Below are positions 1 through 64,000 of a stretch of 64,000 nt of DNA, piece after piece. Each line of letters opens with the position of its first letter. Position 1 is the first letter of the stretch. The notes beneath the pieces are model-generated. The model had not been told where the DNA came from. It saw only the letters and a list, made by a program, of their open reading frames with translations, and ran no database searches. The stretch is from a virus, in the IMG/VR virus record IMGVR_UViG_3300047510_001751, positions 124,001 to 188,000 of that record. One strand, 5' to 3'. A program made the translations under genes and the position numbers.

Positions 1-3000
1 TTAAATCAATAACAGGAGAAATATTAGAATTGGAAGAAGATAAAATAAATTTATATGTGAGAGATCTATCAATTTGATTTAATGTTTCGTTAATTCTGGA
101 TGATAATATTTTTTGATTAGTGAAAAACTGCTCTTCGTTAATAAAAGTCTTTTCAAAATCTGTTTGAGAATATGAAACATAATTAGTGGTGTTTGAATCT
201 ACAGGAACAATGTTAGTTGTCTTGACAAAAGATTCTACATTAGTGCCATCTAGTTTTAAAAATGCTACCTGAGCATAAAGTTTTTCGAATTTTCTATTAT
301 AAGAAGCGAGAACTTTATTTCCTCCCCCCAAAACGCTAGCCCCAGCTCTATTAGGACCCACAATATTGTATGTATCGATACCCGAATTAGTAATTTTGAA
401 TAATTCACTATTTAAACTTACCGATGAAATACCGCCAACGTCTTCACAATTTTTAAAGAATACGTAAGATTTTCCTTTATCTTCAAATCCATTATCTCTG
501 TGAGATACTTTAATAATAGAATTATTATTTTTAAATAATGATGAAGTAGCATTAGTAGCAGACCTTACACTAGTTTCAAATGGAGAAGTATCTAGAAGCT
601 CGTAACCTAGGTTTTCATTTGTCACCAAAAGCTCGGCATTTCTTGAGGTATCAAATTCTGCTTTATAAAGGTTAAATTTAATATCTTCAAATAAATCTTC
701 CGTCCAGTTGTCTGTGTTTTGTGATTTGTACACTGATCCTAATGAAGGTTGAGCGGAAACTACGTTGCTAGTAGAAATTTCAGTTTCTCCCAACTTAGAA
801 GCCCACAACTCATATTCAATAGAATCTGTTTCAACGTTTAAAGCATACTCTGTGTTATTTTGTAAGTAAACTGGATATTTAAAATTAAATCTAGTAGGAA
901 CAGTAGATGGTGTCACACCGTCTCTATCGACAGCTACACCCATTGAAACCGCTGGGGCATCAATCTCAATTACTGACTCGATTACAGCTCCTCCTGAGCC
1001 CGTACCGACGCCTCTAATAACAACTGACGGGGCTTCGGTATATCCCCTACCAGTTAATGATAAGTTTGTGTTATAAATTTTTCCTTCAGAAACATCAACT
1101 GTACCCGTGGCTGTACTGCCACCTGGCAATTGAGGACTTTCAATAATAATAGTAGCACTTGTATAATTTTCGCCCACCTGAGTCACTTTTAAGTCAACAA
1201 CTTTTCCAGAATCCTTAGCTATAAACACAGACACATTAGTATTGTTTCTGGCATTATACTCTCGAATAGAAGGTATAATTAATTGTTCATTTTGTACAAA
1301 TGATACTCCATTATGATTTTCTAAAATTAAAGTATATACTTGTTCTTTATTTAATTCAAAAGTTGTTGATGTTTCGTCTCCAATTTGAATATTATTTTTA
1401 TCAAATACTTTTAAAACAGGTCCACTAGCGTTGGAATTTTTTCCATTGACGAATTCAGATTTTTTAATGGAGATAGTTTCTACATCTCCTGTTACGTAAA
1501 TTTTTAATAAAGTTTCTGGTCTTAGAGTACATTCAGATCCAGGAACAATATATTTTCCAGGCTTACCAGTATCAACGTTAGTCAAATAAGTTCTAATTGG
1601 AATCGAAGAACTCTTCTTGGCAAAATATAAATCAACGCCAGTAACAAATATACCCCCCTCGTAATTTTCAATTTTAATAGTTTGAGCTAGAGGATTTGGT
1701 TTAATTTCTAAATCAGTATTGCTATTAACAAGCTGAACTCCTTCGTTTGCTTTAAAGAATGCTGTTTCTGTAGATACAATAGAAGGAGGATTTTGTGGAA
1801 TTACACCAGTAGCATAGAATTTAACATCAGCATAAGTATCTACATTTTCTTTAATTTCGTTTGAAGAACTCGAAGTAAATCTAATTGTTTTAGCTCCAGC
1901 AACAAATCTAATTTCTTCTGAATTTTCGTCATAAGAAATTGTGTCTGGATTACCAGTCCATCTGCTATTTTCAGTTGGTGCTTTGCCAGCAGGAATCAAT
2001 ATAATACCACTCAAATTTCCATTAATGTCAGTTACTAAAGGAGAATTAAATGTAGATAAAGAATTTCCAGGTACACCAGTAAACCTAGTATCAGGAACAA
2101 TCCACTTACCAATATCTCTATTGTCCATAAAGACGTAAACTTTGGTATTTGGTTTTAATCTATTGACAACAAATTTTACAGGAATAGATCTAGCAAAGAA
2201 TTGTAATTCAGTAGAAACACTAGTTTCGTTTACTGTTTTTGAGTTTACTCCTTTAGCTAATTCGTTGTTTTGTGTGCTTACATTTGAAGAGCTAGCAACT
2301 AAAGCATTTGTTACAGATGATTGAATTTCTTCACTATTAATATTGGCAAGTGATTCAATATTGTAGAAAGATTTATTAGTTCCTGTCCAATTAACAATAA
2401 ATGAATTGTGTAAACTAGCAAATGATTCTTTTACATCTTCTTTGGCTAAGAAAATTGTATTTAATTTTGTGTTCGTATCGTTTACTAATGGAGCTACAGT
2501 TGTGTCATACCATTGATCTATAGTGGGAGAAAGCGACCCCTCTCCAACATATTGAATTACAACAAATGGATTTGGATTTAAAGTTTTTGTAGCATTATCA
2601 TTGCCTAAAAATTTTAAGCTCTTGAATGGAAGAGTGATCACTCCATTATTATTAACATATCCAGCAACACTTCTTTGATCAGTTCTCGTATTAACTTCAA
2701 CTAAACCAAAACAATCTTCTTTTGTTTGTGGTCTTAATACAGATTGCTGTGAGTCAATAGCACATCTATAATCAATGGAAGATAGATTGCCTACTTTATG
2801 AGCTTCAAAGTTATCTACAATAAAACCGCTCTTAAATCTATCTAAACCAATTTCATCCTTAACTTGCATATTTAATGCTTGCTGCTCAAGGATACTTAAA
2901 GTAGTATAATATTCTAGTCTTTCAATTCTTTTCTCAAGCTTTCCAATATCCTTCATTGTATAACGTCTATTGTTAACAGGGATAATTCTTACATCTTTAC

Positions 3001-6000
3001 TGTTATTTGTGTAAGCAGGAATATGAAGATAGCATAAAGCAATAGCATCATCAACAGGATCTGGTTTCGATGGATTTAATGAAGAATTGCCTTGTTTTAC
3101 GATAAAATCACCTTTCTTAGTTAAGAATACACCATCAATACGATCTAAGTACTGAGTTTCTGTAAATGAAACTGTATATTCTAAATTACTATCGGATGCT
3201 GGGGTTAAGGAAGTTACACCACCAGATCCAACAAAGTTTACATAATCTCTTCCGTTTGGATTGGATAAAATTGAAATGTCTTGGAAACCAGTGACGGTAG
3301 TTTCACTGTCTACTTTTGGTCTAAAATCAATAGCATCCTTGAGTGAAATTACGCCATTAACAGAAGAATTGAATAGTGGAATTTCATCTACAGAAACTCC
3401 AGCTTCGTGTAGATAAGAATCTACAGTACAAAAATCTCCTTGTGAATGTTCAAAATAATCAAACGCAACTACCAATTGTCCAGTTGGGGGATCAAAACCA
3501 GGCTTCAATACAATTCTAGAAACATCGTAGAAAGTATCTCTTTGACCATCATCAAAAGTAAATTTGTATGTAATGTCAGTACCACTTACTAGGTTGCCAT
3601 TGGCATCCACATTAGGTGGGTTTGTTGTTGTGCCTTCGTAAATATATCTTAATTTGTAAGCATCTGAATATGAGAAAGTTTCAATGGTTTCTCCGTCATA
3701 ATCCTGCCCCCTCAAAGGAATTACTCTATCTCCACTAGAAATCACTACAACTCTTTTATTTCTTATAGCAGTTTTTAATCTAGGTCTTGCTTTATCAATT
3801 TCGATAGTAGCAGTTAACTTAAGTTTGGGAAATGTGCCACCTAGAGGAATATCCCCAAAGTAATTTGTTGGTAAATTAATTACAAAAGCTCCAGCAGAAA
3901 CTTGATTAGCACTAATTTCCGATTGAATAATACTTACATTATCTGGAGAAATGTAAACAATATCACCATTATCAACTACAGTAGAAGAACCTCTATCTAA
4001 AACAGTTACAATATAATTATTTTCGTTAAAGTTTACAAACCTTTGTGTTCCTATTGGTAATTGAGCAGTAAATGTTATATTTCCACCACTGGAAGAAAGA
4101 TCAGTAATAAAATCTTTTCTCACATAATACTTGAATTTTGTATCACTAGTATCTTTAATTAAAGAACCAACTTGCTTAGAGCCTGTTGGAAATACTAATG
4201 TGGAACTATTAGCATTTTGAATGTTTGGTCTTAGTCTAATAATAGAAGCATTACTAATATCATCTGGAAGAGCATAATCTAGATAAATTCTAGATTTGAT
4301 AATTCCTTCTGGATCAGTTACGTACTGAACAATATTTCTAATCACATTGTTATTCACATCGGTGAATTGAATAAGATCACCTTGAACTAAATCCTTGGAT
4401 AAATTAGCACCAAAACCATTACACTCAATATATTTTCTTCCTCTATATCCAAAGAAAGTGAAATCTGTTATTTGAGTATATGTAGAATATTCTGTATTTG
4501 AAACGTCAATATCAGCAGTGAATTTGTAATTATTGTATGTCGAAGAAAATGATTTAATATTTTGTGGCGTGTAAGTTAAAACAGAATTTTTATTTAAAAC
4601 TGGAACTACTGTAGCAGCATTTGTTGATATAGATGGTGCTGGGGTTACTGTAACTATGGGTGGAGATGAATAAGTTGAGGAAAGTCCATTTCTATCGACG
4701 ATAGAAACTGAATAAATTGTCCCTCCGTATTCTTTTACTAATACTTTCGATTGATCAATTTCTTGTCCATTTACAACAATTTTTGAAGTTGATGGATATG
4801 AATTTCCTCCATTAGTAACAATAAAGTGAGAAATTGTATTATCTTTAGCAATTTTAAGTGAGTTACCATCTTCATCAAGAATTGTTTCTCCTGAAACAAA
4901 TGTACCAGATAATGTGGTTACAAATAATGTATTACCAAAAGTATAATTTGCTGTTGTATCTGATTCAATAACACCATAAGCACCACTAGTTCTGCCAATG
5001 ATATATTTGCCTGTAGTAAACCCAGTATCTACTAATGTATCAGTTTTAATTTTAGTGAAAAATACAGGATTAAAATAAGAAAAATTAAATGTAGCATCGT
5101 AAGGTCTGGTGTTAGAACCAGTCCTTCCCTTGGAAATAATAATATCAGTATCGTCGTTAAACCCAGATGCTCTTTTTACCAATGAAAAATCCTTTGGTTT
5201 GGCAATACCAATAATTGGGGTAATAGTTTCGTTGTAGTCAACAATTAATCCATAAACTGATTGACCTGAATTTGATAATGCTTCTACTTCAGTTAAATAT
5301 AAAAATCTTTTTTTCGAAGGACTGCCTTCATCATATTCAAGAAAATAAGAATCTAGTAACGCTTTTTCTCCTACAACAGTAAATTCAATATAAAATTGAC
5401 CGCTTGATTCGGAAACTTCTGGTCTTCTAACCACCGAATGACCAATAACATCAGCATAATCAACAGTTGATGCTAGTCCACCACTTCTGGTTTTAATAAA
5501 CCAAAGTCTAGTTGGAAAATCAGTTTCCAGAGAGGGAAGTTCTCCTGTTACTTGTACGTAAATAGTTTTAATAGCATCACTTAAGGTGAAAGGAATAGAT
5601 CTTCTATTTTTAGTTTGTTTAAAATATAAAGAAGATTCTTCGTTATTTAAACCAATAGTTCCATCATTAAAAACAGAATTTAATAGAATGTTTGGCGTTG
5701 AAGTAATTTCATCGCCAATCGTGTTTAACGGAACAGTGCCATATAAATTAGTAATTTTAAATTGAGATAATCCTTTAGTTTTAATAGTTACATTATCTCT
5801 AACTATAGTATCTCTAGCTTTGTCAACAGTAATATTTTTAGTTTCTTTGTTTACAATTTCAAATCCTTTTACGTAAGCTTTTCCAGAACCTACACCAAGA
5901 ATCATTTTAGCTAAAGCTTCCGAAGGCTCTAGATCATTTACTTTATTAGTTGTAGAATTTAATTTATAAATTCCATTGTTGTTATCTTTTTGGTAGTATT

Positions 6001-7018
6001 CTCTTACATCAAAAGCAAAATTATCTACAACATAATCACCAGATTCATCATAAGTTCTTCTGGCGAGAGTTTCTTCTAATAATGTATAATCAGCAGGTTT
6101 AATTTGCTTTTCAATTACTCCAGAATTAATTTGAAGTAATTGAATAAAGTTTTTATCCGTTTGAGCTAGATAATCAAATTTTTGTAGCTCTAAATCTATT
6201 TTTAATCTATGTGCTCCAGGAGAAGAAAAATTAGAATATCCTCTGGAATTATCATACAAAGAGGCATCTTCTTCTGGAGTTACAATAGATTCTTTGATTA
6301 CAAAACCAACTTTTGCTGATGGTTTATCGTAATATTTGTCAATAATTGATATTTGAGTTTTATTTTGTACAAAATATCCATTTACAAAATACACACCCTG
6401 GTTTACTTCCACAGCAGAAGCAAAGCCCATAGCAGGGCTTTGTAGACTAGTTGTTTCTTCTGTGATGGGATTAGTTACAAAAATACTAGTTGGAAGAACA
6501 CTACCATCTGTTCCTACAACTAGTAAAGGAGTATTTACGCCACCAACAACTTCTAGAGTTTCTCCTTGTCTAAAAGTAGTTTCGTTATTGGCGTCACCAC
6601 TTGTTAAATAATTGACAAAAATTGTATCTGCTTCTGTTTCTGAACCATAAGAAGTTTCGATAACAGAAGCAACCACGCCCGAATTAATGCCTCTTAATTC
6701 GGAGCCAATTAATTGTTTAATATCATATTTTTTGTATACAATATTGCCATTCTCGTTAACAGCAACTTCAGATACAGAAGACAATTTAACATAGTTTAGT
6801 TTGTTGTTTAAACCAACTTCACCTGGAATTACTAATTCCCCTTGCTTAAATTGAAACTTTCCGTAATTCTCAATTTGATTTTGAAGAATAGACTGGAGGG
6901 AGGTTAACTCCCTCGTCTGAATTGAATATCCAGGTCTAAAAAGAACTTTATAAAAATTCTTTGAAGGATCAAAATCGTCATAATATGGCGCTACATTAAG
7001 ATTTGTCTTCTGTGGCAT
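1..7018 (-). CDS. DUF4815-type baseplate/tail virion protein, gp9/gp10 position (partial)
   Basis: The frame opens at an ATG and stays open for 2339 codons to the left edge, where it is cut off. The N-terminus (PYYDDFDPSKNFYKVLFRPG, then ...TRELTSLQSILQ) matches the DUF4815 signature of T4-like cyanophage virion proteins. Several Gly-Tyr beta modules occur inside (for example NGGNSYPS and GRGYTEAPSVVI). In T4 the order is gp6, gp7, gp8, gp9, gp10. This gene follows the gp8-like gene, so it probably replaces gp9/gp10 at the baseplate rim; that is inference from position. It starts 60 bases after the gp8 stop, behind a CTAAATAAT late-like site and a GGGG-containing leader. Confidence 0.8.
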   Translation of the reverse strand, partial: MPQKTNLNVAPYYDDFDPSKNFYKVLFRPGYSIQTRELTSLQSILQNQIENYGKFQFKQGELVIPGEVGLNNKLNYVKLSSVSEVAVNENGNIVYKKYDIKQLIGSELRGINSGVVASVIETSYGSETEADTIFVNYLTSGDANNETTFRQGETLEVVGGVNTPLLVVGTDGSVLPTSIFVTNPITEETTSLQSPAMGFASAVEVNQGVYFVNGYFVQNKTQISIIDKYYDKPSAKVGFVIKESIVTPEEDASLYDNSRGYSNFSSPGAHRLKIDLELQKFDYLAQTDKNFIQLLQINSGVIEKQIKPADYTLLEETLARRTYDESGDYVVDNFAFDVREYYQKDNNNGIYKLNSTTNKVNDLEPSEALAKMILGVGSGKAYVKGFEIVNKETKNITVDKARDTIVRDNVTIKTKGLSQFKITNLYGTVPLNTIGDEITSTPNILLNSVFNDGTIGLNNEESSLYFKQTKNRRSIPFTLSDAIKTIYVQVTGELPSLETDFPTRLWFIKTRSGGLASTVDYADVIGHSVVRRPEVSESSGQFYIEFTVVGEKALLDSYFLEYDEGSPSKKRFLYLTEVEALSNSGQSVYGLIVDYNETITPIIGIAKPKDFSLVKRASGFNDDTDIIISKGRTGSNTRPYDATFNFSYFNPVFFTKIKTDTLVDTGFTTGKYIIGRTSGAYGVIESDTTANYTFGNTLFVTTLSGTFVSGETILDEDGNSLKIAKDNTISHFIVTNGGNSYPSTSKIVVNGQEIDQSKVLVKEYGGTIYSVSIVDRNGLSSTYSSPPIVTVTPAPSISTNAATVVPVLNKNSVLTYTPQNIKSFSSTYNNYKFTADIDVSNTEYSTYTQITDFTFFGYRGRKYIECNGFGANLSKDLVQGDLIQFTDVNNNVIRNIVQYVTDPEGIIKSRIYLDYALPDDISNASIIRLRPNIQNANSSTLVFPTGSKQVGSLIKDTSDTKFKYYVRKDFITDLSSSGGNITFTAQLPIGTQRFVNFNENNYIVTVLDRGSSTVVDNGDIVYISPDNVSIIQSEISANQVSAGAFVINLPTNYFGDIPLGGTFPKLKLTATIEIDKARPRLKTAIRNKRVVVISSGDRVIPLRGQDYDGETIETFSYSDAYKLRYIYEGTTTNPPNVDANGNLVSGTDITYKFTFDDGQRDTFYDVSRIVLKPGFDPPTGQLVVAFDYFEHSQGDFCTVDSYLHEAGVSVDEIPLFNSSVNGVISLKDAIDFRPKVDSETTVTGFQDISILSNPNGRDYVNFVGSGGVTSLTPASDSNLEYTVSFTETQYLDRIDGVFLTKKGDFIVKQGNSSLNPSKPDPVDDAIALCYLHIPAYTNNSKDVRIIPVNNRRYTMKDIGKLEKRIERLEYYTTLSILEQQALNMQVKDEIGLDRFKSGFIVDNFEAHKVGNLSSIDYRCAIDSQQSVLRPQTKEDCFGLVEVNTRTDQRSVAGYVNNNGVITLPFKSLKFLGNDNATKTLNPNPFVVIQYVGEGSLSPTIDQWYDTTVAPLVNDTNTKLNTIFLAKEDVKESFASLHNSFIVNWTGTNKSFYNIESLANINSEEIQSSVTNALVASSSNVSTQNNELAKGVNSKTVNETSVSTELQFFARSIPVKFVVNRLKPNTKVYVFMDNRDIGKWIVPDTRFTGVPGNSLSTFNSPLVTDINGNLSGIILIPAGKAPTENSRWTGNPDTISYDENSEEIRFVAGAKTIRFTSSSSNEIKENVDTYADVKFYATGVIPQNPPSIVSTETAFFKANEGVQLVNSNTDLEIKPNPLAQTIKIENYEGGIFVTGVDLYFAKKSSSIPIRTYLTNVDTGKPGKYIVPGSECTLRPETLLKIYVTGDVETISIKKSEFVNGKNSNASGPVLKVFDKNNIQIGDETSTTFELNKEQVYTLILENHNGVSFVQNEQLIIPSIREYNARNNTNVSVFIAKDSGKVVDLKVTQVGENYTSATIIIESPQLPGGSTATGTVDVSEGKIYNTNLSLTGRGYTEAPSVVIRGVGTGSGGAVIESVIEIDAPAVSMGVAVDRDGVTPSTVPTRFNFKYPVYLQNNTEYALNVETDSIEYELWASKLGETEISTSNVVSAQPSLGSVYKSQNTDNWTEDLFEDIKFNLYKAEFDTSRNAELLVTNENLGYELLDTSPFETSVRSATNATSSLFKNNNSIIKVSHRDNGFEDKGKSYVFFKNCEDVGGISSVSLNSELFKITNSGIDTYNIVGPNRAGASVLGGGNKVLASYNRKFEKLYAQVAFLKLDGTNVESFVKTTNIVPVDSNTTNYVSYSQTDFEKTFINEEQFFTNQKILSSRINETLNQIDRSLTYKFILSSSNSNISPVIDL

Positions 7019-7027
7019 TTTACCCCG

Positions 7028-7042
7028 ACATTATACTAGTAT
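7028..7042 (-). promoter_or_regulatory. ATACTAGTATAATGT element
   Basis: Second exact copy of the 15-base word at 38448-38462; it lies ten bases before the DUF4815 gene ATG. A CTAAATAAT late-like word is just upstream. Confidence 0.4.
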
Positions 7043-7077
7043 CTCGTAGTATTATTTAGAAGGGTAAAATGTATAAA

Positions 7078-8907
7078 TCAGAACTCAATAACTAGCTTGA
7101 TATCTTCGATTTGGTCAGGGGCTCTTGTGATGAGTCTTCTGTTTTCTACGTAGATAATTTCGCCAGAATTGTTTTCGATTTCTGGAGTAGCAACACCAGA
7201 AGCAAAAGTTACACCAGCAAGAACAGCATTGTTAGCTGTATCTACATTACCAGAAGATAGAGAAGAAACACCAGTTACAGCATTAGCACCATTTGATTCA
7301 AATGCTCTTACTACTCCATTATCGGTATGTAAATCAGGGGATTGGATATACTTAAGAACACCTGATGTGGTGCTTCCAGAATCCAATGTCCAAGAAACTA
7401 CAGTACCAAAAGCAGTGCCACCAGTAACAGTCTGTGAAATAACTTCGTCAGATTGATAATCAGCCGTAGCCCCAGTAATTTTAAGAGCACGTACACCACT
7501 CAGAGTCGAAGTGGTAGCAAAAGTAGTAGTACCAAAAGCATATGGATCCTTGATAATACCAATTCTACGGAAGTCGTTATCTACAGGGAAATCGCCATTT
7601 CCTTCGGCATAAGTCAAACGAATGTTTGTCATTACACGCTTTCCGTTAAGCTCCATTTCCATGTCAGAACCATGACCACCCTGAGGTGAAATGATAGGCT
7701 CTAGAGCGCCAGTAGCAGTGCCACCAACGCTCACAGAAGCTGTTAAAGCACTATCGCTGAATAATCCATAAGCAGTAGCTCCAGAACCAGTACCAGTTTT
7801 TAAAGGAACTGAAGCATAAGTATATCCAGTGCCAGCATCAACTACTGATACGCTAGTTACAGCACCGCCACTAACTACTAATGTAACTTTACCACCAGAA
7901 CCATCGCCAATAATAGGAGCAAAGTGTGTTCCAGTTGGGAGGTTAGCTCCAGCATTTTCAATTAGAGCAACATGTACAGCACCATTTACGGCACCAGCTT
8001 CTACAGCAACTCTAGAAGGCTCTGTAGGAGCTACGATAGGCATAAAGTCAGTTGATAGGAAACGTAGTACGTCATCAGTTGGGATGGTGTACATGTACTT
8101 CCAAACATAGCCAGCGGTTCCCGCCTCTTCGGTGAATAAACCACCACTATAAGTGCCTTGGCCAGCTGAAGGAGTTGTTTTTGGTTCGTTTGTAGCGTTT
8201 TGGCCAGTTGTGTTTGCTGGAGTTTCACCATTATATAAACACTTAAATACTTCGTAATTTGAGTTAATTACATAGAACTTAGCATCAGCAATAGAAGTAG
8301 CACCAGTAGCTGAAGCCTTACCAATTAGACCACCACTACCTGGGGTAGCAGAATAGTCAGGTTTCCACATGTCAAACTTAGGATTGGCAACCAAATCCCA
8401 GTTATAACGTCTAATTACAGTTCTAGCAAATTCCGAAGTAACTCTTTTAGCAGCAATAATGTCATCATAGACATCATACTTTTCTTTTTGGTTGTCTAGT
8501 GGTACTGGGGGAACATCTTCCGTAGCGTAACGATATACCCCAGTTAAAGCTTGGGCACCAGTATCAGCAACACCATTCCAACCTTTTAGTGTAGAACCTA
8601 CAGCAGGAGCAGAGCTAACGGTAGGTCCAATGCTATAAAGTAAAAGGCTATTTTCGTATACTTTTCTTACAACTGCTTTGAATGTGGCAGCGCCATAAGA
8701 AGAGCCAACATAAACCTCATCGCCATCAACAAAAGCGGTGGCATTTTTGTTATAAACTTCTAGGTAAGCATCCCAACGCTGAGGACGACCTACAAAAAAA
8801 TACATTCTAGTTCTTTCGGCGCTGGTGTCTGTACTGCCTTCCGAAAGAGATTCTAGAAACTGTTTAGCATTAAAAATTCTAAACTTATCTGAAATAATAG
8901 CAGCCAT
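7078..8907 (-). CDS. 8: baseplate wedge subunit gp8-like
   Basis: At 609 aa this is longer than T4 gp8 (334 aa). The N-terminus carries SDKFRIFNAKQFLESL and ERTRMYFFVGRPQRWD. The C-terminus (SGEIIYVENRRLITRAPDQI) aligns residue for residue with the T4 gp8 end (SGEMIYMENR...DQTEEI), and FRRIGIIKDPYAFG corresponds to the FRQISIITNP segment. The extra length is inserted Gly/Ser/Thr-rich beta material, including a VDAGTGYTYASVP module like those in the two neighbouring giant proteins. gp8 bridges gp7, gp10 and gp6 in the T4 wedge. A doubled TATAAATA site lies about 35 bases upstream of the ATG. Confidence 0.9.
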   Translation of the reverse strand: MAAIISDKFRIFNAKQFLESLSEGSTDTSAERTRMYFFVGRPQRWDAYLEVYNKNATAFVDGDEVYVGSSYGAATFKAVVRKVYENSLLLYSIGPTVSSAPAVGSTLKGWNGVADTGAQALTGVYRYATEDVPPVPLDNQKEKYDVYDDIIAAKRVTSEFARTVIRRYNWDLVANPKFDMWKPDYSATPGSGGLIGKASATGATSIADAKFYVINSNYEVFKCLYNGETPANTTGQNATNEPKTTPSAGQGTYSGGLFTEEAGTAGYVWKYMYTIPTDDVLRFLSTDFMPIVAPTEPSRVAVEAGAVNGAVHVALIENAGANLPTGTHFAPIIGDGSGGKVTLVVSGGAVTSVSVVDAGTGYTYASVPLKTGTGSGATAYGLFSDSALTASVSVGGTATGALEPIISPQGGHGSDMEMELNGKRVMTNIRLTYAEGNGDFPVDNDFRRIGIIKDPYAFGTTTFATTSTLSGVRALKITGATADYQSDEVISQTVTGGTAFGTVVSWTLDSGSTTSGVLKYIQSPDLHTDNGVVRAFESNGANAVTGVSSLSSGNVDTANNAVLAGVTFASGVATPEIENNSGEIIYVENRRLITRAPDQIEDIKLVIEF

Positions 8908-8942
8908 TGAAGAATCTCTCTATTGAAATTATTTGTCTGATT

Positions 8943-8956
8943 TATTTATATTTATA
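8943..8956 (-). promoter_or_regulatory. doubled late promoter TATAAATATAAATA
   Basis: Two overlapping TATAAATA sites begin right after the TGA stop of the giant baseplate gene and read into gp8. Confidence 0.72.
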
Positions 8957-11900
8957 TCAAACCGAGTAAGGAATGACATCATTTCCTGAATCTATAACAT
9001 TAGATCCAGATATTACTGTACAACCAGTAAAGGATGTTGAAGTTTTTCCTGTATAGGAAATAACAGTGTATTGAGTAGAAGAACCTTGGAATAATCGGCC
9101 ATTTGTCGGGAACTTAGAAGTATTGCCAACTACAGTTAAAATATTTGTTACTGAAAGATCAGTTGAAACAGATAATACAACTGGATTTTGAATTGTTGGT
9201 ATTGCTAAATTAAAACGATCTCCAGATAAAGTAATTGCTGAATTTTCTCTTTCTATAAAATCATTTATAGTAACTAATGGATACATCATTGAAAGTTCTT
9301 CAATTGTATTGGCAGTAGATAGCAAACCAGTGTCAACAAATCTATTTCCTTCGTATGTTCCAAAATTAAATCCAGCATTTATTGAATAATATGAAGTATA
9401 AAATTCATCAATTATAATAGCTTTATTTTGTACTTCTACTATTCCGCTGTTTCTGGTCAATACTTCATTTATAGGATCTTCTAAAATTACTTCTCCTGTT
9501 CTTGTAAGAATAACATTATCTAATATAATTGATTCCAAATAATAATCTAAAGTTCCTGTTTTATAGAACCTAGTTACATCAGCATTTTTAGCTAACTTAG
9601 AAGATAATAGATTTGATAATGTGTATACAGTTAATGGAACGTCTAATTCAGTTGTAATTGTATTAGACGATTGAATATATGTATTATCAGCATATAAATT
9701 ATGATTTAATTTTATTTCCCTAGAAATAGGATCAGATAAAATAGTAGTTAATGTAGATACTACAGATAAAGCATTTGCTGCTAATATAGTAATATTAGTT
9801 GATTCCACTAAATTAGTGTTATCTAAACCAATATTAACAAAGTTTGTAATTAATCTATCGCTAGTTACTAAAGAAGTGCTAAGTACACTAGATACAGAGC
9901 TAAAGGTATAATCAACTTCTGTTGTAATTGTGGAAGAAGTAATTATATCTAATTCTAAGTTAATCGATTGTACTGTTGTAATTTCTTTGTCTGTCTCACC
10001 AGACATTTGAACATTAACAGCATTCGATACATTTAATACTCCTGCTTCAGCAAGTGTAGAAACATAACTTTGAGTCGAGTAAATATTTGTGACAATATTA
10101 TATGATGTTGGGGGAATTATAATTATTTCCTTAATAACATCAATTTCTTTTACATTAGGTATTTCAAAGTTATGTTGAGTATTAATTTCTCTCGAAACAT
10201 CCTCTACTACATTTACTTCAGCAATTAATGAAATTGATTGTATTAATACAGTAGGTTGTGGAATGACCGTAGAAGTAACTTCGGTAGTAAATATAGTTGT
10301 AGGTCCAACAGGAACTATAGAAATTAGTTCTGGTAAATGTCTCAAATAATCACCAGCTTGGTGAGTTATTGCTGTTGTTCCAGCAGCTCCTCTCTCCACT
10401 CCAAGAAAACGATCAGAAAGCTTTTTAGCATATCTAACAATTTCCTTGCCGATAAGAAGCCTACTAGCATCAGGGAATCTTCTGGTATCAGGAATATAAA
10501 CAATAGTATCTGTTAAAGATAATGGGGCGTCTAAGAAAGCACCAATATCATTTGTAGCATCGGAAGGAATTTCAATAATAGCATTATTTAAAATTTTATT
10601 AATGTTTAAAGTAATTTCTTTATCAATAGAAGATATTGTGGAAGAAGAAACAATATCTGCTGGAATATCAATAATAGAAGTAATTTCTCTTGATACTGTA
10701 TATTGAAGAGCCTCAGCAATCAAAGTTTTCGAATCAATTAAAATTTCTGTATCAAATTTTTTCTGAGCAGTTGCCAAAATTTTTGGCTTTGGTGTTATAA
10801 TTTGAGTAACAAATCTTTGTAATTCTTGATTATCTACTAACCCACTGAGAGTAATAAGAGAAAAGACTCCGATTGCTGCTGGACCATCACCAGAAATAGT
10901 TATAGTAGAAATTGTACTATACTCAGTTGTAATAGTTACACTAGAAGAAATGTTTAGTACAGTTGATGAATCAATTTTTCTACCAAATTGTTTAATTCTA
11001 TTATATCCTCTAGCTACAACAACCTTGGGCGGTTGAGTATACCCAGAACCCCCATCAATTAATACAATATCAAGTATTTGGCCCCCGTAAGCTATTACCT
11101 CGGCCTTAGCTCCTCCGCCATTTCCGTCAACTGGAATAAAGTAAACTTTTGGTGTTGTGTAATATTGATACGCTGTTGGTTGTAATAAAACACCCTTCTC
11201 AAAATAAAGTTGTAAATCTCTCTTATTATATTCAATATCTGAAACATTCAAGGAACTAATTGAGCCATCTTCAAAATCTACATTAGCAGTAATACTTAAT
11301 CCTTCGCCCCTTGTAATGCCTTCATAATTTGTAGACCTTACTTTAGTATAAATCTGATTTGAAATATATTCTGACGGATTGTAATTTCGTGTGTTAACAA
11401 AATTAGGCAAAGATACTATTTCACGGTAATCAAATTCTCCATCAATTTGAATTTTATCTCCAGGATATAAATTAGCATTTAATACATTTTTTTCCAACCA
11501 AGCATCATCGCCTAATTTAGTATCAAACAACCAAGCTGGAATATTTCTTTTTAATATTCTAGTTCCTTCAGAATCAACTTCGTAACTATACTCAATAGAA
11601 TCTACATTGTTTAATGGATACTCTTTATATTGTGTAGTTACTTGGGGAACAAAAACTGGATCACTTGACAATACATTAATTTCTCCATAATAAGGACCAA
11701 AAACATCGACATAATAATATTTTTGTATATTTGTGGATGCCGATAATTCCCAAGTAATAATATTGTTAAAAGATCCATTATTTTGAACAGGATCGACCTC
11801 ATAGTTTTGGTTGTAATATGTTCCTGTGTAATCAGTAACAAAAATTCTTCCAAAAACAGAAGGATTTGAATCTAATTGATAATAATATAAAGATGTAGTA

Positions 11901-14900
11901 TCGTTTGGAACAATCCAAGAAATTGTTCCTGTAGATTCTCCATTATTGGTAATATTTTCTGTTACAGCGATTTTATTTCCAAATCCATCGTCTTTAACAA
12001 TAGATACAGAACTTGGAGAAGTGATATTTAAATCTAATGTATTATAGGCAGCAATAAAAATAATTGGATTTGGATCTGTAGGTCTTCCTACATCAATAAA
12101 TGAAGTTCCATTATATGAAATATTATATGGGGTAGTCTCAATATTTTGTGGTTCTAACCTATCTAAAATATAGAAAGGTCTTCCATCAGAATTTACATTA
12201 AATGATACTGTGTTTCCTTGTCTAAGTGTTATTGTAGAAGAAGCCAAATTTTGTGTTGGATTTGCTGGATTGGTGACAACCCAATCATTTACATCGACAG
12301 GAAAAGCAACATCATAATTATAACTAGCTGTATCTAATTGTTCAACTAAAATAACAGATTCTGTAAATTCTTCGGTGTTTATAATTTTTAAATCAGGATC
12401 CGACAAATCTATAGTATCAGATAAATTATGATTTATCAAATATACAATAATTTCGTCATTTGATATTTTATTATATCCTCGTATATAACCTAATGTATTT
12501 TCTCCTTCATTTAAAATAATTTTATCGGTAGATAAAAATGTATATAAATCACTAAACGTCTGATAAACGTTATTGCCAACAATCGTTAGATTAATTGAAT
12601 TATAGTAAGTATCTGGCTCAAAATCATAGAACGTTAATGTTTTTGGAAGATCTCTTCCATAAGCCAATATAATAGAAACTTGTTGATAAATTATTTCGCC
12701 AGATTCAGAAATATATTTTTGAAGAGGATTTGTGAATGTAATATTAGGTCCTACAATTTGATAGGCATCTCCCTCTCTTTGTAAAACACCATCAATAATA
12801 ACAAAAGCATATAGTGGCTCATCAATTTTCTTTACTCGATTTTCTATTTCATCTAAAATTAAGTATGGACCACCACCTCTAAATTCAATCAGTTTATTTT
12901 CAATCGTAAATCTTTCGTAATTGCCAATTGTGTAAATAAAACACTTTTCATTTCCTTTTAGTTCAGAGGGAACATCGTTAACATATGGATCTTCTTGATC
13001 TATAGGAGCGGAAGAAAAAACAATCTTATCTGTTACATTAAGATCTTCTGATCTTAAAATATAATATGAATTGCCAAACTGAGTGTCTGCCGAAGACTTA
13101 GCATTTTGAATAACACCATTAAGAGTTACAATTAAATTTTCATTTTGTTCGGTTTTGACGATATTATTATCTTCATAATATAAATCAAATTCTTTCTTGA
13201 TACCATCAAATTGATTAGCTATTGATTTAATTTTTTTAAAATAGCGAGAATTTAAAGAACTATTTTTGAATTTAATTGCTCTTCCGTAAAATCTTTGAGC
13301 AGCAACTTCCTGCCCCTCAACAACTCTAGTTCCAAATGGAGGTTGAGAAAATTCAATATTAGTACCAGAAATAGTATATGATTTTCCTGGCTCTTGTAAG
13401 ACCCCATCCAGAGTTACAATCAATTGCTGAGAATTGTTTAAAAATAATGGTAAACCATTTTTAGCATCAATTAATGTAAATTGTGTAGTTCCCACAACTT
13501 TGCCAGTATTGGGATCAAAATCTCCGTTAAATTCTGGAGATAATGTTACTTCGTAAGCTAATGTTTCAGATGAATCAAAAGTATCTACTGAAACAGCACC
13601 CAATCCTCTTTCTACAAGTAAAGACTCGTATTTTATGTAAGAAGTAGTAATATATTTTTTAGTTTCGATTACTGTAATATTAATTGGACCAAGACTGATA
13701 GAACTATACGTTTCTATAGTTTTTTGTTCGGATGGCATCGTTATTGAGCTATCCGTTTCAATTAATACTTCACCAAATAATTGGAAACCAGCTGGGTGAG
13801 TAGTTTCTTTAATTAAATCTTTCCATATTTGAATTGGAGTTTTAGATTTAATTACATAAGAATAATCTTGATAAAAATAAGAATCTAATAATTTTTGTGA
13901 GTTAGCTCCAATTTTTCCTTTATCAGAAGAATAAAATCCTAGATTATCGTAATACGATCTGATATCAGAATTAAATTCTGTAGAAATTTGAGCAACTAAT
14001 GTAGCAGTTCTATTATTATCTTTTCCTACAATAGTATAATTATCTTCAAATATACCCTCAATGTTCTCTACTTTTAGGAGATTGCTACCTGCTCTCCAAC
14101 CATTTTTTGATACTTTTGCTTTTGCTCCTGTAAATGGTTGAACAATAAATTCTCCAGGGTAAAAATCATAATCATTAAAATCTTTTAATAGAAATGTTGT
14201 AGTTGATTTATATAATGGCGTGGTTGTTTTATCAGCATTAAAATAATATCCATTATTTACAATTGTGATATTTTGAGGTACGCCAATGTTGTCAGATTCT
14301 AAAAAGACATTCAAATCAGATTCAACTATTTTTACTGAAGGTTTTTGATCAAATTTGCCTCCATTTAAAACAATAATTGAAGTTATTTTGCCACCTTCTT
14401 GAATACATTTAAAGTTGTATTCAGAAGATGAATTAGTAATAATTGCTTTTGGTTTTGAATAATTTATTCCAGGTTCAATAATATTAAAACCAACAACAGT
14501 ATTGTTTAAGGTATCGTAAATGGGATCTACGATACACTCGTATACAGAGGAAGGAAGAATACCATCAATAGTTGGTATTCTTTTATAATTTTGTCCAGTG
14601 TTGGTAATTTTTATGCTATTGATTTTTCCAATAGCAAAAGGAGATGTGGTTGTATATGTAATTTGTCCTGAACCATCATATTCTGGTGTAGATGATAGAG
14701 TATAAACAATTTTATTATTAGTTACATAACTTACTGATTTTTCTCCAATTAAAGGATCATCTACAATTTTTAAAAATGAATTATTGGTATTAACGTCGGG
14801 AGATACTTTGATGAAATAAAAATAATTACTAAAATTAATTCTTTTTCTTTCTGTAAAACTATTATTAGATATATTTGGACCAAATCCTAATTTTATAGTT

Positions 14901-17900
14901 ACAAAAGACCCAGGATTTCCTGGGGAAATAGTACTTACAAATTTTTCTTCCGTGAAAATATTGTAATTTGAGCTAGCAGAAAAATCTAAATAAGTGCTAG
15001 CCATTGAAAAATGACTAACATCAAATTTATATTTGTAGTATTTTTGAATCTGTATAATAGGATTAGTTATTAAATTATCTTCAGATCCCTTAGAAAATTC
15101 CAAATTAAATTCTGGCTCTTCTACAGTTTTGATTGTTACCAGTTTAGCTGGTGTACTAGAATCAAAGAAAATAGAACTTTGTAATATTTTTACTGGAGAT
15201 GTTGTTCCGTAATCATAAGATACAAAAATTTGCTTCTTAAATTCATCATATGAAATAATATATGGAGTATTAACTTGATCACCAAATGGTCTGTAATTTT
15301 GATCAAATCTATAATTTCCTTCAAATAAAGAAACTGATAACCCGTCAAAATGATTTGATGGTCTTGTTCCTTTTTGTCCTCTTTCTACTCGAACAAGTTT
15401 TTCTTCTATACTAACGCTACTAATTTTTACAATTTCTTCGTTTAATTTTAAATAATCTCCAATTGATAAATTATTAATATTAGATAATTTTAACAAAGAA
15501 TTACTAGCAGAAAAACCTACGTGATCGACAGCAATGTAAAGTCTTTGCTCATTACCTGTATTAGATAATCTATTAAGATCTTCATCCGATACAGTTAAAA
15601 CATCTCCAGGTAAGTAACCAATACCTTTATTTGTTATAGTTACTTTTCTAACTGGACCATAGCCTAAACCATCAATATTTGAAATTTCTATTGTTGCTCT
15701 GGCATTATTTGGATTACCTGAAAGTCCCAATCCATCTCTTGCTTTCGTAGAATCTTGAAAAATTAATTCTACATCCTCGTAAGTAGCAAACGAATAATCT
15801 GCTCCGCTGTTTAAAATGTCAGCACTTCCTATTCCTTTATCAATAATACGAGAAGAATGTGTTACCGAATTTAAAATAGCTGTTTGATATAATCTTTTTC
15901 TTACAAAATAAGTCGTTTCAGTTAAATTATCATTTGGTAAAACATCAACATTAATTTTATCGCCAATAGCAACATTGTGATTTTCGTTAGTTTCTAAAAT
16001 AGCAACTTTATCGTCTATTTCAAAAATGTTCAGATTTTTGCTTAAAGAAAATTTACTTATAATTTTTGATCTGGAAGTATCTCCTAAGTTACTACTTTTT
16101 AAGAAATATGTGTTGTCAACAATAAACTCTCCACTAATTACTTTTATTTTTAATGAATTTTGACGTAAAATTCCTTCTAAAACTTCTCCTACAGCAATGT
16201 TAGAATTACTCTTGCCTTTGCCGTCAGTTAATGTTAAAATAGATCCTTTGGTAAAGGTAGAGTTTTTATCTAAAATTAATGTTAATACTTCAGTAGAAGA
16301 CGAAATAGGATCAGTTAAATTAAATTCGCCAGAAACATTTCGTAAGACAAATTCATCGTCATTTAACACATCTCCAATTAGTACACCACCAGCTTCATTT
16401 CCATCACTGTGGAGTTGAGTAATTGTATCCCCTTCAAACAAATATGCTATATTGGTAGTTCTTATTTGAATTGCTTTTGTTTGTTCTGATTCTAAAGAAA
16501 CAACATCTTTACCTTCTACCGAAGAAACAATAGCTTCAGCTCCAGAACCTTCCGTTAAAAAGTCATTAATTGAAACAAATGAATTAACAGAGAAATTTTC
16601 TGGTGAGTTGTAAATAGTGGCTTTAGAAACATTACCCGATTTTACGTCTTTAATAAAGCCAAAAAATTCAGCGCCATTTTCTTCAAAATCAGAAGTCTTT
16701 AATCTTTTTACATTTACTGGAATATCATCTTGAGAAATTTTAGAATTGTAATTAGAATCTACTGGCAACGAGTAATAATTGCTTCCCAAAACATAAGGGA
16801 AAATGGGAGTATTATTTGAATCTATTGAAAGGAAATAAGCATATACTCCATTTGGATAATCTGGGGTTACACAAAATCTTCCATTATTTTGATCTAACTC
16901 AAGTTTTCCTGATTGTACACTAGGAATCCATACATAATCATCAATAAAAGATCCTAATGGATATTGAGAAATGGCGGGGCCGTTTAATCTAGAATTTCTT
17001 AATTGATAGCCACTAGATAACCTAGCAATAGAAGAACTACTGTTTACTGGATTAGAATAACCATACGGACCATAAATTGGATTGCCATCATAAGCATACC
17101 CAATAATAGGAGAATGCTTCAATGTAGCGGTTTCTTCATAAACAGAAGTTAAGTTATCACTCAACCTTCTTCTTAAAACTACAGGATTTGCTACTACACC
17201 ATAACCATAATTTTTTGAACTGTCAAAATTTGGGAAAGCACCTGAATTATTTGTGTCTAAAGATGTTTTAACATTTTCATATCTATTTTTTACCCATCTT
17301 TTAATTTTTGCTGATGCTTGGGCACCTTTTCCTATCGGATCAACAAAAATAGTTACGGATCCTCTAGTGTAAAATCTTCCTCCACTAATTCTTCTACAGG
17401 AATCGATTTTTCCTTCGTTGGTTAAAATAGCTTCATACTCAGCAAAATTGCCTTTTCCTAGTTCATCAATAATTCTAATAATCGGAGGAGAAGAATAATA
17501 TTGTCCAGAATTAACAACATTAATACTGGTAATTCTGCCATCAGTAACAACAGCAGAAAGTTTTGCTCCTTCACCAGAAGTAATTCTAATTACAGGATCA
17601 TCTTCATAATTATCATTTGAAATTAAATTTATGGAACCAACAGTTTGCCCAGATAACGTTGACAATGCTTTATTTGGTTGCTCATTAACTAAAACATAAG
17701 GAGGTGCTTCGTAACCATTTCCTTTACTGTCAATATTAATGGTTTCAATGCCACCAAATTTTACTGAATCAAAATCTTTATAACCAAAAATTGGAGAACC
17801 ATCGACTAAAATACCAACATCTCTAGAAGTAGTCTGATATACTTCAGTTGTAGTAATTGGTTGTTTTCTTATTAGCTTTAAATGTTTTTGATCAGATAAT

Positions 17901-19384
17901 ATCTCAGTAGTTTCTAAAGTTAATAGAACAGAAGCAGACGGATATGAAGATGAACAAATGTAATAATACTGCTCGTCCTCATAAATGGCAGAAATATCTG
18001 CATTTAAATCACCTACCTGTGAATTTACTCCAGGAACAATTGAATTTACTTTTGTGAAATCCGTATTTACAAACCAGCGGATTGAATCAGTTTCTGTACT
18101 ATAAATTATTGGATTTCTAGTTTCGACGCCAGAAGTTTTAACCTGGATTAAATCTCCTGTTTCTGAATATGGATACCCTTGTTTTGGTAAAAGATTGTAT
18201 AAAATTCCTAAAGTAATTAAAGAAACTCCAGATCCCTCTATTGTCGAATAGCTGTATACCTTTTGTCCTTCTGTATGTAACTGTTGAGCAGAACGATCAT
18301 CTATTACGAATTGATTGAGATTTTTTTCGGTGTATTCAAAAATTTCCGAACCAATTTGAATTTTTCCTTGTTTTGGAAATCCTTGGGTGGAAAATACATC
18401 AATTCTATTTCCATTACCATAAGAAGGAGAAATTGTACTTCTTAATGTTGTTTTACCAGCAACTTTAAAAGAACCATTCACTGATGAAGGTTCTAAAACA
18501 ATTTCGTAAATCTCTTCGTTATCTACTTTTCCTACGTATGAAACACTATCAACAACAGCAGAAGCGAATGTAATTGATTTATCAAAATCGTCAATAGATT
18601 GTGTAATTATATTGCCAATTAAATTATTTACATTGCCAGAAACTACCTTGACTTTTAAGGCATATTTGTTGACCCAATCAGATGTAGAAGATTTTAATGT
18701 AAAATCCTTGGGATTGTAAACAGATACTGTTTCTTCTGGGTCTTTTGAAATTATCGAGTTAAAAATAAATTTTATAGATCTCTCAGTACCTTTTGCTTTA
18801 TAAAAATCACTAATATTTTTAATTAATGTTCTTTTGTCTACATTGCCCTTGAGATATTTTTCTGGGAATGCACCAAGATACTCCTGCTCAAAGTTTTTAA
18901 CAAAAGCATACAAAAACAAATTGCTAATGTTGAAAACTTCATCTCCAGTATAATGTGGAGCTGATTGTGTAGTGACAAATTCTGAAGATGTGTATAGATC
19001 TCCTAGCGTAGTGTTGCCACTTACACCTCTCGATACTTCTAAAAATTGTGTGTCTGTTCTTTCTTTGTAAAAACAAATTTCATCACCAATTCGTAAATAT
19101 CCATTTTCTACTGGAAAAGATGTAGCATCTTCTACAACAATAGTTGTTACTGAATTGGAAATTGATGAAACTAATTTTGTTTTTTGGTTTAATAAATTAC
19201 TTTCATAATAATTAATATCACGGTATTTTTCGATATTATGAAGTATGTCTAATGGCTTTCCAGTAGATTCTAACTGCTCGTAGTATTTTTCTACGAACGT
19301 GCTAAATTTATCGTATTCAGATGATATAAACCCTGGTAATTGATTTTCAATTAGGGTTGAAATTTTTCTTATCTTTTCGGCCAT
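8957..19384 (-). CDS. giant baseplate wedge protein with YHYH domain, gp7 position
   Basis: This 3475-aa protein lies exactly between the gp6-like and gp8-like genes, where T4 has gp7 (1032 aa). The N-terminus (GFISSEYDKFSTFVEKYYEQ) is typical of cyanophage wedge proteins. Around residues 755-880 it carries a YHYH-type segment (SPIIGYAYDGNPIYGPYGYS). Throughout there are many Gly-Tyr beta modules (DSKGNGYEAPPYV, DGGSGYTQPPKVV) and about three RG-x-x-GT-x-x-x-x-H motifs (VERGQKGTRPSNH, VERGAAGTTAITH). The last 700 residues are rich in Ser/Thr/Ile. It starts four bases after the gp6 stop with no separate promoter, so it is co-translated with gp6. Its role as gp7 equivalent rests on position; direct similarity to T4 gp7 is not visible to me. 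Confidence 0.75.
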   Translation of the reverse strand: MAEKIRKISTLIENQLPGFISSEYDKFSTFVEKYYEQLESTGKPLDILHNIEKYRDINYYESNLLNQKTKLVSSISNSVTTIVVEDATSFPVENGYLRIGDEICFYKERTDTQFLEVSRGVSGNTTLGDLYTSSEFVTTQSAPHYTGDEVFNISNLFLYAFVKNFEQEYLGAFPEKYLKGNVDKRTLIKNISDFYKAKGTERSIKFIFNSIISKDPEETVSVYNPKDFTLKSSTSDWVNKYALKVKVVSGNVNNLIGNIITQSIDDFDKSITFASAVVDSVSYVGKVDNEEIYEIVLEPSSVNGSFKVAGKTTLRSTISPSYGNGNRIDVFSTQGFPKQGKIQIGSEIFEYTEKNLNQFVIDDRSAQQLHTEGQKVYSYSTIEGSGVSLITLGILYNLLPKQGYPYSETGDLIQVKTSGVETRNPIIYSTETDSIRWFVNTDFTKVNSIVPGVNSQVGDLNADISAIYEDEQYYYICSSSYPSASVLLTLETTEILSDQKHLKLIRKQPITTTEVYQTTSRDVGILVDGSPIFGYKDFDSVKFGGIETINIDSKGNGYEAPPYVLVNEQPNKALSTLSGQTVGSINLISNDNYEDDPVIRITSGEGAKLSAVVTDGRITSINVVNSGQYYSSPPIIRIIDELGKGNFAEYEAILTNEGKIDSCRRISGGRFYTRGSVTIFVDPIGKGAQASAKIKRWVKNRYENVKTSLDTNNSGAFPNFDSSKNYGYGVVANPVVLRRRLSDNLTSVYEETATLKHSPIIGYAYDGNPIYGPYGYSNPVNSSSSIARLSSGYQLRNSRLNGPAISQYPLGSFIDDYVWIPSVQSGKLELDQNNGRFCVTPDYPNGVYAYFLSIDSNNTPIFPYVLGSNYYSLPVDSNYNSKISQDDIPVNVKRLKTSDFEENGAEFFGFIKDVKSGNVSKATIYNSPENFSVNSFVSINDFLTEGSGAEAIVSSVEGKDVVSLESEQTKAIQIRTTNIAYLFEGDTITQLHSDGNEAGGVLIGDVLNDDEFVLRNVSGEFNLTDPISSSTEVLTLILDKNSTFTKGSILTLTDGKGKSNSNIAVGEVLEGILRQNSLKIKVISGEFIVDNTYFLKSSNLGDTSRSKIISKFSLSKNLNIFEIDDKVAILETNENHNVAIGDKINVDVLPNDNLTETTYFVRKRLYQTAILNSVTHSSRIIDKGIGSADILNSGADYSFATYEDVELIFQDSTKARDGLGLSGNPNNARATIEISNIDGLGYGPVRKVTITNKGIGYLPGDVLTVSDEDLNRLSNTGNEQRLYIAVDHVGFSASNSLLKLSNINNLSIGDYLKLNEEIVKISSVSIEEKLVRVERGQKGTRPSNHFDGLSVSLFEGNYRFDQNYRPFGDQVNTPYIISYDEFKKQIFVSYDYGTTSPVKILQSSIFFDSSTPAKLVTIKTVEEPEFNLEFSKGSEDNLITNPIIQIQKYYKYKFDVSHFSMASTYLDFSASSNYNIFTEEKFVSTISPGNPGSFVTIKLGFGPNISNNSFTERKRINFSNYFYFIKVSPDVNTNNSFLKIVDDPLIGEKSVSYVTNNKIVYTLSSTPEYDGSGQITYTTTSPFAIGKINSIKITNTGQNYKRIPTIDGILPSSVYECIVDPIYDTLNNTVVGFNIIEPGINYSKPKAIITNSSSEYNFKCIQEGGKITSIIVLNGGKFDQKPSVKIVESDLNVFLESDNIGVPQNITIVNNGYYFNADKTTTPLYKSTTTFLLKDFNDYDFYPGEFIVQPFTGAKAKVSKNGWRAGSNLLKVENIEGIFEDNYTIVGKDNNRTATLVAQISTEFNSDIRSYYDNLGFYSSDKGKIGANSQKLLDSYFYQDYSYVIKSKTPIQIWKDLIKETTHPAGFQLFGEVLIETDSSITMPSEQKTIETYSSISLGPINITVIETKKYITTSYIKYESLLVERGLGAVSVDTFDSSETLAYEVTLSPEFNGDFDPNTGKVVGTTQFTLIDAKNGLPLFLNNSQQLIVTLDGVLQEPGKSYTISGTNIEFSQPPFGTRVVEGQEVAAQRFYGRAIKFKNSSLNSRYFKKIKSIANQFDGIKKEFDLYYEDNNIVKTEQNENLIVTLNGVIQNAKSSADTQFGNSYYILRSEDLNVTDKIVFSSAPIDQEDPYVNDVPSELKGNEKCFIYTIGNYERFTIENKLIEFRGGGPYLILDEIENRVKKIDEPLYAFVIIDGVLQREGDAYQIVGPNITFTNPLQKYISESGEIIYQQVSIILAYGRDLPKTLTFYDFEPDTYYNSINLTIVGNNVYQTFSDLYTFLSTDKIILNEGENTLGYIRGYNKISNDEIIVYLINHNLSDTIDLSDPDLKIINTEEFTESVILVEQLDTASYNYDVAFPVDVNDWVVTNPANPTQNLASSTITLRQGNTVSFNVNSDGRPFYILDRLEPQNIETTPYNISYNGTSFIDVGRPTDPNPIIFIAAYNTLDLNITSPSSVSIVKDDGFGNKIAVTENITNNGESTGTISWIVPNDTTSLYYYQLDSNPSVFGRIFVTDYTGTYYNQNYEVDPVQNNGSFNNIITWELSASTNIQKYYYVDVFGPYYGEINVLSSDPVFVPQVTTQYKEYPLNNVDSIEYSYEVDSEGTRILKRNIPAWLFDTKLGDDAWLEKNVLNANLYPGDKIQIDGEFDYREIVSLPNFVNTRNYNPSEYISNQIYTKVRSTNYEGITRGEGLSITANVDFEDGSISSLNVSDIEYNKRDLQLYFEKGVLLQPTAYQYYTTPKVYFIPVDGNGGGAKAEVIAYGGQILDIVLIDGGSGYTQPPKVVVARGYNRIKQFGRKIDSSTVLNISSSVTITTEYSTISTITISGDGPAAIGVFSLITLSGLVDNQELQRFVTQIITPKPKILATAQKKFDTEILIDSKTLIAEALQYTVSREITSIIDIPADIVSSSTISSIDKEITLNINKILNNAIIEIPSDATNDIGAFLDAPLSLTDTIVYIPDTRRFPDASRLLIGKEIVRYAKKLSDRFLGVERGAAGTTAITHQAGDYLRHLPELISIVPVGPTTIFTTEVTSTVIPQPTVLIQSISLIAEVNVVEDVSREINTQHNFEIPNVKEIDVIKEIIIIPPTSYNIVTNIYSTQSYVSTLAEAGVLNVSNAVNVQMSGETDKEITTVQSINLELDIITSSTITTEVDYTFSSVSSVLSTSLVTSDRLITNFVNIGLDNTNLVESTNITILAANALSVVSTLTTILSDPISREIKLNHNLYADNTYIQSSNTITTELDVPLTVYTLSNLLSSKLAKNADVTRFYKTGTLDYYLESIILDNVILTRTGEVILEDPINEVLTRNSGIVEVQNKAIIIDEFYTSYYSINAGFNFGTYEGNRFVDTGLLSTANTIEELSMMYPLVTINDFIERENSAITLSGDRFNLAIPTIQNPVVLSVSTDLSVTNILTVVGNTSKFPTNGRLFQGSSTQYTVISYTGKTSTSFTGCTVISGSNVIDSGNDVIPYSV

Positions 19385-19388
19385 CTAA

Positions 19389-21191
19389 TTACTCGGGATA
19401 AGCAGTAAATTTACTTCTAGCAATATCTACATCCAAATAAACATTACGTAGGGCATTTATGTCGTTAGACAAAGGTTTTGCTCTAACTTCTATACGATTG
19501 TCGTCAAAACTACCTTTTATGATAGTCAAATTATATAAAAGAACTTCGCCTTTTTCATAATTAATAATCCCCAATGAATCATTGAGTGTGATTTTATCAC
19601 CTGTTATAGAATCTAACTTATATAGGACAATTTTTCCAGCTGAATCTTCAAAATACACAGTATCATTAGGATATTCGCTTACGACAAATCCAGATGACAT
19701 CACAGAAGGTCCTTCACAATCAAGATCAAATTCATTTTGATAACAAATTTCATAGAAAAATGTTGAGTTTAAAGATGGAAAGAAATCTTTCCTCATTATT
19801 ACTGAAGTTTGATTTGAATTAATAGATCTATCAGAATCATCTATTACAGAAATAAACTTACTGTATCTAAATTTACCATTAAATTTTTCGGTATCTGATT
19901 GACGAAGATATTGATCTAATCCAGAAATAACTTTGCTACGAATCTCTTCAGGAGACTGAGTAGTTTTTGATCTATCATAATAAATTTTACTAATCATTTC
20001 GACATAAACAATGGAAGGATCTTCAATATCAGCAGTTACAGATCCAACCATATACGGCTTTAATTTTCTAATTATTTCTTGTTTTGTTGTATTTGAGAGA
20101 AGAGCAGTATTTTTTGGCTTAACAACAATTTTGACTTTGCCATATTCTGGATTTCTTGCTTCTTCTCCGCCATATGTTATAATATCAGCAACTGCTGGAT
20201 AAATGTTTTTAACAATGGCACCATAATCTTGAGCAGTTACCGCTCTGTCCTGAGTTCCAAAATACTTAGGAGCATTGTATTTAATTTCATTAATTGTTTC
20301 AATTTCTTCTCCGCCAGCAGCAGCTACTGTATTTGTATTAAAAATACTTATACTTACTGGATAATTACTGTTACGATTAACATCTTCTAATACACCAGCA
20401 AAAGTAAATGATTTCGAACCATTTGTTAAAGAACCATTAGTAATTAAATAACTAACTTCAATAAATTCTCCGTTATCTAACTTCCTACCTAAACTACCAT
20501 CTCCAAAAAATATTTCGTATCTTTCATCTTCAATTTCTTCTACAAAATATACTTTAGAATCTTTTGTTACATTTAAAATATTATTGGAAAATTCGTAAAA
20601 TTCAAATGATGTGCTGTTTTGTGATTCAAAAACTTTAACTCTAATTGTTGATATATCCGCTCCTGGGTTATCAATAATAAATCTTTGAGACTTTACAGCA
20701 GTATTAACTGTATATGAATTTGTTACTAGACTTCCTTCGTAGATAGGAATATTTCTAAAATTAGCAATGTTATTAACTACAGGAGCTTCTTGATCTTCTA
20801 CAACAACATATTGATATAAATTATTATCAAAAATTGTAGTAAACCCAGTTCCTTTCTTCAGAAAAATAACACTTGGGCTACTTCCAGTAAAAGTAACATC
20901 AAAATTGACGTAAGCAATTGGAGCAGTAATTGATTTTGGTTTGTACCCTAATTGCTTCGCTAGAGCCACCACGTTGTCCCTCAAGGTGGCTGAAGACAAG
21001 AATAGCTCATTTACCACCATGTTGGTGTTAAACGCCGTGTAGTAGGTATTATAAGCGAGCAGATCAATAAGAACGCTCAGAGTCGAACCTTCAAAGTCGT
21101 AATCGGTAAAGTCAGACTGCGCTCTCATGTATTCTATGAGAGAAGTTTTAATCTCGTTAAAATCTAGATTGTTAACTTGAACGTAAGACAT
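19389..21191 (-). CDS. 6: baseplate wedge subunit gp6-like (baseplate J family)
   Basis: This 600-aa protein is close in length to T4 gp6 (660 aa) and directly follows the gp25-like gene, the conserved gp25-gp6 pairing of contractile tails. The N-terminus (DFNEIKTSLIEYMRAQSDFT, then LSVLIDLLAYNTYYTAFNTN) is the hallmark of the gp6/baseplate-J N-terminal domain. The middle segment AVTAQDYGAIVKNIYPAVAD matches the baseplate-J core. Two gp6 chains form the clamp joining adjacent wedges into the inner ring. The ATG abuts the gp25 stop codon with no gap, implying translational coupling. Confidence 0.92.
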   Translation of the reverse strand: MSYVQVNNLDFNEIKTSLIEYMRAQSDFTDYDFEGSTLSVLIDLLAYNTYYTAFNTNMVVNELFLSSATLRDNVVALAKQLGYKPKSITAPIAYVNFDVTFTGSSPSVIFLKKGTGFTTIFDNNLYQYVVVEDQEAPVVNNIANFRNIPIYEGSLVTNSYTVNTAVKSQRFIIDNPGADISTIRVKVFESQNSTSFEFYEFSNNILNVTKDSKVYFVEEIEDERYEIFFGDGSLGRKLDNGEFIEVSYLITNGSLTNGSKSFTFAGVLEDVNRNSNYPVSISIFNTNTVAAAGGEEIETINEIKYNAPKYFGTQDRAVTAQDYGAIVKNIYPAVADIITYGGEEARNPEYGKVKIVVKPKNTALLSNTTKQEIIRKLKPYMVGSVTADIEDPSIVYVEMISKIYYDRSKTTQSPEEIRSKVISGLDQYLRQSDTEKFNGKFRYSKFISVIDDSDRSINSNQTSVIMRKDFFPSLNSTFFYEICYQNEFDLDCEGPSVMSSGFVVSEYPNDTVYFEDSAGKIVLYKLDSITGDKITLNDSLGIINYEKGEVLLYNLTIIKGSFDDNRIEVRAKPLSNDINALRNVYLDVDIARSKFTAYPE

Positions 21192-21584
21192 TTATCGGGT
21201 TCTCTCTAAAAAGAAGGTAATGGATACAGGAACATCATCTCTTCCAGTAATTTCAAATACTAATTCTACATCAAATCCGTTATTATCAAAATTTGGATTT
21301 GTTGATAATGAAAGTATACTAATTCTAGGTTCGTAAAATCTCAACGTATTTTGTATTTCAGTATTTACCAAAGAAGCAGTACCAAAATCTAATGGTTCAA
21401 ATAATAATTCGGACAGAGAAGACCCAATACGAGAATCAAAAAATCTTTCTCCTCTATTTGTCAACAACAAATTAATAATCGCCTGTTTAATGGCAGCCTC
21501 ATCCTTTAATACAGTAAGGTCTCCTGTAATAGGATGAGGCTTAAACGTAATATTCAGATCTTTGAAAGTCTGAAAAGTAGGCAT
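21192..21584 (-). CDS. 25: baseplate wedge subunit gp25-like
   Basis: The 130-aa length agrees with T4 gp25 (132 aa). The sequence shows the gpW/gp25 fold signature: KPHPITGDLTVLKDEAAIKQ, then LLLTNRGERFFDSRIGS, then FEPLD and EIQNTLRFYEPRI. gp25 sits in the wedge core with gp6 and gp53 and contacts the sheath initiator. A TATAAATA late-promoter site lies about 17 bases upstream, next to the previous gene's stop. The leader has an AAAACTCC stretch rather than a strong Shine-Dalgarno sequence. Confidence 0.93.
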   Translation of the reverse strand: MPTFQTFKDLNITFKPHPITGDLTVLKDEAAIKQAIINLLLTNRGERFFDSRIGSSLSELLFEPLDFGTASLVNTEIQNTLRFYEPRISILSLSTNPNFDNNGFDVELVFEITGRDDVPVSITFFLERTR

Positions 21585-21600
21585 AATAGGAGTTTTTTAT

Positions 21601-21608
21601 TATTTATA
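21601..21608 (-). promoter_or_regulatory. late promoter TATAAATA
   Basis: The site follows directly after the TAA stop of the 63-aa gene and reads into the gp25-gp6 unit. Confidence 0.72.
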
Positions 21609-21800
21609 TTACTCCTCAAACCTCTCCACAAAGTCATCAAAACCACCAGCACCACCACACGGCTTTGAAAGCCTGTCTTCGGGAACCTGATATTTTTTCT
21701 TGTGTACTTTTCTTAGGTACTTATCTGAAGCAGGGTCTGAAATCAGAGTCATACCTGATTGAATAAACGCCTGACTTTTATCTACTGGACTCATAGCCAT
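21609..21800 (-). CDS. small late protein, unknown function
   Basis: I chose the ATG that gives 63 aa because a GGAG stands about 8 bases upstream. An in-frame GTG 57 bases earlier would add 19 residues but has no visible ribosome-binding site. The protein has a basic middle (YLRKVHKKKYQVP) and an unusual C-terminus with PCGGAGG followed by acidic residues. It lies between a terminator and the late promoter of the gp25-gp6 unit, so it is probably late and virion-related. I do not recognise a family. Confidence 0.6.
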   Translation of the reverse strand: MAMSPVDKSQAFIQSGMTLISDPASDKYLRKVHKKKYQVPEDRLSKPCGGAGGFDDFVERFEE

Positions 21801-21884
21801 CTGTTTTCTCCATGAAGGTTTAAACAGAACTTTTAAAGGGGTTGCTATCCCTTTCACACTATTTACACAACCTCAAATAAACAA

Positions 21885-21906
21885 CAAAAAAGCGGCTTTC
21901 GCCGCT
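21885..21906 (-). terminator. intrinsic terminator after the 47-aa gene
   Basis: The hairpin AGCGGCGAAAGCCGCT is followed on the minus strand by six T residues. It starts about five bases after the 47-aa gene stop and should isolate that gene from the downstream late genes. Confidence 0.85.
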
Positions 21907-21911
21907 AAAAA

Positions 21912-22055
21912 TCAATTACCTTGTCCACGATAACGCTTACGAGCATTGTTTCGACTTGTGGAGGCATACTTGGTATGCTTTCCAGCTCCCTGACGGGATT
22001 TCTTAGGTTTGGACTGAATACCAGGATTGCCAGTAAACGAAGGACGCTTAGCCAT
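21912..22055 (-). CDS. 47-aa strongly basic protein, separately transcribed
   Basis: The product begins MAKRPSFTGNPG and is rich in Lys, Arg, Ser and Gly (KSRQGAGKHTKY, NARKRYRGQG), with almost no acidic residues. It looks like a nucleic-acid-binding or ribosome-associated peptide; no family is recognised. Unlike its late neighbours it has its own host-type promoter, overlapping the end of the PAAR gene, and a strong terminator right after its stop. It is thus an isolated early-type gene embedded in the baseplate block. Confidence 0.72.
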   Translation of the reverse strand: MAKRPSFTGNPGIQSKPKKSRQGAGKHTKYASTSRNNARKRYRGQGN

Positions 22056-22080
22056 AGAATTTAACCTTAACTACCCTCCT

Positions 22081-22109
22081 AGTATACCCCATTTACTTCT
22101 TCGTGTCAA
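22081..22109 (-). promoter_or_regulatory. host-type promoter for the 47-aa gene
   Basis: On the minus strand TTGACA is followed after exactly 17 bp by TATACT. The -35 box lies inside the last codons of the PAAR gene (Val-Asp-Thr). The -10 box ends 26 bases before the ATG of the 47-aa gene, and AGGAGG follows it. Confidence 0.75.
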
Positions 22110-22422
22110 CAAAGACGGAGGTGGCACCAAATGCCGCTACCTGCCCAGCAGGACCGTATTGGCAGGTAAGTAAACTACCAATTACTGCCATGGGTTGCTT
22201 ATTCACGAAAACAGTCGGAGATCCAGTGGAAATCCTATCTGTGTGAACATCAGGTGGCAAGTGGAAGTGGGGTAGAGTCTCATTCCCTACATGGTGTACT
22301 TGCTTGCTATTGATGTAGACGCTTCCAGAAGCCCCTGTAGGGGGCACCGAGTACCCTACAGGTGGCCAAGGTCCATGTCCGCTTGTCATGTCATCTGGGG
22401 TGTACAGAGCAGGTATATCCAT
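22093..22422 (-). CDS. PAAR-domain baseplate spike tip protein
   Basis: This 109-aa protein has the layout of T4 gp5.4-type PAAR proteins, which sharpen the tip of the central tail spike. It has spaced His residues (KQVHHVG, LPHFHLPPDVHTD), one Cys (LLTCQYGP) and Gly/Val-rich beta repeats (SPTVFVNKQPMAVIG, GATSVFVDTK). The His and Cys residues are the likely metal ligands. The preceding gene's stop overlaps its ATG (TAATG), so it is coupled to the 287-aa gene. Its position just before gp25-gp6 agrees with T4-like order. Confidence 0.85.
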   Translation of the reverse strand: MDIPALYTPDDMTSGHGPWPPVGYSVPPTGASGSVYINSKQVHHVGNETLPHFHLPPDVHTDRISTGSPTVFVNKQPMAVIGSLLTCQYGPAGQVAAFGATSVFVDTKK

Positions 22423-23285
22423 TATTCCTCTTCGAAATTATCCCCTTCAATATTTAGAATAGCATTTCTTCTTCTACGTTTTAAAAGAAACTTTAATCTT
22501 TCGTTTGCTGCCTTCTGATTATACTGTACAATCATATAAGCAGTGAAAGGATACACTCCCAATGTTGAAGTGACTGTAACATCAAAGTAAAATCTAAGTT
22601 TTTTGATGTCTGTACCTTTATATGATATAACTTGACCAATACTATTGAAATATCCTTCAAGAATCTCAGATTCTGTCTTATAAGCAGCAGCAACTGTTAA
22701 AGGATAAAACGTGTTAATGTTTACACCAGATGGTAAAGGAATATTAATCTTTTTTAAATCAAATGGTAAATTTGCTGGAAAATTCTCTAAAGGAGCATAA
22801 AAGAACCCGTTACTTGTAAATTTAGTAATAGCATTCAAATATGACACCACAATCTCTCGGTCATACCAGTTTCTCTCCGTGAAATACCCAGAGATCGTTG
22901 CTGCTGGTCCAGGAGTACACACAACCAGAGGTTCTAAGAACAATCCAGGTGCCCAAAATGGTGACACAGGTATCTTGAGTTCTTTGTTTAATGATTTCGT
23001 TGTGTCACTTCCAGGTAACGGATCTTCTAATATACACTTATTTGGACCAAGTATCACAACACTCGTAATCACTTCAAGTGGTGCCGTGGGTATGGCACTC
23101 ACAGTTAATGTGAATGGCTGGTAAGTGCTGATATAATTGGCATTAGGTCCGCCTTCACCATCAGGTAACTTATTTGCTACTGGACGAAACTCAAACGCTG
23201 CTGGAGGCAACGTAGGGTTCGCTGTCGGTGGTCCTGGAAGTGGTGCTGGTCCTACTGTGAGACCATCAACTAGTAACGTTGCCAT
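22422..23285 (-). CDS. unknown late protein, probably virion-associated
   Basis: This 287-aa protein has a Pro/Gly-rich N-terminus (VGPAPLPGPPTANP) followed by beta-rich sequence, and ends with a basic run (KFLLKRRRRNA) and acidic tail. It is the gene immediately upstream of PAAR and is translationally coupled to it, so a role in tail hub or spike assembly is plausible from context only. It shows no similarity that I recognise to gp5, gp53 or gp48. Confidence 0.75.
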   Translation of the reverse strand: MATLLVDGLTVGPAPLPGPPTANPTLPPAAFEFRPVANKLPDGEGGPNANYISTYQPFTLTVSAIPTAPLEVITSVVILGPNKCILEDPLPGSDTTKSLNKELKIPVSPFWAPGLFLEPLVVCTPGPAATISGYFTERNWYDREIVVSYLNAITKFTSNGFFYAPLENFPANLPFDLKKINIPLPSGVNINTFYPLTVAAAYKTESEILEGYFNSIGQVISYKGTDIKKLRFYFDVTVTSTLGVYPFTAYMIVQYNQKAANERLKFLLKRRRRNAILNIEGDNFEEE

Positions 23286-23469
23286 TTTCTAATTTTCTAA
23301 GTCTTTCATCGAGTTCATCCAGAAACTCAACAATATTTACATATTCTTCCCGTTGGGGAGGCTTGTACATCATTTTGAATGGCACTGGAAGTTGATCGAG
23401 TTTAGCCTTGAGGCTCTGGACCAGTTTCACCAAGGAATTCCATTCCTCTAGACTCACTTTGTTGTTCAT
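23266..23469 (-). CDS. 67-aa coiled-coil-like protein
   Basis: The sequence is mostly helical, with heptad-like Leu/Val spacing (LVKLVQSLKAKLDQL and IVEFLDELDERLRKLE). It overlaps the preceding gene by 68 bases in another frame and the following gene by 20. The ATG is preceded by GAGAGAGTTACTA, a usable ribosome-binding site. It is part of the coupled operon leading to PAAR; function unknown. Confidence 0.65.
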   Translation of the reverse strand: MNNKVSLEEWNSLVKLVQSLKAKLDQLPVPFKMMYKPPQREEYVNIVEFLDELDERLRKLENGNVTS

Positions 23470-23650
23470 TAGTAACTCTCTCCTTTCTTACCATATTATC
23501 ATAGATCGTCTCCACCGAAATCTCGGGCTTCATGCCAGCATAGAAATTCGTGGCGACCTCTTCAATGCTATCGGCAAATTCATTGAAGCTGTCAAACATT
23601 TTCTCTTGTAATACCCCATCGGGGGTTTTGAAAGTAACTCTGTGTTCCAT
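23402..23650 (-). CDS. 82-aa acidic protein, first gene of the baseplate block
   Basis: The product begins MEHRVTFKTPDGVLQEKMFD, contains acidic helices and ends in a Gly/Pro-rich tail (GETGPEPQG). No family is recognised. It is the first ORF after the repeat-rich intergenic region and follows a CTAAATATTA late-promoter variant, so it probably opens the late transcription unit that includes PAAR. Confidence 0.65.
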   Translation of the reverse strand: MEHRVTFKTPDGVLQEKMFDSFNEFADSIEEVATNFYAGMKPEISVETIYDNMVRKERVTNEQQSESRGMEFLGETGPEPQG

Positions 23651-23722
23651 AGCGACTTTTTGAGTGATTTTTTCTGGGGGAAATTTTTTGAAATCGAAGG
23701 ATTTGAAGTTTCGAATTTCTTT

Positions 23723-23732
23723 TAATATTTAG
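23723..23732 (-). promoter_or_regulatory. late-promoter variant CTAAATATTA
   Basis: The same 10-base word stands upstream of the fibre chaperone gene at 57049-57058. It resembles the TATAAATA late consensus of T4-like phages. Here it precedes the first gene of the baseplate block by about 75 bases. Confidence 0.4.
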
Positions 23733-23777
23733 AGGGCTCTGGGAAACGTTTATAGCTTATAACAATGGGTCCCCTTT

Positions 23778-23902
23778 TACGATTAACTGTTATTATTAAT
23801 AACGAACGATTACGATTAACTGTTTATTCTTTATACTCAAACATACGATTACCTGTTTATTCTTTATATCGTGTAATCCTAATTAATTGTTTATTCTTTA
23901 TA
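23778..23902. repeat. tandem array, period about 33 bp
   Basis: On the plus strand the core TGTTTATTCTTTATA occurs three times exactly, beginning at 23821, 23854 and 23888. A degenerate fourth unit (TGTTATTATTAAT) begins at 23789. The first three units are each preceded by ACGATTAAC or ACGATTACC; the last by a weaker AATTAAT. Unit spacing of 32, 33 and 34 bp is close to three helical turns. On the minus strand each core reads TATAAAGAATAAACA, which partly resembles the late-promoter consensus. Confidence 0.8.
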
Positions 23903-23911
23903 TTTACAAAT

Positions 23912-23941
23912 AAAAAAAGAGAGTGATAATAATCACTCTCT
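23912..23941 (-). terminator. strong intrinsic terminator
   Basis: A perfect 10-bp stem (AGAGAGTGAT / ATCACTCTCT) with a four-base loop is followed on the minus strand by seven T residues. It lies about 60 bases after the stop of the 92-aa gene and closes the small-gene field before the late block. Confidence 0.9.
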
Positions 23942-24001
23942 AATAAATCTGTGATTCTATTAATAATAGAAACAGATGTTTTTTATGAAATACTTTCTCC
24001 C

Positions 24002-24280
24002 TCAATCTTCAGGAAATTCGATAATCTGAAGATCGCCAATCTTCCGTGCTTTCGCTATCACCGAACCGAGGGAGAATCCCAGGAGATCGGGTGATTTAAT
24101 GATCTCGGCAAGGTGTACAGCAAAGCGGGATGTAGCGTCGAAAGCGTATGCTTTCTCTGTGTTGCTGTGGAAGATGATTTCGACGCAATTCTCGTCGATC
24201 TCGATGTTGTAAATTGCCGAGGATTCGTCAATAGTGAAAGTCCGAAAAATCGGGGCTTTTGAGATAACGAAGGAAGGCAT
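24002..24280 (-). CDS. 92-aa KTSC-like protein
   Basis: The segment SSAIYNIEIDENCVEIIFHS followed by a Tyr/Phe-rich strand and LGFSLGSVIAKA resembles the KTSC fold. It aligns with the second KTSC-like protein of this window (28578-28805: STAIQTVSVDSDNIVTITFK, then SVGRLFNRALK). KTSC proteins are small phage and bacterial proteins, often next to nucleic-acid enzymes, with no firm function. The leader holds a GC-rich hairpin (GGGGGGCACTCCAGCCCCCC) about 25 bases before the ATG. Confidence 0.6.
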   Translation of the reverse strand: MPSFVISKAPIFRTFTIDESSAIYNIEIDENCVEIIFHSNTEKAYAFDATSRFAVHLAEIIKSPDLLGFSLGSVIAKARKIGDLQIIEFPED

Positions 24281-24349
24281 GGTTTCTGTAAAGAATTGGG
24301 GTTGGGGTGGGGGGCTGGAGTGCCCCCCGTTGCTCGCTATCCTAGCACA

Positions 24350-24646
24350 TCACAGGCGGCTGTTCCGATCCTGTGCCCACATGGCGAGGCGCTTGGTGCT
24401 CGCCTTGCTGAACACCCGATCGGTCTGGGTGATGCTGCCGTCGTCGTGGCTGACACGGTGGCGGTTGGCAGCCTTGGCACACTGCTGGAGGGCACGGCGT
24501 CCCTGGGCGTTGGTCTGGGCGAGGTTCAGCAGCAGGGTGGCACGGTGAGCGCCGATCACCTGGGGGCGGTTGATCAGGATCTGAGCGACTCGCTCGGCGT
24601 CACCCATGAAGGCGGCGAAGCGGGAGGAGGGGATGATCTTGAGCAT
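24350..24646 (-). CDS. 98-aa protein with SKAST-RLA-W motif
   Basis: I chose the ATG giving MLKIIPSSRFAAFMGDAERV; a longer frame upstream would run through the promoter and hairpin. The C-terminal half aligns with the 59-aa protein at 27999-28178 (here ALQQCAKAANR...FSKASTKRLAMWAQ, there ALRTAAMAAGR...VGKASTMRLALWVS), so they are paralogues. The gene lies in a GC-rich island. Function unknown; the Arg/Lys-rich helix suggests nucleic-acid or host-protein binding, but that is a guess. Confidence 0.7.
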   Translation of the reverse strand: MLKIIPSSRFAAFMGDAERVAQILINRPQVIGAHRATLLLNLAQTNAQGRRALQQCAKAANRHRVSHDDGSITQTDRVFSKASTKRLAMWAQDRNSRL

Positions 24647-24691
24647 GGATCTCGGTGGTAGTGGGGGGCGGTGGTGCCCCCCGATGTCGTA

Positions 24692-24719
24692 ATTATAGCG
24701 GATCGGGGGTGGCTGTCGA
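24692..24719 (-). promoter_or_regulatory. host-type promoter for the 98-aa gene
   Basis: TCGACA and a perfect TATAAT are separated by 16 bp. The transcript leader would contain the hairpin GGGGGGCACCACCGCCCCCC between the start site and the ATG. Confidence 0.6.
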
Positions 24720-24748
24720 GGGTCGGCAGCCAGTTCCCGAAGTGGCAC

Positions 24749-24934
24749 TCAGTGGCGGTCGGAGATGTTCCAGGTGCCCCAGCCTCCATGCTGGCGCTCG
24801 TGCTCCAGCTGGCGGGTGTCGATCGCTTCGAGGCGCTGGGCGCTGCTGTACTTTGCCCAGCCTTCGGCGGTCTCGCTAGCGAGGCAGCTGCCGTAGCAGG
24901 CGTTCCAGATCAGGTTCGCTTCGTCGATGGTCAT
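24749..24934 (-). CDS. 61-aa small early protein
   Basis: The ATG sits at the end of a class A leader, which fixes the start (MTIDEANLIWNACYGSC). The protein is acidic early, basic late (QLEHERQHGG) and ends WGTWNISDRH. Two Cys lie at residues 13 and 17. GC-rich codon use differs sharply from the structural genes. Function unknown. Confidence 0.65.
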   Translation of the reverse strand: MTIDEANLIWNACYGSCLASETAEGWAKYSSAQRLEAIDTRQLEHERQHGGWGTWNISDRH

Positions 24935-24967
24935 CGGTCGGTGTCGGTGGTTGACTTGATCAGTATA
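24932..24967 (-). promoter_or_regulatory. class A promoter-leader
   Basis: TATACTGATCAAGTC is followed by AACCACCGACACCGACCG directly abutting the ATG. There is no Shine-Dalgarno sequence. The same block recurs before four other genes. Confidence 0.7.
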
Positions 24968-24974
24968 GTGCCCC

Positions 24975-25151
24975 TCAGGGCATCTGGCAGCTGCCAGGTG
25001 TGACAGAATTGTAGGTGGCACAGCGGGCAGCGGTTGCTTGGTTGACCGCTGCCACGGTGTCAGCAGCGAACCCGATGGCAGCACCGCCCACGGTGGCGAT
25101 GGGAGCGTAGAAAGCAGCACCGAGGGCGAGGAGGGCGATGGTCTTGATCAT
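24975..25151 (-). CDS. 58-aa putative exported or membrane peptide
   Basis: The reading frame begins MIKTIALLALGAAFYAPIA, a short basic start and a hydrophobic Ala/Leu core like a signal peptide or one membrane span. An Ala/Val/Thr-rich stretch follows, then a mature-like end with two Cys (ARCATYNSVTPGSCQMP) that could pair in the periplasm. The ATG is at the end of a class A leader. Its stop lies just before the class A -10 box of the next gene. Unknown role; envelope action is inference. Confidence 0.65.
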   Translation of the reverse strand: MIKTIALLALGAAFYAPIATVGGAAIGFAADTVAAVNQATAARCATYNSVTPGSCQMP

Positions 25152-25181
25152 GGGGTGTCGGTGGTTGACTTGATCAGTATA
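25149..25181 (-). promoter_or_regulatory. class A promoter-leader
   Basis: TATACTGATCAAGTC followed by AACCACCGACACCCC leads into the ATG. The hairpin GGGGGGCATCTGCCCCC lies immediately upstream, so the preceding transcript probably ends here. Confidence 0.7.
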
Positions 25182-25214
25182 GCATGGAAAGGGGGCAGAT
25201 GCCCCCCTGGTGGT

Positions 25215-25490
25215 TCAGAACATCTCCCCGATCGGCATGATGTCGGGGGTGGGATCGTAACCGTCGAAAATCGCCTTTACGATGTCATCGTAGGATCGCT
25301 GGCTGAGAATACCCTCCACAGCGATCTCCTCTGCCCATTCATAGAATCCACCCGAGAGAAAATCACAGGGGAACAGATACGGATGGGTTTGATCCATCAA
25401 GTCTTCGATCTTACCCAGCTCGGTGTTCAGATCGGTGGGGATCTCCCAAGCTTCGTCGATCTGAACGGTGTCGGTGAAGGCGTAGGTCAT
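25215..25490 (-). CDS. 91-aa acidic early protein
   Basis: Begins MTYAFTDTVQIDEAWEIPTD and is strongly acidic, with SYDDIVKAIFDGYDPTPDI near the end. The start is fixed by a class A leader. Acidic small early proteins of T4-like phages often bind host enzymes, but no target is visible here. Confidence 0.7.
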   Translation of the reverse strand: MTYAFTDTVQIDEAWEIPTDLNTELGKIEDLMDQTHPYLFPCDFLSGGFYEWAEEIAVEGILSQRSYDDIVKAIFDGYDPTPDIMPIGEMF

Positions 25491-25523
25491 CGGTCGGTGT
25501 CGGTGGTTGACTTGTTCAGTATA
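25488..25523 (-). promoter_or_regulatory. class A promoter-leader
   Basis: TATACTGAACAAGTC followed by AACCACCGACACCGACCG ends at the ATG. The hairpin GGGGGGCACACAGCCCCCC lies upstream, between the Gp88-like gene and this promoter. Confidence 0.7.
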
Positions 25524-25561
25524 GGGGCAGGAGAGGGGGGCTGTGTGCCCCCCGTGTGTAG

Positions 25562-25578
25562 GTTGTCAGGCTGGCACA
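25562..25578. repeat. 17-base word at a stop codon (copy 1)
   Basis: The plus-strand word GTTGTCAGGCTGGCACA covers the last codons and stop of the Gp88-like gene and recurs exactly at 37698-37714 at the end of an unrelated gene. On the minus strand GTTGT and ACAAC arms can pair. Confidence 0.7.
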
Positions 25579-26294
25579 GCTGCCCGAACCTTGACCTTCT
25601 GGACCTTACGATTCGCCCTCGATGCCTTGCCCCACTCGCTGCCAGCGGGTTGGGTGCCGTGAACCAGCAGAGCGAAGGGACCATCCTCAAAGCAGGAGCG
25701 ATCCTTTACATCAACCTTGAAACCTGCTGCCATAGCGTCATCCTCAGTCATGAACACTTTAGCATAACGAGGGAACACACCTTCGTCGATGAGATAATCA
25801 AACTTGCCACCATAGCTGGCGGTGAAGTAGAAATTATCTGGCAGGTTGAGTCCTACAAACAGGGGCAGATTCTTGCTGTAGCAGTAGAACTTGATCGAAG
25901 GATTAGCGTGAGCAACCAACAACCAAGCGAGCAAATACTCAGCAGAGAAGAAGTCACCACTCTCGTGAATCCTCACTTTAGTGATAGATTTAGTGAGATT
26001 CTGGCGGAGTTCGGTGTTGATGAGACCAGCACAGTTACCCTCCTTGAGAGCTTCACGGATCGCCTGAAGGTTACGCTGGCGGGATTCATAAACTTTCGTG
26101 TACTGTACTTCACTGCTAGCAGCAAAACAGCGAAACTCAGTTTGAGGACCATCCCAGATCTTGCGTTTGCCGTTAGAATCAATCCGAACCATAGAGAGGC
26201 ACTGATTAGCACCTGGGCAGGTTGTGCCTGCTGGCAGGTTGAAAATCAGGGTGTGCTTGTCGAGCTTGTCGTTGCCTTTAGAGAAGCTGAGCAT
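25566..26294 (-). CDS. Gp88-like protein
   Basis: This 242-aa protein begins LSFSKGNDKLDKHTLIFNLP and continues AGTTCPGANQCLSM, then RCFAASSEVQYTKVYESRQR. This resembles the Gp88 family of phage proteins, known from actinobacteriophages, with a conserved N-terminal Cys pair and a hydrophobic core (HESGDFFSAEYLLAWL, ANPSIKFYCYSKN). No biochemical function is established. The C-terminus is basic (KASRANRKVQKVKV). It has its own class A leader and ends with VPA-stop, encoded by a 17-base word repeated at another gene end. Confidence 0.6.
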   Translation of the reverse strand: MLSFSKGNDKLDKHTLIFNLPAGTTCPGANQCLSMVRIDSNGKRKIWDGPQTEFRCFAASSEVQYTKVYESRQRNLQAIREALKEGNCAGLINTELRQNLTKSITKVRIHESGDFFSAEYLLAWLLVAHANPSIKFYCYSKNLPLFVGLNLPDNFYFTASYGGKFDYLIDEGVFPRYAKVFMTEDDAMAAGFKVDVKDRSCFEDGPFALLVHGTQPAGSEWGKASRANRKVQKVKVRAAVPA

Positions 26295-26324
26295 CGGTCG
26301 TCTGTGGTTGACTTGTTCAGTATA
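26292..26324 (-). promoter_or_regulatory. class A promoter-leader (variant)
   Basis: TATACTGAACAAGTC is followed by a slightly altered leader (AACCACAGACGACCG) ending at the ATG. The hairpin GGGGGCACCACCTGCCCCC immediately precedes the -10 box. Confidence 0.65.
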
Positions 26325-26381
26325 GGGGGCAGGTGGTGCCCCCTGGTGGTGCTGGTGGACAGTGCCCCAACTGGCACAGGG

Positions 26382-26573
26382 TCAGAAGTCTACTGCCCAG
26401 TGTGGGTCATTCTTTATATCAACCCAGAAGAAGTTTTTCCCATTGTGAGAACGAAGGAACACACGGTTCTCTTTAATTTGCTCCACAATACACTCTGGGT
26501 TGTTGTTCATCAGGTTAGCGAATCTGTTCTTCGCTTTGTTAGATTTAGGAGTGACAAAAGCGAGGTCAAACAT
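26382..26573 (-). CDS. 63-aa early protein
   Basis: Begins MFDLAFVTPKSNKAKNRFAN; basic N-terminus, then beta-like sequence (CIVEQIKENRVFLRS) and Trp-rich end (WVDIKNDPHWAVDF). It starts 9 bases after the stop of the 59-aa GTG-start gene and shares its transcript. Function unknown. Confidence 0.6.
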   Translation of the reverse strand: MFDLAFVTPKSNKAKNRFANLMNNNPECIVEQIKENRVFLRSHNGKNFFWVDIKNDPHWAVDF

Positions 26574-26582
26574 GTTAGAAAC

Positions 26583-26762
26583 TCACAGAACGTAGTAACC
26601 TTGAGCAGCAAACAGTTGGGGTTGATTCTGTTGCCAACCCACCAGCATCTGCTGGAGTTGTTGATCAGAATAGTTGTTCACCCAGAGATACTCAGCGGTG
26701 GGTTGAGTGTTCACAATCCGAAGGAAATTAACGATGGTTTGAATAGCTTTGAGGCGATTCAC
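26583..26762 (-). CDS. 59-aa early protein with GTG start
   Basis: The frame starts at GTG placed exactly where ATG stands in the other class B leaders, giving (V)NRLKAIQTIVNFLRIVNTQP. It ends in a Gln-rich region (QQLQQMLVGWQQNQPQL). No ATG is available upstream. The leader and the coupled downstream gene support it as real. Function unknown. Confidence 0.6.
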   Translation of the reverse strand: MNRLKAIQTIVNFLRIVNTQPTAEYLWVNNYSDQQLQQMLVGWQQNQPQLFAAQGYYVL

Positions 26763-26790
26763 GTTGTTTGTTTCAACTGAGGTCAGTATG
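26760..26790 (-). promoter_or_regulatory. class B promoter-leader
   Basis: CATACTGACCTCAGTTGAAA followed by CAAACAAC ends at the GTG start. It aligns with the class B leaders at 29797, 31938 and 45503. A hairpin (CACCCCC ... GGGGGTG) overlapping the previous stop lies just upstream. Confidence 0.6.
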
Positions 26791-26797
26791 GCACCCC

Positions 26798-27055
26798 CTA
26801 GGCACGTTTGGGGGTGTTAGTGGACAGTTCAGAAAGTGTCACATCACATACCCAATAGTACGCTTTCTCTGTGCTAGAACTCACAAACAGCAGAAACTGT
26901 TGGGTATATTTTAGGAGGGTTTCTCGCCCACCTGAATTATACCAATCGCTGACACGGTTAGCAACAAACAATGTCACACCTACGATGATAGCAACCACTG
27001 TTGCTAGATTATACATCAGGGTGGACACGAAAGACTTCACAAACTCGTTGTTCAT
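26798..27055 (-). CDS. 85-aa single-pass membrane protein
   Basis: Residues about 10-32 (LMYNLATVVAIIVGVTLFVA) form a clear transmembrane helix after a short N-terminus. The rest is soluble, with LLKYTQQFLLFVSSS and a short basic end. It has its own host-type promoter with a long leader. Function unknown; early membrane proteins of phages often alter envelope or block superinfection. Confidence 0.65.
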   Translation of the reverse strand: MNNEFVKSFVSTLMYNLATVVAIIVGVTLFVANRVSDWYNSGGRETLLKYTQQFLLFVSSSTEKAYYWVCDVTLSELSTNTPKRA

Positions 27056-27111
27056 GGTTGTTGTTAAGAATTGTTTGGTGGGTTGAGTATATTTCCCTCA
27101 ACCACACACCA

Positions 27112-27140
27112 AGCATAGCAACAACAACCCCACCAGTCAA
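27112..27140 (-). promoter_or_regulatory. host-type promoter for the membrane protein
   Basis: TTGACT, 17 bp, TATGCT on the minus strand. The -35 box lies in the sequence CCCCTTGACTGGTGGGG. A second -10-like ATATACT lies about 25 bases further downstream. Confidence 0.55.
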
Positions 27141-27192
27141 GGGGCAGTGGACACTAGACAAACTGGCACACAACCCCTTGACAAACACTAAA

Positions 27193-27222
27193 ATACCCTC
27201 TAGATTGTAGTCTAGAGGGTAT
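27193..27222 (-). terminator. hairpin after the 42-aa gene
   Basis: A perfect 12-bp stem (ATACCCTCTAGA / TCTAGAGGGTAT) with a six-base loop begins 6 bases after the stop codon, followed by TTTTAG on the minus strand. The U-tract is short, so termination may be partial. Confidence 0.65.
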
Positions 27223-27228
27223 AATATA

Positions 27229-27357
27229 CTACTCTTGAGTAGTATAATCTATATCTACTACTATACTATAATCATCATACTCTAATTCTTTATTCTTTAT
27301 ATCATATTCTTCTAATTCATTCTTTATATAATCTTGAAAGGTTAATGTATTAGACAT
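27229..27357 (-). CDS. 42-aa acidic early peptide
   Basis: Begins MSNTLTFQDYIKNELEEYD and is almost entirely acidic and Tyr-rich, ending VVDIDYTTQE. The AT-rich start region resembles the leader of the KTSC-like gene at 28805, and a hairpin follows directly. These flanks support a real gene despite its size. Function unknown. Confidence 0.6.
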   Translation of the reverse strand: MSNTLTFQDYIKNELEEYDIKNKELEYDDYSIVVDIDYTTQE

Positions 27358-27390
27358 ATGATTAAAGATTAAAGTTTAATTTTGAAATTA
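27358..27390 (-). promoter_or_regulatory. class C AT-rich leader
   Basis: The plus-strand word AGATTAAAGTTTAATTTTG upstream of this ATG pairs with AGGTTAAAGTTTAACTTTG upstream of the KTSC-like gene. Both sit beside a large A/T hairpin, so the two leaders look homologous. Confidence 0.5.
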
Positions 27391-27401
27391 TCTTAAAATT
27401 G

Positions 27402-27451
27402 AAAAAAGTGAAAAATCTTAATTATTGAGTTTTTAAGATTTTTCACTTTTT
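27402..27451 (-). terminator. 19-bp hairpin between two small operons
   Basis: A perfect 19-bp stem (AAAAAGTGAAAAATCTTAA and its complement) has an 11-base loop and T residues on the minus-strand 3' side. It lies 8 bases after the stop of the 58-aa gene and can act as a terminator, or as the start of the class C leader of the next gene. Confidence 0.7.
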
Positions 27452-27458
27452 GGGATTC

Positions 27459-27635
27459 TCAACTTTCCAGCAATTCTGGATAATAGTCCTCCACCTCAGT
27501 CATCAGCTCTTCATCACTATACTTATCATAACCTTCATCAAGATAATCATAACACAGTTGTGTCATAGTCTTGAGATCCATGTCATCAATCAGTTGTTGA
27601 ATGAATTGATCTTGAAGTTCAGAACGATTAGTCAT
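27459..27635 (-). CDS. 58-aa acidic early protein
   Basis: Begins MTNRSELQDQFIQQLIDDMD; helical and strongly acidic, ending VEDYYPELLES. Its ATG overlaps the stop of the 43-aa membrane peptide (ATGA). It is the last gene of a three-gene unit closed by a 19-bp hairpin. Function unknown. Confidence 0.6.
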   Translation of the reverse strand: MTNRSELQDQFIQQLIDDMDLKTMTQLCYDYLDEGYDKYSDEELMTEVEDYYPELLES

Positions 27636-27763
27636 TTCCGAAGGGGGGAGTTGTTGTAACGTCGAAAGGCAGTGGTGATGATTAGAAGGGTGCTCAGCAC
27701 CCCCACAAATCCTAGAACAGTGATAGCATCACCTTGAAAACCGAGTGTGTCAACAGTCATCAT
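27632..27763 (-). CDS. 43-aa membrane peptide
   Basis: MMTVDTLGFQGDAITVLGFV begins the frame, and residues about 13-31 (AITVLGFVGVLSTLLIITTA) form one transmembrane span followed by a basic tail (FRRYNNSPLRK). It is coupled by overlap at both ends. Function unknown. Confidence 0.55.
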   Translation of the reverse strand: MMTVDTLGFQGDAITVLGFVGVLSTLLIITTAFRRYNNSPLRK

Positions 27764-27927
27764 ACATCATAGCAAAGGTACTGAGCCATTTCATCCTTGT
27801 AAGAGTCAATCTCATCATCATTCAACCAAGGCATAGTCAACACAAAATTGAAGTGTTCAACCATCCAAGCATTGAGTGTCATGTGTTCATCATGACGGCT
27901 GATGATGTTGCTGTTGAAGTAATCCAT
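27760..27927 (-). CDS. 55-aa early protein
   Basis: Begins MDYFNSNIISRHDEHMTLNA and ends MAQYLCYDV. It is the first gene of a coupled three-gene unit served by a canonical host-type promoter about 25 bases upstream. The leader has TGAGAG but no strong Shine-Dalgarno sequence. Function unknown. Confidence 0.6.
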   Translation of the reverse strand: MDYFNSNIISRHDEHMTLNAWMVEHFNFVLTMPWLNDDEIDSYKDEMAQYLCYDV

Positions 27928-27951
27928 GGTGGATCTCTCAGGAACAAATTA

Positions 27952-27980
27952 AGAATAACATGGGTGGGGGCTGGTGTCAA
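27952..27980 (-). promoter_or_regulatory. host-type promoter in GGGGG-TTGAC-CCCCC context
   Basis: TTGACA, 17 bp, TATTCT. The -35 box is inside GGGGGTTGACACCAGCCCCC, a hairpin without a good U-tract, so this copy looks like a degenerate form of the terminator-promoter elements. Confidence 0.6.
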
Positions 27981-27998
27981 CCCCCTTGTGCCACTTAA

Positions 27999-28178
27999 TC
28001 AGATGGCACTCGTGCCCTTGCTCACCCACAGGGCAAGCCTCATGGTGCTAGCCTTGCCCACCTGCTCCTTGCTACGACCCGCTGCCATAGCAGCAGTCCG
28101 AAGGGCGGGACGACCCGAATCGGTCTTGGTGGCGGTCAGCACGTTACGAGCGGCTTGGAGCAGTTGCTGTTGGGTCAT
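27999..28178 (-). CDS. 59-aa paralogue of the 98-aa protein
   Basis: Begins MTQQQLLQAARNVLTATKTD and carries the GKASTMRLALW motif shared with the protein at 24350-24646. It therefore matches only the C-terminal half of that protein. A GGGG...CCCC hairpin (CGGGGGAACACCCCG) stands in its leader, as in the paralogue. Function unknown. Confidence 0.6.
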   Translation of the reverse strand: MTQQQLLQAARNVLTATKTDSGRPALRTAAMAAGRSKEQVGKASTMRLALWVSKGTSAI

Positions 28179-28339
28179 GATCCTCTGGGATAGTGTTGGT
28201 CGGGGTGTTCCCCCGATGAACATAGTATGGCACCCACCAGAGCCACCTGGAAGCCCCTCTGTGCCACCTCTAGAACTGTCACAGTGTCACAGGCTCAAAT
28301 ATTCTGAAGTGTGCTAGGAAGGGCTTCTGGACTAGGTAT

Positions 28340-28363
28340 AAAAAAAGGGGCTCATTGAGCCCC
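28340..28363 (-). terminator. intrinsic terminator after the 54-aa gene
   Basis: Stem GGGGCTC / GAGCCCC with a three-base loop and seven T residues on the minus strand, about 10 bases after the stop codon. Confidence 0.9.
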
Positions 28364-28373
28364 CGAGTATACC

Positions 28374-28538
28374 TTAGTCCCAATCCCCATAGTCATCGTA
28401 ATCCTTGAATTTAGACTGACGTTTATTCCTTGTTGAATAACGTTTCTGATTTTGGACATCATAACCAAAATCTTCAAAGTCTTCTTCAAGGGTCAGATCC
28501 TTAACAGAATCTGTGTACTTACGAGTGCTTTTTGCCAT
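28374..28538 (-). CDS. 54-aa charged protein
   Basis: Begins MAKSTRKYTDSVKDLTLEED and ends KFKDYDDYGDWD. It has a basic first half and an Asp/Tyr-rich tail. It ends directly in a strong terminator. Upstream is AGGAGTAATTTCAGTTAAAA, with AGGAG rather far from the ATG. Function unknown. Confidence 0.65.
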   Translation of the reverse strand: MAKSTRKYTDSVKDLTLEEDFEDFGYDVQNQKRYSTRNKRQSKFKDYDDYGDWD

Positions 28539-28577
28539 TTTTAACTGAAATTACTCCTGTTTTCGGTTATTTATTGC

Positions 28578-28805
28578 TCAAACGGTCACAATTTGAAGAG
28601 TTTGGTCTTCTTTGAGTGCTCGATTGAACAAACGACCCACACTTTGGTGGTTTTCGATAGCATTTTCCACAGTTTCTACAAAATTACCGTTCATATCACG
28701 GTAGTTATAGCTATTACCACTCTTAAATGTAATAGTGACAATGTTATCACTATCTACACTAACAGTCTGAATAGCAGTAGAATCAATGTTGTTAATGGTT
28801 TTCAT
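28578..28805 (-). CDS. 75-aa KTSC-domain protein
   Basis: Contains the KTSC pattern: Ile-rich first strand (IDSTAIQTVSVDSD), VTITFKSGNSYNYRD, and the closing motif SVGRLFNRALK. I chose the ATG giving MKTINN over an upstream TTG. It is a paralogue of the 92-aa protein at 24002. KTSC proteins have no agreed biochemical role. The leader is about 110 bases, structured, and starts at a canonical promoter. Confidence 0.7.
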   Translation of the reverse strand: MKTINNIDSTAIQTVSVDSDNIVTITFKSGNSYNYRDMNGNFVETVENAIENHQSVGRLFNRALKEDQTLQIVTV

Positions 28806-28852
28806 GTTTATCAATTAAAGGTTAAAGTTTAACTTTGAAGTTTTTGGAAAAT

Positions 28853-28882
28853 CTCAAAAACCTTAAATTTCAAGTTTTTGAG
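28853..28882 (-). promoter_or_regulatory. hairpin in the class C leader of the KTSC gene
   Basis: CTCAAAAAC and GTTTTTGAG pair across a 12-base loop between the promoter and the ATG. A related layout of A/T hairpin plus AAACTTTAA word precedes the 42-aa gene. Confidence 0.5.
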
Positions 28883-28937
28883 TTTTTTAAGTTTTTGGGA
28901 TTTCTCGATTTCTGAGATTTCCGAACTTCATGAATAC

Positions 28938-28966
28938 AGTATAGGGCATTTGCCCAGGGTTGTCAA
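28938..28966 (-). promoter_or_regulatory. host-type promoter for the KTSC gene
   Basis: TTGACA, 17 bp, TATACT on the minus strand, a near-consensus sigma-70 promoter. It is preceded by the recurring TGGCACA box. The predicted leader is over 100 bases. Confidence 0.8.
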
Positions 28967-29043
28967 GGGGGCTGTGCCAGTCCCTGAACTGTCCTCCGAG
29001 ACTTTTCCACAGGGCTGTGGAAAACTTTGAGTGTCTTAGAGTG

Positions 29044-29056
29044 GTATCGGTGATAC
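29044..29056. repeat. GTATC-GGT-GATAC palindrome
   Basis: GTATCGGTGATAC has five-base arms and a three-base centre and lies directly beside a TTGACA box (29057-29062, minus strand). It could be an operator, but no good -10 box follows. Confidence 0.35.
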
Positions 29057-29123
29057 TGTCAAGCCCCTGTGTGCCACTTTGAGAACTGGCATATTTCGGC
29101 TTGACTTTCGAGTGGTGGCGGGC

Positions 29124-29180
29124 TTAGACAACAACACCTCCGTAGATTTCCATGCTTTCAGCAACATTTAACGAAAGCAT
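29124..29180 (-). CDS. possible 18-aa peptide
   Basis: A short frame reads MLSLNVAESMEIYGGVVV. Its first ten codons carry an 8-bp inverted repeat (ATGCTTTC / GAAAGCAT). It lies between the DnaA-like words. I cannot tell whether it is translated; the inverted repeat may be the selected feature instead. Confidence 0.25.
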   Translation of the reverse strand: MLSLNVAESMEIYGGVVV

Positions 29181-29314
29181 TTGTCAGCGATTCAAAACAC
29201 TCAACTATGTTTATTTTAACATTTATTAATAACATAGTTTTCCACAGGTTTTTCCACAGGGTTGTGAAAAACTCAAAGGTATCGTTGACAACAACCTAGT
29301 AATATCAATAGTTC

Positions 29315-29797
29315 TCATAATGCGGAAACTAAGAGTGTTTTCTCATTAACTTGCTTATACAATTCAATTAAATCATTTTGATACCAGTATCGTTTATCAT
29401 GATTGCCCATCTGTTCTTTCATTTGAATACGAATCTCTTCCCATTGTTCAATAGTAGTATTCATATCAACTTCATCAACGTAATTAATTACAAATCCAAT
29501 AAACTGATGAATATAGTCCATTACATGATGAAAGTCTGTATCTCTCCAATACTCACAAAGAATAGTATTAATTGTTTGTGGAGTTTTAAGAAGATCAATA
29601 AGATGATAGATCTCAATACGTTCAAACTTATATTGATAGGTAGAAGAATACCCATTATCTTCATACCGTTTAACTGTATCTTTCCAATCTTTTAGTTCAC
29701 GATCATAAAGACGAAAAGGATTGTAGTCTTGATAAGAAAGTTCATTCGTGATCATTTCCCATTGAGGGAGGCTGAGCCAGATGTTACGACGAGACAT
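29315..29797 (-). CDS. 160-aa early protein, unknown function
   Basis: Begins MSRRNIWLSLPQWEMITNEL; rich in Trp, Tyr, Asp and Glu and predicted mostly helical. It has a class B leader, which fixes the start. No motif recognised. It is the last gene before the candidate origin. Confidence 0.7.
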   Translation of the reverse strand: MSRRNIWLSLPQWEMITNELSYQDYNPFRLYDRELKDWKDTVKRYEDNGYSSTYQYKFERIEIYHLIDLLKTPQTINTILCEYWRDTDFHHVMDYIHQFIGFVINYVDEVDMNTTIEQWEEIRIQMKEQMGNHDKRYWYQNDLIELYKQVNEKTLLVSAL

Positions 29798-29826
29798 GTG
29801 AAGTTGTTTGAACTGAAGTTAGTATA
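29795..29826 (-). promoter_or_regulatory. class B promoter-leader
   Basis: TATACTAACTTCAGTTCAAA followed by CAACTTCAC ends at the ATG. No -35 match and no Shine-Dalgarno sequence. Confidence 0.6.
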
Positions 29827-29887
29827 TGGTGTTTTGTGTGGTGATGGTGGTCATGTGTGCCAGTTTAGGAAGTGGCTGGTGGTAGTA

Positions 29888-30457
29888 TTATTCCGCTGTT
29901 CCTATATTAACATCAAACACTACTACCCAACGAGGTGTAGTAATAGGTGTAGTCCAATGGAGAATCTTACCTGGGAAGATCATCACATCACCTTCTTTAC
30001 ATTGTGTCGAAGATACAATACCATCAAAGAGAGGATAAGTATTTGATGAATTGTTTGTTGGTAGGAATTTGGTTGGATTAGGTTCTTCTAGATGTAGGAG
30101 ATAGATCCCTGTGAAATCTGATTGATAATGCCTATGAGGATTACAGACTTCATGGGGATCATAATAATTCCACCAGATAGTTTTTACATTAGATTTGACC
30201 AGTTTAACCTTGTTTAGATTAGAATCAAATTCTTGTAGCATCTGGTTAAATGGATTCCAGATAGCATCAGTTACAAACTCTTTGTGGAATAGATCAAAAT
30301 TAACTAGACCACTGGTTGTAATACCTGTACCATTAACTTCACCACGATGAGCACGTTCTTTATCCTTTTCGAGTTTAGGAAGAAGAATATCTTTGTGTTG
30401 TTGGTGATTAGGTACAGATTGATAGAAGAAAAACTCTGGTGTGAATGTGTGAATCAT
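29888..30457 (-). CDS. 2OG-Fe(II) oxygenase family protein
   Basis: This 189-aa protein has the double-stranded beta-helix pattern of phage 2-oxoglutarate/iron dioxygenases. It shows NPHRHYQSDFTGIYLLHL (His108/His110 and Asp114 as candidate metal ligands), a short-chain GDVMIFPGKILHWTTP (His167) and a closing Arg (RWVVVFDVN, Arg176) for 2-oxoglutarate. Such enzymes are common in cyanophages; the substrate is unknown. It overlaps the stop of the upstream 81-aa gene (ATGA), placing it at the end of the 31147-29888 operon. Confidence 0.78.
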   Translation of the reverse strand: MIHTFTPEFFFYQSVPNHQQHKDILLPKLEKDKERAHRGEVNGTGITTSGLVNFDLFHKEFVTDAIWNPFNQMLQEFDSNLNKVKLVKSNVKTIWWNYYDPHEVCNPHRHYQSDFTGIYLLHLEEPNPTKFLPTNNSSNTYPLFDGIVSSTQCKEGDVMIFPGKILHWTTPITTPRWVVVFDVNIGTAE

Positions 30458-30699
30458 TTTGCTTTTCTTTCTTTGTAATCTTTTTTAAGTTCATGCTCAT
30501 TGTAATACAAGAACACTTCATCAGGATACTGACCAATCCATTCAATGTATTCATCACCAATGGCAATGGCATCATCCATACGATTATCTTCCATGAGTTC
30601 TTGGAAGCGATCTTGCATGTATAATAAGATCTGGTCTGATTGCTCAGACACAGATTCATATTCTCTTTCTTGAAGTTGTTGTAGTTCGTGTTCGTTCAT
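30454..30699 (-). CDS. 81-aa acidic helical protein
   Basis: Begins MNEHELQQLQEREYESVSEQ; very acidic and Gln-rich with a basic tail (KKDYKERKAK), likely coiled coil. Four-base overlaps with both neighbours. Function unknown. Confidence 0.62.
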   Translation of the reverse strand: MNEHELQQLQEREYESVSEQSDQILLYMQDRFQELMEDNRMDDAIAIGDEYIEWIGQYPDEVFLYYNEHELKKDYKERKAK

Positions 30700-30932
30700 A
30701 CAATCTCCACGGTAATACGATTTGATAAGTGATCATACGAGACAAACTTGTATGGTTGAGGGAGAGATTCTTGAATTGCTTTGGCGAAGTCATTTGGAAA
30801 ATGCCCATGATAACGCCAAAAGAGATTAGCTTCTCTTAACGAGAGGGATTCTTTAGGTGATGGTCTGTAGGTGGACTCATCTAATTGTGTCAGACAAAGA
30901 AGTTGCTTGACATGATCTGCTACGATGTTCAT
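30696..30932 (-). CDS. 78-aa early protein
   Basis: Begins MNIVADHVKQLLCLTQLDES and contains FWRYHGHFPNDFAKAI. Overlaps both neighbours by four bases. The compact mixed helix/strand sequence matches no family I know. Confidence 0.6.
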   Translation of the reverse strand: MNIVADHVKQLLCLTQLDESTYRPSPKESLSLREANLFWRYHGHFPNDFAKAIQESLPQPYKFVSYDHLSNRITVEIV

Positions 30933-31147
30933 TTGACGTACATGGCTTTAGTGTTTGCTTGAAGAAAATCAACTGCTGCTTTGAACAGGTCATAATCATT
31001 AGGCAGGAGTTCCATCCAGTCAATTAAATCAAATGAATCCCAGTCTACTGTACCATCTGGATTCATGTCACAAATAACTGGTGTACCCATTTGATCAATC
31101 ATAATAGCTTGACCATTAATTACGAAATACATTTCGTCGTGTTCCAT
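30929..31147 (-). CDS. 72-aa acidic early protein, first of operon
   Basis: Begins MEHDEMYFVINGQAIMIDQM and is acidic (PDGTVDWDSFDLIDWME). Unlike the class A/B genes it has a strong Shine-Dalgarno sequence (GGAGGAAC before ATG). A canonical promoter lies 25 bases upstream. Function unknown. Confidence 0.65.
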   Translation of the reverse strand: MEHDEMYFVINGQAIMIDQMGTPVICDMNPDGTVDWDSFDLIDWMELLPNDYDLFKAAVDFLQANTKAMYVK

Positions 31148-31171
31148 GTTCCTCCGTTGTTGTGTGATGAT

Positions 31172-31200
31172 AGTGTAGCAGGGTTTCAGGCAGGTGTCAA
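31172..31200 (-). promoter_or_regulatory. host-type promoter for the 31147-29888 operon
   Basis: TTGACA, 17 bp, TACACT on the minus strand, followed by a leader with GGAGGA. Confidence 0.75.
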
Positions 31201-31203
31201 GCG

Positions 31204-31464
31204 TTATGCTTCATACTCTTTGATGACCACATTCTTTTGTGCTGGATACATTTCTTGTTTGTGTAGCACAAAATCAATAAACTTCTCCACACGATCCAAA
31301 CAGGTATCATGTGATTGCATCATCATTTCTTGTGAATACATCAATGGAAGAATTAGATCTTTGTTACAATCAATCCAAATACCGAGTCGTTTGATCTGAG
31401 CATGATACCAAAACACATTCGATTGACCCAAAAGTGATGGACGTTGCTGAATTCTCAGTTTCAT
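31204..31464 (-). CDS. 86-aa early protein
   Basis: Begins MKLRIQQRPSLLGQSNVFWY, with HAQIKRLGIWIDCNKDLILP and a helical C-terminal half. Its ATG overlaps the stop of the upstream Pro-rich gene. Function unknown. Confidence 0.6.
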   Translation of the reverse strand: MKLRIQQRPSLLGQSNVFWYHAQIKRLGIWIDCNKDLILPLMYSQEMMMQSHDTCLDRVEKFIDFVLHKQEMYPAQKNVVIKEYEA

Positions 31465-31754
31465 GGCTGTGTTTCAGTTGGTGCTTGTGGGGCTACTGGA
31501 GGGGCTGGAGGGATTTGTGGCGTGGGTGGCAGCTGAGTTGCTGCTGGAGCCTGTTGTAGGGGCTCCTGGATGGGTGTGGAGAGCTTTTCTTCTAGTTTCT
31601 GCTCCAACTGTGTTAGTTTCTGCTCAATAGCAGGCTGTGGCTCCTCTGGTTTGTAGTCTGGTTGAGTTTGTGCTAGTTTCCAACCAGCAGCACCAGCACC
31701 AAAGATACTAGCCAGTGCTGCTACTGTTGAAATAGTAGATTGAAACTTACTCAT
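31461..31754 (-). CDS. 97-aa membrane-anchored Pro-rich protein
   Basis: An N-terminal hydrophobic Ala/Gly-rich helix (STVAALASIFGAGAAGWKLA) is followed by a charged coiled coil (LTQLEQKLEEKL) and a Pro/Gln/Ala-rich tail (PPTPQIPPAPPVAPQAP). The order of anchor, spacer and flexible tail suggests an envelope protein of the TonB-like or spanin-like shape, but no spanin motif or lipobox is visible. Function unknown. Confidence 0.6.
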   Translation of the reverse strand: MSKFQSTISTVAALASIFGAGAAGWKLAQTQPDYKPEEPQPAIEQKLTQLEQKLEEKLSTPIQEPLQQAPAATQLPPTPQIPPAPPVAPQAPTETQP

Positions 31755-31938
31755 TTTTGTTGTTAATGATTGCTTTCAGTTCATAGATGGCGTTGCTTAC
31801 AGTCGCCTCAAGATAACCATAACAATAGGGATAACCATGCTCATTTTGAATGGCAGGGTTCTTTGTCACCTTAAGAGCATCCTCAAGACCTTCCAGAATG
31901 GTTTCCAGATGCCAGGTGGTGACTTTGGTGGTGCTCAT
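31747..31938 (-). CDS. 63-aa early protein
   Basis: Begins MSTTKVTTWHLETILEGLED and contains EHGYPYCYGYLEATVSNAIY. Predicted helical. A class B leader fixes the start. Overlaps the next gene by 8 bases. Function unknown. Confidence 0.62.
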   Translation of the reverse strand: MSTTKVTTWHLETILEGLEDALKVTKNPAIQNEHGYPYCYGYLEATVSNAIYELKAIINNKNE

Positions 31939-31966
31939 GTCTGTTGTGTGAACTGAGATCAGTCTA
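31936..31966 (-). promoter_or_regulatory. class B promoter-leader
   Basis: TAGACTGATCTCAGTTCACA followed by CAACAGAC ends at the ATG; the -10-like TAGACT overlaps the stop of the 51-aa gene. Confidence 0.55.
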
Positions 31967-32114
31967 CAACGCTCAGGTCATCCAGCAGATCCTCTGGGAC
32001 AGTTTCAAAACTGGTCTCCATCCATTGATCCTCAGCATTCCGTAAGATATTCTTACGAACGCTGTAATCATCATAATAGTATTCAGTTGTTTCAAAATCA
32101 GAAAAATAAGTCAT
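31959..32114 (-). CDS. 51-aa acidic peptide
   Basis: Begins MTYFSDFETTEYYYDDYSVR and ends PEDLLDDLSVVD. Tyr- and Asp-rich, with an ATGA overlap to the upstream gene. Its stop lies in the class B element of the next gene. Function unknown. Confidence 0.58.
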   Translation of the reverse strand: MTYFSDFETTEYYYDDYSVRKNILRNAEDQWMETSFETVPEDLLDDLSVVD

Positions 32115-32329
32115 GATTCGTGGGAATGATTACCGTTTACAAGTTCAAGTTCGTGTTGTTGATTTTTATAGACGAGCATACAAACATCTCGTCTTGGATC
32201 ATCAGGAAAATGGCGAACACATACAGTCATGTATTCGTCACAGGTAAATTTTACTTTACCATACAATCCTCTATAATATACCTCTGTTCCTTCTGGCAGC
32301 ATATTCGTACTCAGTAACTGGTGTTTCAT
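32111..32329 (-). CDS. 72-aa early protein
   Basis: Begins MKHQLLSTNMLPEGTEVYYR, then YGKVKFTCDEYMTVCVRHFP. Strand-rich, possibly a small SH3-like or beta-barrel fold. Overlaps the upstream gene by 59 bases in another frame. Function unknown. Confidence 0.58.
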   Translation of the reverse strand: MKHQLLSTNMLPEGTEVYYRGLYGKVKFTCDEYMTVCVRHFPDDPRRDVCMLVYKNQQHELELVNGNHSHES

Positions 32330-32534
32330 TTACACTGCTGCCAACATTATCAGGATACATGGTTTGTACAATGTACAATGCTTGGTAATAGCTTGCTGCT
32401 ACCACATACACATCAGCATCAATGGTGCTTGGTGCTTCATCTGGAGCATCTTGTAAAGGTAATGATACCTCCGCAAGATACACATGCCCATTTCTTAGGC
32501 TATTATCAAAATCAACAACCATATCAGACATCAT
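32271..32534 (-). CDS. 87-aa early protein
   Basis: Begins MMSDMVVDFDNSLRNGHVYL and contains IDADVYVVAASYYQALYIVQ. An alternative ATG is the next codon. Overlaps both neighbours. Function unknown. Confidence 0.58.
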   Translation of the reverse strand: MMSDMVVDFDNSLRNGHVYLAEVSLPLQDAPDEAPSTIDADVYVVAASYYQALYIVQTMYPDNVGSSVNETPVTEYEYAARRNRGIL

Positions 32535-32694
32535 ATTCTTTGTTTAATTGAGATGATAGTTCAAAACGTATTTCTTCAAGCTCTTCACGAAGATGCTTGA
32601 TTTCTTTTTGAAGACCAATGATCTCACCTTGCTGTGTCTTGATTAACTCAGCGTACTCTACGATAAGAGCTTCTGCTTGTTCTAGACTAGTCAT
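32524..32694 (-). CDS. 56-aa coiled-coil protein
   Basis: The ATG giving MTSLEQAEALIVEYAELIKT is preferred over an upstream in-frame start inside the previous gene. Continuous heptads (LQKEIKHLREELEEIRFEL) predict a coiled coil. TAACATG joins it to the 38-aa gene. Function unknown. Confidence 0.6.
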   Translation of the reverse strand: MTSLEQAEALIVEYAELIKTQQGEIIGLQKEIKHLREELEEIRFELSSQLNKEYDV

Positions 32695-32695
32695 G

Positions 32696-32812
32696 TTAGT
32701 TCCTAGAGGACAAATGATATTTAGTGTGTTCAATGTTACTGATTTGTGACTCTCGTTGTAGTGTATATTGTGCTACACCAAGAGCAATCAAAGCAATCAT
32801 GATTGATTTCAT
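32696..32812 (-). CDS. 38-aa membrane or signal peptide-like protein
   Basis: Begins MKSIMIALIALGVAQYTLQR, a short basic start and hydrophobic core, followed by a polar tail. Joined by ATGA to the zinc-ribbon gene and by TAACATG to the coiled-coil gene. Function unknown. Confidence 0.5.
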   Translation of the reverse strand: MKSIMIALIALGVAQYTLQRESQISNIEHTKYHLSSRN

Positions 32813-33018
32813 CCCATACCTCGTGGAAATTGATGCTTACAATCAGGACACAGCCAATAGGCAATACGATCTTCGTGAATAGGTTCTACACCAATCACTC
32901 GTGAAAAGAAATACGGAGCTGAATAGTATTGTCGATACTCTTTGGGGATAGGTTTATCCACCCAGTTTGCCCCACATTCAGGACAGTTCCGCATTTTGGT
33001 AATACATGTGTATTTCAT
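32809..33018 (-). CDS. 69-aa zinc-ribbon protein
   Basis: Two Cys pairs, NCPECGANWV near residue 12 and LCPDCKHQFP near residue 57, form a four-Cys zinc ribbon with a loop of about 40 residues. Such small ribbons usually bind nucleic acid or a polymerase. The partner is unknown. It follows the 39-aa gene directly. Confidence 0.68.
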   Translation of the reverse strand: MKYTCITKMRNCPECGANWVDKPIPKEYRQYYSAPYFFSRVIGVEPIHEDRIAYWLCPDCKHQFPRGMG

Positions 33019-33138
33019 TTACATAAACTCCGCCATGTAATAATCAACAGTCACCTCAAGTTCCGCGGCTTTCTCCTCAATGGCAGCCATGAATGCGGAA
33101 TCAATGTCCAGTTGATCGTGCTTTTGTTGTTCAGTCAT
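33019..33138 (-). CDS. 39-aa acidic helical peptide
   Basis: The ATG giving MTEQQKHDQLDIDSAFMAAI was chosen because the longer frame runs through the neighbouring gene. Acidic helix (EEKAAELEVTVDYYMAEFM). It overlaps the upstream gene end by 8 bases. Function unknown. Confidence 0.5.
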   Translation of the reverse strand: MTEQQKHDQLDIDSAFMAAIEEKAAELEVTVDYYMAEFM

Positions 33139-33304
33139 TGGTTTCAAGAGCTTCCCAAGCAGTAAATAGTTTAGCATGGAGTTCGTTTCCGTCAACTTGT
33201 GTGTGATTTTCGAGATGAACTTGGACAAGTTTGTTGAGGTATTGGAGAGAACCGATAAGATAGTTAAGTTCTCCAGCACTGAGACGTACATCAACCTCAG
33301 GCAT
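33131..33304 (-). CDS. 57-aa early protein
   Basis: The ATG giving MPEVDVRLSAGELNYLIGSL overlaps the stop of the upstream gene, as usual in this field. Helical with LQYLNKLVQVHLENH. Function unknown. Confidence 0.58.
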   Translation of the reverse strand: MPEVDVRLSAGELNYLIGSLQYLNKLVQVHLENHTQVDGNELHAKLFTAWEALETND

Positions 33305-33488
33305 CGTATCCAGCATAGCGTAGCATGGCTCGGCGGGCATCATAAGCAGTCAACTCATTGGGGTAGACTCCAAGGCAGTGGCGAGTCTCACGATCAATGA
33401 TCTCCCACTTGCTGGTGCCAATCCTACCACGAACGATCATGGGGTTGTCAATGCCCAGGGGGTAGGGCTTCTTGGTGGTGGTGCTCAT
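33297..33488 (-). CDS. 63-aa early protein
   Basis: Begins MSTTTKKPYPLGIDNPMIVR, then GTSKWEIIDRETRHCLGVYP and a basic helix (YDARRAMLRYAG). A strand-turn-strand-helix pattern is visible. First gene after a terminator-promoter element. Function unknown. Confidence 0.63.
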   Translation of the reverse strand: MSTTTKKPYPLGIDNPMIVRGRIGTSKWEIIDRETRHCLGVYPNELTAYDARRAMLRYAGYDA

Positions 33489-33513
33489 AGGGATCTCCCT
33501 TGACTACCCTCGT

Positions 33514-33541
33514 ATCATAGCACAAAAAAGGGGCTGGTCAA
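33514..33541 (-). promoter_or_regulatory. terminator-promoter element (promoter part)
   Basis: TTGACC, 16 bp, TATGAT. The -35 box is the loop side of the terminator hairpin and the six T residues of that terminator lie in the promoter spacer. Confidence 0.7.
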
Positions 33542-33546
33542 GCCCC
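33524..33546 (-). terminator. terminator-promoter element (terminator part)
   Basis: GGGGCTTGACCAGCCCC has a perfect 6-bp stem and is followed by six T residues, 8 bases after the stop of the 73-aa gene. Confidence 0.85.
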
Positions 33547-33554
33547 CGAATCAT

Positions 33555-33776
33555 TTAAAATTTTAATGTATACAAATGTGTATGATCATGATAATGTTGG
33601 GATGCTGTAGTTGTATCAAAATGTGTCAATTCATAATTGTTTTCGACACACCATTTCTTCACTCGATTGTAGACAGTATTTGCTTTTTCGCATGTGCTCT
33701 CACCATATTGTATCAGTTCGTTGTTGTCTTGATCAAGATAGTGAAGCTCGAAATACCAATGAAAGGGAATTGCCAT
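33555..33776 (-). CDS. 73-aa early protein
   Basis: Begins MAIPFHWYFELHYLDQDNNE, continues VYNRVKKWCVENNYELTHFD and has a His-rich end (SQHYHDHTHLYTL). Strand-rich. Monocistronic between its own promoter and a terminator. Function unknown. Confidence 0.65.
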   Translation of the reverse strand: MAIPFHWYFELHYLDQDNNELIQYGESTCEKANTVYNRVKKWCVENNYELTHFDTTTASQHYHDHTHLYTLKF

Positions 33777-33797
33777 TGTGGTAATTTGATCTGATTT

Positions 33798-33826
33798 AGT
33801 TTACCAATGTTGTTGGTGGTTGTCAA
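33798..33826 (-). promoter_or_regulatory. host-type promoter for the 73-aa gene
   Basis: TTGACA, 17 bp, TAAACT on the minus strand, about 20 bases upstream of the ATG. Confidence 0.7.
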
Positions 33827-33847
33827 CCGACATAAGTTAATTTAATA

Positions 33848-35872
33848 CTATTCAGCGTTTCCTATTAGATAATATGGGGTTGACCTAAAACCAAGAGCAT
33901 CTGATATACTGCCATACTTCTTCTGACCAGCTTTCTTTCCAGATTTATAGAGACCAGCTGGCTCTAGTGTAAAAATCTTAGATCCTTTCTTTGTAATTAG
34001 ACCATATATGGTCATTGCTATTTGTTTCTTAAAATAATGATTTAATTGTGATGTGCCACCACTCATGAAAAACCACAACGCTTCTAGTTTTGCTACTCTA
34101 TTCTCTTGATGAGTGACCTTAGAGTATTGTTTTATTGCTCTTCTTTGTTTACCTGATTGTGTCTTTGATCCATAATTATAAGCATCTCTAGTTGATTTTG
34201 GTAGTAAGCTTTCAATCTTTTCATTTGATATATCTCTACCAAATTGACCTAAAGCAGCCCAGATTTCTTTGATTTCTTTTTCATCACTATTAGAAGATCC
34301 TGTTATGCTCTTGTCTATTAATAACGAATTTAATGTCACTAAGTACAATCCATAGATGTTATTCTTTAATGTATTGTCAGCAATGTTTTTGGGTAATAAA
34401 CTGTTGATAGACAATTTTATTTGCTCTTGATCTCTAGACTCATTGATAATTGTTTGTTTGTTTAATACTTGAGGAAATTTGTTACTTGGAACCGTGACAC
34501 CAATGGCAGCCATAGCAGCAGCAAATGCCATCTTTCTCTTTTGTATTATTTGATTGAATATAGTTCTTGTGCCTGGATACTTTTTCAATATATCTGCTAC
34601 CAGAGTAAAACCAGCCCCACCTGTGTATGCTCCAATAACTCTACCTTCTCTATTAGTTGGTAAAGCATTCCATGTCATAGAAGCAGTGACAAGACTATAA
34701 TGTTCATCTGTTAATACTATGTTTCTATCCTTTAATCTTGGTATGTTTTGTGATAGATTTGAATAGTTAAAACTAAAATTTACAGCGAAAGTTTCTATAG
34801 TATGCTTGTAATCTATTTTATTAATTGTAACAAGTGTTTCAATCTCTTTCTTCAATGTGTTTGGATCATTGATACCAGAAAAGTAATCAATTATCTCAGT
34901 ATATTCATCAACTAATTCATCCAACTCAGGTGGAAGATTTTGTGACATTCCAGTAAGATATACTGTTGGATTTTCTGATATACTTTTCTTCAATGAAATT
35001 GGTATGACAGCTTTTGTTGTTATCAGTCTACGGGTTAATAAATTAAAACTGGCGGCATTTGAAACTTCTCCACTAACAATCTTATCAGTTTCTTTCTTAT
35101 ATGAATCGATTGTTGATTTAAATGAGGATGTTTTGATAGCATAAATGTCTGCTGGGTTGAGCATGTCAGCTCTAGTATTAATTCCTTGCTCAGCAATGAT
35201 TCTCAAACATGCTTCAGTCAGTGGAATGTCTTTAACAAGTCTAACATGATAACTTGTTGAATGACAATAAATGTATGAGGCATATCCTCCTTGTATTATA
35301 TTTTTGCTTTTTAGTGCTTTGGCTGTCCAGAAAGCACTCTTGACCCAGCTCAAAGCATCTTCGTTCTCGCCAGAGAAAATGTATAACTTATTTTGGAGAG
35401 AAGATTTTGATGTTGACCTACCACCAACCAAAGATGATTTTTTATTTTTAAATGTATCTATTTTCTTAACTAATCCTTCTTGTTTCTTTTTAAATGATGC
35501 TAAATCTCGTAAGTCTTTTTTTGTTCTTGTATCAACTTTCTTTCTTGTGATTGTCTTTATGCTTTGCTTCAATTGATGTAATTCTTCTAATGTAGATAAT
35601 ATAGAAGAATTGAGCAATGGTAATGCTTCGTGTATAGATCTCAGATGTTTCTTTTGTGTGTCGCTTAAACTAGATGAGATTAGAGGATATGAAATATATC
35701 TATTGTATTTTGTGTATTTGTCTTCACACAAAGCATCTATTAATCCGTCTATTGATGGCTCTTGTCCTCTGGTTTCACATACAGCAAAATAAGCCAAGGC
35801 AAAACAATGAACCATTTCCTTGGCTGTAGTGTCTCTGCTTAAACTAAAATCACCCTGATATCTTTCTCTCAT
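33848..35872 (-). CDS. 674-aa protein of unknown function
   Basis: By far the largest product of the small-gene field. The N-terminus (MRERYQGDFSLSRDTTAKEM) is followed by a helical region, a Lys/Arg-rich coiled coil near residues 90-150, a mixed middle (YIYCHSTSYHVRLVKDIPLT) and a C-terminus with YGLITKKGSKIFTLEPAGLY. I recognise no catalytic motif. AT-rich codon use is like the structural genes, and a TATAAATA-like AAATAAATAA site at the previous stop suggests late expression. It could be an internal or injected virion protein; that is inference. Confidence 0.75.
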   Translation of the reverse strand: MRERYQGDFSLSRDTTAKEMVHCFALAYFAVCETRGQEPSIDGLIDALCEDKYTKYNRYISYPLISSSLSDTQKKHLRSIHEALPLLNSSILSTLEELHQLKQSIKTITRKKVDTRTKKDLRDLASFKKKQEGLVKKIDTFKNKKSSLVGGRSTSKSSLQNKLYIFSGENEDALSWVKSAFWTAKALKSKNIIQGGYASYIYCHSTSYHVRLVKDIPLTEACLRIIAEQGINTRADMLNPADIYAIKTSSFKSTIDSYKKETDKIVSGEVSNAASFNLLTRRLITTKAVIPISLKKSISENPTVYLTGMSQNLPPELDELVDEYTEIIDYFSGINDPNTLKKEIETLVTINKIDYKHTIETFAVNFSFNYSNLSQNIPRLKDRNIVLTDEHYSLVTASMTWNALPTNREGRVIGAYTGGAGFTLVADILKKYPGTRTIFNQIIQKRKMAFAAAMAAIGVTVPSNKFPQVLNKQTIINESRDQEQIKLSINSLLPKNIADNTLKNNIYGLYLVTLNSLLIDKSITGSSNSDEKEIKEIWAALGQFGRDISNEKIESLLPKSTRDAYNYGSKTQSGKQRRAIKQYSKVTHQENRVAKLEALWFFMSGGTSQLNHYFKKQIAMTIYGLITKKGSKIFTLEPAGLYKSGKKAGQKKYGSISDALGFRSTPYYLIGNAE

Positions 35873-35890
35873 TGTAGAAGCGATTTTTAG

Positions 35891-35900
35891 TTATTTATTT
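35891..35900 (-). promoter_or_regulatory. late-promoter-like site at a stop codon
   Basis: AAATAAATAA on the minus strand includes the TAA stop of the 56-aa gene and lies about 18 bases before the 674-aa gene. The same word serves the 141-aa gene at 52279. Confidence 0.4.
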
Positions 35901-36061
35901 TTCTTTCTGGTTCTTGTGGGTTTATTCAGTTTTTCTCTATGTTTCTTTAGTGCTTCGATAGCTTGCTCATCAGTCTTGTGATCACTGATTTGAAAGCCAT
36001 TGTGTATTAAAACAAAACGGTTCCCCCAGGGAACCGTAGCATATCCATCTTTAGTTATCAT
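35891..36061 (-). CDS. 56-aa basic protein with internal terminator-like hairpin
   Basis: Begins MITKDGYATVPWGNRFVLIH and ends in a basic tail (HREKLNKPTRTRKKNK). It overlaps the 55-aa gene by 11 bases. Codons 8-15 contain the hairpin CGGTTCCC-TGG-GGGAACCG followed by TTTTGTTTT, so transcripts may stop within the gene. Resembles small phage proteins that carry a Gly-Phe-x-Ile-x-D motif (NGFQISDHKTDEQAI). Function unknown. Confidence 0.6.
   Translation of the reverse strand: MITKDGYATVPWGNRFVLIHNGFQISDHKTDEQAIEALKKHREKLNKPTRTRKKNK
36010..36036 (-). terminator. terminator-like hairpin inside the 56-aa gene
   Basis: An 8-bp perfect stem (CGGTTCCC / GGGAACCG) with a three-base loop is followed on the minus strand by TTTTGTTTT. 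It could attenuate transcription from the upstream operon into the 674-aa gene. Confidence 0.6.
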
Positions 36062-36218
36062 ATCCTAATCGTTCTCTACAGTATTTAAACCTCCCCCATT
36101 CCTCGTCAGTGAAGTTATCGCTAGCATATGGGATACCCACTACATAAGCACAGAATCGGTTGATTTGCTCGGATTGATTGCTAGAAGCAATAACAGCACT
36201 GGCGAGGAGTTCAATCAT
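36051..36218 (-). CDS. 55-aa early protein
   Basis: Begins MIELLASAVIASSNQSEQIN and contains DNFTDEEWGRFKYCRERLGY. The ATG overlaps the stop of the membrane protein gene upstream (ATGA). Function unknown. Confidence 0.6.
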   Translation of the reverse strand: MIELLASAVIASSNQSEQINRFCAYVVGIPYASDNFTDEEWGRFKYCRERLGYDN

Positions 36219-36622
36219 TTGTTCATTTGGAGAGTAGGGACGGGCATTCCACCTTCGGTGGGCACATAGATGGTCACGTTACCTTTCTGTGAACCTTCTT
36301 CAATACCAGTGATATACAGATACTGAAGATACTCACGATTGTCCTTCAGACTATCACCAATGATTTGGTTTGCCTTAGCAACACCACCAGCACGAATAAT
36401 CTCTGCTTCAGCAAGTTGTTGAGCAGAATCTTTCTTTGCTTGTGCTTCAAGCACTGCTACCTGACGGGTATATTCTGCTTTCTGTAGTTCTGCTTTACCA
36501 GCAAGAGATTGTGACCACACATTATAGATAGGACCACCCAAAAAAAGAACGGCGGCACCAACAATTACAATTGCACCTACAACAACAGCAGCAGGGTCAA
36601 TAAATCCGTTTTGTTTGTTCAT
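36215..36622 (-). CDS. SPFH/band-7-like membrane protein
   Basis: This 135-aa protein has one transmembrane helix (AAVVVGAIVIVGAAVLFLGG, residues about 11-30). An Ala/Glu/Gln-rich helical region (AQAKKDSAQQLAEAEIIRAG, then GVAKANQIIGDSLKDNREYL) follows, and it ends VTIYVPTEGGMPVPTL. This helical pattern with an AEAE...ANQII stretch and a beta tail is typical of the C-terminal part of prohibitin/SPFH proteins, here without the band-7 head. It may form membrane-associated oligomers; the purpose is unknown. Confidence 0.65.
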   Translation of the reverse strand: MNKQNGFIDPAAVVVGAIVIVGAAVLFLGGPIYNVWSQSLAGKAELQKAEYTRQVAVLEAQAKKDSAQQLAEAEIIRAGGVAKANQIIGDSLKDNREYLQYLYITGIEEGSQKGNVTIYVPTEGGMPVPTLQMNK

Positions 36623-36741
36623 TTGTCATCCTCCAGAGTAGATTTCAGTAGTTCGTCCACAACACGACGAGCACGATAGTTTTGAATAATATCCATCACA
36701 CAATAGCCAAAGGCAAATCCTGCCATAATACTAGTAATCAT
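36619..36741 (-). CDS. 40-aa membrane peptide
   Basis: Begins MITSIMAGFAFGYCVMDIIQ, one short hydrophobic segment, then a basic/acidic tail (NYRARRVVDELLKSTLEDD). Four-base overlaps with both neighbours support translation. Likely partner of the SPFH-like protein by context only. Confidence 0.5.
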   Translation of the reverse strand: MITSIMAGFAFGYCVMDIIQNYRARRVVDELLKSTLEDDK

Positions 36742-37004
36742 AGTGCTTGTACCTCTTCCATAATGTTTTCCACATCTATCTCATCACGATGACCCATAAC
36801 GTCATCAGTGACAGTAGTATCATAGCACAGATCGTAGCCATCCTCGTTACCTTGAATGACTGCTACCTCGTACAAATCTTGCTCGTAACCATATGAACCA
36901 GGAAAACGAACAACGCTCACGCCATAACCATTAGGAAAGAAATGACGAGCTTGAACACCACCATCAATAGAATGTGGTTTGAAATTAAGATCAGTGAATT
37001 TCAT
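36738..37004 (-). CDS. 88-aa early protein
   Basis: Begins MKFTDLNFKPHSIDGGVQAR, followed by HFFPNGYGVSVVRFPGSYGY and an acidic C-terminus. The strand-rich pattern recalls small conserved phage proteins that handle a NGYGVSVV-type core, but no function is known. Overlaps the upstream gene by 14 bases. Confidence 0.65.
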   Translation of the reverse strand: MKFTDLNFKPHSIDGGVQARHFFPNGYGVSVVRFPGSYGYEQDLYEVAVIQGNEDGYDLCYDTTVTDDVMGHRDEIDVENIMEEVQAL

Positions 37005-37284
37005 TGTCAGAATTAATGTTGAAACGATCAGACCAAGCAGTGTTGAACCTCTCTCGGAGGTTCTCGATCATAGTATAGCGTTGAACCAGCTCGCTGTCAA
37101 TAGGCATGTCACCGATGCCATACGGACAGGCAAAATCTATCATGGTTTCTGCTTGACACAAAATGTCACACATCATCTCATGCTCAGCGTAAGTGAGAGT
37201 CACAATAACATCATTTTGATCAATGTGACTATCATCTGTGGTATCCTCAACAACAGGATAGTTGGCAACAGAAAGGGCAATCAT
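36991..37284 (-). CDS. 97-aa acidic early protein
   Basis: Begins MIALSVANYPVVEDTTDDSH; helical middle with two Cys (MMCDILCQAETMIDFACPYG). Starts two bases after the stop of the 51-aa gene. Function unknown. Confidence 0.6.
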   Translation of the reverse strand: MIALSVANYPVVEDTTDDSHIDQNDVIVTLTYAEHEMMCDILCQAETMIDFACPYGIGDMPIDSELVQRYTMIENLRERFNTAWSDRFNINSDNEIH

Positions 37285-37286
37285 GA

Positions 37287-37442
37287 TCAGAAAGAAATTT
37301 CGTCGAGAGTGGGCACGTTCATGTCGCTGGTAGCGTCAAGAATTTCAGTGACACTGTTGCTGGTGATAGCATCGAGAATGTTAAGGATTTGCTCGCCGTT
37401 AGCACCTTTACGAAGCATGGAAATCAGAACTTGCTTGCTCAT
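37287..37442 (-). CDS. 51-aa early protein
   Basis: The ATG giving MSKQVLISMLRKGANGEQIL was preferred because the longer frame overlaps the upstream gene entirely. The sequence MLRKGANGEQILNILDAI resembles small conserved cyanophage proteins. Function unknown. Confidence 0.62.
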   Translation of the reverse strand: MSKQVLISMLRKGANGEQILNILDAITSNSVTEILDATSDMNVPTLDEISF

Positions 37443-37467
37443 GGTAATAAAATAATAAGGTTTACAA

Positions 37468-37629
37468 TCAGTTTTCGATGGGGAACAGCTGCCAGGTGTC
37501 TGGGTGAATTCCCATTTCCTCACAGCGAACCTCGTAGGCAATACGTTGGAGCAGACGTAGATCCATGTTCATGACCGCTTTACGGATCGTGTGGCGGATC
37601 TGGGCGTCTTGGGCGGTGTCAGTAACCAT
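37468..37629 (-). CDS. 53-aa early protein
   Basis: Begins MVTDTAQDAQIRHTIRKAVM and ends GIHPDTWQLFPIEN, helical with RLLQRIAYEVRCEEMG. Start fixed by a class A leader. Lies in the second GC-rich island. Function unknown. Confidence 0.62.
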   Translation of the reverse strand: MVTDTAQDAQIRHTIRKAVMNMDLRLLQRIAYEVRCEEMGIHPDTWQLFPIEN

Positions 37630-37660
37630 TGTCGGTTCCGTTGTTGACTTACTCAGTATA
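37627..37660 (-). promoter_or_regulatory. class A promoter-leader (divergent copy)
   Basis: TATACTGAGTAAGTCAACAA followed by CGGAACCGACA ends at the ATG. A GGGGTGG...CCACCCC hairpin (GGGGTGGTTCCACCCC) abuts the -10 box, as in other class A copies. Confidence 0.6.
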
Positions 37661-37697
37661 GGGGTGGAACCACCCCGATGTGGGGTGGTTTGGGTCA

Positions 37698-37714
37698 GTT
37701 GTCAGGCTGGCACA
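37698..37714. repeat. 17-base word at a stop codon (copy 2)
   Basis: GTTGTCAGGCTGGCACA, identical to 25562-25578, covers the last codons and stop of the 154-aa gene. Both genes end with VPA. Confidence 0.7.
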
Positions 37715-38166
37715 ACCTCAGGCATTTCCAGCTCGTGAGTGTTGCCACTGCCCCAGCCGATCCTGTAGGCTCGCCACTTGCCCTCTGTGGTGTAGAGGTA
37801 GGCATACTCTTCCCCAGAGTCACCGCTGGTGAACTCCTCAAAGGTGCCATGCTGAACCCACAGCTCTTCGCCACGCTCAGTGTGGTAGAGAGGCTGAGGG
37901 GCACGAGTGGGGGAGTAGACCCAGTTGCCGTCCATGTCACGAGCGATGTCACCGTTCACATCACGAACCACCGAGGTGATCCACAGATGAGTGGTACGAA
38001 GCGAAGACATGCTGCCACCGTCGATCAGCTCACGAACAGCCTCACGATCCTGGTAGTGCTCAGCCAAAACACGCCCGTTGCCCTCCAGGTAGCCATCGTA
38101 GTGGCAGTAGGTGCTGACGATGCTGTTGTCAGGAAGTTGGTAGCCGATCCGAGAGCGAGTGCCCAT
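37702..38166 (-). CDS. 154-aa conserved phage protein
   Basis: Begins MGTRSRIGYQLPDNSIVSTY, then CHYDGYLEGNGRVLAEHYQD and LIDGGSMSSLR. This N-terminal pattern (TRSRIG, YCHYDGYLEGNG, LAEHY) is widespread in phages and prophages but has no assigned function. The C-terminal half is strand- and Trp-rich. The gene is GC-rich and has a canonical promoter with -35 in a terminator hairpin loop. Confidence 0.75.
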   Translation of the reverse strand: MGTRSRIGYQLPDNSIVSTYCHYDGYLEGNGRVLAEHYQDREAVRELIDGGSMSSLRTTHLWITSVVRDVNGDIARDMDGNWVYSPTRAPQPLYHTERGEELWVQHGTFEEFTSGDSGEEYAYLYTTEGKWRAYRIGWGSGNTHELEMPEVVPA

Positions 38167-38212
38167 GGTTGTTTCTGGTGGTGGTGGAGGTCCGTTTGCC
38201 TCCGATGAACCT

Positions 38213-38241
38213 AATATAGGGCAAAGCAAAGGGGGCGTCAA
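38213..38241 (-). promoter_or_regulatory. terminator-promoter element (promoter part)
   Basis: TTGACG, 17 bp, TATATT. The TTGAC is the loop of the hairpin GGGGGCTTGACGCCCCC. Confidence 0.75.
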
Positions 38242-38247
38242 GCCCCC
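38222..38247 (-). terminator. terminator-promoter element (terminator part)
   Basis: GGGGGC / GCCCCC stem with loop TTGAC, followed by TTTGCTTTGC, 20 bases after the stop of the 53-aa gene. The U-tract is interrupted, so it is weaker than the other copies. Confidence 0.65.
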
Positions 38248-38266
38248 TGTGCCACTCTGTCAACTG

Positions 38267-38428
38267 TCACACACCATGTTCTCTCATGCTTCTCACAAGA
38301 TACGATGTAAATTGTTCCATTTTTTCTGGTGATACTGATTGAGGACAATAATGAATGGCATTCCGTAGAGCGACCATTTCATTGTATTCTTCCTGAGTCA
38401 GTAGATCTTTTTTGTTTGAATAGGTCAT
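38267..38428 (-). CDS. 53-aa early protein
   Basis: Begins MTYSNKKDLLTQEEYNEMVA and has the run LRNAIHYCPQSVSPEKMEQF. Helical and amphipathic. Preceded by ATACTAGTATAATG, an extended -10-like sequence. Function unknown. Confidence 0.6.
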   Translation of the reverse strand: MTYSNKKDLLTQEEYNEMVALRNAIHYCPQSVSPEKMEQFTSYLVRSMREHGV

Positions 38429-38447
38429 CTTGTGTCAGCGTTTCAAC

Positions 38448-38462
38448 ACATTATACTAGTAT
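38448..38462 (-). promoter_or_regulatory. ATACTAGTATAATGT element
   Basis: This 15-base word, with the palindrome ATACTAGTAT and a TATAAT-type -10, recurs exactly at 7028-7042 before the DUF4815 gene. No good -35 box is visible at either place. Confidence 0.4.
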
Positions 38463-38516
38463 TTAACTAAAAACTACTAGTTCTTAATGTTGTGTTTATA
38501 TTTGTGTGTAGTAATG

Positions 38517-38738
38517 TTACGCTCCAAATGGACCCCAACTACCTTTATCACCACCCATACGCTGTTCAAGTTTATCAATCAACTCATCGATTTTCATGAG
38601 TTGATCAATATCACCAATCATAGCAGAGATAGTTTTACATACCAGTGGTCGTTCTTGGCGAGCAGCATAAGCAAGAGCATTACGAAGTGATGCTTCAGCT
38701 TCTTTCAGACTGGATTCAACAGATTCAGACAATGCCAT
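38517..38738 (-). CDS. 73-aa helical protein
   Basis: The ATG giving MALSESVESSLKEAEASLRN has GGAG seven bases upstream, better than the TTG before it. Helical throughout, ending in a Gly-rich tail (MGGDKGSWGPFGA) that looks like a conserved binding tail. Function unknown. Confidence 0.65.
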   Translation of the reverse strand: MALSESVESSLKEAEASLRNALAYAARQERPLVCKTISAMIGDIDQLMKIDELIDKLEQRMGGDKGSWGPFGA

Positions 38739-38740
38739 AA

Positions 38741-38986
38741 TTAACTCCAAATTTGAATAAGTTTAATAGTTTCTACAGTAGCAAAAAACCCACGAATAGC
38801 TAATATATCATACATTTTAATTTTTTGAAAGTACGGCCACGAAAGAGCATTGCCTACCAATCTAAACATGATGCCAACTTCTACGCTGGTAAACAGCAGT
38901 ACACCATATCCAACAATAAACATGGAATTACCAATAATTCTGCCGTAACTTAATAACTTATATTTCGGATCTATAAACTGATTCAT
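38741..38986 (-). CDS. 81-aa membrane protein
   Basis: Begins MNQFIDPKYKLLSYGRIIGN; hydrophobic segment MFIVGYGVLLFTSVEVGIMF spans the membrane, and a second weaker one is near the end. The ATGA overlap couples it to the 91-aa gene. Function unknown. Confidence 0.62.
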   Translation of the reverse strand: MNQFIDPKYKLLSYGRIIGNSMFIVGYGVLLFTSVEVGIMFRLVGNALSWPYFQKIKMYDILAIRGFFATVETIKLIQIWS

Positions 38987-39258
38987 GTCATTGTCTCATA
39001 ATGTTTAGCGAGAGTGTCAATCAATTTTTTAGTTTCTTTTTTTGTAAACAACACCTCAGCAAATGCCCCACAACCATACCTGGATTTCTTTCCCAAGACA
39101 TACAAAAAGGCATACTTAATACGATTCCACAGCCCCATGTCAGACAGATGAACATGAAACCAAATAGTATCATTAAAGTCTGGGTCTGGATCAAATGACA
39201 AAACAATTTGGTGATCAATCTCACCACATTGACAAACAAATAGAGTATTATTTTCCAT
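38983..39258 (-). CDS. 91-aa protein with CxCG motif
   Basis: Begins MENNTLFVCQCGEIDHQIVL; CQCG near the start and a later Cys (YGCGAFAEVLFTK) may bind metal. DTIWFHVHLSDMGLWNRIKY is a strongly patterned strand/helix segment. It overlaps the thioredoxin-like gene end by 11 bases. Function unknown. Confidence 0.65.
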   Translation of the reverse strand: MENNTLFVCQCGEIDHQIVLSFDPDPDFNDTIWFHVHLSDMGLWNRIKYAFLYVLGKKSRYGCGAFAEVLFTKKETKKLIDTLAKHYETMT

Positions 39259-39520
39259 GATTGCTAATAGTAGTTTGCCAAAATGTACTAGTCATGTGTT
39301 GTGATCCTGCCATTTTTGCTACAATGTTGCCATCAATCAACGCCACAAGCGTTGGTGTTGCTTCAACGCCACATTGCTTAGCAAAATCAGACCACACACC
39401 GTCAACTTTAGCAGGAGTGATGTTTACTACATCTTCCCACCCAGAAACTTTTTTCAGTTGAGTTTCGGCGTACAAGCAGGGACGACATCCCTCTTGTACA
39501 AATAAATGAATTTCTTTCAT
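39248..39520 (-). CDS. thioredoxin-like protein
   Basis: This 90-aa protein has a thioredoxin fold: first strand IHLFVQEGCRPCLYAE with the active-site motif Cys12-Arg-Pro-Cys15, and the cis-proline motif EATPTLVALIDG. It probably reduces or exchanges disulfides in infected cells, perhaps feeding a ribonucleotide reductase encoded outside the window. The Arg-Pro dipeptide differs from the usual Gly-Pro of thioredoxin and Pro-Tyr of glutaredoxin. Confidence 0.82.
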   Translation of the reverse strand: MKEIHLFVQEGCRPCLYAETQLKKVSGWEDVVNITPAKVDGVWSDFAKQCGVEATPTLVALIDGNIVAKMAGSQHMTSTFWQTTISNHGK

Positions 39521-39873
39521 GATAGCAGTTCTTTAATAGTCATGTCATTGGTCATTGCTTCCATTTCCTCCTCAGTATATTGAGGATTTTCAGGATTCTT
39601 GAGGCGAGAGAGTTCAGCTTTCACACTATCAAGTTCTTTTCCTGCTTGAATAGTAGTTTGAAAAGCATCAAGAAATTTATTATGATACTCATCAGCAACA
39701 AAGTTTAGATACTTGTAGGTGATGTTGAGAAGATCTCCTGTCTCATTTCGCCCAGGATAGTCATTCTCGAACGAATCCAAGCAAGTAGAAACAAGAACCT
39801 TGAGTTCATCGAAAGAGCACTCACAAAGAGAAAGTTCGTTCATCTTATCCCAAACTTCACGGTAGCTGGTCAT
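39517..39873 (-). CDS. 118-aa helical protein
   Basis: The ATG giving MTSYREVWDKMNELSLCECS is preferred; GGAGACCTCCC stands before it and a canonical promoter lies about 30 bases upstream inside the previous gene. Long acidic helices dominate (DEYHNKFLDAFQTTIQ, PQYTEEEMEAMTNDMT). Function unknown. Confidence 0.68.
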   Translation of the reverse strand: MTSYREVWDKMNELSLCECSFDELKVLVSTCLDSFENDYPGRNETGDLLNITYKYLNFVADEYHNKFLDAFQTTIQAGKELDSVKAELSRLKNPENPQYTEEEMEAMTNDMTIKELLS

Positions 39874-40057
39874 GGGAGGTCTCCTGGTTGACGATGGGTG
39901 TATTGTAGGACGCTTGCTCCAACCTGTCAAGCCTGTTCAGGATCTCATACACAGTATTATCTGTCTCAACCAATTCAGTTTTGAGACGTTCTACTTCATT
40001 TTCAAGATAGTTAATTCTATCTTGTAAGGATTCATATTCAAAGTTGTATTCACTCAT
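39857..40057 (-). CDS. 66-aa coiled-coil protein
   Basis: Begins MSEYNFEYESLQDRINYLEN and continues EVERLKTELVETDNTVYEIL, a continuous heptad pattern resembling short phage coiled-coil scaffolds. Overlaps the next gene by 17 bases. Function unknown. Confidence 0.62.
   Translation of the reverse strand: MSEYNFEYESLQDRINYLENEVERLKTELVETDNTVYEILNRLDRLEQASYNTPIVNQETSHDQLP
39902..39930 (-). promoter_or_regulatory. host-type promoter inside a gene
   Basis: TTGACA, 17 bp, TACAAT on the minus strand, embedded in the 3' third of the 66-aa coiled-coil gene and reading into the 118-aa gene. Confidence 0.72.
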
Positions 40058-40058
40058 G

Positions 40059-40571
40059 TTATGCTACCCATTCTGGTTTACGTTCTGGCATACGAAGATA
40101 ATTAGATGCAACCCAAGGTTTGGACGAAATATACATTTTGTAAGCAGTAAAAGTGTCAATGCTTGTGTCAAGTTTAAATTCATCTGGCATCGCTCGTGTA
40201 AATTCTGTTACTTCTGTGATCTTACCCTTGGGAAACAAATAATATGCTTCAACTAAAGTATTATAACATGAATGAATTTTATTGTAACGAATAGCATATT
40301 CATCACAAAGGTTCATGCCATGTTTAATCAGCCAATAGGCATTGTGAATAGATGCCGCTGCCCACTGTGTACAGGGATGATTACGAAATGCTCCTTTTGC
40401 TGTAGCATATGGAGTTTGATCTATTTTGTGAATATCGCCATAACTATGATACCATTTAGATGCTACAATAGAGAGCATTTGACAGCATTCAAGAGGCATC
40501 TTAACAATATGCTTGTCGGGAAGACAAATAGCAGATTCAGCTGGCCATTGAGAAGTAACAAAAATGTTCAT
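40059..40571 (-). CDS. 170-aa conserved phage protein (DKHIVKM type)
   Basis: Begins MNIFVTSQWPAESAICLPDK, followed by HIVKMPLECCQMLSIV, then HPCTQWAAASIHNAYWLIKH and ENLYR-like helices. This DKHxVKMxLE...QML pattern is found in many uncharacterised proteins of large phages. I can assign no reaction, though the conserved His, Lys and Glu could be catalytic. Coupled to the upstream 55-aa gene by ATGA. Confidence 0.7.
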   Translation of the reverse strand: MNIFVTSQWPAESAICLPDKHIVKMPLECCQMLSIVASKWYHSYGDIHKIDQTPYATAKGAFRNHPCTQWAAASIHNAYWLIKHGMNLCDEYAIRYNKIHSCYNTLVEAYYLFPKGKITEVTEFTRAMPDEFKLDTSIDTFTAYKMYISSKPWVASNYLRMPERKPEWVA

Positions 40572-40735
40572 AGGATTCCAACTTCCTTTAAGTAATTACG
40601 ATAGCGCATAAATCGACCAAGACTGGGTTGGTTCACAACTTGTAACTGATGGCAAATTTCACAATAGCACAACCAATCATACCATGGTGTGCTAGGATCT
40701 AATACGTGATACTTTATTTCTGATTGCTTCGACAT
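40568..40735 (-). CDS. 55-aa protein with Cys-rich centre
   Basis: Begins MSKQSEIKYHVLDPSTPWYD, then WLCYCEICHQLQ (three Cys, one His; possible metal site), then a basic helix (GRFMRYRNYLKEVG). It overlaps the halogenase 3' end by 44 bases in another frame. Function unknown. Confidence 0.6.
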   Translation of the reverse strand: MSKQSEIKYHVLDPSTPWYDWLCYCEICHQLQVVNQPSLGRFMRYRNYLKEVGIL

Positions 40736-42110
40736 AATCAAGATGATGTGTTGTGTCAGTTTTGTATTCTGGTTGCTTGAAGGGTAATACCTCAGAAGAT
40801 ATGTCCCAATTATGATCTTTAGCCGCTATAGTGTGCATAAACATAATATAATCATCATGATCAATATATTGATCACCTAAAAGATTTATAATATGTTCTT
40901 GATAATCATATTTTACATTTTTATGGTCTATCCAAAATCGAGTATCATCACGTTGACATGTTTTATATTGAGTTAAAATAAAAGCTGCCCAAAACTTGTA
41001 TCGACTTTCAATCCTATCATTAATAACTTCCCTCAAACTATTCACAATATTTTTATCTGGAATATCTTTCCATTGTTGTAAAATAGGTTTTAAATGATTA
41101 ATGACATCAATTGTCAATGTTAGCCCAGGAGCATCTAATGGTTCTAGAAATCCATTAGCTAAACCAAGAGTACAGTAATTTTCGTGATATGTTTTTTTAT
41201 TATATCGAGGATAAAAATTAACGAGCCTCGGTTCTATATCTACACCAACATCATTAATAAACTCTTCTCTGGCTCTATCTTCACTGACATAGTTAGAACT
41301 AAATGTATACCCTGTACCAATTCTCGAATAAGTTGGTGTTATCCATCTCCACCCATACTTCATAGTTTTTGCTACTGTGTATGGATGAAATTGATTTCTT
41401 TTATCAGTATATTCTAGTGGATATACAAAAGCTTTGTTTGTTAACAATACATCAGACAAATCAACATATTCTTCATTCAAAATATCATTGTAACCAGTGG
41501 CAATAATATAATAATCTGCTGTGATTACGGTGTCTTTATCAGTAATAAGTCTCTCAATTTTATCATTTGTTTTTTCTACTTTAACAATAGTTTCTGCTAA
41601 TGTAGAAACATGTTTGTGCTTCTTACAATGCTTAGAAATAAAATTAATATACTTACCAGCATCAAAATGCCATGATTTTGGATAAAAGAAATCAGATTTA
41701 AATACGTGATTATCTTTTACTGTATCATTTAAATTACAGGCAATAAGATCATTGATTGAAACATCTTTCGGTTTATTTGCCAAAAGTCTATAAAACATAG
41801 TTGTATGAATGCTCATGGCATTCGATGACCTATTGTTTTTGAAATTGTGAATAAAGTTGTTTTTAGACCAGTTCTTATAATAGACACCATACTTCACAGC
41901 AGCATCGGATTCGGCAATAAAAATATCATGGTTTACACCAATTTCTTGATGAAAACCATTTAACTTAATTGTATTGGATTCCCCAACCCCAATGCTAGGA
42001 ATATGGGGAGAACCTACAATTATAATTTCACTAAAAAACTCTTTTTTAACTGCCATAGCAGCACAAGCCATCCAGCCTGCTGCCCCAGTTCCAACAATAC
42101 AGAGTTTCAT
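40692..42110 (-). CDS. flavin-dependent tryptophan halogenase family protein
   Basis: The ATG giving MKLCIVGTGAAGWMACAAMA overlaps the upstream stop (ATGA) and places the FAD motif GTGAAG at residues 7-12. The family sequence GVGESNTIKLNGFHQEIG follows, then the segment AVKYGVYYKNW containing the candidate catalytic Lys73. The diagnostic WxWxIP motif appears as WRWITP near residue 253, with Ile replaced by Thr. GLANGFLEPLDAPGL matches the family's second flavin region. Known members chlorinate or brominate tryptophan using FADH2. Cyanophages carry related genes; substrate and role in infection are not known. Confidence 0.88.
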   Translation of the reverse strand: MKLCIVGTGAAGWMACAAMAVKKEFFSEIIIVGSPHIPSIGVGESNTIKLNGFHQEIGVNHDIFIAESDAAVKYGVYYKNWSKNNFIHNFKNNRSSNAMSIHTTMFYRLLANKPKDVSINDLIACNLNDTVKDNHVFKSDFFYPKSWHFDAGKYINFISKHCKKHKHVSTLAETIVKVEKTNDKIERLITDKDTVITADYYIIATGYNDILNEEYVDLSDVLLTNKAFVYPLEYTDKRNQFHPYTVAKTMKYGWRWITPTYSRIGTGYTFSSNYVSEDRAREEFINDVGVDIEPRLVNFYPRYNKKTYHENYCTLGLANGFLEPLDAPGLTLTIDVINHLKPILQQWKDIPDKNIVNSLREVINDRIESRYKFWAAFILTQYKTCQRDDTRFWIDHKNVKYDYQEHIINLLGDQYIDHDDYIMFMHTIAAKDHNWDISSEVLPFKQPEYKTDTTHHLDYVEAIRNKVSRIRS

Positions 42111-42328
42111 AGTTTTCCGCCTACTGTTCCTTCGTGTTGTTTGGTTTCTGGAAATCCTTCTTGAAGCCATTTAAGATAGCATCGAGTAGCATTAACACAT
42201 TGTTCTTCTGTGAGAGAAGTGATGATGGGTTTCTCGTCTTTGTCAAAAGAATGCCAAAGTCCATAGTTAGTTTGTTTTAAATAAAACGCCCCCTCGTCAT
42301 AAAAAATTGGCTCTTGCTGGTTGCTCAT
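42107..42328 (-). CDS. 73-aa early protein
   Basis: The ATG giving MSNQQEPIFYDEGAFYLKQT has AAGGAGT upstream. Continues YGLWHSFDKDEKPIITSLTE, then CVNATRCYLKWLQEGFPET. Coupled to the halogenase by ATGA, so it may be a cofactor-handling or helper protein, but no motif supports that. Confidence 0.62.
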   Translation of the reverse strand: MSNQQEPIFYDEGAFYLKQTNYGLWHSFDKDEKPIITSLTEEQCVNATRCYLKWLQEGFPETKQHEGTVGGKL

Positions 42329-42524
42329 CTGGTACTCCTTCAATAATAATTTGTGCTGGTTTATCATTCCAATGACGAACTACTCCAGCAATGATAAAAC
42401 AGTTAGTAATAAGATACGTAACAAAAATAATAGTTCTAACGATTGCCACTCGGTCTGCCACGTCGTCTTTTTTGTGTGCTTTCTCCCCCAGTGCTAGTGC
42501 CCACAGATGCCACAGGTGTTTCAT
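42297..42524 (-). CDS. 75-aa single-pass membrane protein
   Basis: Begins MKHLWHLWALALGEKAHKKD; hydrophobic helix IVRTIIFVTYLITNCFIIAG at residues about 27-46. The N-terminus, the span and the downstream RHW are of a type common in cyanophages. It overlaps the AT-hook gene by 89 bases, which makes the downstream start choice important. Function unknown. Confidence 0.65.
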   Translation of the reverse strand: MKHLWHLWALALGEKAHKKDDVADRVAIVRTIIFVTYLITNCFIIAGVVRHWNDKPAQIIIEGVPDEQPARANFL

Positions 42525-42813
42525 TTGGTTCAAAAAATTGATCGAGAGATGAGAATAGTTGTTGTTTGGGTTTCCTGCCACGTTTCTTTGGTGTTTCTAC
42601 TGGTTCTTCCTTGTCCACTACAGGAAGTGGCACAGCAAGAGTAGGATCTTGATAATGGATGGTAGCATCCTTGGTCTTGATGCTGTAACGAGTCAGATGT
42701 TTATCAAGGTGATTCTGGCATTGAAACCAGCAGATTTTATGTTCCTTCCCGTCCTGATACTCTAGACGAATCGGAAACCCAGTGTGAGGGAACAGGTCTT
42801 GGTCTTGCTTCAT
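42436..42813 (-). CDS. 125-aa protein with two AT-hooks
   Basis: The ATG giving MKQDQDLFPHTGFPIRLEYQ was chosen. The N-terminal 65 residues look like a small domain with a Cys (HKICWFQCQNHLDKHL). The C-terminal half is disordered, with two AT-hook motifs, KKRGRKPK and KRRRGRPS. AT-hooks bind the minor groove of AT-rich DNA, so a role on phage DNA is likely. Overlaps both neighbours (77 and 89 bases). Confidence 0.7.
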   Translation of the reverse strand: MKQDQDLFPHTGFPIRLEYQDGKEHKICWFQCQNHLDKHLTRYSIKTKDATIHYQDPTLAVPLPVVDKEEPVETPKKRGRKPKQQLFSSLDQFFEPNETPVASVGTSTGGESTQKRRRGRPSGNR

Positions 42814-43159
42814 AATGTTGTAGTTTGCCGTTAAGGAAAGTAAGAGAGCATTCTGGCCAGTCATCCCACTGACCTTTGTGAGTCTGTGGATATACTACCA
42901 CAGTTTTGGACAGTTGGCAAGCCTTGACCCTGCCATGGTTGCCGTTGAGGATGTATTCTAATCCTAGTAGGTTTTCATCTGAATCTACAATGTCATAAAT
43001 GTCTTCATCTTCGATCACCCACAACCTACCAGATGGATCCAACCAATAAAGATCTAAGAATCCCCTGTATTTCTCATTGAATGTCTTAGATTGACACACA
43101 GTTTCAGTAAATGGTTCGCCCAGATCGTATGATGAGCGAAAGTAATCAAACATTCCCAT
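42737..43159 (-). CDS. 140-aa early protein
   Basis: Begins MGMFDYFRSSYDLGEPFTET, continues CQSKTFNEKYRGFLDLYWLD and a strand-rich middle. The first 110 residues look well patterned; the Pro/Arg/Ser-rich last 30 overlap the next gene. Typical of conserved small phage proteins; function unknown. Confidence 0.68.
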   Translation of the reverse strand: MGMFDYFRSSYDLGEPFTETVCQSKTFNEKYRGFLDLYWLDPSGRLWVIEDEDIYDIVDSDENLLGLEYILNGNHGRVKACQLSKTVVVYPQTHKGQWDDWPECSLTFLNGKLQHYEARPRPVPSHWVSDSSRVSGREGT

Positions 43160-43163
43160 GGTA

Positions 43164-43331
43164 TTATGTGGTAGTGATTCTAAAGTTAAAACTATCTATG
43201 AAGGTTTGCCATGCCCCATCATTAAATTCTTTTGTCTCATAAGAAAAACGATACCCGTTTTCTTCTTGTATAGCATAGTCAATCTCACACTGAATGAGTG
43301 CTCGGAGTTGTTCGATTTGTTCTTTAGTCAT
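43164..43331 (-). CDS. 55-aa early protein
   Basis: Begins MTKEQIEQLRALIQCEIDYA, ends WQTFIDSFNFRITTT. Coupled to the upstream gene by ATGA. Amphipathic helix then strands. Function unknown. Confidence 0.58.
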   Translation of the reverse strand: MTKEQIEQLRALIQCEIDYAIQEENGYRFSYETKEFNDGAWQTFIDSFNFRITTT

Positions 43332-43864
43332 CCCAGTTTCCTCTTAATAGTTTCAAGACAGTCATTCCAACCTTCTACCAGTTCTTCAACACCAATAGAT
43401 TGAGAACCTTCAGCAGATTGTGGTTTAGGCAACCACTTCTTGATACGCTCAATCAAATCATCAATTGATTCATTGGATGACAAACTGGATTTAACTGTGA
43501 AGATATCACTCCACCAATCATCAATCACATCACCAAGAGTGGGACCAAAGGTGAATTTGAGTGATCCTTGTGGATTAGCAGAAATGTCAGCAGCAAACAT
43601 CTTCTCAAGCAGTCGGAATGTTTCAGCATCATCTACACGAGTTAGAATGCCACCTTCATCGTTCTCACGCCACCACTTGACCCAACCATCACTATGACGA
43701 TAGTGATTACGATAGTATGTGGTATTGTTGTAATCAACACAATACACCGTGCCTTCTTTCAGCGATTCCATTTTAGGAATGGGTGTCTTCTCAATCTCTT
43801 CAAGCAGTGCTACTTTCTTTTCAAGTAGTTTGATTTGTGCTTTTACTTCTTCAATTTCAGTCAT
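43328..43864 (-). CDS. 178-aa coiled-coil plus beta protein
   Basis: Residues 1-25 are a coiled coil (EVKAQIKLLEKKVALLEEIE). A strand-rich domain with VYCVDYNNTTYYRNHYRHSD, then WVKWWRENDEGG, follows. The C-terminal helices end in ERIKKWLP and CLETIKRKLG. No family recognised; probably oligomeric. Confidence 0.68.
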   Translation of the reverse strand: MTEIEEVKAQIKLLEKKVALLEEIEKTPIPKMESLKEGTVYCVDYNNTTYYRNHYRHSDGWVKWWRENDEGGILTRVDDAETFRLLEKMFAADISANPQGSLKFTFGPTLGDVIDDWWSDIFTVKSSLSSNESIDDLIERIKKWLPKPQSAEGSQSIGVEELVEGWNDCLETIKRKLG

Positions 43865-44066
43865 TTTTTTCTACCCAAGTACAAGCAAAACAAATCTTCA
43901 TCATAAACCTCACAAATCTATTAGGAACAGTTCCTTCGTTTGGTGTCCATTGAATACCATTACCAGGAGAACCACCAAACATATAACAAGTCCAGTCAGA
44001 TAGCTTTGGATTGTGAATTTGTAATTGATAGTCAGGGAATTTAGTTTCGTAGAATTTATCAGTCAT
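43857..44066 (-). CDS. 69-aa early protein
   Basis: Begins MTDKFYETKFPDYQLQIHNP, then SDWTCYMFGGSPGNGIQWTP. Aromatic and Gly-rich, with two Cys near the end (MKICFACTWVEKN). Overlaps both neighbours by a few bases. Function unknown. Confidence 0.6.
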   Translation of the reverse strand: MTDKFYETKFPDYQLQIHNPKLSDWTCYMFGGSPGNGIQWTPNEGTVPNRFVRFMMKICFACTWVEKND

Positions 44067-44248
44067 AGGTCAAAAGGTTGTTGAGGGTCTCGGGTCCACA
44101 CTTTCGTATACACTAACCACTTCTCTTGTTTGTTATCCATCTCAGCAGTCCAGTGATACCCATTCTCATCAATAGCATCAAGGTAATGAATACCTTTACG
44201 GTCATCAATCACACGAGTGACTGATACAAACTTTACTTTTTCAACCAT
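44063..44248 (-). CDS. 61-aa early protein
   Basis: Begins MVEKVKFVSVTRVIDDRKGI, then HYLDAIDENGYHWTAEMDNK. A small all-beta pattern (VTRVID, HYLDAID, YHWTAEM). ATGA-coupled to the next gene. Function unknown. Confidence 0.6.
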   Translation of the reverse strand: MVEKVKFVSVTRVIDDRKGIHYLDAIDENGYHWTAEMDNKQEKWLVYTKVWTRDPQQPFDL

Positions 44249-44250
44249 AG

Positions 44251-44373
44251 TCAGTTACCGTTAATGATGTTCCAGAATTGTTTAGAATTAGCACCAGGAA
44301 GATGTGGTAGTTTCTTCTCCCAGTATCCTGTGATGTGATAATACCACGATTTTAGCACATATGGGAGTTTCAT
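44251..44373 (-). CDS. 40-aa basic peptide
   Basis: Begins MKLPYVLKSWYYHITGYWEK, ends FWNIINGN; aromatic and basic. It overlaps the upstream stop by ATGA and ends two bases before the next gene, which supports translation. Function unknown. Confidence 0.5.
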   Translation of the reverse strand: MKLPYVLKSWYYHITGYWEKKLPHLPGANSKQFWNIINGN

Positions 44374-44696
44374 ACTCCATCTCCAGTTTCTTGCCACAAA
44401 GCAACAGGACTATATTTTTGCTCTACTTCTTTCACACGTTCCATGAAACTATCATCACCATGATCACCACTATACAGATAATCAATATGCCTCATAATTT
44501 CTGACATCTTACGAAGTTTAGGCAGTTGCTCTTTCAAATACTCAATCACTTCATCAGGATAGTTTGAATAGTAATAAGAATGGTCTCCATCTGTGCCTGC
44601 TTTACCATTGTGTCGGATTTCTTCCTCCAACTCATCAGCAAATTGTGATACCTTGTAATAATCGTAACCGCAGTTACCGAAATGTCCGCCGCTCAT
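44370..44696 (-). CDS. 108-aa SGGHF-family protein
   Basis: The sequence MSGGHFGNCGYDYYKVSQFA, then DELEEEIRHNG and the closing block IDYLYSGDHGDDSFMERVKE, follow a pattern common in uncharacterised phage and bacterial proteins (SGGHF at the start and IDxLxSGDxGxxSF near the end). Acidic and helical. No function is known. Confidence 0.72.
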   Translation of the reverse strand: MSGGHFGNCGYDYYKVSQFADELEEEIRHNGKAGTDGDHSYYYSNYPDEVIEYLKEQLPKLRKMSEIMRHIDYLYSGDHGDDSFMERVKEVEQKYSPVALWQETGDGV

Positions 44697-44887
44697 TGTT
44701 GTGCCTCAATAATAGATTTGATTTGTTGAAGATCTTCTATGCGTTCTTTGGTAAGATCATACTCTTCACAATACCAATCAAGATCAGGATTTTCCTGATT
44801 GGTTTCCTCCCGAATGTCCCATTCAATACACTGAAGATGTCCTTCTTGGTCTCGAATGAAATAGTTTAGAGTGTCAAATAAAGTCAT
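44693..44887 (-). CDS. 64-aa acidic protein
   Basis: The ATG giving MTLFDTLNYFIRDQEGHLQC is chosen over an upstream TTG. Acidic (DIREETNQENPDLDWYCEEY) and helical. Overlaps the upstream gene by 14 bases. Function unknown. Confidence 0.58.
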   Translation of the reverse strand: MTLFDTLNYFIRDQEGHLQCIEWDIREETNQENPDLDWYCEEYDLTKERIEDLQQIKSIIEAQQ

Positions 44888-45056
44888 GATCTTCAAAAGT
44901 AAAGTAATCAGTAATGGCAGACATCACAGCATCATTAATACGATCAAAAATAACATGTTCTTCTGGGTTTTCTACATGTTTGTGGGCAAGACGCCAACCA
45001 CGTTGAACACCTTGTTCAATTGCCATTTCAAGAATAACGTGTGTTTTAGGTTTCAT
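44874..45056 (-). CDS. 60-aa helical protein
   Basis: Begins MKPKTHVILEMAIEQGVQRG, then WRLAHKHVENPEEHVIFDRI. Its ATG is fused to the stop of the 29-aa peptide (TAATG). The GxxRGxxxAHKH pattern is typical of small conserved phage proteins. Function unknown. Confidence 0.62.
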   Translation of the reverse strand: MKPKTHVILEMAIEQGVQRGWRLAHKHVENPEEHVIFDRINDAVMSAITDYFTFEDHDFI

Positions 45057-45145
45057 TAGTCTTCAGGGTCGTTGTGGTGAATAGCATAGTTAAACACTAA
45101 TGCAATAAAAGCAAGGGCAAACCAAGATCCAAAAAAAGTAATCAT
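45056..45145 (-). CDS. 29-aa membrane peptide
   Basis: MITFFGSWFALAFIALVFNY forms one membrane span followed by a His/Asp tail. The frame is joined to its neighbours by ATGA and TAATG overlaps. The small size leaves some doubt. Confidence 0.45.
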   Translation of the reverse strand: MITFFGSWFALAFIALVFNYAIHHNDPED

Positions 45146-45303
45146 CGGATGTAAAGATGTTTTTTGTTTTCAATCATATGATCCAAAACTTGTGCTAGTT
45201 TTTGTTCATATGTGGCATTGTTATGTTTCATACACTCCACATAAGCATCATGAAGGCGAGCGTACAAGTCATCCCAATGAGTTTTGTCGATAGGTTTAAT
45301 CAT
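45142..45303 (-). CDS. 53-aa helical protein
   Basis: Begins MIKPIDKTHWDDLYARLHDA, continues YVECMKHNNATYEQKLAQVL; amphipathic helix. ATGA overlaps at both ends. Function unknown. Confidence 0.58.
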   Translation of the reverse strand: MIKPIDKTHWDDLYARLHDAYVECMKHNNATYEQKLAQVLDHMIENKKHLYIR

Positions 45304-45503
45304 TTCCAAATGCCAGAAACAACAGCAATACCAAGAATAATAGCAAGAAAACCAAGAGCGATCAGGAAACTAATCCAAATAGGAGAAATAACCCAAATCC
45401 AAGGCCAAGAAATAAATCCAGTGAGTTTTAGACCAACAAACAGAATAGTCAACCATCCAGCAAATCCCATGCCAGAGTTGACGGTAGTAGTGTTGCTAGA
45501 CAT
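45300..45503 (-). CDS. 67-aa Fragile-X-F-like membrane protein
   Basis: After a polar start (MSSNTTTVNSGMG) come two membrane spans: WLTILFVGLKLTGFI and PIWISFLIALGFLAIILGIA, joined by SWPWIWVISPIWI. This Trp-Pro pattern matches the Transmembrane Fragile-X-F family, found in phages and bacteria. It probably sits in the host inner membrane; role unknown. A class B leader fixes the start and its promoter shares a terminator. Confidence 0.75.
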   Translation of the reverse strand: MSSNTTTVNSGMGFAGWLTILFVGLKLTGFISWPWIWVISPIWISFLIALGFLAIILGIAVVSGIWK

Positions 45504-45531
45504 GTGTTTTGTTTGAACTGAAGACAGTATA
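45501..45531 (-). promoter_or_regulatory. class B promoter-leader
   Basis: TATACTGTCTTCAGTTCAAA followed by CAAAACAC ends at the ATG. This is the only class B copy that also has a good -35 box. Confidence 0.68.
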
Positions 45532-45554
45532 GACCATAAAAAAGGGGGCGTCAA
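45526..45554 (-). promoter_or_regulatory. terminator-promoter element (promoter part)
   Basis: TTGACG, 17 bp, TATACT; the -35 box is the loop of the terminator hairpin and six T residues lie in the spacer. Confidence 0.8.
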
Positions 45555-45561
45555 CCCCCTT
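45538..45561 (-). terminator. terminator-promoter element (terminator part)
   Basis: AAGGGGG / CCCCCTT stem with loop TTGACG followed by six T residues, about 10 bases after the 3' phosphatase stop. This is the most regular copy. Confidence 0.88.
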
Positions 45562-45570
45562 GTGTCGGTT

Positions 45571-46041
45571 TCAGAACTGTCCATTTCCTTGACCAACATC
45601 AAACACCCAGATGCCACGCTCAATCCACATGTTCACCACACGCTGGCGGTCATCAAAGACACCCAGAATCCTATGAGTTTTAATGATTTCATCAGCAATC
45701 TCACCTTTAACAATAGCATCATCACGGTGATCTTTATACTTTCTCATATACAACCCATCCCATTTGAAACCAAATTTGGTGAGCCACTCTTCTGTTTGAT
45801 CACGATAATCATCTGACCGACCAGATACAAAGAACAGATCAGCATTCATAATTCCCTTACTGGCATGTAGAGATTTGTATACAAGTTCTACTGCTAGGTT
45901 GGGAACATCTTCACTCAGTCCTTTGTTCCAAGCATCCCAGTTACGGGGTTTGGTTGCCACATACTGACGACGATGGCGAACATCACAGATAGTTCCATCG
46001 AGATCGAAAACGAAGCACTTCTTTTGTTCCACATTCAACAT
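45571..46041 (-). CDS. polynucleotide 3'-phosphatase (HAD), T4 Pnkp C-terminal half
   Basis: The HAD motif FDLDGTICD lies at residues 12-20, with Asp13 as the expected nucleophile and Asp15 the acid/base. VSGRSDDYRDQTEEWL matches the second HAD motif region, and DDRQRVVNMWIERG the acidic motif with the T4-like ending. All align in order with the phosphatase domain of T4 polynucleotide kinase. It removes 2',3'-cyclic or 3'-phosphate ends before ligation. In T4 this is fused to the kinase; here it starts inside the kinase gene, in the +1 frame. Confidence 0.85.
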   Translation of the reverse strand: MLNVEQKKCFVFDLDGTICDVRHRRQYVATKPRNWDAWNKGLSEDVPNLAVELVYKSLHASKGIMNADLFFVSGRSDDYRDQTEEWLTKFGFKWDGLYMRKYKDHRDDAIVKGEIADEIIKTHRILGVFDDRQRVVNMWIERGIWVFDVGQGNGQF

Positions 46042-46492
46042 AATCAAATCCTTCAGATACAGTTGGTTTTTCAAATTGATGATACATTCTTTTCAGAATG
46101 TCTTTGGGAATGAACTTACCTTCACGATGATTATTTCGTTCCAGTGCTTCTTCTAAAGGAATCTCAAAGTAAACTGCTCCTCTGTGACAATGTGACGGCA
46201 GTTTATTGAGTTTTTTCTTTCGTGCTTTGACACTGAGATTCGTCTGATCCCATATAATATTTTTGCCATTGTCAATGGCATATGGGATCAGTTTCTCCAT
46301 CATCCGTGTTGCTTCTGTGATATACTGATCGAACACTTCATTATATGTTTTGCCTTCTTTTTTGGCATAATAATCAATATAGTAATCTGTCGAGAGAACC
46401 ACAGAATTTTTCCAATAGTCCAGAGCAAGAAGTTTATCCACATAGGTAGATTTCCCACTGGTGGGTATACCACAGAGCATTACACATTCCAT
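45983..46492 (-). CDS. polynucleotide 5'-kinase, T4 Pnkp N-terminal half
   Basis: The 169-aa protein begins MECVMLCGIPTSGKSTYVDK, with the Walker A motif GIPTSGKST at residues 8-16. STDYYIDYY follows where T4 Pnkp has its catalytic Asp. NIIWDQTNLSVKARKKKLNK is the lid region, and RNNHREGKFIPKDILKRMYH the C-terminal Arg-rich part. It phosphorylates 5'-OH RNA ends. The last 20 codons overlap the phosphatase gene. Together with the ligase upstream it forms the T4-type tRNA-repair set. Confidence 0.88.
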   Translation of the reverse strand: MECVMLCGIPTSGKSTYVDKLLALDYWKNSVVLSTDYYIDYYAKKEGKTYNEVFDQYITEATRMMEKLIPYAIDNGKNIIWDQTNLSVKARKKKLNKLPSHCHRGAVYFEIPLEEALERNNHREGKFIPKDILKRMYHQFEKPTVSEGFDYVECGTKEVLRFRSRWNYL

Positions 46493-47658
46493 GACAAACC
46501 TCCAAACAACCAGCGATTCTGGTCAATTTTAGTTTGAGTGGTGAGTAATTTGCTGATCATGTCAACAATGGTCTGGCGAGACCCTTTACCACCTTTCATA
46601 GCATACATGATCGGGGCGTGGATTGGCAAGATTTTGGTCTGGACAAACTGGGTAGCAAAATCCTTTCGGTCAGGATACATGATACAACCAGCATTATACA
46701 TGTCTGCCATCTCACTGGCAAGGTCGTCTACAGCCAGCCAGAAGGCGTTCTGGAACGCTTTAAGGCGGGTAGCGTCGTCTGGGGTCAGCAACGGCACAAG
46801 ATCGTCTACAGAGTCACTGAGGATGGTCTGGAGGACGTTTTTCTCCTGACTGATCTGGTCTTTTGATTTGTGACGAAGCACATACTCATCTGCCTTGACT
46901 TTGACCATGTGACCATTATCAAAACGGAGAACAACACCTTCTCCATCATCCCACTCACGAACTTGTTTCACAAACAAATCAATGTTTTGAACAGCAAGAC
47001 CATCAACTGCTTTGACTACAGGAATATCCCTAGCAGAAGCATAGTTCTTCATAGCATCATAATGTACATAATTACCATCAGATACATACCTCATGGCAGT
47101 CAGAATGAGTTGATCTTCAGGATAATCAACCACAATACGGTTCTTACGAGAGCACCACTCAAAAATAGGAGTGATGTTTCGTTGGAAGCACTTGTGAATA
47201 AACTGAGAATAATGTTTTTTATCCGCAATAAAATACTCAGCATTCATTGCTACATCAGTAACACCAGCCTTTGTACCTAAACGAAAACCTTCTTTGGTTG
47301 GAATAGGACGAATCATAGACCCATCCAGTTTCTCCAACACCACATGAGGTTCGTATAGATTGATCTTGTTGATTGCTGTCTCTTCACGCTCACCAGCATT
47401 AAAGAACTTGTGATACGGACGGGAGATAAGATTACCAGTGGCAGTATCAAAGATCAGACCACGACATTCACGACGAATCTTCATGTTGTAATGAGATCGC
47501 TCACGAATAAGTGAGAAAGTATCATCAAACGCCACCATGTAGTTAACAACGGTATACCAATCCTTCACCATCACCTTGAACTCGGGACGATCTTCAATGT
47601 GAGGGATCACATCATCAATATGTTTGATCTCAGGAAAATCATAGTTCATAGTCATCAT
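46480..47658 (-). CDS. RNA ligase, T4 Rnl1-like
   Basis: This 392-aa protein is close to T4 Rnl1 (374 aa). The adenylation motif VLEKLDGSMI gives Lys110 as the AMP-linked lysine. It is preceded by RRECRGLIFD and RPYHKFFNAGE and followed by a GEGVVLRF (motif IV-like) stretch and VKVKADEYVLRHKS (motif V). It seals 5'-phosphate and 3'-OH RNA ends. The start is one of three nearby ATGs in the overlap with the previous gene. In T4, Pnkp and Rnl1 undo host PrrC-type tRNA cleavage. Confidence 0.9.
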   Translation of the reverse strand: MMTMNYDFPEIKHIDDVIPHIEDRPEFKVMVKDWYTVVNYMVAFDDTFSLIRERSHYNMKIRRECRGLIFDTATGNLISRPYHKFFNAGEREETAINKINLYEPHVVLEKLDGSMIRPIPTKEGFRLGTKAGVTDVAMNAEYFIADKKHYSQFIHKCFQRNITPIFEWCSRKNRIVVDYPEDQLILTAMRYVSDGNYVHYDAMKNYASARDIPVVKAVDGLAVQNIDLFVKQVREWDDGEGVVLRFDNGHMVKVKADEYVLRHKSKDQISQEKNVLQTILSDSVDDLVPLLTPDDATRLKAFQNAFWLAVDDLASEMADMYNAGCIMYPDRKDFATQFVQTKILPIHAPIMYAMKGGKGSRQTIVDMISKLLTTQTKIDQNRWLFGGLSWNV

Positions 47659-47995
47659 CCCAGGGTGCTTTACGATCTAATAGTTTACGAATGCTTTCTA
47701 CTGCTTCTGGATCTGGTGGTTGATTTAATCTTTCCGTAAGAGCATCAAAATCTGTTTGTGATAGAACAATACGCTCTGGAGGATATGATCCTTTACCCCA
47801 GAATGTCTCAAATGCCCACTTATAATTCATGTCTTCCCACCCACCATTCAGTGAAGACCAGAACGATCCCCAGATATGATAATCATCAAATCTAAACCCT
47901 TCATGGCACATCAACCTGAACCACCACCACAATGGAGTGTACATAATCGGTTTAAATCCGATTAACCTTTTGTATATGAACACTGGAATGTACAT
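47639..47995 (-). CDS. 118-aa protein
   Basis: Begins MYIPVFIYKRLIGFKPIMYT, then PLWWWFRLMCHEGFRFDDYH, extremely Trp/Phe-rich, with WGSFWSSLNGGWEDMNYKWA. Likely a small membrane-associated or scaffold protein. Overlaps the RNA ligase start by 20 bases. Function unknown. Confidence 0.65.
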   Translation of the reverse strand: MYIPVFIYKRLIGFKPIMYTPLWWWFRLMCHEGFRFDDYHIWGSFWSSLNGGWEDMNYKWAFETFWGKGSYPPERIVLSQTDFDALTERLNQPPDPEAVESIRKLLDRKAPWDDDYEL

Positions 47996-48241
47996 TTACC
48001 GATACCAACTCAAGTCACGTTGACGATAGGCAAGGAAGTCAAATGAAATTGTGAGTTTATAAACACTCAAAGTGAATCCACACAAACTTTCTCCAAGCAC
48101 ATTAATGAGCAGCAAAGGTCTACCTGACCATTCGGACCAATCCACATTGAATTGAAACAGATTAAACACCCTAGTACAAAATATGTTTAAATACCATTCA
48201 TGTCCAAAATCGTACTGGTGAAAATAATCAACGAGTTTCAT
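47996..48241 (-). CDS. 81-aa protein
   Basis: Begins MKLVDYFHQYDFGHEWYLNI, then VLGESLCGFTLSVYKLTISF. Strand-rich, resembling small conserved phage proteins. It immediately follows an in-gene promoter. Function unknown. Confidence 0.62.
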   Translation of the reverse strand: MKLVDYFHQYDFGHEWYLNIFCTRVFNLFQFNVDWSEWSGRPLLLINVLGESLCGFTLSVYKLTISFDFLAYRQRDLSWYR

Positions 48242-48444
48242 GGTAGGTTCTCAATTTCTTTGGATAGAGTCATCATATCACCCTTGTCCAGCACTGTCAA
48301 GTTATTCATCTTGGCTGCTGTCATGGTTTTCACATGTTCCATTGTCTTACGAATGACGGCAGCAACGAGTTTCTGTTCTGTATCTGCCCATGTGTTACGC
48401 TCATTCCAAATGGAATCCATGAGTTTTTGTGCTCTTTCACTCAT
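48238..48444 (-). CDS. 68-aa helical protein
   Basis: Begins MSERAQKLMDSIWNERNTWA; helical, containing VIRKTMEHVKTMTAAKM. ATGA overlaps at both ends. Function unknown. Confidence 0.6.
   Translation of the reverse strand: MSERAQKLMDSIWNERNTWADTEQKLVAAVIRKTMEHVKTMTAAKMNNLTVLDKGDMMTLSKEIENLP
48272..48300 (-). promoter_or_regulatory. host-type promoter inside a gene
   Basis: TTGACA, 17 bp, TATGAT on the minus strand, inside the 3' part of the 68-aa gene, reading into the 81-aa gene and then the RNA-repair set. Confidence 0.68.
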
Positions 48445-48641
48445 TCTGCTAACCTCAGTTTACGTTCAGGTGAAATGGTAGGATTGTACCAATCATCATA
48501 GTCATAGATGTACATTTGATACCAACCATAGTTCAGTTCTTCAAAGAAAGCAAGTCGGTCTATGTTGTCATTGTATTCATCAAATCTAAAATAGAATACA
48601 TTACGCCAATGCCAATAGGCATCTGATATCCACTCTTTCAT
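48441..48641 (-). CDS. 66-aa aromatic protein
   Basis: Begins MKEWISDAYWHWRNVFYFRF; extraordinarily rich in Trp, Tyr and Asp (YIYDYDDWYNPTIS). ATGA-coupled. Function unknown. Confidence 0.6.
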   Translation of the reverse strand: MKEWISDAYWHWRNVFYFRFDEYNDNIDRLAFFEELNYGWYQMYIYDYDDWYNPTISPERKLRLAE

Positions 48642-48937
48642 TTGAGAATCTCCTGTACATTTACCTCACTGTAATCTTTAAAGTCAAGCATCTCCATCAC
48701 ATATCCGTCAAAGTCAGTAGCATCACATTCGTAAACATAATGACCGTGATTGTTGTCACTCTCAGTGTAGTTACCAAGATAATCAGCAAAGGTGAGGAAG
48801 ATTGCCATAGCACGAGCTTTGTCGTGCTGAGTGATAGAAGTATGGGGGTGTGCTACGATTCGTGTGATACAATCAAACAACTCTTCACGGGTGTAAGAGA
48901 ATACTTTGGCGTTTTCATCAAGTTTGTAGTTAGCCAT
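48638..48937 (-). CDS. 99-aa protein
   Basis: The ATG giving MANYKLDENAKVFSYTREEL overlaps the stop of the upstream gene (ATGGCTAA). Contains ITRIVAHPHTSITQHDKARA and an acidic C-terminus. Function unknown. Confidence 0.63.
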   Translation of the reverse strand: MANYKLDENAKVFSYTREELFDCITRIVAHPHTSITQHDKARAMAIFLTFADYLGNYTESDNNHGHYVYECDATDFDGYVMEMLDFKDYSEVNVQEILK

Positions 48938-49121
48938 CATACACCATTTCAAATTCTTCAAATTGGTCAACAGATACTTCGTGCTCGCCAGCAACAAGAT
49001 ACCAATGCTTGCCATCTTCACGAACACCAAGATATTTCATCTGGTCTTCATCAAAATCATTTTCTCTCATGGCAGCTTGAATCTTGTAGTGAATAAGATC
49101 AGATTTACTTGGTGTCATCAT
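48930..49121 (-). CDS. 63-aa protein
   Basis: Start at the first of two adjacent ATGs (MMTPSKSDLIHYKIQAAMRE). LGVREDGKHWYLVAGEHEVS forms a small beta pattern. Overlaps both neighbours. Function unknown. Confidence 0.58.
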   Translation of the reverse strand: MMTPSKSDLIHYKIQAAMRENDFDEDQMKYLGVREDGKHWYLVAGEHEVSVDQFEEFEMVYDG

Positions 49122-49308
49122 TGACCCATTCCTCATAACGTGTATTGATCTTACCACAGTTGCGGAAGATATTCAAGTGTCCTGTGTTACCATTCTCAAA
49201 ATAGAATGCCATCCACACGTGCTCTCCTTCATCCATCACCTCATAGTGATAGGATTTGATGTTATCAAGCAGGAACTCATCAGGGTTGTAAAGTTCTTTG
49301 TCAGTCAT
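49105..49308 (-). CDS. 67-aa acidic protein
   Basis: Begins MTDKELYNPDEFLLDNIKSY, then HVWMAFYFENGNTGHLNIFR. Beta-rich with acidic helix; overlaps neighbours by 4 and 17 bases. Function unknown. Confidence 0.6.
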   Translation of the reverse strand: MTDKELYNPDEFLLDNIKSYHYEVMDEGEHVWMAFYFENGNTGHLNIFRNCGKINTRYEEWVNDDTK

Positions 49309-49565
49309 TGGTATTTCATCTCCTTAATAAGAGCAGTGAAGAATGCTATTCGGTCTTTTGAGTATTCAATGTCTACACCATAATTTCTACAGAAGCTTTC
49401 AAGTTGTCGCTCAGTATGTGTAGGATAACTGAGATTACTAAACTTAGAGTAAGTAATGTGTTCGATGAACTCTTGTTTCATAATTTCAAACAGACGCACT
49501 TGGTCATCTTTATCAAACTCTACCTCACATTCAGTGGGAGAGTGTCCGTTAAATTTGATTTTCAT
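49305..49565 (-). CDS. 86-aa protein
   Basis: The ATG giving MKIKFNGHSPTECEVEFDKD overlaps the stop of the 170-aa gene (ATGA) and was preferred over upstream starts. Contains RLFEIMKQEFIEHITYSKFS. Function unknown. Confidence 0.62.
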   Translation of the reverse strand: MKIKFNGHSPTECEVEFDKDDQVRLFEIMKQEFIEHITYSKFSNLSYPTHTERQLESFCRNYGVDIEYSKDRIAFFTALIKEMKYQ

Positions 49566-50074
49566 GAGAAGTTGTAATGAACTCGGGTGTAGAAATCTTT
49601 GAAGCACTTGGCGTTAGACAGTTTCATCATCACAGGTGGGATGAAATAGGCACATTCAGTATAGAAATCTTCCCTACTGAGAAACTTCAGACCATAGAGA
49701 TACCAAGTGCCAAACTGCTCATGGAATGCTCTCACGGCACGATATTGCTTAGAGTTAACAGGCACATACTTATTCTCACCAGAATAATCATCACCATATG
49801 GTGTTGCTTGTGTCATCATAATACAAGTGGTTTGACCTTCACCTGTGCCGAAGTATTCACCAATCATATACACCCAATGCTCATCCACTGGGAATACATC
49901 ACGCTGATACTTCTCCTCATACTCTTTCATACAAGCATCAGCAACCAGTTGGAAGTTTTCTTTCTTTTTTGCTTCCAGTTCTGCTCGTAGTTCTACCTTT
50001 TCAGTTTGATCCAGTTTCTCCAGTGCTTCAGTACATTTACCAATAGCACTCACAGCAGTTTGAATTTCAGTCAT
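49562..50074 (-). CDS. 170-aa protein
   Basis: N-terminal coiled coil (KCTEALEKLDQTEKVELRAE) then a strand-rich domain with HWVYMIGEYFGTGEGQTTCI and GTWYLYGLKFLSREDFYTEC. No family recognised. ATGA-coupled on both sides. Confidence 0.66.
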   Translation of the reverse strand: MTEIQTAVSAIGKCTEALEKLDQTEKVELRAELEAKKKENFQLVADACMKEYEEKYQRDVFPVDEHWVYMIGEYFGTGEGQTTCIMMTQATPYGDDYSGENKYVPVNSKQYRAVRAFHEQFGTWYLYGLKFLSREDFYTECAYFIPPVMMKLSNAKCFKDFYTRVHYNFS

Positions 50075-50325
50075 GATAAAAATACCTTGAGTGTTTGCCC
50101 TTTATCTTGTATTGAGACTTGTACATTAGAGCAGTCATATTCGGTATACTCTCTTCCTTTTTTACCAATCACTTCCACACGGGTGACATTTGGAAATGAT
50201 TCAATGGAATCGCCATCGGGGTAAACTTGTTTGTTTGCTGCTTCTCTTCGTGCTGCTTCTTCAAGCATTTCTTCGTGTGTCATAAATCCATCCATACAAT
50301 TTAACCAAGGGGCATCATCAGACAT
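50071..50325 (-). CDS. 84-aa protein
   Basis: Begins MSDDAPWLNCMDGFMTHEEM, helical first half (LEEAARREAANK), strand-rich second half (VTRVEVIGKKGREYTEYDCS). Its first base is the last base of the previous stop. Function unknown. Confidence 0.6.
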   Translation of the reverse strand: MSDDAPWLNCMDGFMTHEEMLEEAARREAANKQVYPDGDSIESFPNVTRVEVIGKKGREYTEYDCSNVQVSIQDKGQTLKVFLS

Positions 50326-50552
50326 TATACACCTGCCATCAGATCACTGACAATAAGGTTGACTTCCTCAAGAATTTCTTCTTTAAGCTGTTCATATTCA
50401 GTTTTGGGAACTTCTACGGGTTGAGTTTCTGGAGTTTCAGAAATCATCTTAAATTCCAACTTACTCAGTTTAGCATCAATCTCCATGACTTTGGAGTACA
50501 AATCTTGAAGATAAACGTCAAGAGCTTTGTCGTCAATAGTAACGTGAATCAT
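50325..50552 (-). CDS. 75-aa coiled-coil protein
   Basis: Begins MIHVTIDDKALDVYLQDLYS and continues VMEIDAKLSKLEFKMIS; C-terminal helix LKEEILEEVNLIVSDLM. A GGATTTTTATTATG leader gives a weak ribosome-binding site. Function unknown. Confidence 0.58.
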   Translation of the reverse strand: MIHVTIDDKALDVYLQDLYSKVMEIDAKLSKLEFKMISETPETQPVEVPKTEYEQLKEEILEEVNLIVSDLMAGV

Positions 50553-50568
50553 AATAAAAATCCTTTGG

Positions 50569-50847
50569 TTAGATTACTTCAAAGCAAACGGAGTTAAACT
50601 TGCCTTTGACTCCTCTCAGCTCTATCTTAGTATGCTGAGAGTGGATGTCAACTCTTTCGACATAATACTTATCGCCCACAAACAGATGGGGATTTGGGTC
50701 ATCACAATTTCCCCAATTGATTTGTGTCTGAGAGCAACCCAGAAACTTTACGGTATTTCCTGCTCTAATCATTTTCTTTGCCCACCCTAAATTTGGCCAA
50801 GTATCTCTATATATTTCGTTGAGTTTTTCGTTGTCATAATTCATCAT
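50569..50847 (-). CDS. 92-aa small beta protein
   Basis: Start at the first of two adjacent ATGs, which overlap the upstream stop. MIRAGNTVKFLGCSQTQINW, then GDKYYVERVDIHSQHTKIEL and GVKGKFNSVCFEVI, form a small all-beta pattern, perhaps a KOW- or SH3-like barrel. Function unknown. Confidence 0.6.
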   Translation of the reverse strand: MMNYDNEKLNEIYRDTWPNLGWAKKMIRAGNTVKFLGCSQTQINWGNCDDPNPHLFVGDKYYVERVDIHSQHTKIELRGVKGKFNSVCFEVI

Positions 50848-51208
50848 CAAGCTCAACATCTTCTACAAGGTCTTTAAGACGATCAAAGAAATCTTCATCG
50901 AGTGGAATCAGTTTTTCTTCGCCACGATCAATACGATCCATCATTTGAAGAAGATCCTCAAGAAAAAACTTAGGATAACATTCATCTTCGCCAAGACTTA
51001 CCCAAAACCATTCATAACATTCTGTAAAAGGGTCGTCAGTATGAAGAAGAGAATAATCTTTAAAATTATCCGTCATGAGATCACGCCAGATTTTAAATGC
51101 TCCATGAATGCTTTGCCAGCCACTCATCCAACAATGACCGATCCAATATTCCCACCAGTTAAGCGTGAGTTTTTTCTTATCAGTACCAAGAACTGCTGTA
51201 CTAAACAT
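50834..51208 (-). CDS. 124-aa acidic protein
   Basis: Begins MFSTAVLGTDKKKLTLNWWE, then YWIGHCWMSGWQSIHGAFKI; the C-terminal 40 residues are an acidic helix (DEDFFDRLKDLVEDVELDDE). Function unknown. Confidence 0.65.
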   Translation of the reverse strand: MFSTAVLGTDKKKLTLNWWEYWIGHCWMSGWQSIHGAFKIWRDLMTDNFKDYSLLHTDDPFTECYEWFWVSLGEDECYPKFFLEDLLQMMDRIDRGEEKLIPLDEDFFDRLKDLVEDVELDDEL

Positions 51209-51210
51209 AA

Positions 51211-51363
51211 TTAGTTTTGAGTAGAAATAATTTTGTACATTTTCTCATACTTAACTTCAAGAAGTTCAATTAGATCAGAATCATCATATTCTTGAATTTC
51301 GTTGAGAATTTTTTTAGCATCTGATAAAGCTGTAAGTAACTTCAACATTTTAAGGTGTTTCAT
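51211..51363 (-). CDS. 50-aa helical peptide
   Basis: Begins MKHLKMLKLLTALSDAKKIL; amphipathic helix with LIELLEVKYEKMYK. Joined to the upstream gene by TGATG. Function unknown. Confidence 0.55.
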   Translation of the reverse strand: MKHLKMLKLLTALSDAKKILNEIQEYDDSDLIELLEVKYEKMYKIISTQN

Positions 51364-51545
51364 CAGTCCGAAGCTCTCCATTGTGTTGATAATGGAGAGC
51401 TTTGAAACTGCTCAACAGCTTCAAGAATCATTTTAGCAGATTCTTGAGCATCTGCTTCGTCCCAACCATCCTGTTGTTGCCCACTGATATAGTAAGCATA
51501 CAAATGGTCTTTGATTGCATCCATTAGCTTGTCGTAACGAGTCAT
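51363..51545 (-). CDS. 60-aa early protein
   Basis: Begins MTRYDKLMDAIKDHLYAYYI, acidic helical middle (DEADAQESAKMILEAVEQF). It has the best promoter in the window about 20 bases upstream. Function unknown. Confidence 0.62.
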   Translation of the reverse strand: MTRYDKLMDAIKDHLYAYYISGQQQDGWDEADAQESAKMILEAVEQFQSSPLSTQWRASD

Positions 51546-51567
51546 AACGAAATTTGCTGGTGTTCTT

Positions 51568-51596
51568 ATTATAGGGGGCTATTGGTCGTCTGTCAA
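51568..51596 (-). promoter_or_regulatory. consensus sigma-70 promoter
   Basis: TTGACA, exactly 17 bp, TATAAT on the minus strand, a perfect match to the bacterial housekeeping consensus. It overlaps the 3' end of the 85-aa membrane protein gene and reads into the 60-aa gene and following operon. Confidence 0.88.
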
Positions 51597-51836
51597 GGCG
51601 TCTCGTTCGATGTTGAGACGCTTTTCTAACTGTCTGGTCATTCGCTCGACTCTCCATTTGAGAGTCCAACGTGGGATTGGGTTGATAGGGTGAAACCTGA
51701 TGATCCACCACGCTCGCTTGAGTTGAACTCCAGCATAGCGAAACATCAGGTCTATAAATGTAACCACATTTCTATCTACTACCATCATATAAGCAATGAT
51801 AGCAAAAACAGCAAATATGAGGTAGTAGTAAGTCAT
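51579..51836 (-). CDS. 85-aa membrane protein
   Basis: Hydrophobic N-terminus (MTYYYLIFAVFAIIAYMMVV) anchors it; a basic cytoplasmic part (RVERMTRQLEKRLNIERDAL) follows. It begins one base after the stop of the 141-aa gene. Function unknown. Confidence 0.65.
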   Translation of the reverse strand: MTYYYLIFAVFAIIAYMMVVDRNVVTFIDLMFRYAGVQLKRAWWIIRFHPINPIPRWTLKWRVERMTRQLEKRLNIERDALTDDQ

Positions 51837-51837
51837 T

Positions 51838-52263
51838 TTATCTATTATAGAAACGTCTATCGAATTTATCTTTCATCAAAGATGCTATATTTTCGAACCT
51901 AAGTTGACAAACATTAATCCACGATTGAATGTCAGTCAAATATTGGTTCATGTTTGAAATATTATCAACATACCATTGATTAGTTTCTTGTATATCAAAA
52001 TACATTACATTATTTTTTGTAAATATTTGATTTAATTCAGAAGTGTAGTATATTTTACGATAACGGTAATCAATAAACTGAGTAAAGTTGTCAATTAAAA
52101 TTTCAGATTCTACAGCTAATCTTAATCCTGTTAAATGATTAATAATAGCAATAGAATTATTTTCTACTATTTTATCATAACCAGAATAATCATACCCATT
52201 AATAGCAGATTCCAAATCTCTGGAAAATCTTTCTAATTTTTGTAATCCTTCTATTAGGGTCAT
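51838..52263 (-). CDS. 141-aa probable late protein
   Basis: Begins MTLIEGLQKLERFSRDLESA; helical with many Tyr and Asn. AT-rich codon use and the AAATAAATAA word at the previous stop suggest late expression, unlike its neighbours. No family recognised. Confidence 0.65.
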   Translation of the reverse strand: MTLIEGLQKLERFSRDLESAINGYDYSGYDKIVENNSIAIINHLTGLRLAVESEILIDNFTQFIDYRYRKIYYTSELNQIFTKNNVMYFDIQETNQWYVDNISNMNQYLTDIQSWINVCQLRFENIASLMKDKFDRRFYNR

Positions 52264-52278
52264 TTGATTGTTTTTTTA

Positions 52279-52288
52279 TTATTTATTT
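52279..52288 (-). promoter_or_regulatory. late-promoter-like site at a stop codon
   Basis: AAATAAATAA on the minus strand includes the TAA stop of the zinc-ribbon gene and precedes the 141-aa gene by about 16 bases. The same word precedes the 674-aa gene. Confidence 0.4.
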
Positions 52289-52434
52289 TGGGCTCCAACC
52301 TTTTTCATTTCCTTCGAGCAATCATTACAATAATAAGAAAATCCAGATTTAAAAGCCTTTACTATTTGGTAATGATCTTTATCAAGTGGCTTTTCAATTC
52401 CACATCGAGAACAGATTCTAGTATCACCACTCAT
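52279..52434 (-). CDS. 51-aa zinc-ribbon protein
   Basis: The ATG giving MSGDTRICSRCGIEKPLDKD overlaps the upstream stop. CSRCG and CNDCS form a four-Cys zinc ribbon with a 24-residue spacer that includes HYQIVKAFKSGFSYY. This is the pattern of small zinc-finger proteins often encoded beside HNH endonucleases. Two genes downstream of the HNH/Dam operon. Function unknown. Confidence 0.68.
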   Translation of the reverse strand: MSGDTRICSRCGIEKPLDKDHYQIVKAFKSGFSYYCNDCSKEMKKVGAQNK

Positions 52435-52600
52435 CTTTTTCCAACCTACGAAGAAGTTTGAGTTCTTTATAGAGTTCTTTGATTTGCTGATAAGCTTCTT
52501 CTGGAGAAATTTTATCAGACACTTCAAGACCAGCAATAAGAGCTACTTTATCCCCGAAGCGAGCAAGGGCTCGTTCGAAATGGGAAAGATTTTCGTACAT
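52424..52600 (-). CDS. 58-aa helical protein
   Basis: Begins MYENLSHFERALARFGDKVA, continues ISPEEAYQQIKELYKELKLL. Helical with a basic end. It starts ten bases after the methylase stop and overlaps the zinc-ribbon gene by 11 bases. Function unknown. Confidence 0.6.
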   Translation of the reverse strand: MYENLSHFERALARFGDKVALIAGLEVSDKISPEEAYQQIKELYKELKLLRRLEKDEW

Positions 52601-52609
52601 AGAGTTACC

Positions 52610-53449
52610 TCAATCAAAAAACAATTCTAGCACACTTTTGGGTTTTGGCTTCGGATGTTCTGGTTTCTTGACAATAATTAGCTCTGTCTTGTCGTACCGT
52701 TTGGTTCCAGACATCTGGTAAGGAAACGTAAGATACTTAAACTCGGTCCAACCTTCATACAAGTTACGAACACTTTCGCTATTGTCATACGACATAACAA
52801 AGCCACCACGATGAGACTTTAAGATCTCAGCAAACTCTTCGTGATCAAATGTTTTGTGGAGTTCGCCATCTTTGCCATAATAATGACTCACGGTTTCGTA
52901 GTATGGTGGATCGAGATACATGAAATCATCTACATGCTTAGGGATAGTATCAAAGCAACTACCGTGACTGAAGCTAAAATTAGGATTATAGAACTTCCTG
53001 AGCTTCTCAATACCAACAAGACGAAACTCGGCACGAGAACGTACAGTGGAACATCCAATCTTACCGCTATAAGAACCCTTAATGGCAATATAAAATGCCC
53101 AAGCACGAGTAAACTTGTCCTCGTGATCAAGCAGTGGCAGGAAAGATTTGTAGTGATCGCTGTCCTCCAAGGGATAATGTTTGGACACTTCATCAGCAAG
53201 ACGATCCCCCCCTTCACTTGTCAAAATTTCCCAGAAATCAGCAAGAGAACGGAAAATATCATATGCTTGTACTTTGATTCCACGAGACGCTAAAAGCATC
53301 TCAACAGAACCACCTCCAAGAAAAGGAGAAACAACATAGTCTACCCCAGGATAAACATCCTTGATAATGTCAATGATCTCATTTTTCATCCTGTTCTTGC
53401 CACCAGCGTAGCGATACAGGGAATGGTTGGTCACTTTAGATGGGGCCAT
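52610..53449 (-). CDS. dam: Dam-type DNA N6-adenine methyltransferase
   Basis: At 279 aa it is near T4 Dam (259 aa). The N-terminal motif RYAGGKNRM (residues 13-21) and PFLGGGSVE (42-50) form the S-adenosylmethionine site. The catalytic DPPY is at residues 180-183 (YLDPPYYE). These are the motifs of the D12/alpha class. T4 Dam and E. coli Dam act on GATC; target choice here is inferred, and GATC is not obviously avoided in the window. The gene overlaps the HNH gene end by 19 bases. Confidence 0.9.
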   Translation of the reverse strand: MAPSKVTNHSLYRYAGGKNRMKNEIIDIIKDVYPGVDYVVSPFLGGGSVEMLLASRGIKVQAYDIFRSLADFWEILTSEGGDRLADEVSKHYPLEDSDHYKSFLPLLDHEDKFTRAWAFYIAIKGSYSGKIGCSTVRSRAEFRLVGIEKLRKFYNPNFSFSHGSCFDTIPKHVDDFMYLDPPYYETVSHYYGKDGELHKTFDHEEFAEILKSHRGGFVMSYDNSESVRNLYEGWTEFKYLTFPYQMSGTKRYDKTELIIVKKPEHPKPKPKSVLELFFD

Positions 53450-54417
53450 GAATAGTTGTTTCGAACGATGCTGTTGTAAAACTTTTCCCTATTATAACCT
53501 GGATTGATGTGGTTTGACAACTCAATGATCTCCATGTTAAACAGGGCGTAGTCCTCACGCTGGATTTGACCGTTGAGGTAGTTGCTCCTGAACAGTCTAG
53601 CACACTGGTAAATCTCTCGTGCTAGGTCAGGATCTCCGAACAGGTGCTCGGCAGCTACGGTGTTGAGAATGTCCACATAGTTGCCTTGAGTGCCGCCTGC
53701 TCTTTTAATGCCAGAAGTTTTTCCAATACGAAATTCACTCAACGAAGACATACCAATGTTACGCCACACATACTTATCGTATTTTGCTGTGGTACGAATG
53801 AGCCAATACTGACACAGTTCATGCTCACTCATCGAAAGAATTTCGGCTTTCATCTTATGATTACGCTTCACAGCGTCTTTCATAGATTTATACCAGATGT
53901 TATATTCCATCTCTCCCATTTCATATCGACGTTCACAACGTTCAATGAAATTTTTGGCAGACTGCTTCTTGTTTTCGTTGATGTTGGCAAGAACAAGAAC
54001 AATATTCTCTGGACGATCTCCAGCAGCAGAATCAATATGCTCTACCTGAAAATCAAGAATGTGATACGGACCATCGCCACTGTAAGCACAGCAACGATCC
54101 TGGTTCAAATACATCTGAGTAATCATGATGCCTCTGGCTTCTGTAGGGTTAGCACCAGGAGCACTAATTGTGTCTGTAGCAGGATCGTAGTACCCAGCCA
54201 AAAGTTGCTGACCAGACTTACGAATATCTGCTTGCTCTTCTTTGGTGAAGGTAGCGTATGCTTGAGCAGCAGATTCCCAGGAAAAATCATTAACCTTAGC
54301 CTGGGAAATAATAGCATCGGCAGGACCAGTGATAATGTCCTTACGAGCAACTACACCTTCAAGTTGTTTGAAAGTAAGTAGCTGATCCTTGTAATCAATT
54401 GAACGTTTGAGAGTCAT
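53431..54417 (-). CDS. HNH endonuclease-like protein
   Basis: The nuclease core lies at about residues 105-155: RCCAYSG, then FQVEHIDSAAGDRPENIVLV and NINENKK. This follows the HNH pattern C-x-x-x-G ... x-E-H-I ... N ... N-x-x-K with His127, Asn138 and Lys150 as likely active-site or metal residues. The rest (328 aa in all) is helical. The gene is ATGA-coupled to the helicase upstream and overlaps Dam downstream. It could be a homing-type enzyme, but the fixed coupling argues for a joint function. Confidence 0.8.
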   Translation of the reverse strand: MTLKRSIDYKDQLLTFKQLEGVVARKDIITGPADAIISQAKVNDFSWESAAQAYATFTKEEQADIRKSGQQLLAGYYDPATDTISAPGANPTEARGIMITQMYLNQDRCCAYSGDGPYHILDFQVEHIDSAAGDRPENIVLVLANINENKKQSAKNFIERCERRYEMGEMEYNIWYKSMKDAVKRNHKMKAEILSMSEHELCQYWLIRTTAKYDKYVWRNIGMSSLSEFRIGKTSGIKRAGGTQGNYVDILNTVAAEHLFGDPDLAREIYQCARLFRSNYLNGQIQREDYALFNMEIIELSNHINPGYNREKFYNSIVRNNYSWPHLK

Positions 54418-55640
54418 CGTACATCAATGGCGGGTTGACCTTGAACAAAAATGGTGTCCACGACTTCTTCCAGACGACGCTGGGTTTTCTTGCCGTAGTT
54501 CTTGAAGACTGGCACAGTGACGAAACCAGTGGGCTTTCGGTACATAGCGAAGTTTCCTGCCTCAATCTTACCACAGGCAACGTCCTTGGCGTCGTCCTTG
54601 TTAAGACGGATGACACGACCAATGGTTTGTGCCATTTCCACAATTGGCAGGTTACGAAGCAGGATGGTGTGGGTCAGACCATGAACATTGATACCTTCAG
54701 ACAGGATGCTGTAGTGAAAAATGATAAACTTACGGTTAGGATCTTGCCCCCAGGTGTTGAAGGTGTCGAAGAAAGTCTCACGATCAACTTTAGTTTGATT
54801 TACATAAGCACCAAACTTACTGGTGATATGAAGCACATCAAAACCACGCTCAGCCAGCTCAGAAAGGACGCTGGTACGGGCCAGCATCTGCCACAGTACC
54901 TTGCTGCTAGGAGCAGCCACAAGCACCTTCTGGGCGTTCCTAGAGTCCAGTCCGTCGATCATATCAATCAAGGTGCTAGCATCGTTGTCAGCAGCACTCA
55001 GACCCTTCTGGCGTTCAAAGTCAACCTCATGAATTTGAATCGTGGGAGGAAGGATGTTGCCTTGCTCAACCAGTTCAGGAGCAGAAATATTGGAGATAAC
55101 CTGACCAAACACAATCTTGTTGTTCATGCCAGTGCCCAGCGAAGAACGACGATGCTTGGGCGTGGCAGTAAAGTAATAGTAGTTGGTAGCATTACAGGAT
55201 GCTACAGAATCAAAAAAGTCTACCCGTGTAGCGTTGTGTGCCTCATCGTAGTAAGCAACGTCAACATTAATTTCTGACTCGTTTACACGACGAAGCGAAT
55301 TGTATGTAGTAAAAATGAGCTTATGATTATCAACAACTTTATTCCAAGCAGCAATCACACCAGGATTAGTAGTGCTCTTGTGGTGAGTCTCGCCACTGTG
55401 AACGTGAAGAACATTAGCGAAATCAATGTGCTCCAAAAACTCGCTAGACAGTTGCTCTGCCAGGAGAATACGGGGGGCACAAATAAGAATGGTGAGAGGA
55501 GTGCTAGACTCGTTCATACGACGAATAGCATCATAAATCATGATGAGAGTCTTGCCAGCGCCAGTAGGAGCGATGATCTGCCCAAACTGGTGCTTGATCA
55601 TGGCGGCAAGGCTCTGCTCTTGTTGAGGGCGGAGTTTCAT
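54414..55640 (-). CDS. SF2 DNA helicase/translocase
   Basis: Walker A APTGAGKT at residues 24-31, DEAH at 132-135, FTATP at 157-161 and QTIGRVIR at 338-345 define a superfamily-2 helicase of the UvsW/type I-III restriction subunit type. It has 408 aa and starts directly with the Q-motif region (RPQQEQSL), so it lacks the N-terminal DNA-binding domain of T4 UvsW (502 aa). It heads a three-gene operon with HNH nuclease and Dam. A terminator-promoter element precedes it. Confidence 0.88.
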   Translation of the reverse strand: MKLRPQQEQSLAAMIKHQFGQIIAPTGAGKTLIMIYDAIRRMNESSTPLTILICAPRILLAEQLSSEFLEHIDFANVLHVHSGETHHKSTTNPGVIAAWNKVVDNHKLIFTTYNSLRRVNESEINVDVAYYDEAHNATRVDFFDSVASCNATNYYYFTATPKHRRSSLGTGMNNKIVFGQVISNISAPELVEQGNILPPTIQIHEVDFERQKGLSAADNDASTLIDMIDGLDSRNAQKVLVAAPSSKVLWQMLARTSVLSELAERGFDVLHITSKFGAYVNQTKVDRETFFDTFNTWGQDPNRKFIIFHYSILSEGINVHGLTHTILLRNLPIVEMAQTIGRVIRLNKDDAKDVACGKIEAGNFAMYRKPTGFVTVPVFKNYGKKTQRRLEEVVDTIFVQGQPAIDVR

Positions 55641-55663
55641 GTCAAAGGCGTTTCAATACAGAT

Positions 55664-55692
55664 AGTATCTTATAAAAAATGGGGGTGGTCAA
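55664..55692 (-). promoter_or_regulatory. terminator-promoter element (promoter part)
   Basis: TTGACC, 17 bp, GATACT. The -35 box is in the loop of the hairpin; the spacer contains the T-tract. It reads into the helicase operon. Confidence 0.72.
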
Positions 55693-55697
55693 CCCCC
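55674..55697 (-). terminator. terminator-promoter element (terminator part)
   Basis: GGGGGT / ACCCCC stem with loop TGACC, then ATTTTTT on the minus strand, just after the stop of the 129-aa tail-block gene. Confidence 0.85.
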
Positions 55698-55706
55698 TTG
55701 TGCCAG

Positions 55707-56096
55707 TTAAGCAGGTGGTTCTACTGGGAGCGGTATCCTGTCAGAAAATGATCGTAAATTATCATTTGAGTAAGCCAAATTGCCATTAGAAAATACTACA
55801 ACTTGAACAAAATAATCTGGATCACCATCTCTGTTCATGGGAAAGTTTTCCACAGCAAAATCATAAGCAGTTTGCTCATCAGGAAATTCTACAAAGGTAA
55901 ATTCGTTATAAAGAAATTTATCAAAAAGTTCTGGTGATTCTGGCTGAAAATTTTGATAATACATTGAATAAATTTGATTTGCTTTTTCAGCATCATCTAC
56001 ATTATCTGGTCCGATGGTTCTAAGAATCATCATGGTCTTTTGTTGTGATTCTGTATAATATTCAATCCATCCCAAAAAATCTCTAACTACCATCAT
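55707..56096 (-). CDS. 129-aa protein of the tail-fibre block
   Basis: Begins MMVVRDFLGWIEYYTESQQK; acidic with a Pro-rich tail (DRIPLPVEPPA). Coupled by ATGA to the fibre chaperone, so it may assist fibre assembly or attachment. No family recognised. Confidence 0.65.
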   Translation of the reverse strand: MMVVRDFLGWIEYYTESQQKTMMILRTIGPDNVDDAEKANQIYSMYYQNFQPESPELFDKFLYNEFTFVEFPDEQTAYDFAVENFPMNRDGDPDYFVQVVVFSNGNLAYSNDNLRSFSDRIPLPVEPPA

Positions 56097-57034
56097 TCTG
56101 CCTCCTGTATTTTAACTTTTTTAAACTCTTCCATATCTTTAATTAAATTATACTTTGTAACGAGGTTGGACATTGTTGGACTGAGTTTAAATCCTTGTTC
56201 TTCATATTCATGTACCAAATCACCAAATTTAATGTATTGATTCATAAGTTCTTGAGACTTTTTAGGATCCAAGAAATCAGGATTAGAAACAAACTGATCG
56301 TCTGTTTCCAAATACTTCACTTCAAATTCAGGATATTTTCCATAGTATTGATCTGGTCTAATCGGCCATTTCATTTCTTCCAGCCAAATAAGATAATCTA
56401 GAGAATCTTCAAAGTCTGATGGCAATTTGTTTAGTTCACGAATTTTAGATCTCCACAATACCCACATTTTACGCTCATTTTCAAATACTTCTGGAGCATC
56501 TGGCAAAATTCTCCAGTCAGTGTCTCTTAATAGTTTTTCGATAAAATCAATATTTTCTTTATTAAATTGTGTTAGATAATATGATTTCTTTGATAGTTCA
56601 AGATAGTCTTTTAAATTACTATAATTTTTAACTTCAGTATCAACAACAATTGCTGTATTTAAAACATTATATAATTCTTTTGCTTGTTCTACAGTTAAAA
56701 AATCTGAAGTATATTGAATCCATTTTGTACTTTTAGTGGGAAAATCATACTTCATTTTTTCCTTTTCAAGAATATATTCGCCACTTTCGTAAATAGCAAA
56801 TAATATAATTCTATCGTTATCATTAGACCATTCGTTGGGAATGTTTGCTAAAATATTTTGATTGATAGCATCACTAATTACTACAGTATTATATACATAC
56901 TGACCATCATCATCTTTTGTTCTCAAAAGAATCAATCGATTTTTAGCATCATACTCTAAGATTGTTTTTTTCTCGTCTGGAGAAGGCAATCTTTCAAACA
57001 CAAAGTCGTCAGGATTAAATTTTAATTTTCCCAT
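56093..57034 (-). CDS. tail-fibre assembly chaperone-like protein
   Basis: The C-terminal half contains LLRDTDWRILPDAPEVFENE, then RKMWVLWRSKIRELNKLPSD, which matches the phage tail assembly chaperone pattern (LLxxTDWxxLPD ... W..YRxxLRxLP). The N-terminal part (residues 1-120) is beta-rich. It directly follows the large fibre gene, the usual place of a fibre chaperone. A CTAAATATTA late variant stands upstream. Confidence 0.75.
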   Translation of the reverse strand: MGKLKFNPDDFVFERLPSPDEKKTILEYDAKNRLILLRTKDDDGQYVYNTVVISDAINQNILANIPNEWSNDNDRIILFAIYESGEYILEKEKMKYDFPTKSTKWIQYTSDFLTVEQAKELYNVLNTAIVVDTEVKNYSNLKDYLELSKKSYYLTQFNKENIDFIEKLLRDTDWRILPDAPEVFENERKMWVLWRSKIRELNKLPSDFEDSLDYLIWLEEMKWPIRPDQYYGKYPEFEVKYLETDDQFVSNPDFLDPKKSQELMNQYIKFGDLVHEYEEQGFKLSPTMSNLVTKYNLIKDMEEFKKVKIQEAE

Positions 57035-57048
57035 TGCTGTAGTTTTTT

Positions 57049-57058
57049 TAATATTTAG
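57049..57058 (-). promoter_or_regulatory. late-promoter variant CTAAATATTA
   Basis: The same word precedes the baseplate block at 23723. It lies between the fibre gene stop and the chaperone ATG. Confidence 0.4.
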
Positions 57059-57059
57059 T

Positions 57060-60000
57060 TTAATATGCCTTGATCATCCACCTTACTTTTGTATATGGCG
57101 TCACCAAAGGAACTAAATCATTTGGAGCAAATGCTGGGGTAGGAATCAACTGCTTACCAAATCCTAAAGTAAAGGTTCCAGGGAATACTTCAAGACCAAC
57201 CTGACCAGCTGTAAATGTAACAGCTACAGAAGAATCTGAAGGAGCGCCACCAAACGATGTTCCACCGCCTGAGCTATTGCCATAAGAAAATACACCATTG
57301 ATATTAGTAATAGCAGAAAGAGATAGATAGTGTGAGTGAGATAATTTTTCAACTGGACTAAATTTACTAACACTCACAAATCTTCTTGGAATTGTTACAG
57401 ATCCGATCCATCTCAAATTATTTCCAGATGTGGTATCTGCTGGTAGAGCATTTTGATCTACATAATTATAAATTTCAGAAAATTGTGCTGAGTTAGGTTG
57501 TTGAATAGTGATACTGTTCCATATTTCAGCCTCTTTAGGACTACCACAACTTACAGTAAAGACAAAGTTAAACAAACACTCAACTGTGCTGCTTGAAGGA
57601 CCAGGATCTGTATTTGGATTTAAGAAATTTCCTCTATAAGTGCTTTCAGCACAATTTCCATACTCTCCAATTTCTCTACCCCAAACAGTTCCATACGTAG
57701 CAATTGGATTTGTTGTTCTAATAGTATTCGCTGAATCATCACTATTAGATGGGTCTCCAATTAATTGATACGATGATCCAGTATGGTATCCCCACAAATT
57801 AAGTGAGGCTGATCCTTCTAATGGAGGAAAAGCATCAGTTCCAGATTTTTGCCCAATATTAACTGCTCCTGGAGCACCACCTTGGCTTCCCCAAGAAACA
57901 CGACCTTTGAAACTACCAGCATCTGCTTGTCCAGCTACAAGATCATGTGTGTGGAATGGAGCACTAAACAGTTTTGTTTCTTTTAAAGAAACATTTCCTG
58001 ATACTTGTCCGCTGGTTAAAAATTCAACGGTATCACTAACTTCGCTATATCCAGTGGTTGTAATTTGAGCGATAGCAAAGAATTGGCTATCTTGTGCTGG
58101 CTGACCTGTTGCTGGGGTTTCTACTTGCTCAAGTTCATCAACACCAGGATCAGCAATAGTATCAATATACCACATACCACCAAATGATCCAGGAACAAAA
58201 GCAGAACCATTACCTTTTTGTTTAGCTGGTCCATACTCAGGGGTAACAATAGGAGAAGCAGGAGATTGATTATCTACGTTTCCAACACCCAAAAGTTTCC
58301 TGTTTCTCATATCAGGAACTCTAAATTCTCCACTAAGGTTAGCTCCAAAAGTATTTCCAATTACATCATACAACAATGGATAATCATTTGGAGAAACAAA
58401 TCTACCATCACAATAAATCCAACTTGGAAATCTAGAATTTGCTTTACCATTTAACTTGTCGTCAGAAATACCCCACCCGTCTTCTTGAGTATTATCTCTA
58501 AAGACAGGCATGATAGAGCCAACGGGCATACCATCAAATTTGGTATTAAACTTAATTTGATCACTTCCTAATACCTTGATAACAAAAGGACTACTGTAGT
58601 ATTGTCCAAAAATTGGCTCTGGTGCTGGTCCTGGTGTAGTTACAGCAAAAGAAGTATTATATGATCCAACATATACATTTGTTGATAATGTAAAAGCATC
58701 AATCTCACTAGATTTTAATCTGACTTGAACTGTATTTCCATTAGCTACAGTACCAGGATTTGTTGCTGTTAATAATTGGAAACTTCCTCCGTTAATACTA
58801 ATCAAACCACCACCAGTAGAAAAAATACTAACAGATTGTCCCAATCCACTAATAGTAATAACTTCCGAATCCGTAAATACACCTGGACCAGTGGCTAAAA
58901 TAGGAGTAAACAAGAATGGAACTGGAGAAGTACCAAGCTGACCTTTGTTTGTAACAGTCCAAGTAGTGCTATAAGTTCCTACCGTCACCACAAATTGTTT
59001 TGCTTCGCCAGTAAGACTACTAGTAGTATATTGTAATTGAATACTATCTAAATTATTTACTGTAAATGTTGTTGTGTTACCAACTGGTGCTATTGGATTA
59101 GCCGTATCAGCATTGATAATTACCGAAGCTCCCCCCGTTACTGTAGCAGTAATAGGTGTATCAATACCCTGAATAGTTCTGGTGTTACTAGAAACTAAAG
59201 TATTTAATTCTTGATTTGATAAATCAGTAAAAATAAATCCAATTGGCGTAGTATCTTTTTGTTTTTCTGTTCTAACTTCCCATTCCACTGCTGATCCAGT
59301 GCCAACGATAACATCAGTAAACAATGATGTCAAATAATCTGGCGACGATAATAATCTGACTCTAAATCCCTGTCCATTAGAAATTTGTCGAGGAGAATTT
59401 TGATAAGTATCACAAACTCCTCCAGTACAAATAGCAATTTGAGCAGAATTTGAAGCAGTTATACTTACAGCAGTGTTAATTCCAGATATTGTTACAATAT
59501 CACTTTCAACTAAAGTATTAATTAATTGATCTATTTTATCAGGAATAATGAAAGGAGCAGGTGTATTGTCTGGTGGTTCCCCAGTATTAACATTAAAGAA
59601 TGACGTTACATTACCAATAGTTACGTTTGCTCTATAGGTAGTAAAGAAATCATTGCCAGTTGTGAACCTTACTTGTACGTAACCTTCATTGAAAATTGTA
59701 GCAGATTGCCCCCATGCTCCACAAGTGTTTGGATCATCTGGATTACATGTTCTTACTTGAGCATTATTTCCAGACAATGTGGATACAACTCCACCAGTAA
59801 TACCAAAAATTTGAACTTTTTCTGAAGTGTATTGAGTAGCAGGTAAAGCATTATCTACTTCAGGGAAAAAGAATGGTTCTGGTGTAATATCTTGTGGAGC
59901 ATAATTCAACATTACATAACCAAATTCTTGTGGTCCAGCGCCAAAGCTTAAGTTGGTAGTTTCAGTAATAATCGTGTATGCTGAATTATAATAAGCACCG

Positions 60001-62534
60001 CCAGTAGTGCCACCTAGAGCATCAAGGTCTGTAGTTTGAATTACATTACCAGATTCATCTACTTTATTTGCTGGGATTGTGCCTCCAGCACCCCAACCGC
60101 CACCGCCACCACCGCCGCCGCCACCAACGGTAGCGTTATCTTGACCATCAGAACCAGCAAAGTTTAATCCACTTAAATTAGTTCTTAATGTTGCCTGACC
60201 AGTGTAATTTCCATTTTGTGTTGATGTAGGAACTGTAGTGTCATTACCAGCACCAGCGCCACCGCCGCCACCGCCAGCGAGAACTAGCAAAGTTCCATCT
60301 CCTAAAGTAATGGCAGAAGCGCCGCCACCGCCGCCGCCACCTCCAGATCTATCCGAAGGTCCAGCATTCCCGCCATCTCCACCGATAGCATATCCCCAAC
60401 CACCGTCTCCTCCAGCAGCACCATTTAAAAAGCTAACACCAAATCGACCAGCATCTCCTGGGAATAATTTCAATTTTCTCAAATTTTCATCATTCAAAAC
60501 TTCTTGAGGAAGATTAATGACTCCTTTCAAAATGGTACTAAATCCACCTTGGCCACCAAAACTGCTCGGAGCATCATCACCACCATTTCCTCCACCCCCG
60601 CCGTATAATACAAAAGTCAATTGTTCTACATAAGATGGAAGATTATACTCAATAAATTCTGTAGCACCAGAACCAGTAGTGGTAAAATAGATATTTTCTT
60701 CAATTTTTGTTAAAATTTTCCAAGTATCTGTATAAGTTCCTATTCTATAAACAGCATTAACTAAACCTGCTTGAGCAGCAGATGCTGTAGCTCTTACATA
60801 AACTACTTCAGCAGTTGCTGGGACTGTTACCGATTTAGCAAATGTTATATTATCGACACTAACTTGTACGTTTGCCCCTGCTGTTGATTGAGCGTCTACA
60901 GCTTGTGCTGTTGTTGAAACATCAAGACCTTCAATAGGAACAGCAACAACATAAGTTTGTCCAGGTAAAGCGGTGTAATTATCTCTTGCTCTAAATGGAT
61001 ATGGAGTGCTCCTAGAAAGTCTAGTTTTAATTGTAATTGTATCTGTTTTGTCAGCAAAAGTTGGTGTAGTTGGACCAGCAGTTGGATTTCCATTTGGACC
61101 ACCAGAAGGAGGACCAGCTAATCTAATAGAACTTGTTTTTGTAGTATTAAAATTAGGAGAAGATGTGATTCGTAAATTTACTTGATCTCCGTTTTGAACA
61201 TATAATTGCTGTACCCAATTTCCTGTATTATTTTTTCTAATCTCAGCATCTCCACTAGTTACACTACAAAGAACTTGTACTGTTTGATTTGATGTATTAG
61301 TGGTTAAAATGGGTAAAATACCAGAAATATAAGAAGGGTTAATTGGTGCCGCTGCTTCTGAGTAAGTACCACTTCCATATTCTGTTCCTAATCCAGATAT
61401 ACTAAAATTGGCATAATAAACTCTAGATGGATCAGCATTATTGAATGTGTTTGTAGAACTAACAGTTACATTATCTGGTATTCCTGTTAATAGCTGAATA
61501 TTGTCGTCAGATGGAGTAAAAATAGGAGATAAAGAAACAGTGTTTGGATATCTATCCACTTCTGTCCAAACATACCAACTGTCTGTCCTAGTGCCAATAG
61601 ATTGAACAACCTGGAAAGTTCCAGATCCATAAGTTCCAGCATCATTATTTTCAAATCCACCAGCAAGAGTATCTTGGTCGTTTGAAAAAATAGTTACCGA
61701 TCCCGAAGTTTTAGTTGTATATGTAGAACCAATAGCAATTCTTGTATATAATGTGTTGTTTAAAACAAGCCCAGTGACAGATTGAGACCAAGTTGAATTA
61801 TCTTTGGAAATTTGTACATTGCCTGTAGATGTAGCTCTCAAAACAGCATCGGTATCGATACCAGTGATAGGTATATTTTGTGTTTTGTATCCGCTAAATT
61901 CGGTAGCAATAACATCGACAAAATCAGTAAACTGCCAAGAATTTACAAGTTGATCCTGTGCTCTAGTATTGATTGTCCATGTATCTGAAACAACAGAACT
62001 TGGACGACCTACATTAGTTCCCCAAGTTTCATCTGATAAAGTAAGAGTTACATTAGTTCTGGTAGTATACCAATTTTCTGTGGTAAGTCTAAGTCTAATT
62101 TTATCTCCTTGTCTTACTGTTCCACTAGTAATCCAAGGACCTATAGAACCACCACGATCTATTCTAAAAGCAGCGGCGGAATTTGTTCCTGTGGTAGAAC
62201 CTTTCGGTCCCGTAGTAGAAACAGAAATAGAGGCAGGAATCTCAATTTCAATACCATTAACTAATATTTCATTAGAATAGTATGTCGTTGATTTTTCAAA
62301 TGTGGTCGTTAATGTTCCGCCAGTAGAGGTTAAAAATCCTTGTTGATCATTAAAAGAAAAAGTATCTGGACGAGAATCTGGAATTCTAGTTCCAAAGATA
62401 ATGCCATCGGGATCATTGCCAGTACCAATCCTGACATTAACTGTTACTTTTGTATTCCATGTTGATGGAGTTGGGTATCTTACTTCTACCTGATCTCCTA
62501 GTCCAACAAATACTGGCGTACTACTAAATGGCAT
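57060..62534 (-). CDS. large tail fibre with Ig-like repeats, glycine-rich and tail-collar domains
   Basis: This 1824-aa protein starts with repeated Ig-like modules of about 90 residues (for example PVPFLFTPI..., VITISGLGQSVSIFSTGG, VANGNTVQVRLKSS, VGSYNTSFAVTT) and a second set after the Gly region. A glycine-rich segment (about residues 640-860: YGGGGGNGGDDAP, then GGGGGGGGASAITLG) resembles phage receptor-binding Gly-rich domains. Near residue 1335 a tail-collar domain begins (MPVGSIMPVFRDN, then YCDGRFVSPNDYPLLYDVIG and GEFRVPDMRNRKLLG). It ends with a beta-rich tip. It is probably a distal receptor-binding fibre. Confidence 0.85.
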   Translation of the reverse strand: MPFSSTPVFVGLGDQVEVRYPTPSTWNTKVTVNVRIGTGNDPDGIIFGTRIPDSRPDTFSFNDQQGFLTSTGGTLTTTFEKSTTYYSNEILVNGIEIEIPASISVSTTGPKGSTTGTNSAAAFRIDRGGSIGPWITSGTVRQGDKIRLRLTTENWYTTRTNVTLTLSDETWGTNVGRPSSVVSDTWTINTRAQDQLVNSWQFTDFVDVIATEFSGYKTQNIPITGIDTDAVLRATSTGNVQISKDNSTWSQSVTGLVLNNTLYTRIAIGSTYTTKTSGSVTIFSNDQDTLAGGFENNDAGTYGSGTFQVVQSIGTRTDSWYVWTEVDRYPNTVSLSPIFTPSDDNIQLLTGIPDNVTVSSTNTFNNADPSRVYYANFSISGLGTEYGSGTYSEAAAPINPSYISGILPILTTNTSNQTVQVLCSVTSGDAEIRKNNTGNWVQQLYVQNGDQVNLRITSSPNFNTTKTSSIRLAGPPSGGPNGNPTAGPTTPTFADKTDTITIKTRLSRSTPYPFRARDNYTALPGQTYVVAVPIEGLDVSTTAQAVDAQSTAGANVQVSVDNITFAKSVTVPATAEVVYVRATASAAQAGLVNAVYRIGTYTDTWKILTKIEENIYFTTTGSGATEFIEYNLPSYVEQLTFVLYGGGGGNGGDDAPSSFGGQGGFSTILKGVINLPQEVLNDENLRKLKLFPGDAGRFGVSFLNGAAGGDGGWGYAIGGDGGNAGPSDRSGGGGGGGGASAITLGDGTLLVLAGGGGGGAGAGNDTTVPTSTQNGNYTGQATLRTNLSGLNFAGSDGQDNATVGGGGGGGGGGWGAGGTIPANKVDESGNVIQTTDLDALGGTTGGAYYNSAYTIITETTNLSFGAGPQEFGYVMLNYAPQDITPEPFFFPEVDNALPATQYTSEKVQIFGITGGVVSTLSGNNAQVRTCNPDDPNTCGAWGQSATIFNEGYVQVRFTTGNDFFTTYRANVTIGNVTSFFNVNTGEPPDNTPAPFIIPDKIDQLINTLVESDIVTISGINTAVSITASNSAQIAICTGGVCDTYQNSPRQISNGQGFRVRLLSSPDYLTSLFTDVIVGTGSAVEWEVRTEKQKDTTPIGFIFTDLSNQELNTLVSSNTRTIQGIDTPITATVTGGASVIINADTANPIAPVGNTTTFTVNNLDSIQLQYTTSSLTGEAKQFVVTVGTYSTTWTVTNKGQLGTSPVPFLFTPILATGPGVFTDSEVITISGLGQSVSIFSTGGGLISINGGSFQLLTATNPGTVANGNTVQVRLKSSEIDAFTLSTNVYVGSYNTSFAVTTPGPAPEPIFGQYYSSPFVIKVLGSDQIKFNTKFDGMPVGSIMPVFRDNTQEDGWGISDDKLNGKANSRFPSWIYCDGRFVSPNDYPLLYDVIGNTFGANLSGEFRVPDMRNRKLLGVGNVDNQSPASPIVTPEYGPAKQKGNGSAFVPGSFGGMWYIDTIADPGVDELEQVETPATGQPAQDSQFFAIAQITTTGYSEVSDTVEFLTSGQVSGNVSLKETKLFSAPFHTHDLVAGQADAGSFKGRVSWGSQGGAPGAVNIGQKSGTDAFPPLEGSASLNLWGYHTGSSYQLIGDPSNSDDSANTIRTTNPIATYGTVWGREIGEYGNCAESTYRGNFLNPNTDPGPSSSTVECLFNFVFTVSCGSPKEAEIWNSITIQQPNSAQFSEIYNYVDQNALPADTTSGNNLRWIGSVTIPRRFVSVSKFSPVEKLSHSHYLSLSAITNINGVFSYGNSSGGGTSFGGAPSDSSVAVTFTAGQVGLEVFPGTFTLGFGKQLIPTPAFAPNDLVPLVTPYTKVRWMIKAY

Positions 62535-62562
62535 TTATTTTATGACAATTTCCGCTATTTCT

Positions 62563-62570
62563 TATTTATA
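62563..62570 (-). promoter_or_regulatory. late promoter TATAAATA
   Basis: A consensus T4-like late site beside the TGA stop of the 58-aa gene (TGAATATAAATA), 29 bases before the fibre ATG. Confidence 0.7.
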
Positions 62571-62571
62571 T

Positions 62572-62748
62572 TCACTCTAGTGGTCTTACGTCTTGCCAAG
62601 GACCACCATTAATTCTAACTTGTATTGGCTGGGTAGCTTTTATTTCTGCTTTTTCATCTTCCTCGATATGATCAACCGAAACAATTTGTGATTGATAATA
62701 TTTTTGTTTTGGCGACATATCAGGAGCGTCTAAAAATTTTCTTTTCAT
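62572..62748 (-). CDS. 58-aa late protein with QVRI-WxDVR tail
   Basis: Begins MKRKFLDAPDMSPKQKYYQS; ends TQPIQVRINGGPWQDVRPLE. The last 20 residues match the end of the 401-aa protein (CQVRIKSAG...SWRDVRSI). It is read from a TATAAATA site that overlaps the previous stop. It could carry the shared C-terminal module as a linker, but that is inference. Confidence 0.65.
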   Translation of the reverse strand: MKRKFLDAPDMSPKQKYYQSQIVSVDHIEEDEKAEIKATQPIQVRINGGPWQDVRPLE

Positions 62749-62766
62749 AACATCAATTTATTTTTG

Positions 62767-62774
62767 TATTTATA
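62767..62774 (-). promoter_or_regulatory. late promoter TATAAATA overlapping a stop codon
   Basis: The TAA stop of the 401-aa gene is the centre of ATATAAATA, so the site is fused to the gene end. It reads into the 58-aa gene. Confidence 0.7.
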
Positions 62775-63975
62775 TACTCCTAACATCTCTCCAGCTTCCG
62801 AAACTAGATGCTCCAGCAGATTTTATTCTTACCTGACAATTACTATTATTAGTTTTAATTTCAACAGGAATTTCAATATCATCTACACTTAAAGTATTTG
62901 TAGAGATATATTGTTCAGCTGGATTATCTGGAGGAGTTGTAATTGTATCAATATCTGGAAATGGAACCCTATCATCTTCATTAGAATAATTGAATGTTTC
63001 ATTTACATCTGGTGCTCTAGTGGTTAAACTAAAGGATCGTGTTAATGGTCCTACTGTAGCAGAAAATGTAGATGTGTTAGTCAATCCAGATGGATCTGTG
63101 TTAAATGGTGGTGATGTTGCTCTAACCCAAAATTGATTTCCATTAACGATAGAAATAGACCCAGAAGACCAACTAGATCCATTTGTAGAAACTTGAACTC
63201 CCGCCCCACCAAATGCGGTAATTGGTTGATCAATGCCACTAATTGTTGTAACAAATATACTCGTTGAAGCATTTGGTTCTAAACCTGTTCTACTTCCAAT
63301 AGAAAAATCATTTGGAGTTCCGTCATTAAAAACAGAAACAGTAACTGATTCTGATACACAATTAGAACCATTACATGCTTGAATAGTATACGTTCTTGTG
63401 GCAGGAGAATTAGATCCAGCAGTAGATTGTAATCCTGTATTTTCTGTTCTTGTGCCGCCTGCTGCCACAGGAGAACCATTAATAGTAACACTAGTAGCAC
63501 CAGACGAAGACCATGTTAAATTAAATACATTAGTCCCCGTCATTGTTTGTGGGGAAGCAGAAATATTACCAGATACTGTAATAGTAGTAGTAGTGGTAAT
63601 ATTAGTAATTTTATCTAAGCTAAATGTGGCGTTTGTATCATCGCCATCATCATCAATCATGGTGATTGATTTATTATTAACCGCCTTAAAATCATTAAGA
63701 AGACCGCTAAAACTAATATCGTAATTTCCTGGCGTAAATACTCTATCTCTTGTTTGACTACCATTGTCTCCAGGACTATTGAAAGACATGCCATTCAAAC
63801 CAATGCTACCAATAGCATCTCCAGCTACCCCAGGGTTATCACTCCAATCTAATGTAAATTGTATATTGGCGCTGCCAGTTCCAGTTACTTGTACTCTAGC
63901 GTTTTTAGATCCTTGTTTGTCAAAATTAGCATTAATATTTGAAGGTGTATTAATAGTGAAAGTTTGTGTTGCCAT
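62770..63975 (-). CDS. 401-aa virion protein with Ig-like repeats
   Basis: Beta-rich from the start (MATQTFTINTPSNINANFDK), with Ig/PKD-like modules (TFTINTPS..., PQTMTGTNVFNLTWSSSGAT, TYTIQACNGSNCVSESVTVS) and one module close to those in the fibre (DFSIGSRTGLEPNASTSIFV, then TFSATVGPLTRSFSLTTRAP). It ends CQVRIKSAGASSFGSWRDVR, then SI. Probably a fibre or fibre-neck protein. AGGAG before its ATG lies inside the end of the upstream gene. Confidence 0.75.
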   Translation of the reverse strand: MATQTFTINTPSNINANFDKQGSKNARVQVTGTGSANIQFTLDWSDNPGVAGDAIGSIGLNGMSFNSPGDNGSQTRDRVFTPGNYDISFSGLLNDFKAVNNKSITMIDDDGDDTNATFSLDKITNITTTTTITVSGNISASPQTMTGTNVFNLTWSSSGATSVTINGSPVAAGGTRTENTGLQSTAGSNSPATRTYTIQACNGSNCVSESVTVSVFNDGTPNDFSIGSRTGLEPNASTSIFVTTISGIDQPITAFGGAGVQVSTNGSSWSSGSISIVNGNQFWVRATSPPFNTDPSGLTNTSTFSATVGPLTRSFSLTTRAPDVNETFNYSNEDDRVPFPDIDTITTPPDNPAEQYISTNTLSVDDIEIPVEIKTNNSNCQVRIKSAGASSFGSWRDVRSI

Positions 63976-63978
63976 TGA

Positions 63979-64000
63979 TTATATGCTCCTTACATCTCTC
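63979..64000 (-). CDS. 3' end of an upstream gene with the same RDVRSI tail
   Basis: Only the last seven codons are in the window: they read RDVRSI-stop, identical to the end of the 401-aa protein. The AGGAGC in these codons is the likely ribosome-binding site of the next gene. Confidence 0.5.

What the first reader, a model, noticed from the sequence alone, without database searches (positions are those of the whole stretch)
52610..55692. Helicase-HNH-Dam operon: possible compact restriction-modification-like or anti-host module
An SF2 translocase without the UvsW N-terminal domain, an HNH nuclease and an adenine methylase overlap each other by a few bases and share one promoter set off by a terminator. 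This combination (motor, nuclease, protecting methylase) resembles the parts of type I/III restriction systems but with three separate chains and no specificity subunit. In a lytic phage it could degrade host or rival phage DNA while Dam marks its own. The zinc-ribbon and helical genes next to it may be accessory.
Basis: partly seen in the sequence, partly recalled or inferred. Interest (0 to 1): 0.65.

Follow-up and report, generated by a model that had tools for sequence, protein, structure and literature searches.

The report
Phage-borne restriction-modification pair targeting YGCR
This virus of cyanobacteria carries a DNA-cutting enzyme gene next to a DNA-marking enzyme gene, and viruses that carry the pair have almost erased one short DNA word (YGCR) from their own genomes, which points to a private restriction-modification weapon and reveals its likely target; the neighbouring helicase is an ordinary gene that is not part of it.

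Summary
The three genes are real: SF2 helicase (54414-55640), HNH nuclease (53431-54417) and D12-class DNA methylase (52610-53449), all on the minus strand, overlapping by 4 and 19 bp. The trio is not a unit. The helicase is conserved in 445 phage records, and the pair is absent beside it in every annotated cyanophage and in the nearest relatives I inspected. HNH plus methylase is the unit: they are adjacent in all HNH-bearing contigs examined, including a phage of another family where no helicase adjoins. In two closely related phages the HNH is swapped between nearly identical helicase and methylase genes. Decisive new evidence: in contigs with the pair, YGCR (TGCA, CGCA/TGCG, CGCG) is 10-20 times rarer than in relatives without it, while all other NGCN words are not. 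The association holds in three helicase-tree lineages, in 8 of 8 same-metagenome comparisons, and in a second phage family. Best reading: a phage-encoded, orthodox type II-like restriction-modification pair recognising YGCR, with an interchangeable nuclease and a genome purged of its own sites. Cleavage and methylation are untested. CGCG contains no adenine, so either the methylase modifies cytosine-N4 or the target is narrower.

The parts
53431..54417 (-). HNH nuclease gene (328 aa), proposed restriction endonuclease
   Evidence: ORF; HNH family by relatives; AlphaFold pLDDT 87; weak fold match to GmeHNH 4h9d; adjacent to the methylase in all HNH-bearing contigs examined
53965..54090 (-). HNH active-site stretch, residues 110-151 (CAYSG...FQVEHID...NIVLVLANINENKK); C110, H127, N138, N147 invariant
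   Evidence: alignments A1, A3, A6
52610..53449 (-). D12-class DNA methyltransferase gene (279 aa), proposed cognate methylase
   Evidence: Pfam PF02086 2.8e-19; PADLOC MTase_II 5.9e-35; TIGR00571 dam only 55.9 bits against a cut-off of 114.85
52901..52912 (-). methylase catalytic motif IV, DPPY (residues 180-183)
   Evidence: alignments A2, A4
53021..53080 (-). probable target-recognition stretch KGSYSGKIGCSTVRSRAEFR (residues 124-143); shared by the YGCR-depleted phages, replaced by a KGAFSGDLGHTS type in related methylases of non-depleted phages
   Evidence: alignment A4 together with word counts; role as recognition stretch is inferred
54414..55640 (-). SF2 helicase gene (408 aa): conserved cyanophage gene, neighbour only, not part of the pair
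   Evidence: 445 phage records; present without HNH-methylase beside it in Sf-FR1, S-PM2, S-H9-1, S-H9-2, S-CREM1, S-SZBM1, Sf-FP1, L197, L198, L199
55681..55697 (-). terminator-like hairpin upstream of the helicase, GGGGGTTGACCACCCCC-ATTTTTT
   Evidence: 5 found, 3.0 expected in shuffles
52424..52600 (-). DUF7219 gene (58 aa), helicase neighbour in phages with and without the pair
   Evidence: PF23856 4.7e-19; directly after the helicase in Sf-FR1
52279..52461 (-). small zinc-ribbon-like gene (60 aa or longer), also present in close relatives; no link to the pair found

Best explanation
The HNH nuclease and the D12 methylase form a phage-encoded, orthodox type II-like restriction-modification pair whose target is the degenerate palindrome YGCR (TGCA, CGCA/TGCG and probably CGCG). 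During infection the methylase marks the phage's YGCR sites while the nuclease cuts unmarked YGCR in other DNA: the host chromosome, a rival phage, or both. Because fast-replicating phage DNA is not always fully methylated, sites in the phage's own genome are costly and have been purged to about 8% of expectation. The nuclease half is interchangeable (HNH alleles, a distant HNH, and in one phage an unidentified protein), while the methylase and its recognition stretch are kept. The helicase is a bystander whose 3' end is the insertion site. Shown: the gene pair, its independence of the helicase, the nuclease swap, purifying selection, word depletion tied to the pair. Inferred: cleavage, methylation, which base is methylated, and the biological purpose.
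For: (1) HNH and methylase are adjacent in every HNH-bearing contig examined, including L089 where no helicase adjoins. (2) L017 vs L018: helicase mostly 85-99% and methylase mostly 96-99% nt identity, HNH between them mostly 46-70% nt (46% aa): a nuclease swap under a fixed methylase. (3) Of 136 four-letter words only CGCG, TGCA and CGCA separate 25 HNH+ from 30 HNH- contigs (0.08/0.11/0.12 vs 0.66/0.66/0.70; no other word beyond a ln ratio of -0.34); TGCA O/E per contig 0.00-0.22 vs 0.48-0.94, no overlap (eight contigs with low TGCA but no pair were set apart beforehand, see evidence against). (4) Raw counts: TGCA 0.09x, CGCA 0.10x, CGCG 0.05x, all other NGCN at least 1.1x; flank-independent. 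(5) Helicase tree: the trait needs at least 3 changes, and each lineage with it is depleted. (6) Nearest relatives without the pair are not depleted (TGCA: L197 0.68, L198 0.64, Sf-FR1 0.67). (7) Same-metagenome pairs: 8 of 8. (8) Another phage family: G016 (HNH+methylase) has YGCR words at ranks 2, 4, 5 of 136; G017 (methylase + other partner) at ranks 1, 2, 3; relatives' baseline about 0.9. (9) 120 kb of the genome outside the window: TGCA 0.08, CGCA 0.12. (10) No deamination signature: TGTA 1.05x, TGTG 0.96x. (11) Published: among R-M types only orthodox type II sites are commonly avoided in phage genomes (PMC6286503).
Against: CGCG has no adenine, yet DPPY D12 enzymes are by convention N6-adenine methylases; in the window's own lineage CGCG is also absent from relatives without the pair, so the CGCG part rests on other lineages. 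Eight contigs without the pair show low TGCA (L210, L211, L218, L220, L256, L257, L261, L275), but with normal CGCA, so another cause exists for TGCA alone. In the second family L306 and L383 are depleted but no methylase was found in their fragmentary contigs. Independent transitions are few (3 in cyanophages). No homologue of known specificity, and no bacterial relative of the HNH was found. Word depletion cannot separate the effect of nuclease and methylase.
Confidence: 0.72

Rival explanations
1. Host-driven avoidance: these phages infect hosts with a YGCR-specific restriction system, purge the sites for that reason, and carry the methylase (and HNH) as independent counter-measures.
For: Phages commonly avoid host type II sites (PMC6286503); other avoided words in this genome (CCGG, GGCC) probably have such causes; some pair-less phages avoid TGCA alone.
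Against: A protecting modification relaxes avoidance (coliphages with hydroxymethylase avoid 2.4% of host sites against 55.8% without it, PMC6286503), the opposite of what is seen. The same link appears in two phage families and in 8 of 8 same-metagenome pairs. Phages with other D12 methylases are not depleted.
Confidence: 0.12
2. The pair acts, but the nuclease relies on site purging rather than on methylation: HNH is a YGCR-cutting host-DNA degrader and the methylase has a different target.
For: CGCG cannot be N6-adenine methylated; residual sites are few (about 90 in 184 kb, derived).
Against: About 90 unprotected sites should still be lethal to the genome; depletion tracks the methylase type even when the HNH is 22% identical (L066) or replaced (G017).
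Confidence: 0.1
3. Helicase-HNH-methylase three-protein type I/III-like machine.
For: Overlapping genes in this lineage.
Against: The helicase occurs without the other two in most cyanophages; HNH+methylase occur without an adjacent helicase in G016; type I/III sites are hardly avoided in phage genomes (PMC6286503), yet YGCR is.
Confidence: 0.03
4. HNH is a homing endonuclease inserted beside an unrelated methylase.
For: Free-standing HNH genes in T4-like phages are often homing enzymes (general knowledge).
Against: Same place and partner in the cyanophages, both gained or lost together at least 3 times, a short-word genome footprint, strong purifying selection; only weak similarity to PHROG HNH families.
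Confidence: 0.03

Closest known systems
Chlorovirus restriction-modification systems, e.g. CviJI (RGCY)
   Same: Virus-encoded, nuclease and methylase adjacent, short degenerate GC-core target, aquatic photosynthetic host; there the nucleases are packaged and host DNA is degraded within minutes (PMC7019647).
   Different: Eukaryotic algal viruses; here a tailed phage, predicted YGCR rather than RGCY, D12-class methylase, a nuclease family without known relatives, and strong purging of the own site. Homology of the HNH to CviJI was not tested.
Marseillevirus GATC restriction-modification system
   Same: Virus-encoded nuclease plus methylase; proposed use is exclusion of rival viruses (PMC7253447).
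   Different: GATC target, amoeba host, no host DNA degradation; GATC is not avoided here (562 seen, 590 expected).
Orthodox type II R-M systems of bacteria
   Same: Separate nuclease and methylase genes side by side, short palindromic target, nuclease diverging faster than methylase, site avoidance.
   Different: Carried by T4-like phages; interchangeable nuclease; no bacterial homologue of the nuclease found.
Cyanophage Dam (S-PM2, P-SSM2, Sf-FR1 and others)
   Same: D12 methylase of cyanophages, about 31% identical.
   Different: Elsewhere in the genome, not paired with this HNH; carriers tested are not depleted in YGCR.
S-TIM5 AEZ65730 (552 aa, annotated as virion structural protein)
   Same: Distant relative of the HNH (30% over 137 aa), lying next to a DNA methylase gene.
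   Different: The neighbour is a C5-cytosine methylase (PF00145) on the opposite strand; longer protein; no YGCR depletion.

Membership tests
Orthodox type II restriction-modification system | Nuclease and methylase as separate chains encoded together | tested here: met
Orthodox type II restriction-modification system | Both enzymes recognise the same short sequence | tested here: inconclusive
   YGCR footprint tied to the pair and to the methylase type; recognition itself not measured
Orthodox type II restriction-modification system | Target sites avoided in the carrying genome (typical, not obligatory) | tested here: met
Orthodox type II restriction-modification system | Nuclease cuts unmodified and spares modified sites | not testable with these tools
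   needs purified proteins
Type I or type III restriction-modification system | ATP-driven translocase as an obligatory subunit, inherited with the other parts | tested here: not met
   helicase conserved without HNH/methylase; G016 has the pair without an adjacent helicase
Type I or type III restriction-modification system | Specificity (HsdS) or Mod subunit with its own recognition domain | tested here: not met
   none among the neighbours searched
Dam (GATC) methylase | Score above the curated TIGR00571 cut-off | tested here: not met
   55.9 bits against 114.85
Dam (GATC) methylase | GATC specificity | not testable with these tools
   GATC is not avoided, which neither shows nor excludes methylation
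HNH endonuclease | HNH motif and beta-beta-alpha metal fold | tested here: met
   relative L066 above the Pfam HNH_4 cut-off, invariant motif, predicted fold with a weak match to 4h9d
UvsW helicase | N-terminal DNA-binding domain plus motor | tested here: not met
   match to UvsW (2oca) only from its residue 134 on; a separate UvsW-like gene of 487 aa exists
Homing endonuclease | Intron-borne or free-standing gene inserted at its own target, independent of a methylase | tested here: not met
   fixed partner and place; pair gained or lost together

The most novel reading that the evidence does not exclude
A modular phage weapon: one methylase (possibly a D12-fold enzyme that methylates cytosine-N4 at YGCR, since CGCG has no adenine) is combined with exchangeable nucleases, including a non-HNH protein in G017. 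The phages use it against host or rival DNA and have purged their own genomes of the site. The same logic, with other recognition stretches, may explain further avoided words in phage genomes.
Probability: 0.35. Interest if true: 0.82.

Novelty: new variant of a known kind. Interest (0 to 1): 0.72.

Why it matters
Type II restriction-modification pairs are regarded as bacterial defences; virus-borne ones are best known from algal and amoebal giant viruses. Here a T4-like cyanophage group carries one, and the genome gives away its predicted target before any experiment. It makes two questions directly testable: whether phages restrict host or rival DNA with their own type II enzymes, and whether a phage purges its genome of the target of a weapon it carries itself. 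The word-footprint comparison (with and without a gene pair, on a tree) could assign targets to other phage-encoded nuclease-methylase pairs. The nuclease family is not covered by the profile libraries searched and is a possible source of a frequent cutter with YGCR specificity.

Tried and rejected
Helicase as part of the system: rejected. GATC/Dam specificity: no GATC signal. CTCTGA, a 6-letter word depleted in HNH+ contigs: rejected as linked, because it is equally absent from several pair-less relatives. TGCA alone as target: replaced by YGCR, since contigs without the pair but low in TGCA keep CGCA. Mutation by cytosine deamination: no excess of TGTA/TGTG. Bacterial relatives of the HNH: none in genome contigs (35 pattern matches, none confirmed); a distant HNH of the family (L089) had no match in plasmids. 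Bacterial relatives of the methylase exist at 26-36% identity; their neighbours were not analysed. Structure of the alternative partner in G017 (phrog_27790, with a DGRTR/DGYNR motif reminiscent of ParB-like nucleases): model useless (pLDDT 34), so its nature is unknown. Prediction that depleted L306 and L383 carry the methylase: not testable, their contigs end short of the corresponding place. PDB sequence search with the HNH: no hit.
Full report
WHAT IS THERE. The window is 64 kb of a 190 kb virus record. Its relatives are T4-like cyanophages. On the minus strand lie a helicase (54414-55640), an HNH protein (53431-54417) and a D12 methylase (52610-53449), overlapping by 4 and 19 bp. A terminator-like hairpin precedes the helicase. 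The HNH protein itself has no Pfam hit, but its relative in L066 passes the Pfam HNH_4 cut-off, the C..(E/D)H..N motif is invariant, and the predicted fold is confident (pLDDT 87) with an HNH core that weakly matches GmeHNH. The methylase has DPPY and belongs to MethyltransfD12, but falls well below the Dam subfamily cut-off.

THE HELICASE IS NOT PART OF IT. The same helicase is encoded in 445 phage records. In Sf-FR1 it is followed directly by DUF7219, and in S-PM2 by a short gene of the T4-like set. L197 and L198, whose helicases are 90% and 88% identical to the window's, have no HNH or methylase beside it; L197 ends soon after the helicase, L198 does not, and there the next gene overlaps the helicase stop. 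The held record of L198 has neither gene anywhere. A UvsW-like gene of 487 aa with an N-terminal domain sits elsewhere in the window's genome. Conversely, contig G016, from another phage family (GroEL, phrog_405 polymerase), has HNH plus methylase without an adjacent helicase.

THE PAIR IS A UNIT WITH A REPLACEABLE NUCLEASE. Every HNH-bearing contig examined has this methylase directly downstream where the contig reaches. Between L017 and L018 the helicase is mostly 85-99% and the methylase mostly 96-99% identical in DNA, while the HNH between them falls mostly to 46-70% (46% of amino acids). In L066 the same slot holds an HNH only 22% identical to the window's. In G017, a relative of G016 (65% identical polymerase), a related methylase follows an unidentified protein (phrog_27790). 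More distant methylases (about 60%) have yet other neighbours. HNH and methylase are both under strong purifying selection (dN/dS 0.036 and 0.026).

THE FOOTPRINT. In the window TGCA occurs 10 times where 207 are expected. I compared 25 contigs with the pair and 30 cyanophage contigs without it. Of all 136 four-letter words only three separate the groups: CGCG (0.08 vs 0.66), TGCA (0.11 vs 0.66) and CGCA/TGCG (0.12 vs 0.70), which together are YGCR. Eight pair-less contigs with low TGCA had been set apart before this comparison; looked at afterwards, they keep normal CGCA. Raw frequencies agree: YGCR words fall to 0.05-0.10 of the level in pair-less phages, every other NGCN word is at 1.1 or above, and the flanking bases do not matter. 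The rest of the genome gives the same picture; in window plus 120 kb about 90 sites remain where about 1080 are expected (derived).

CONTROLS. (a) Tree: on the helicase tree the pair needs at least three gains or losses, and all three lineages with it are depleted. (b) Nearest pair-less relatives keep TGCA at 0.64-0.68 and CGCA at 0.57-0.87. (c) Eight metagenomes contain both kinds of phage; in all eight only the phage with the pair is depleted. (d) Some pair-less phages avoid TGCA, but keep CGCA, so they differ. (e) Phages with other D12 methylases, for example Sf-FR1, S-H9-2 and Sf-FP1, are not depleted. (f) In the G016/G017 family the YGCR words rank 2, 4, 5 and 1, 2, 3 among 136 words. Among 80 polymerase relatives the YGCR ratio is mostly about 0.9, the exceptions being G016 itself, L306 and L383 (plus the short L367). 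None of 25 relatives' records holds the methylase, but the L306 and L383 fragments end before the corresponding place, so that prediction stays untested. (g) No deamination signature.

WHAT IT MEANS. Only orthodox type II R-M targets are commonly avoided in phage genomes, and a protective modification relaxes avoidance of host sites (PMC6286503). Avoidance that appears together with a nuclease-methylase pair is therefore best explained by the pair's own nuclease acting on incompletely methylated phage DNA. The methylase stretch KGSYSGKIGCST is shared by the depleted phages and is different (KGAFSGDLGHTS) in related methylases of phages that are not depleted, which suggests that the methylase reads YGCR.

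OPEN POINT. CGCG contains no adenine. In the window's own lineage CGCG is also missing from pair-less relatives and says nothing, but in the third lineage (0.13 vs 0.77) and in G016/G017 it follows the rest. Either this D12 enzyme methylates cytosine-N4, or CGCG is avoided for another reason and the target is YGCA/TGCR with N6-adenine methylation. One methylome run decides.

COMPARISON. Closest in working: chlorovirus R-M systems such as CviJI (RGCY), used to degrade host DNA (PMC7019647), and the marseillevirus GATC system, proposed to exclude rivals (PMC7253447). Which of the two purposes applies here is unknown; host degradation seems natural for a lytic phage on a GC-richer host, but this is inference. 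A distant HNH relative in S-TIM5 also lies next to a methylase gene, a C5-cytosine one, and is annotated as a virion protein, a hint that such nucleases may be packaged. In the literature searched I found no description of this pair; many subscription papers are outside that library.

Noticed in passing
window and L291-L296: CCGG is entirely absent (0 seen; 79 expected in the window and 158 in the other 120 kb, both strands counted) and GGCC is at about 0.22; these avoidances are not linked to the HNH-methylase pair and probably reflect host restriction.
   Followed up: partly
L249, L243, L279, L280, L277 against L115, L022, L209: RGCY (AGCT, AGCC, GGCC) is strongly avoided in many T4-like cyanophages (0.01-0.3) but not in S-CRM01, S-TIM5 or L209 (0.9-1.1); not cleanly tied to possession of a Dam-like methylase.
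   Followed up: partly
L197, L198, L199, L021, L205, L212, L216, L219, L280, L023 and most HNH+ contigs: The word CTCTGA/TCAGAG is nearly absent in a broad set of cyanophages irrespective of the pair; it contains the type III site CAGAG that PMC6286503 lists as avoided.
   Followed up: partly
L210, L211, L218, L220, L256, L257, L261, L275: Cyanophage contigs without the pair that avoid TGCA but not CGCA: a different, TGCA-specific pressure.
   Followed up: no
L093:1866-4993: A 761 aa helicase-like protein and a 286 aa unidentified protein sit directly upstream of a related methylase: possibly another restriction-like partner set.
   Followed up: no
L097:3842-4843 and L111:3800-4888: Proteins of phrog_27790 with a DG-x-x-R motif (ParB-like by eye) lie upstream of related methylases, where the nuclease sits elsewhere; structure prediction failed.
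   Followed up: partly
L022:4431-6089 (S-TIM5) and L115:5134-7212 (S-CRM01): Long proteins of phrog_3561 contain a region related to this HNH; in S-TIM5 it is annotated as a virion protein and lies beside a C5 methylase gene.
   Followed up: partly
L116:3606-8674 (S-CREM2): A cyanophage with an HNH protein annotated Cas9-like, a gene annotated restriction endonuclease EcoRI and a DNA adenine methylase within about 5 kb: perhaps another phage-borne R-M locus.
   Followed up: no
window 40692-42170: A tryptophan-halogenase-like gene (PF04820, 8e-72) lies in the window; a halogenase is also annotated near the helicase in S-SZBM1.
   Followed up: no
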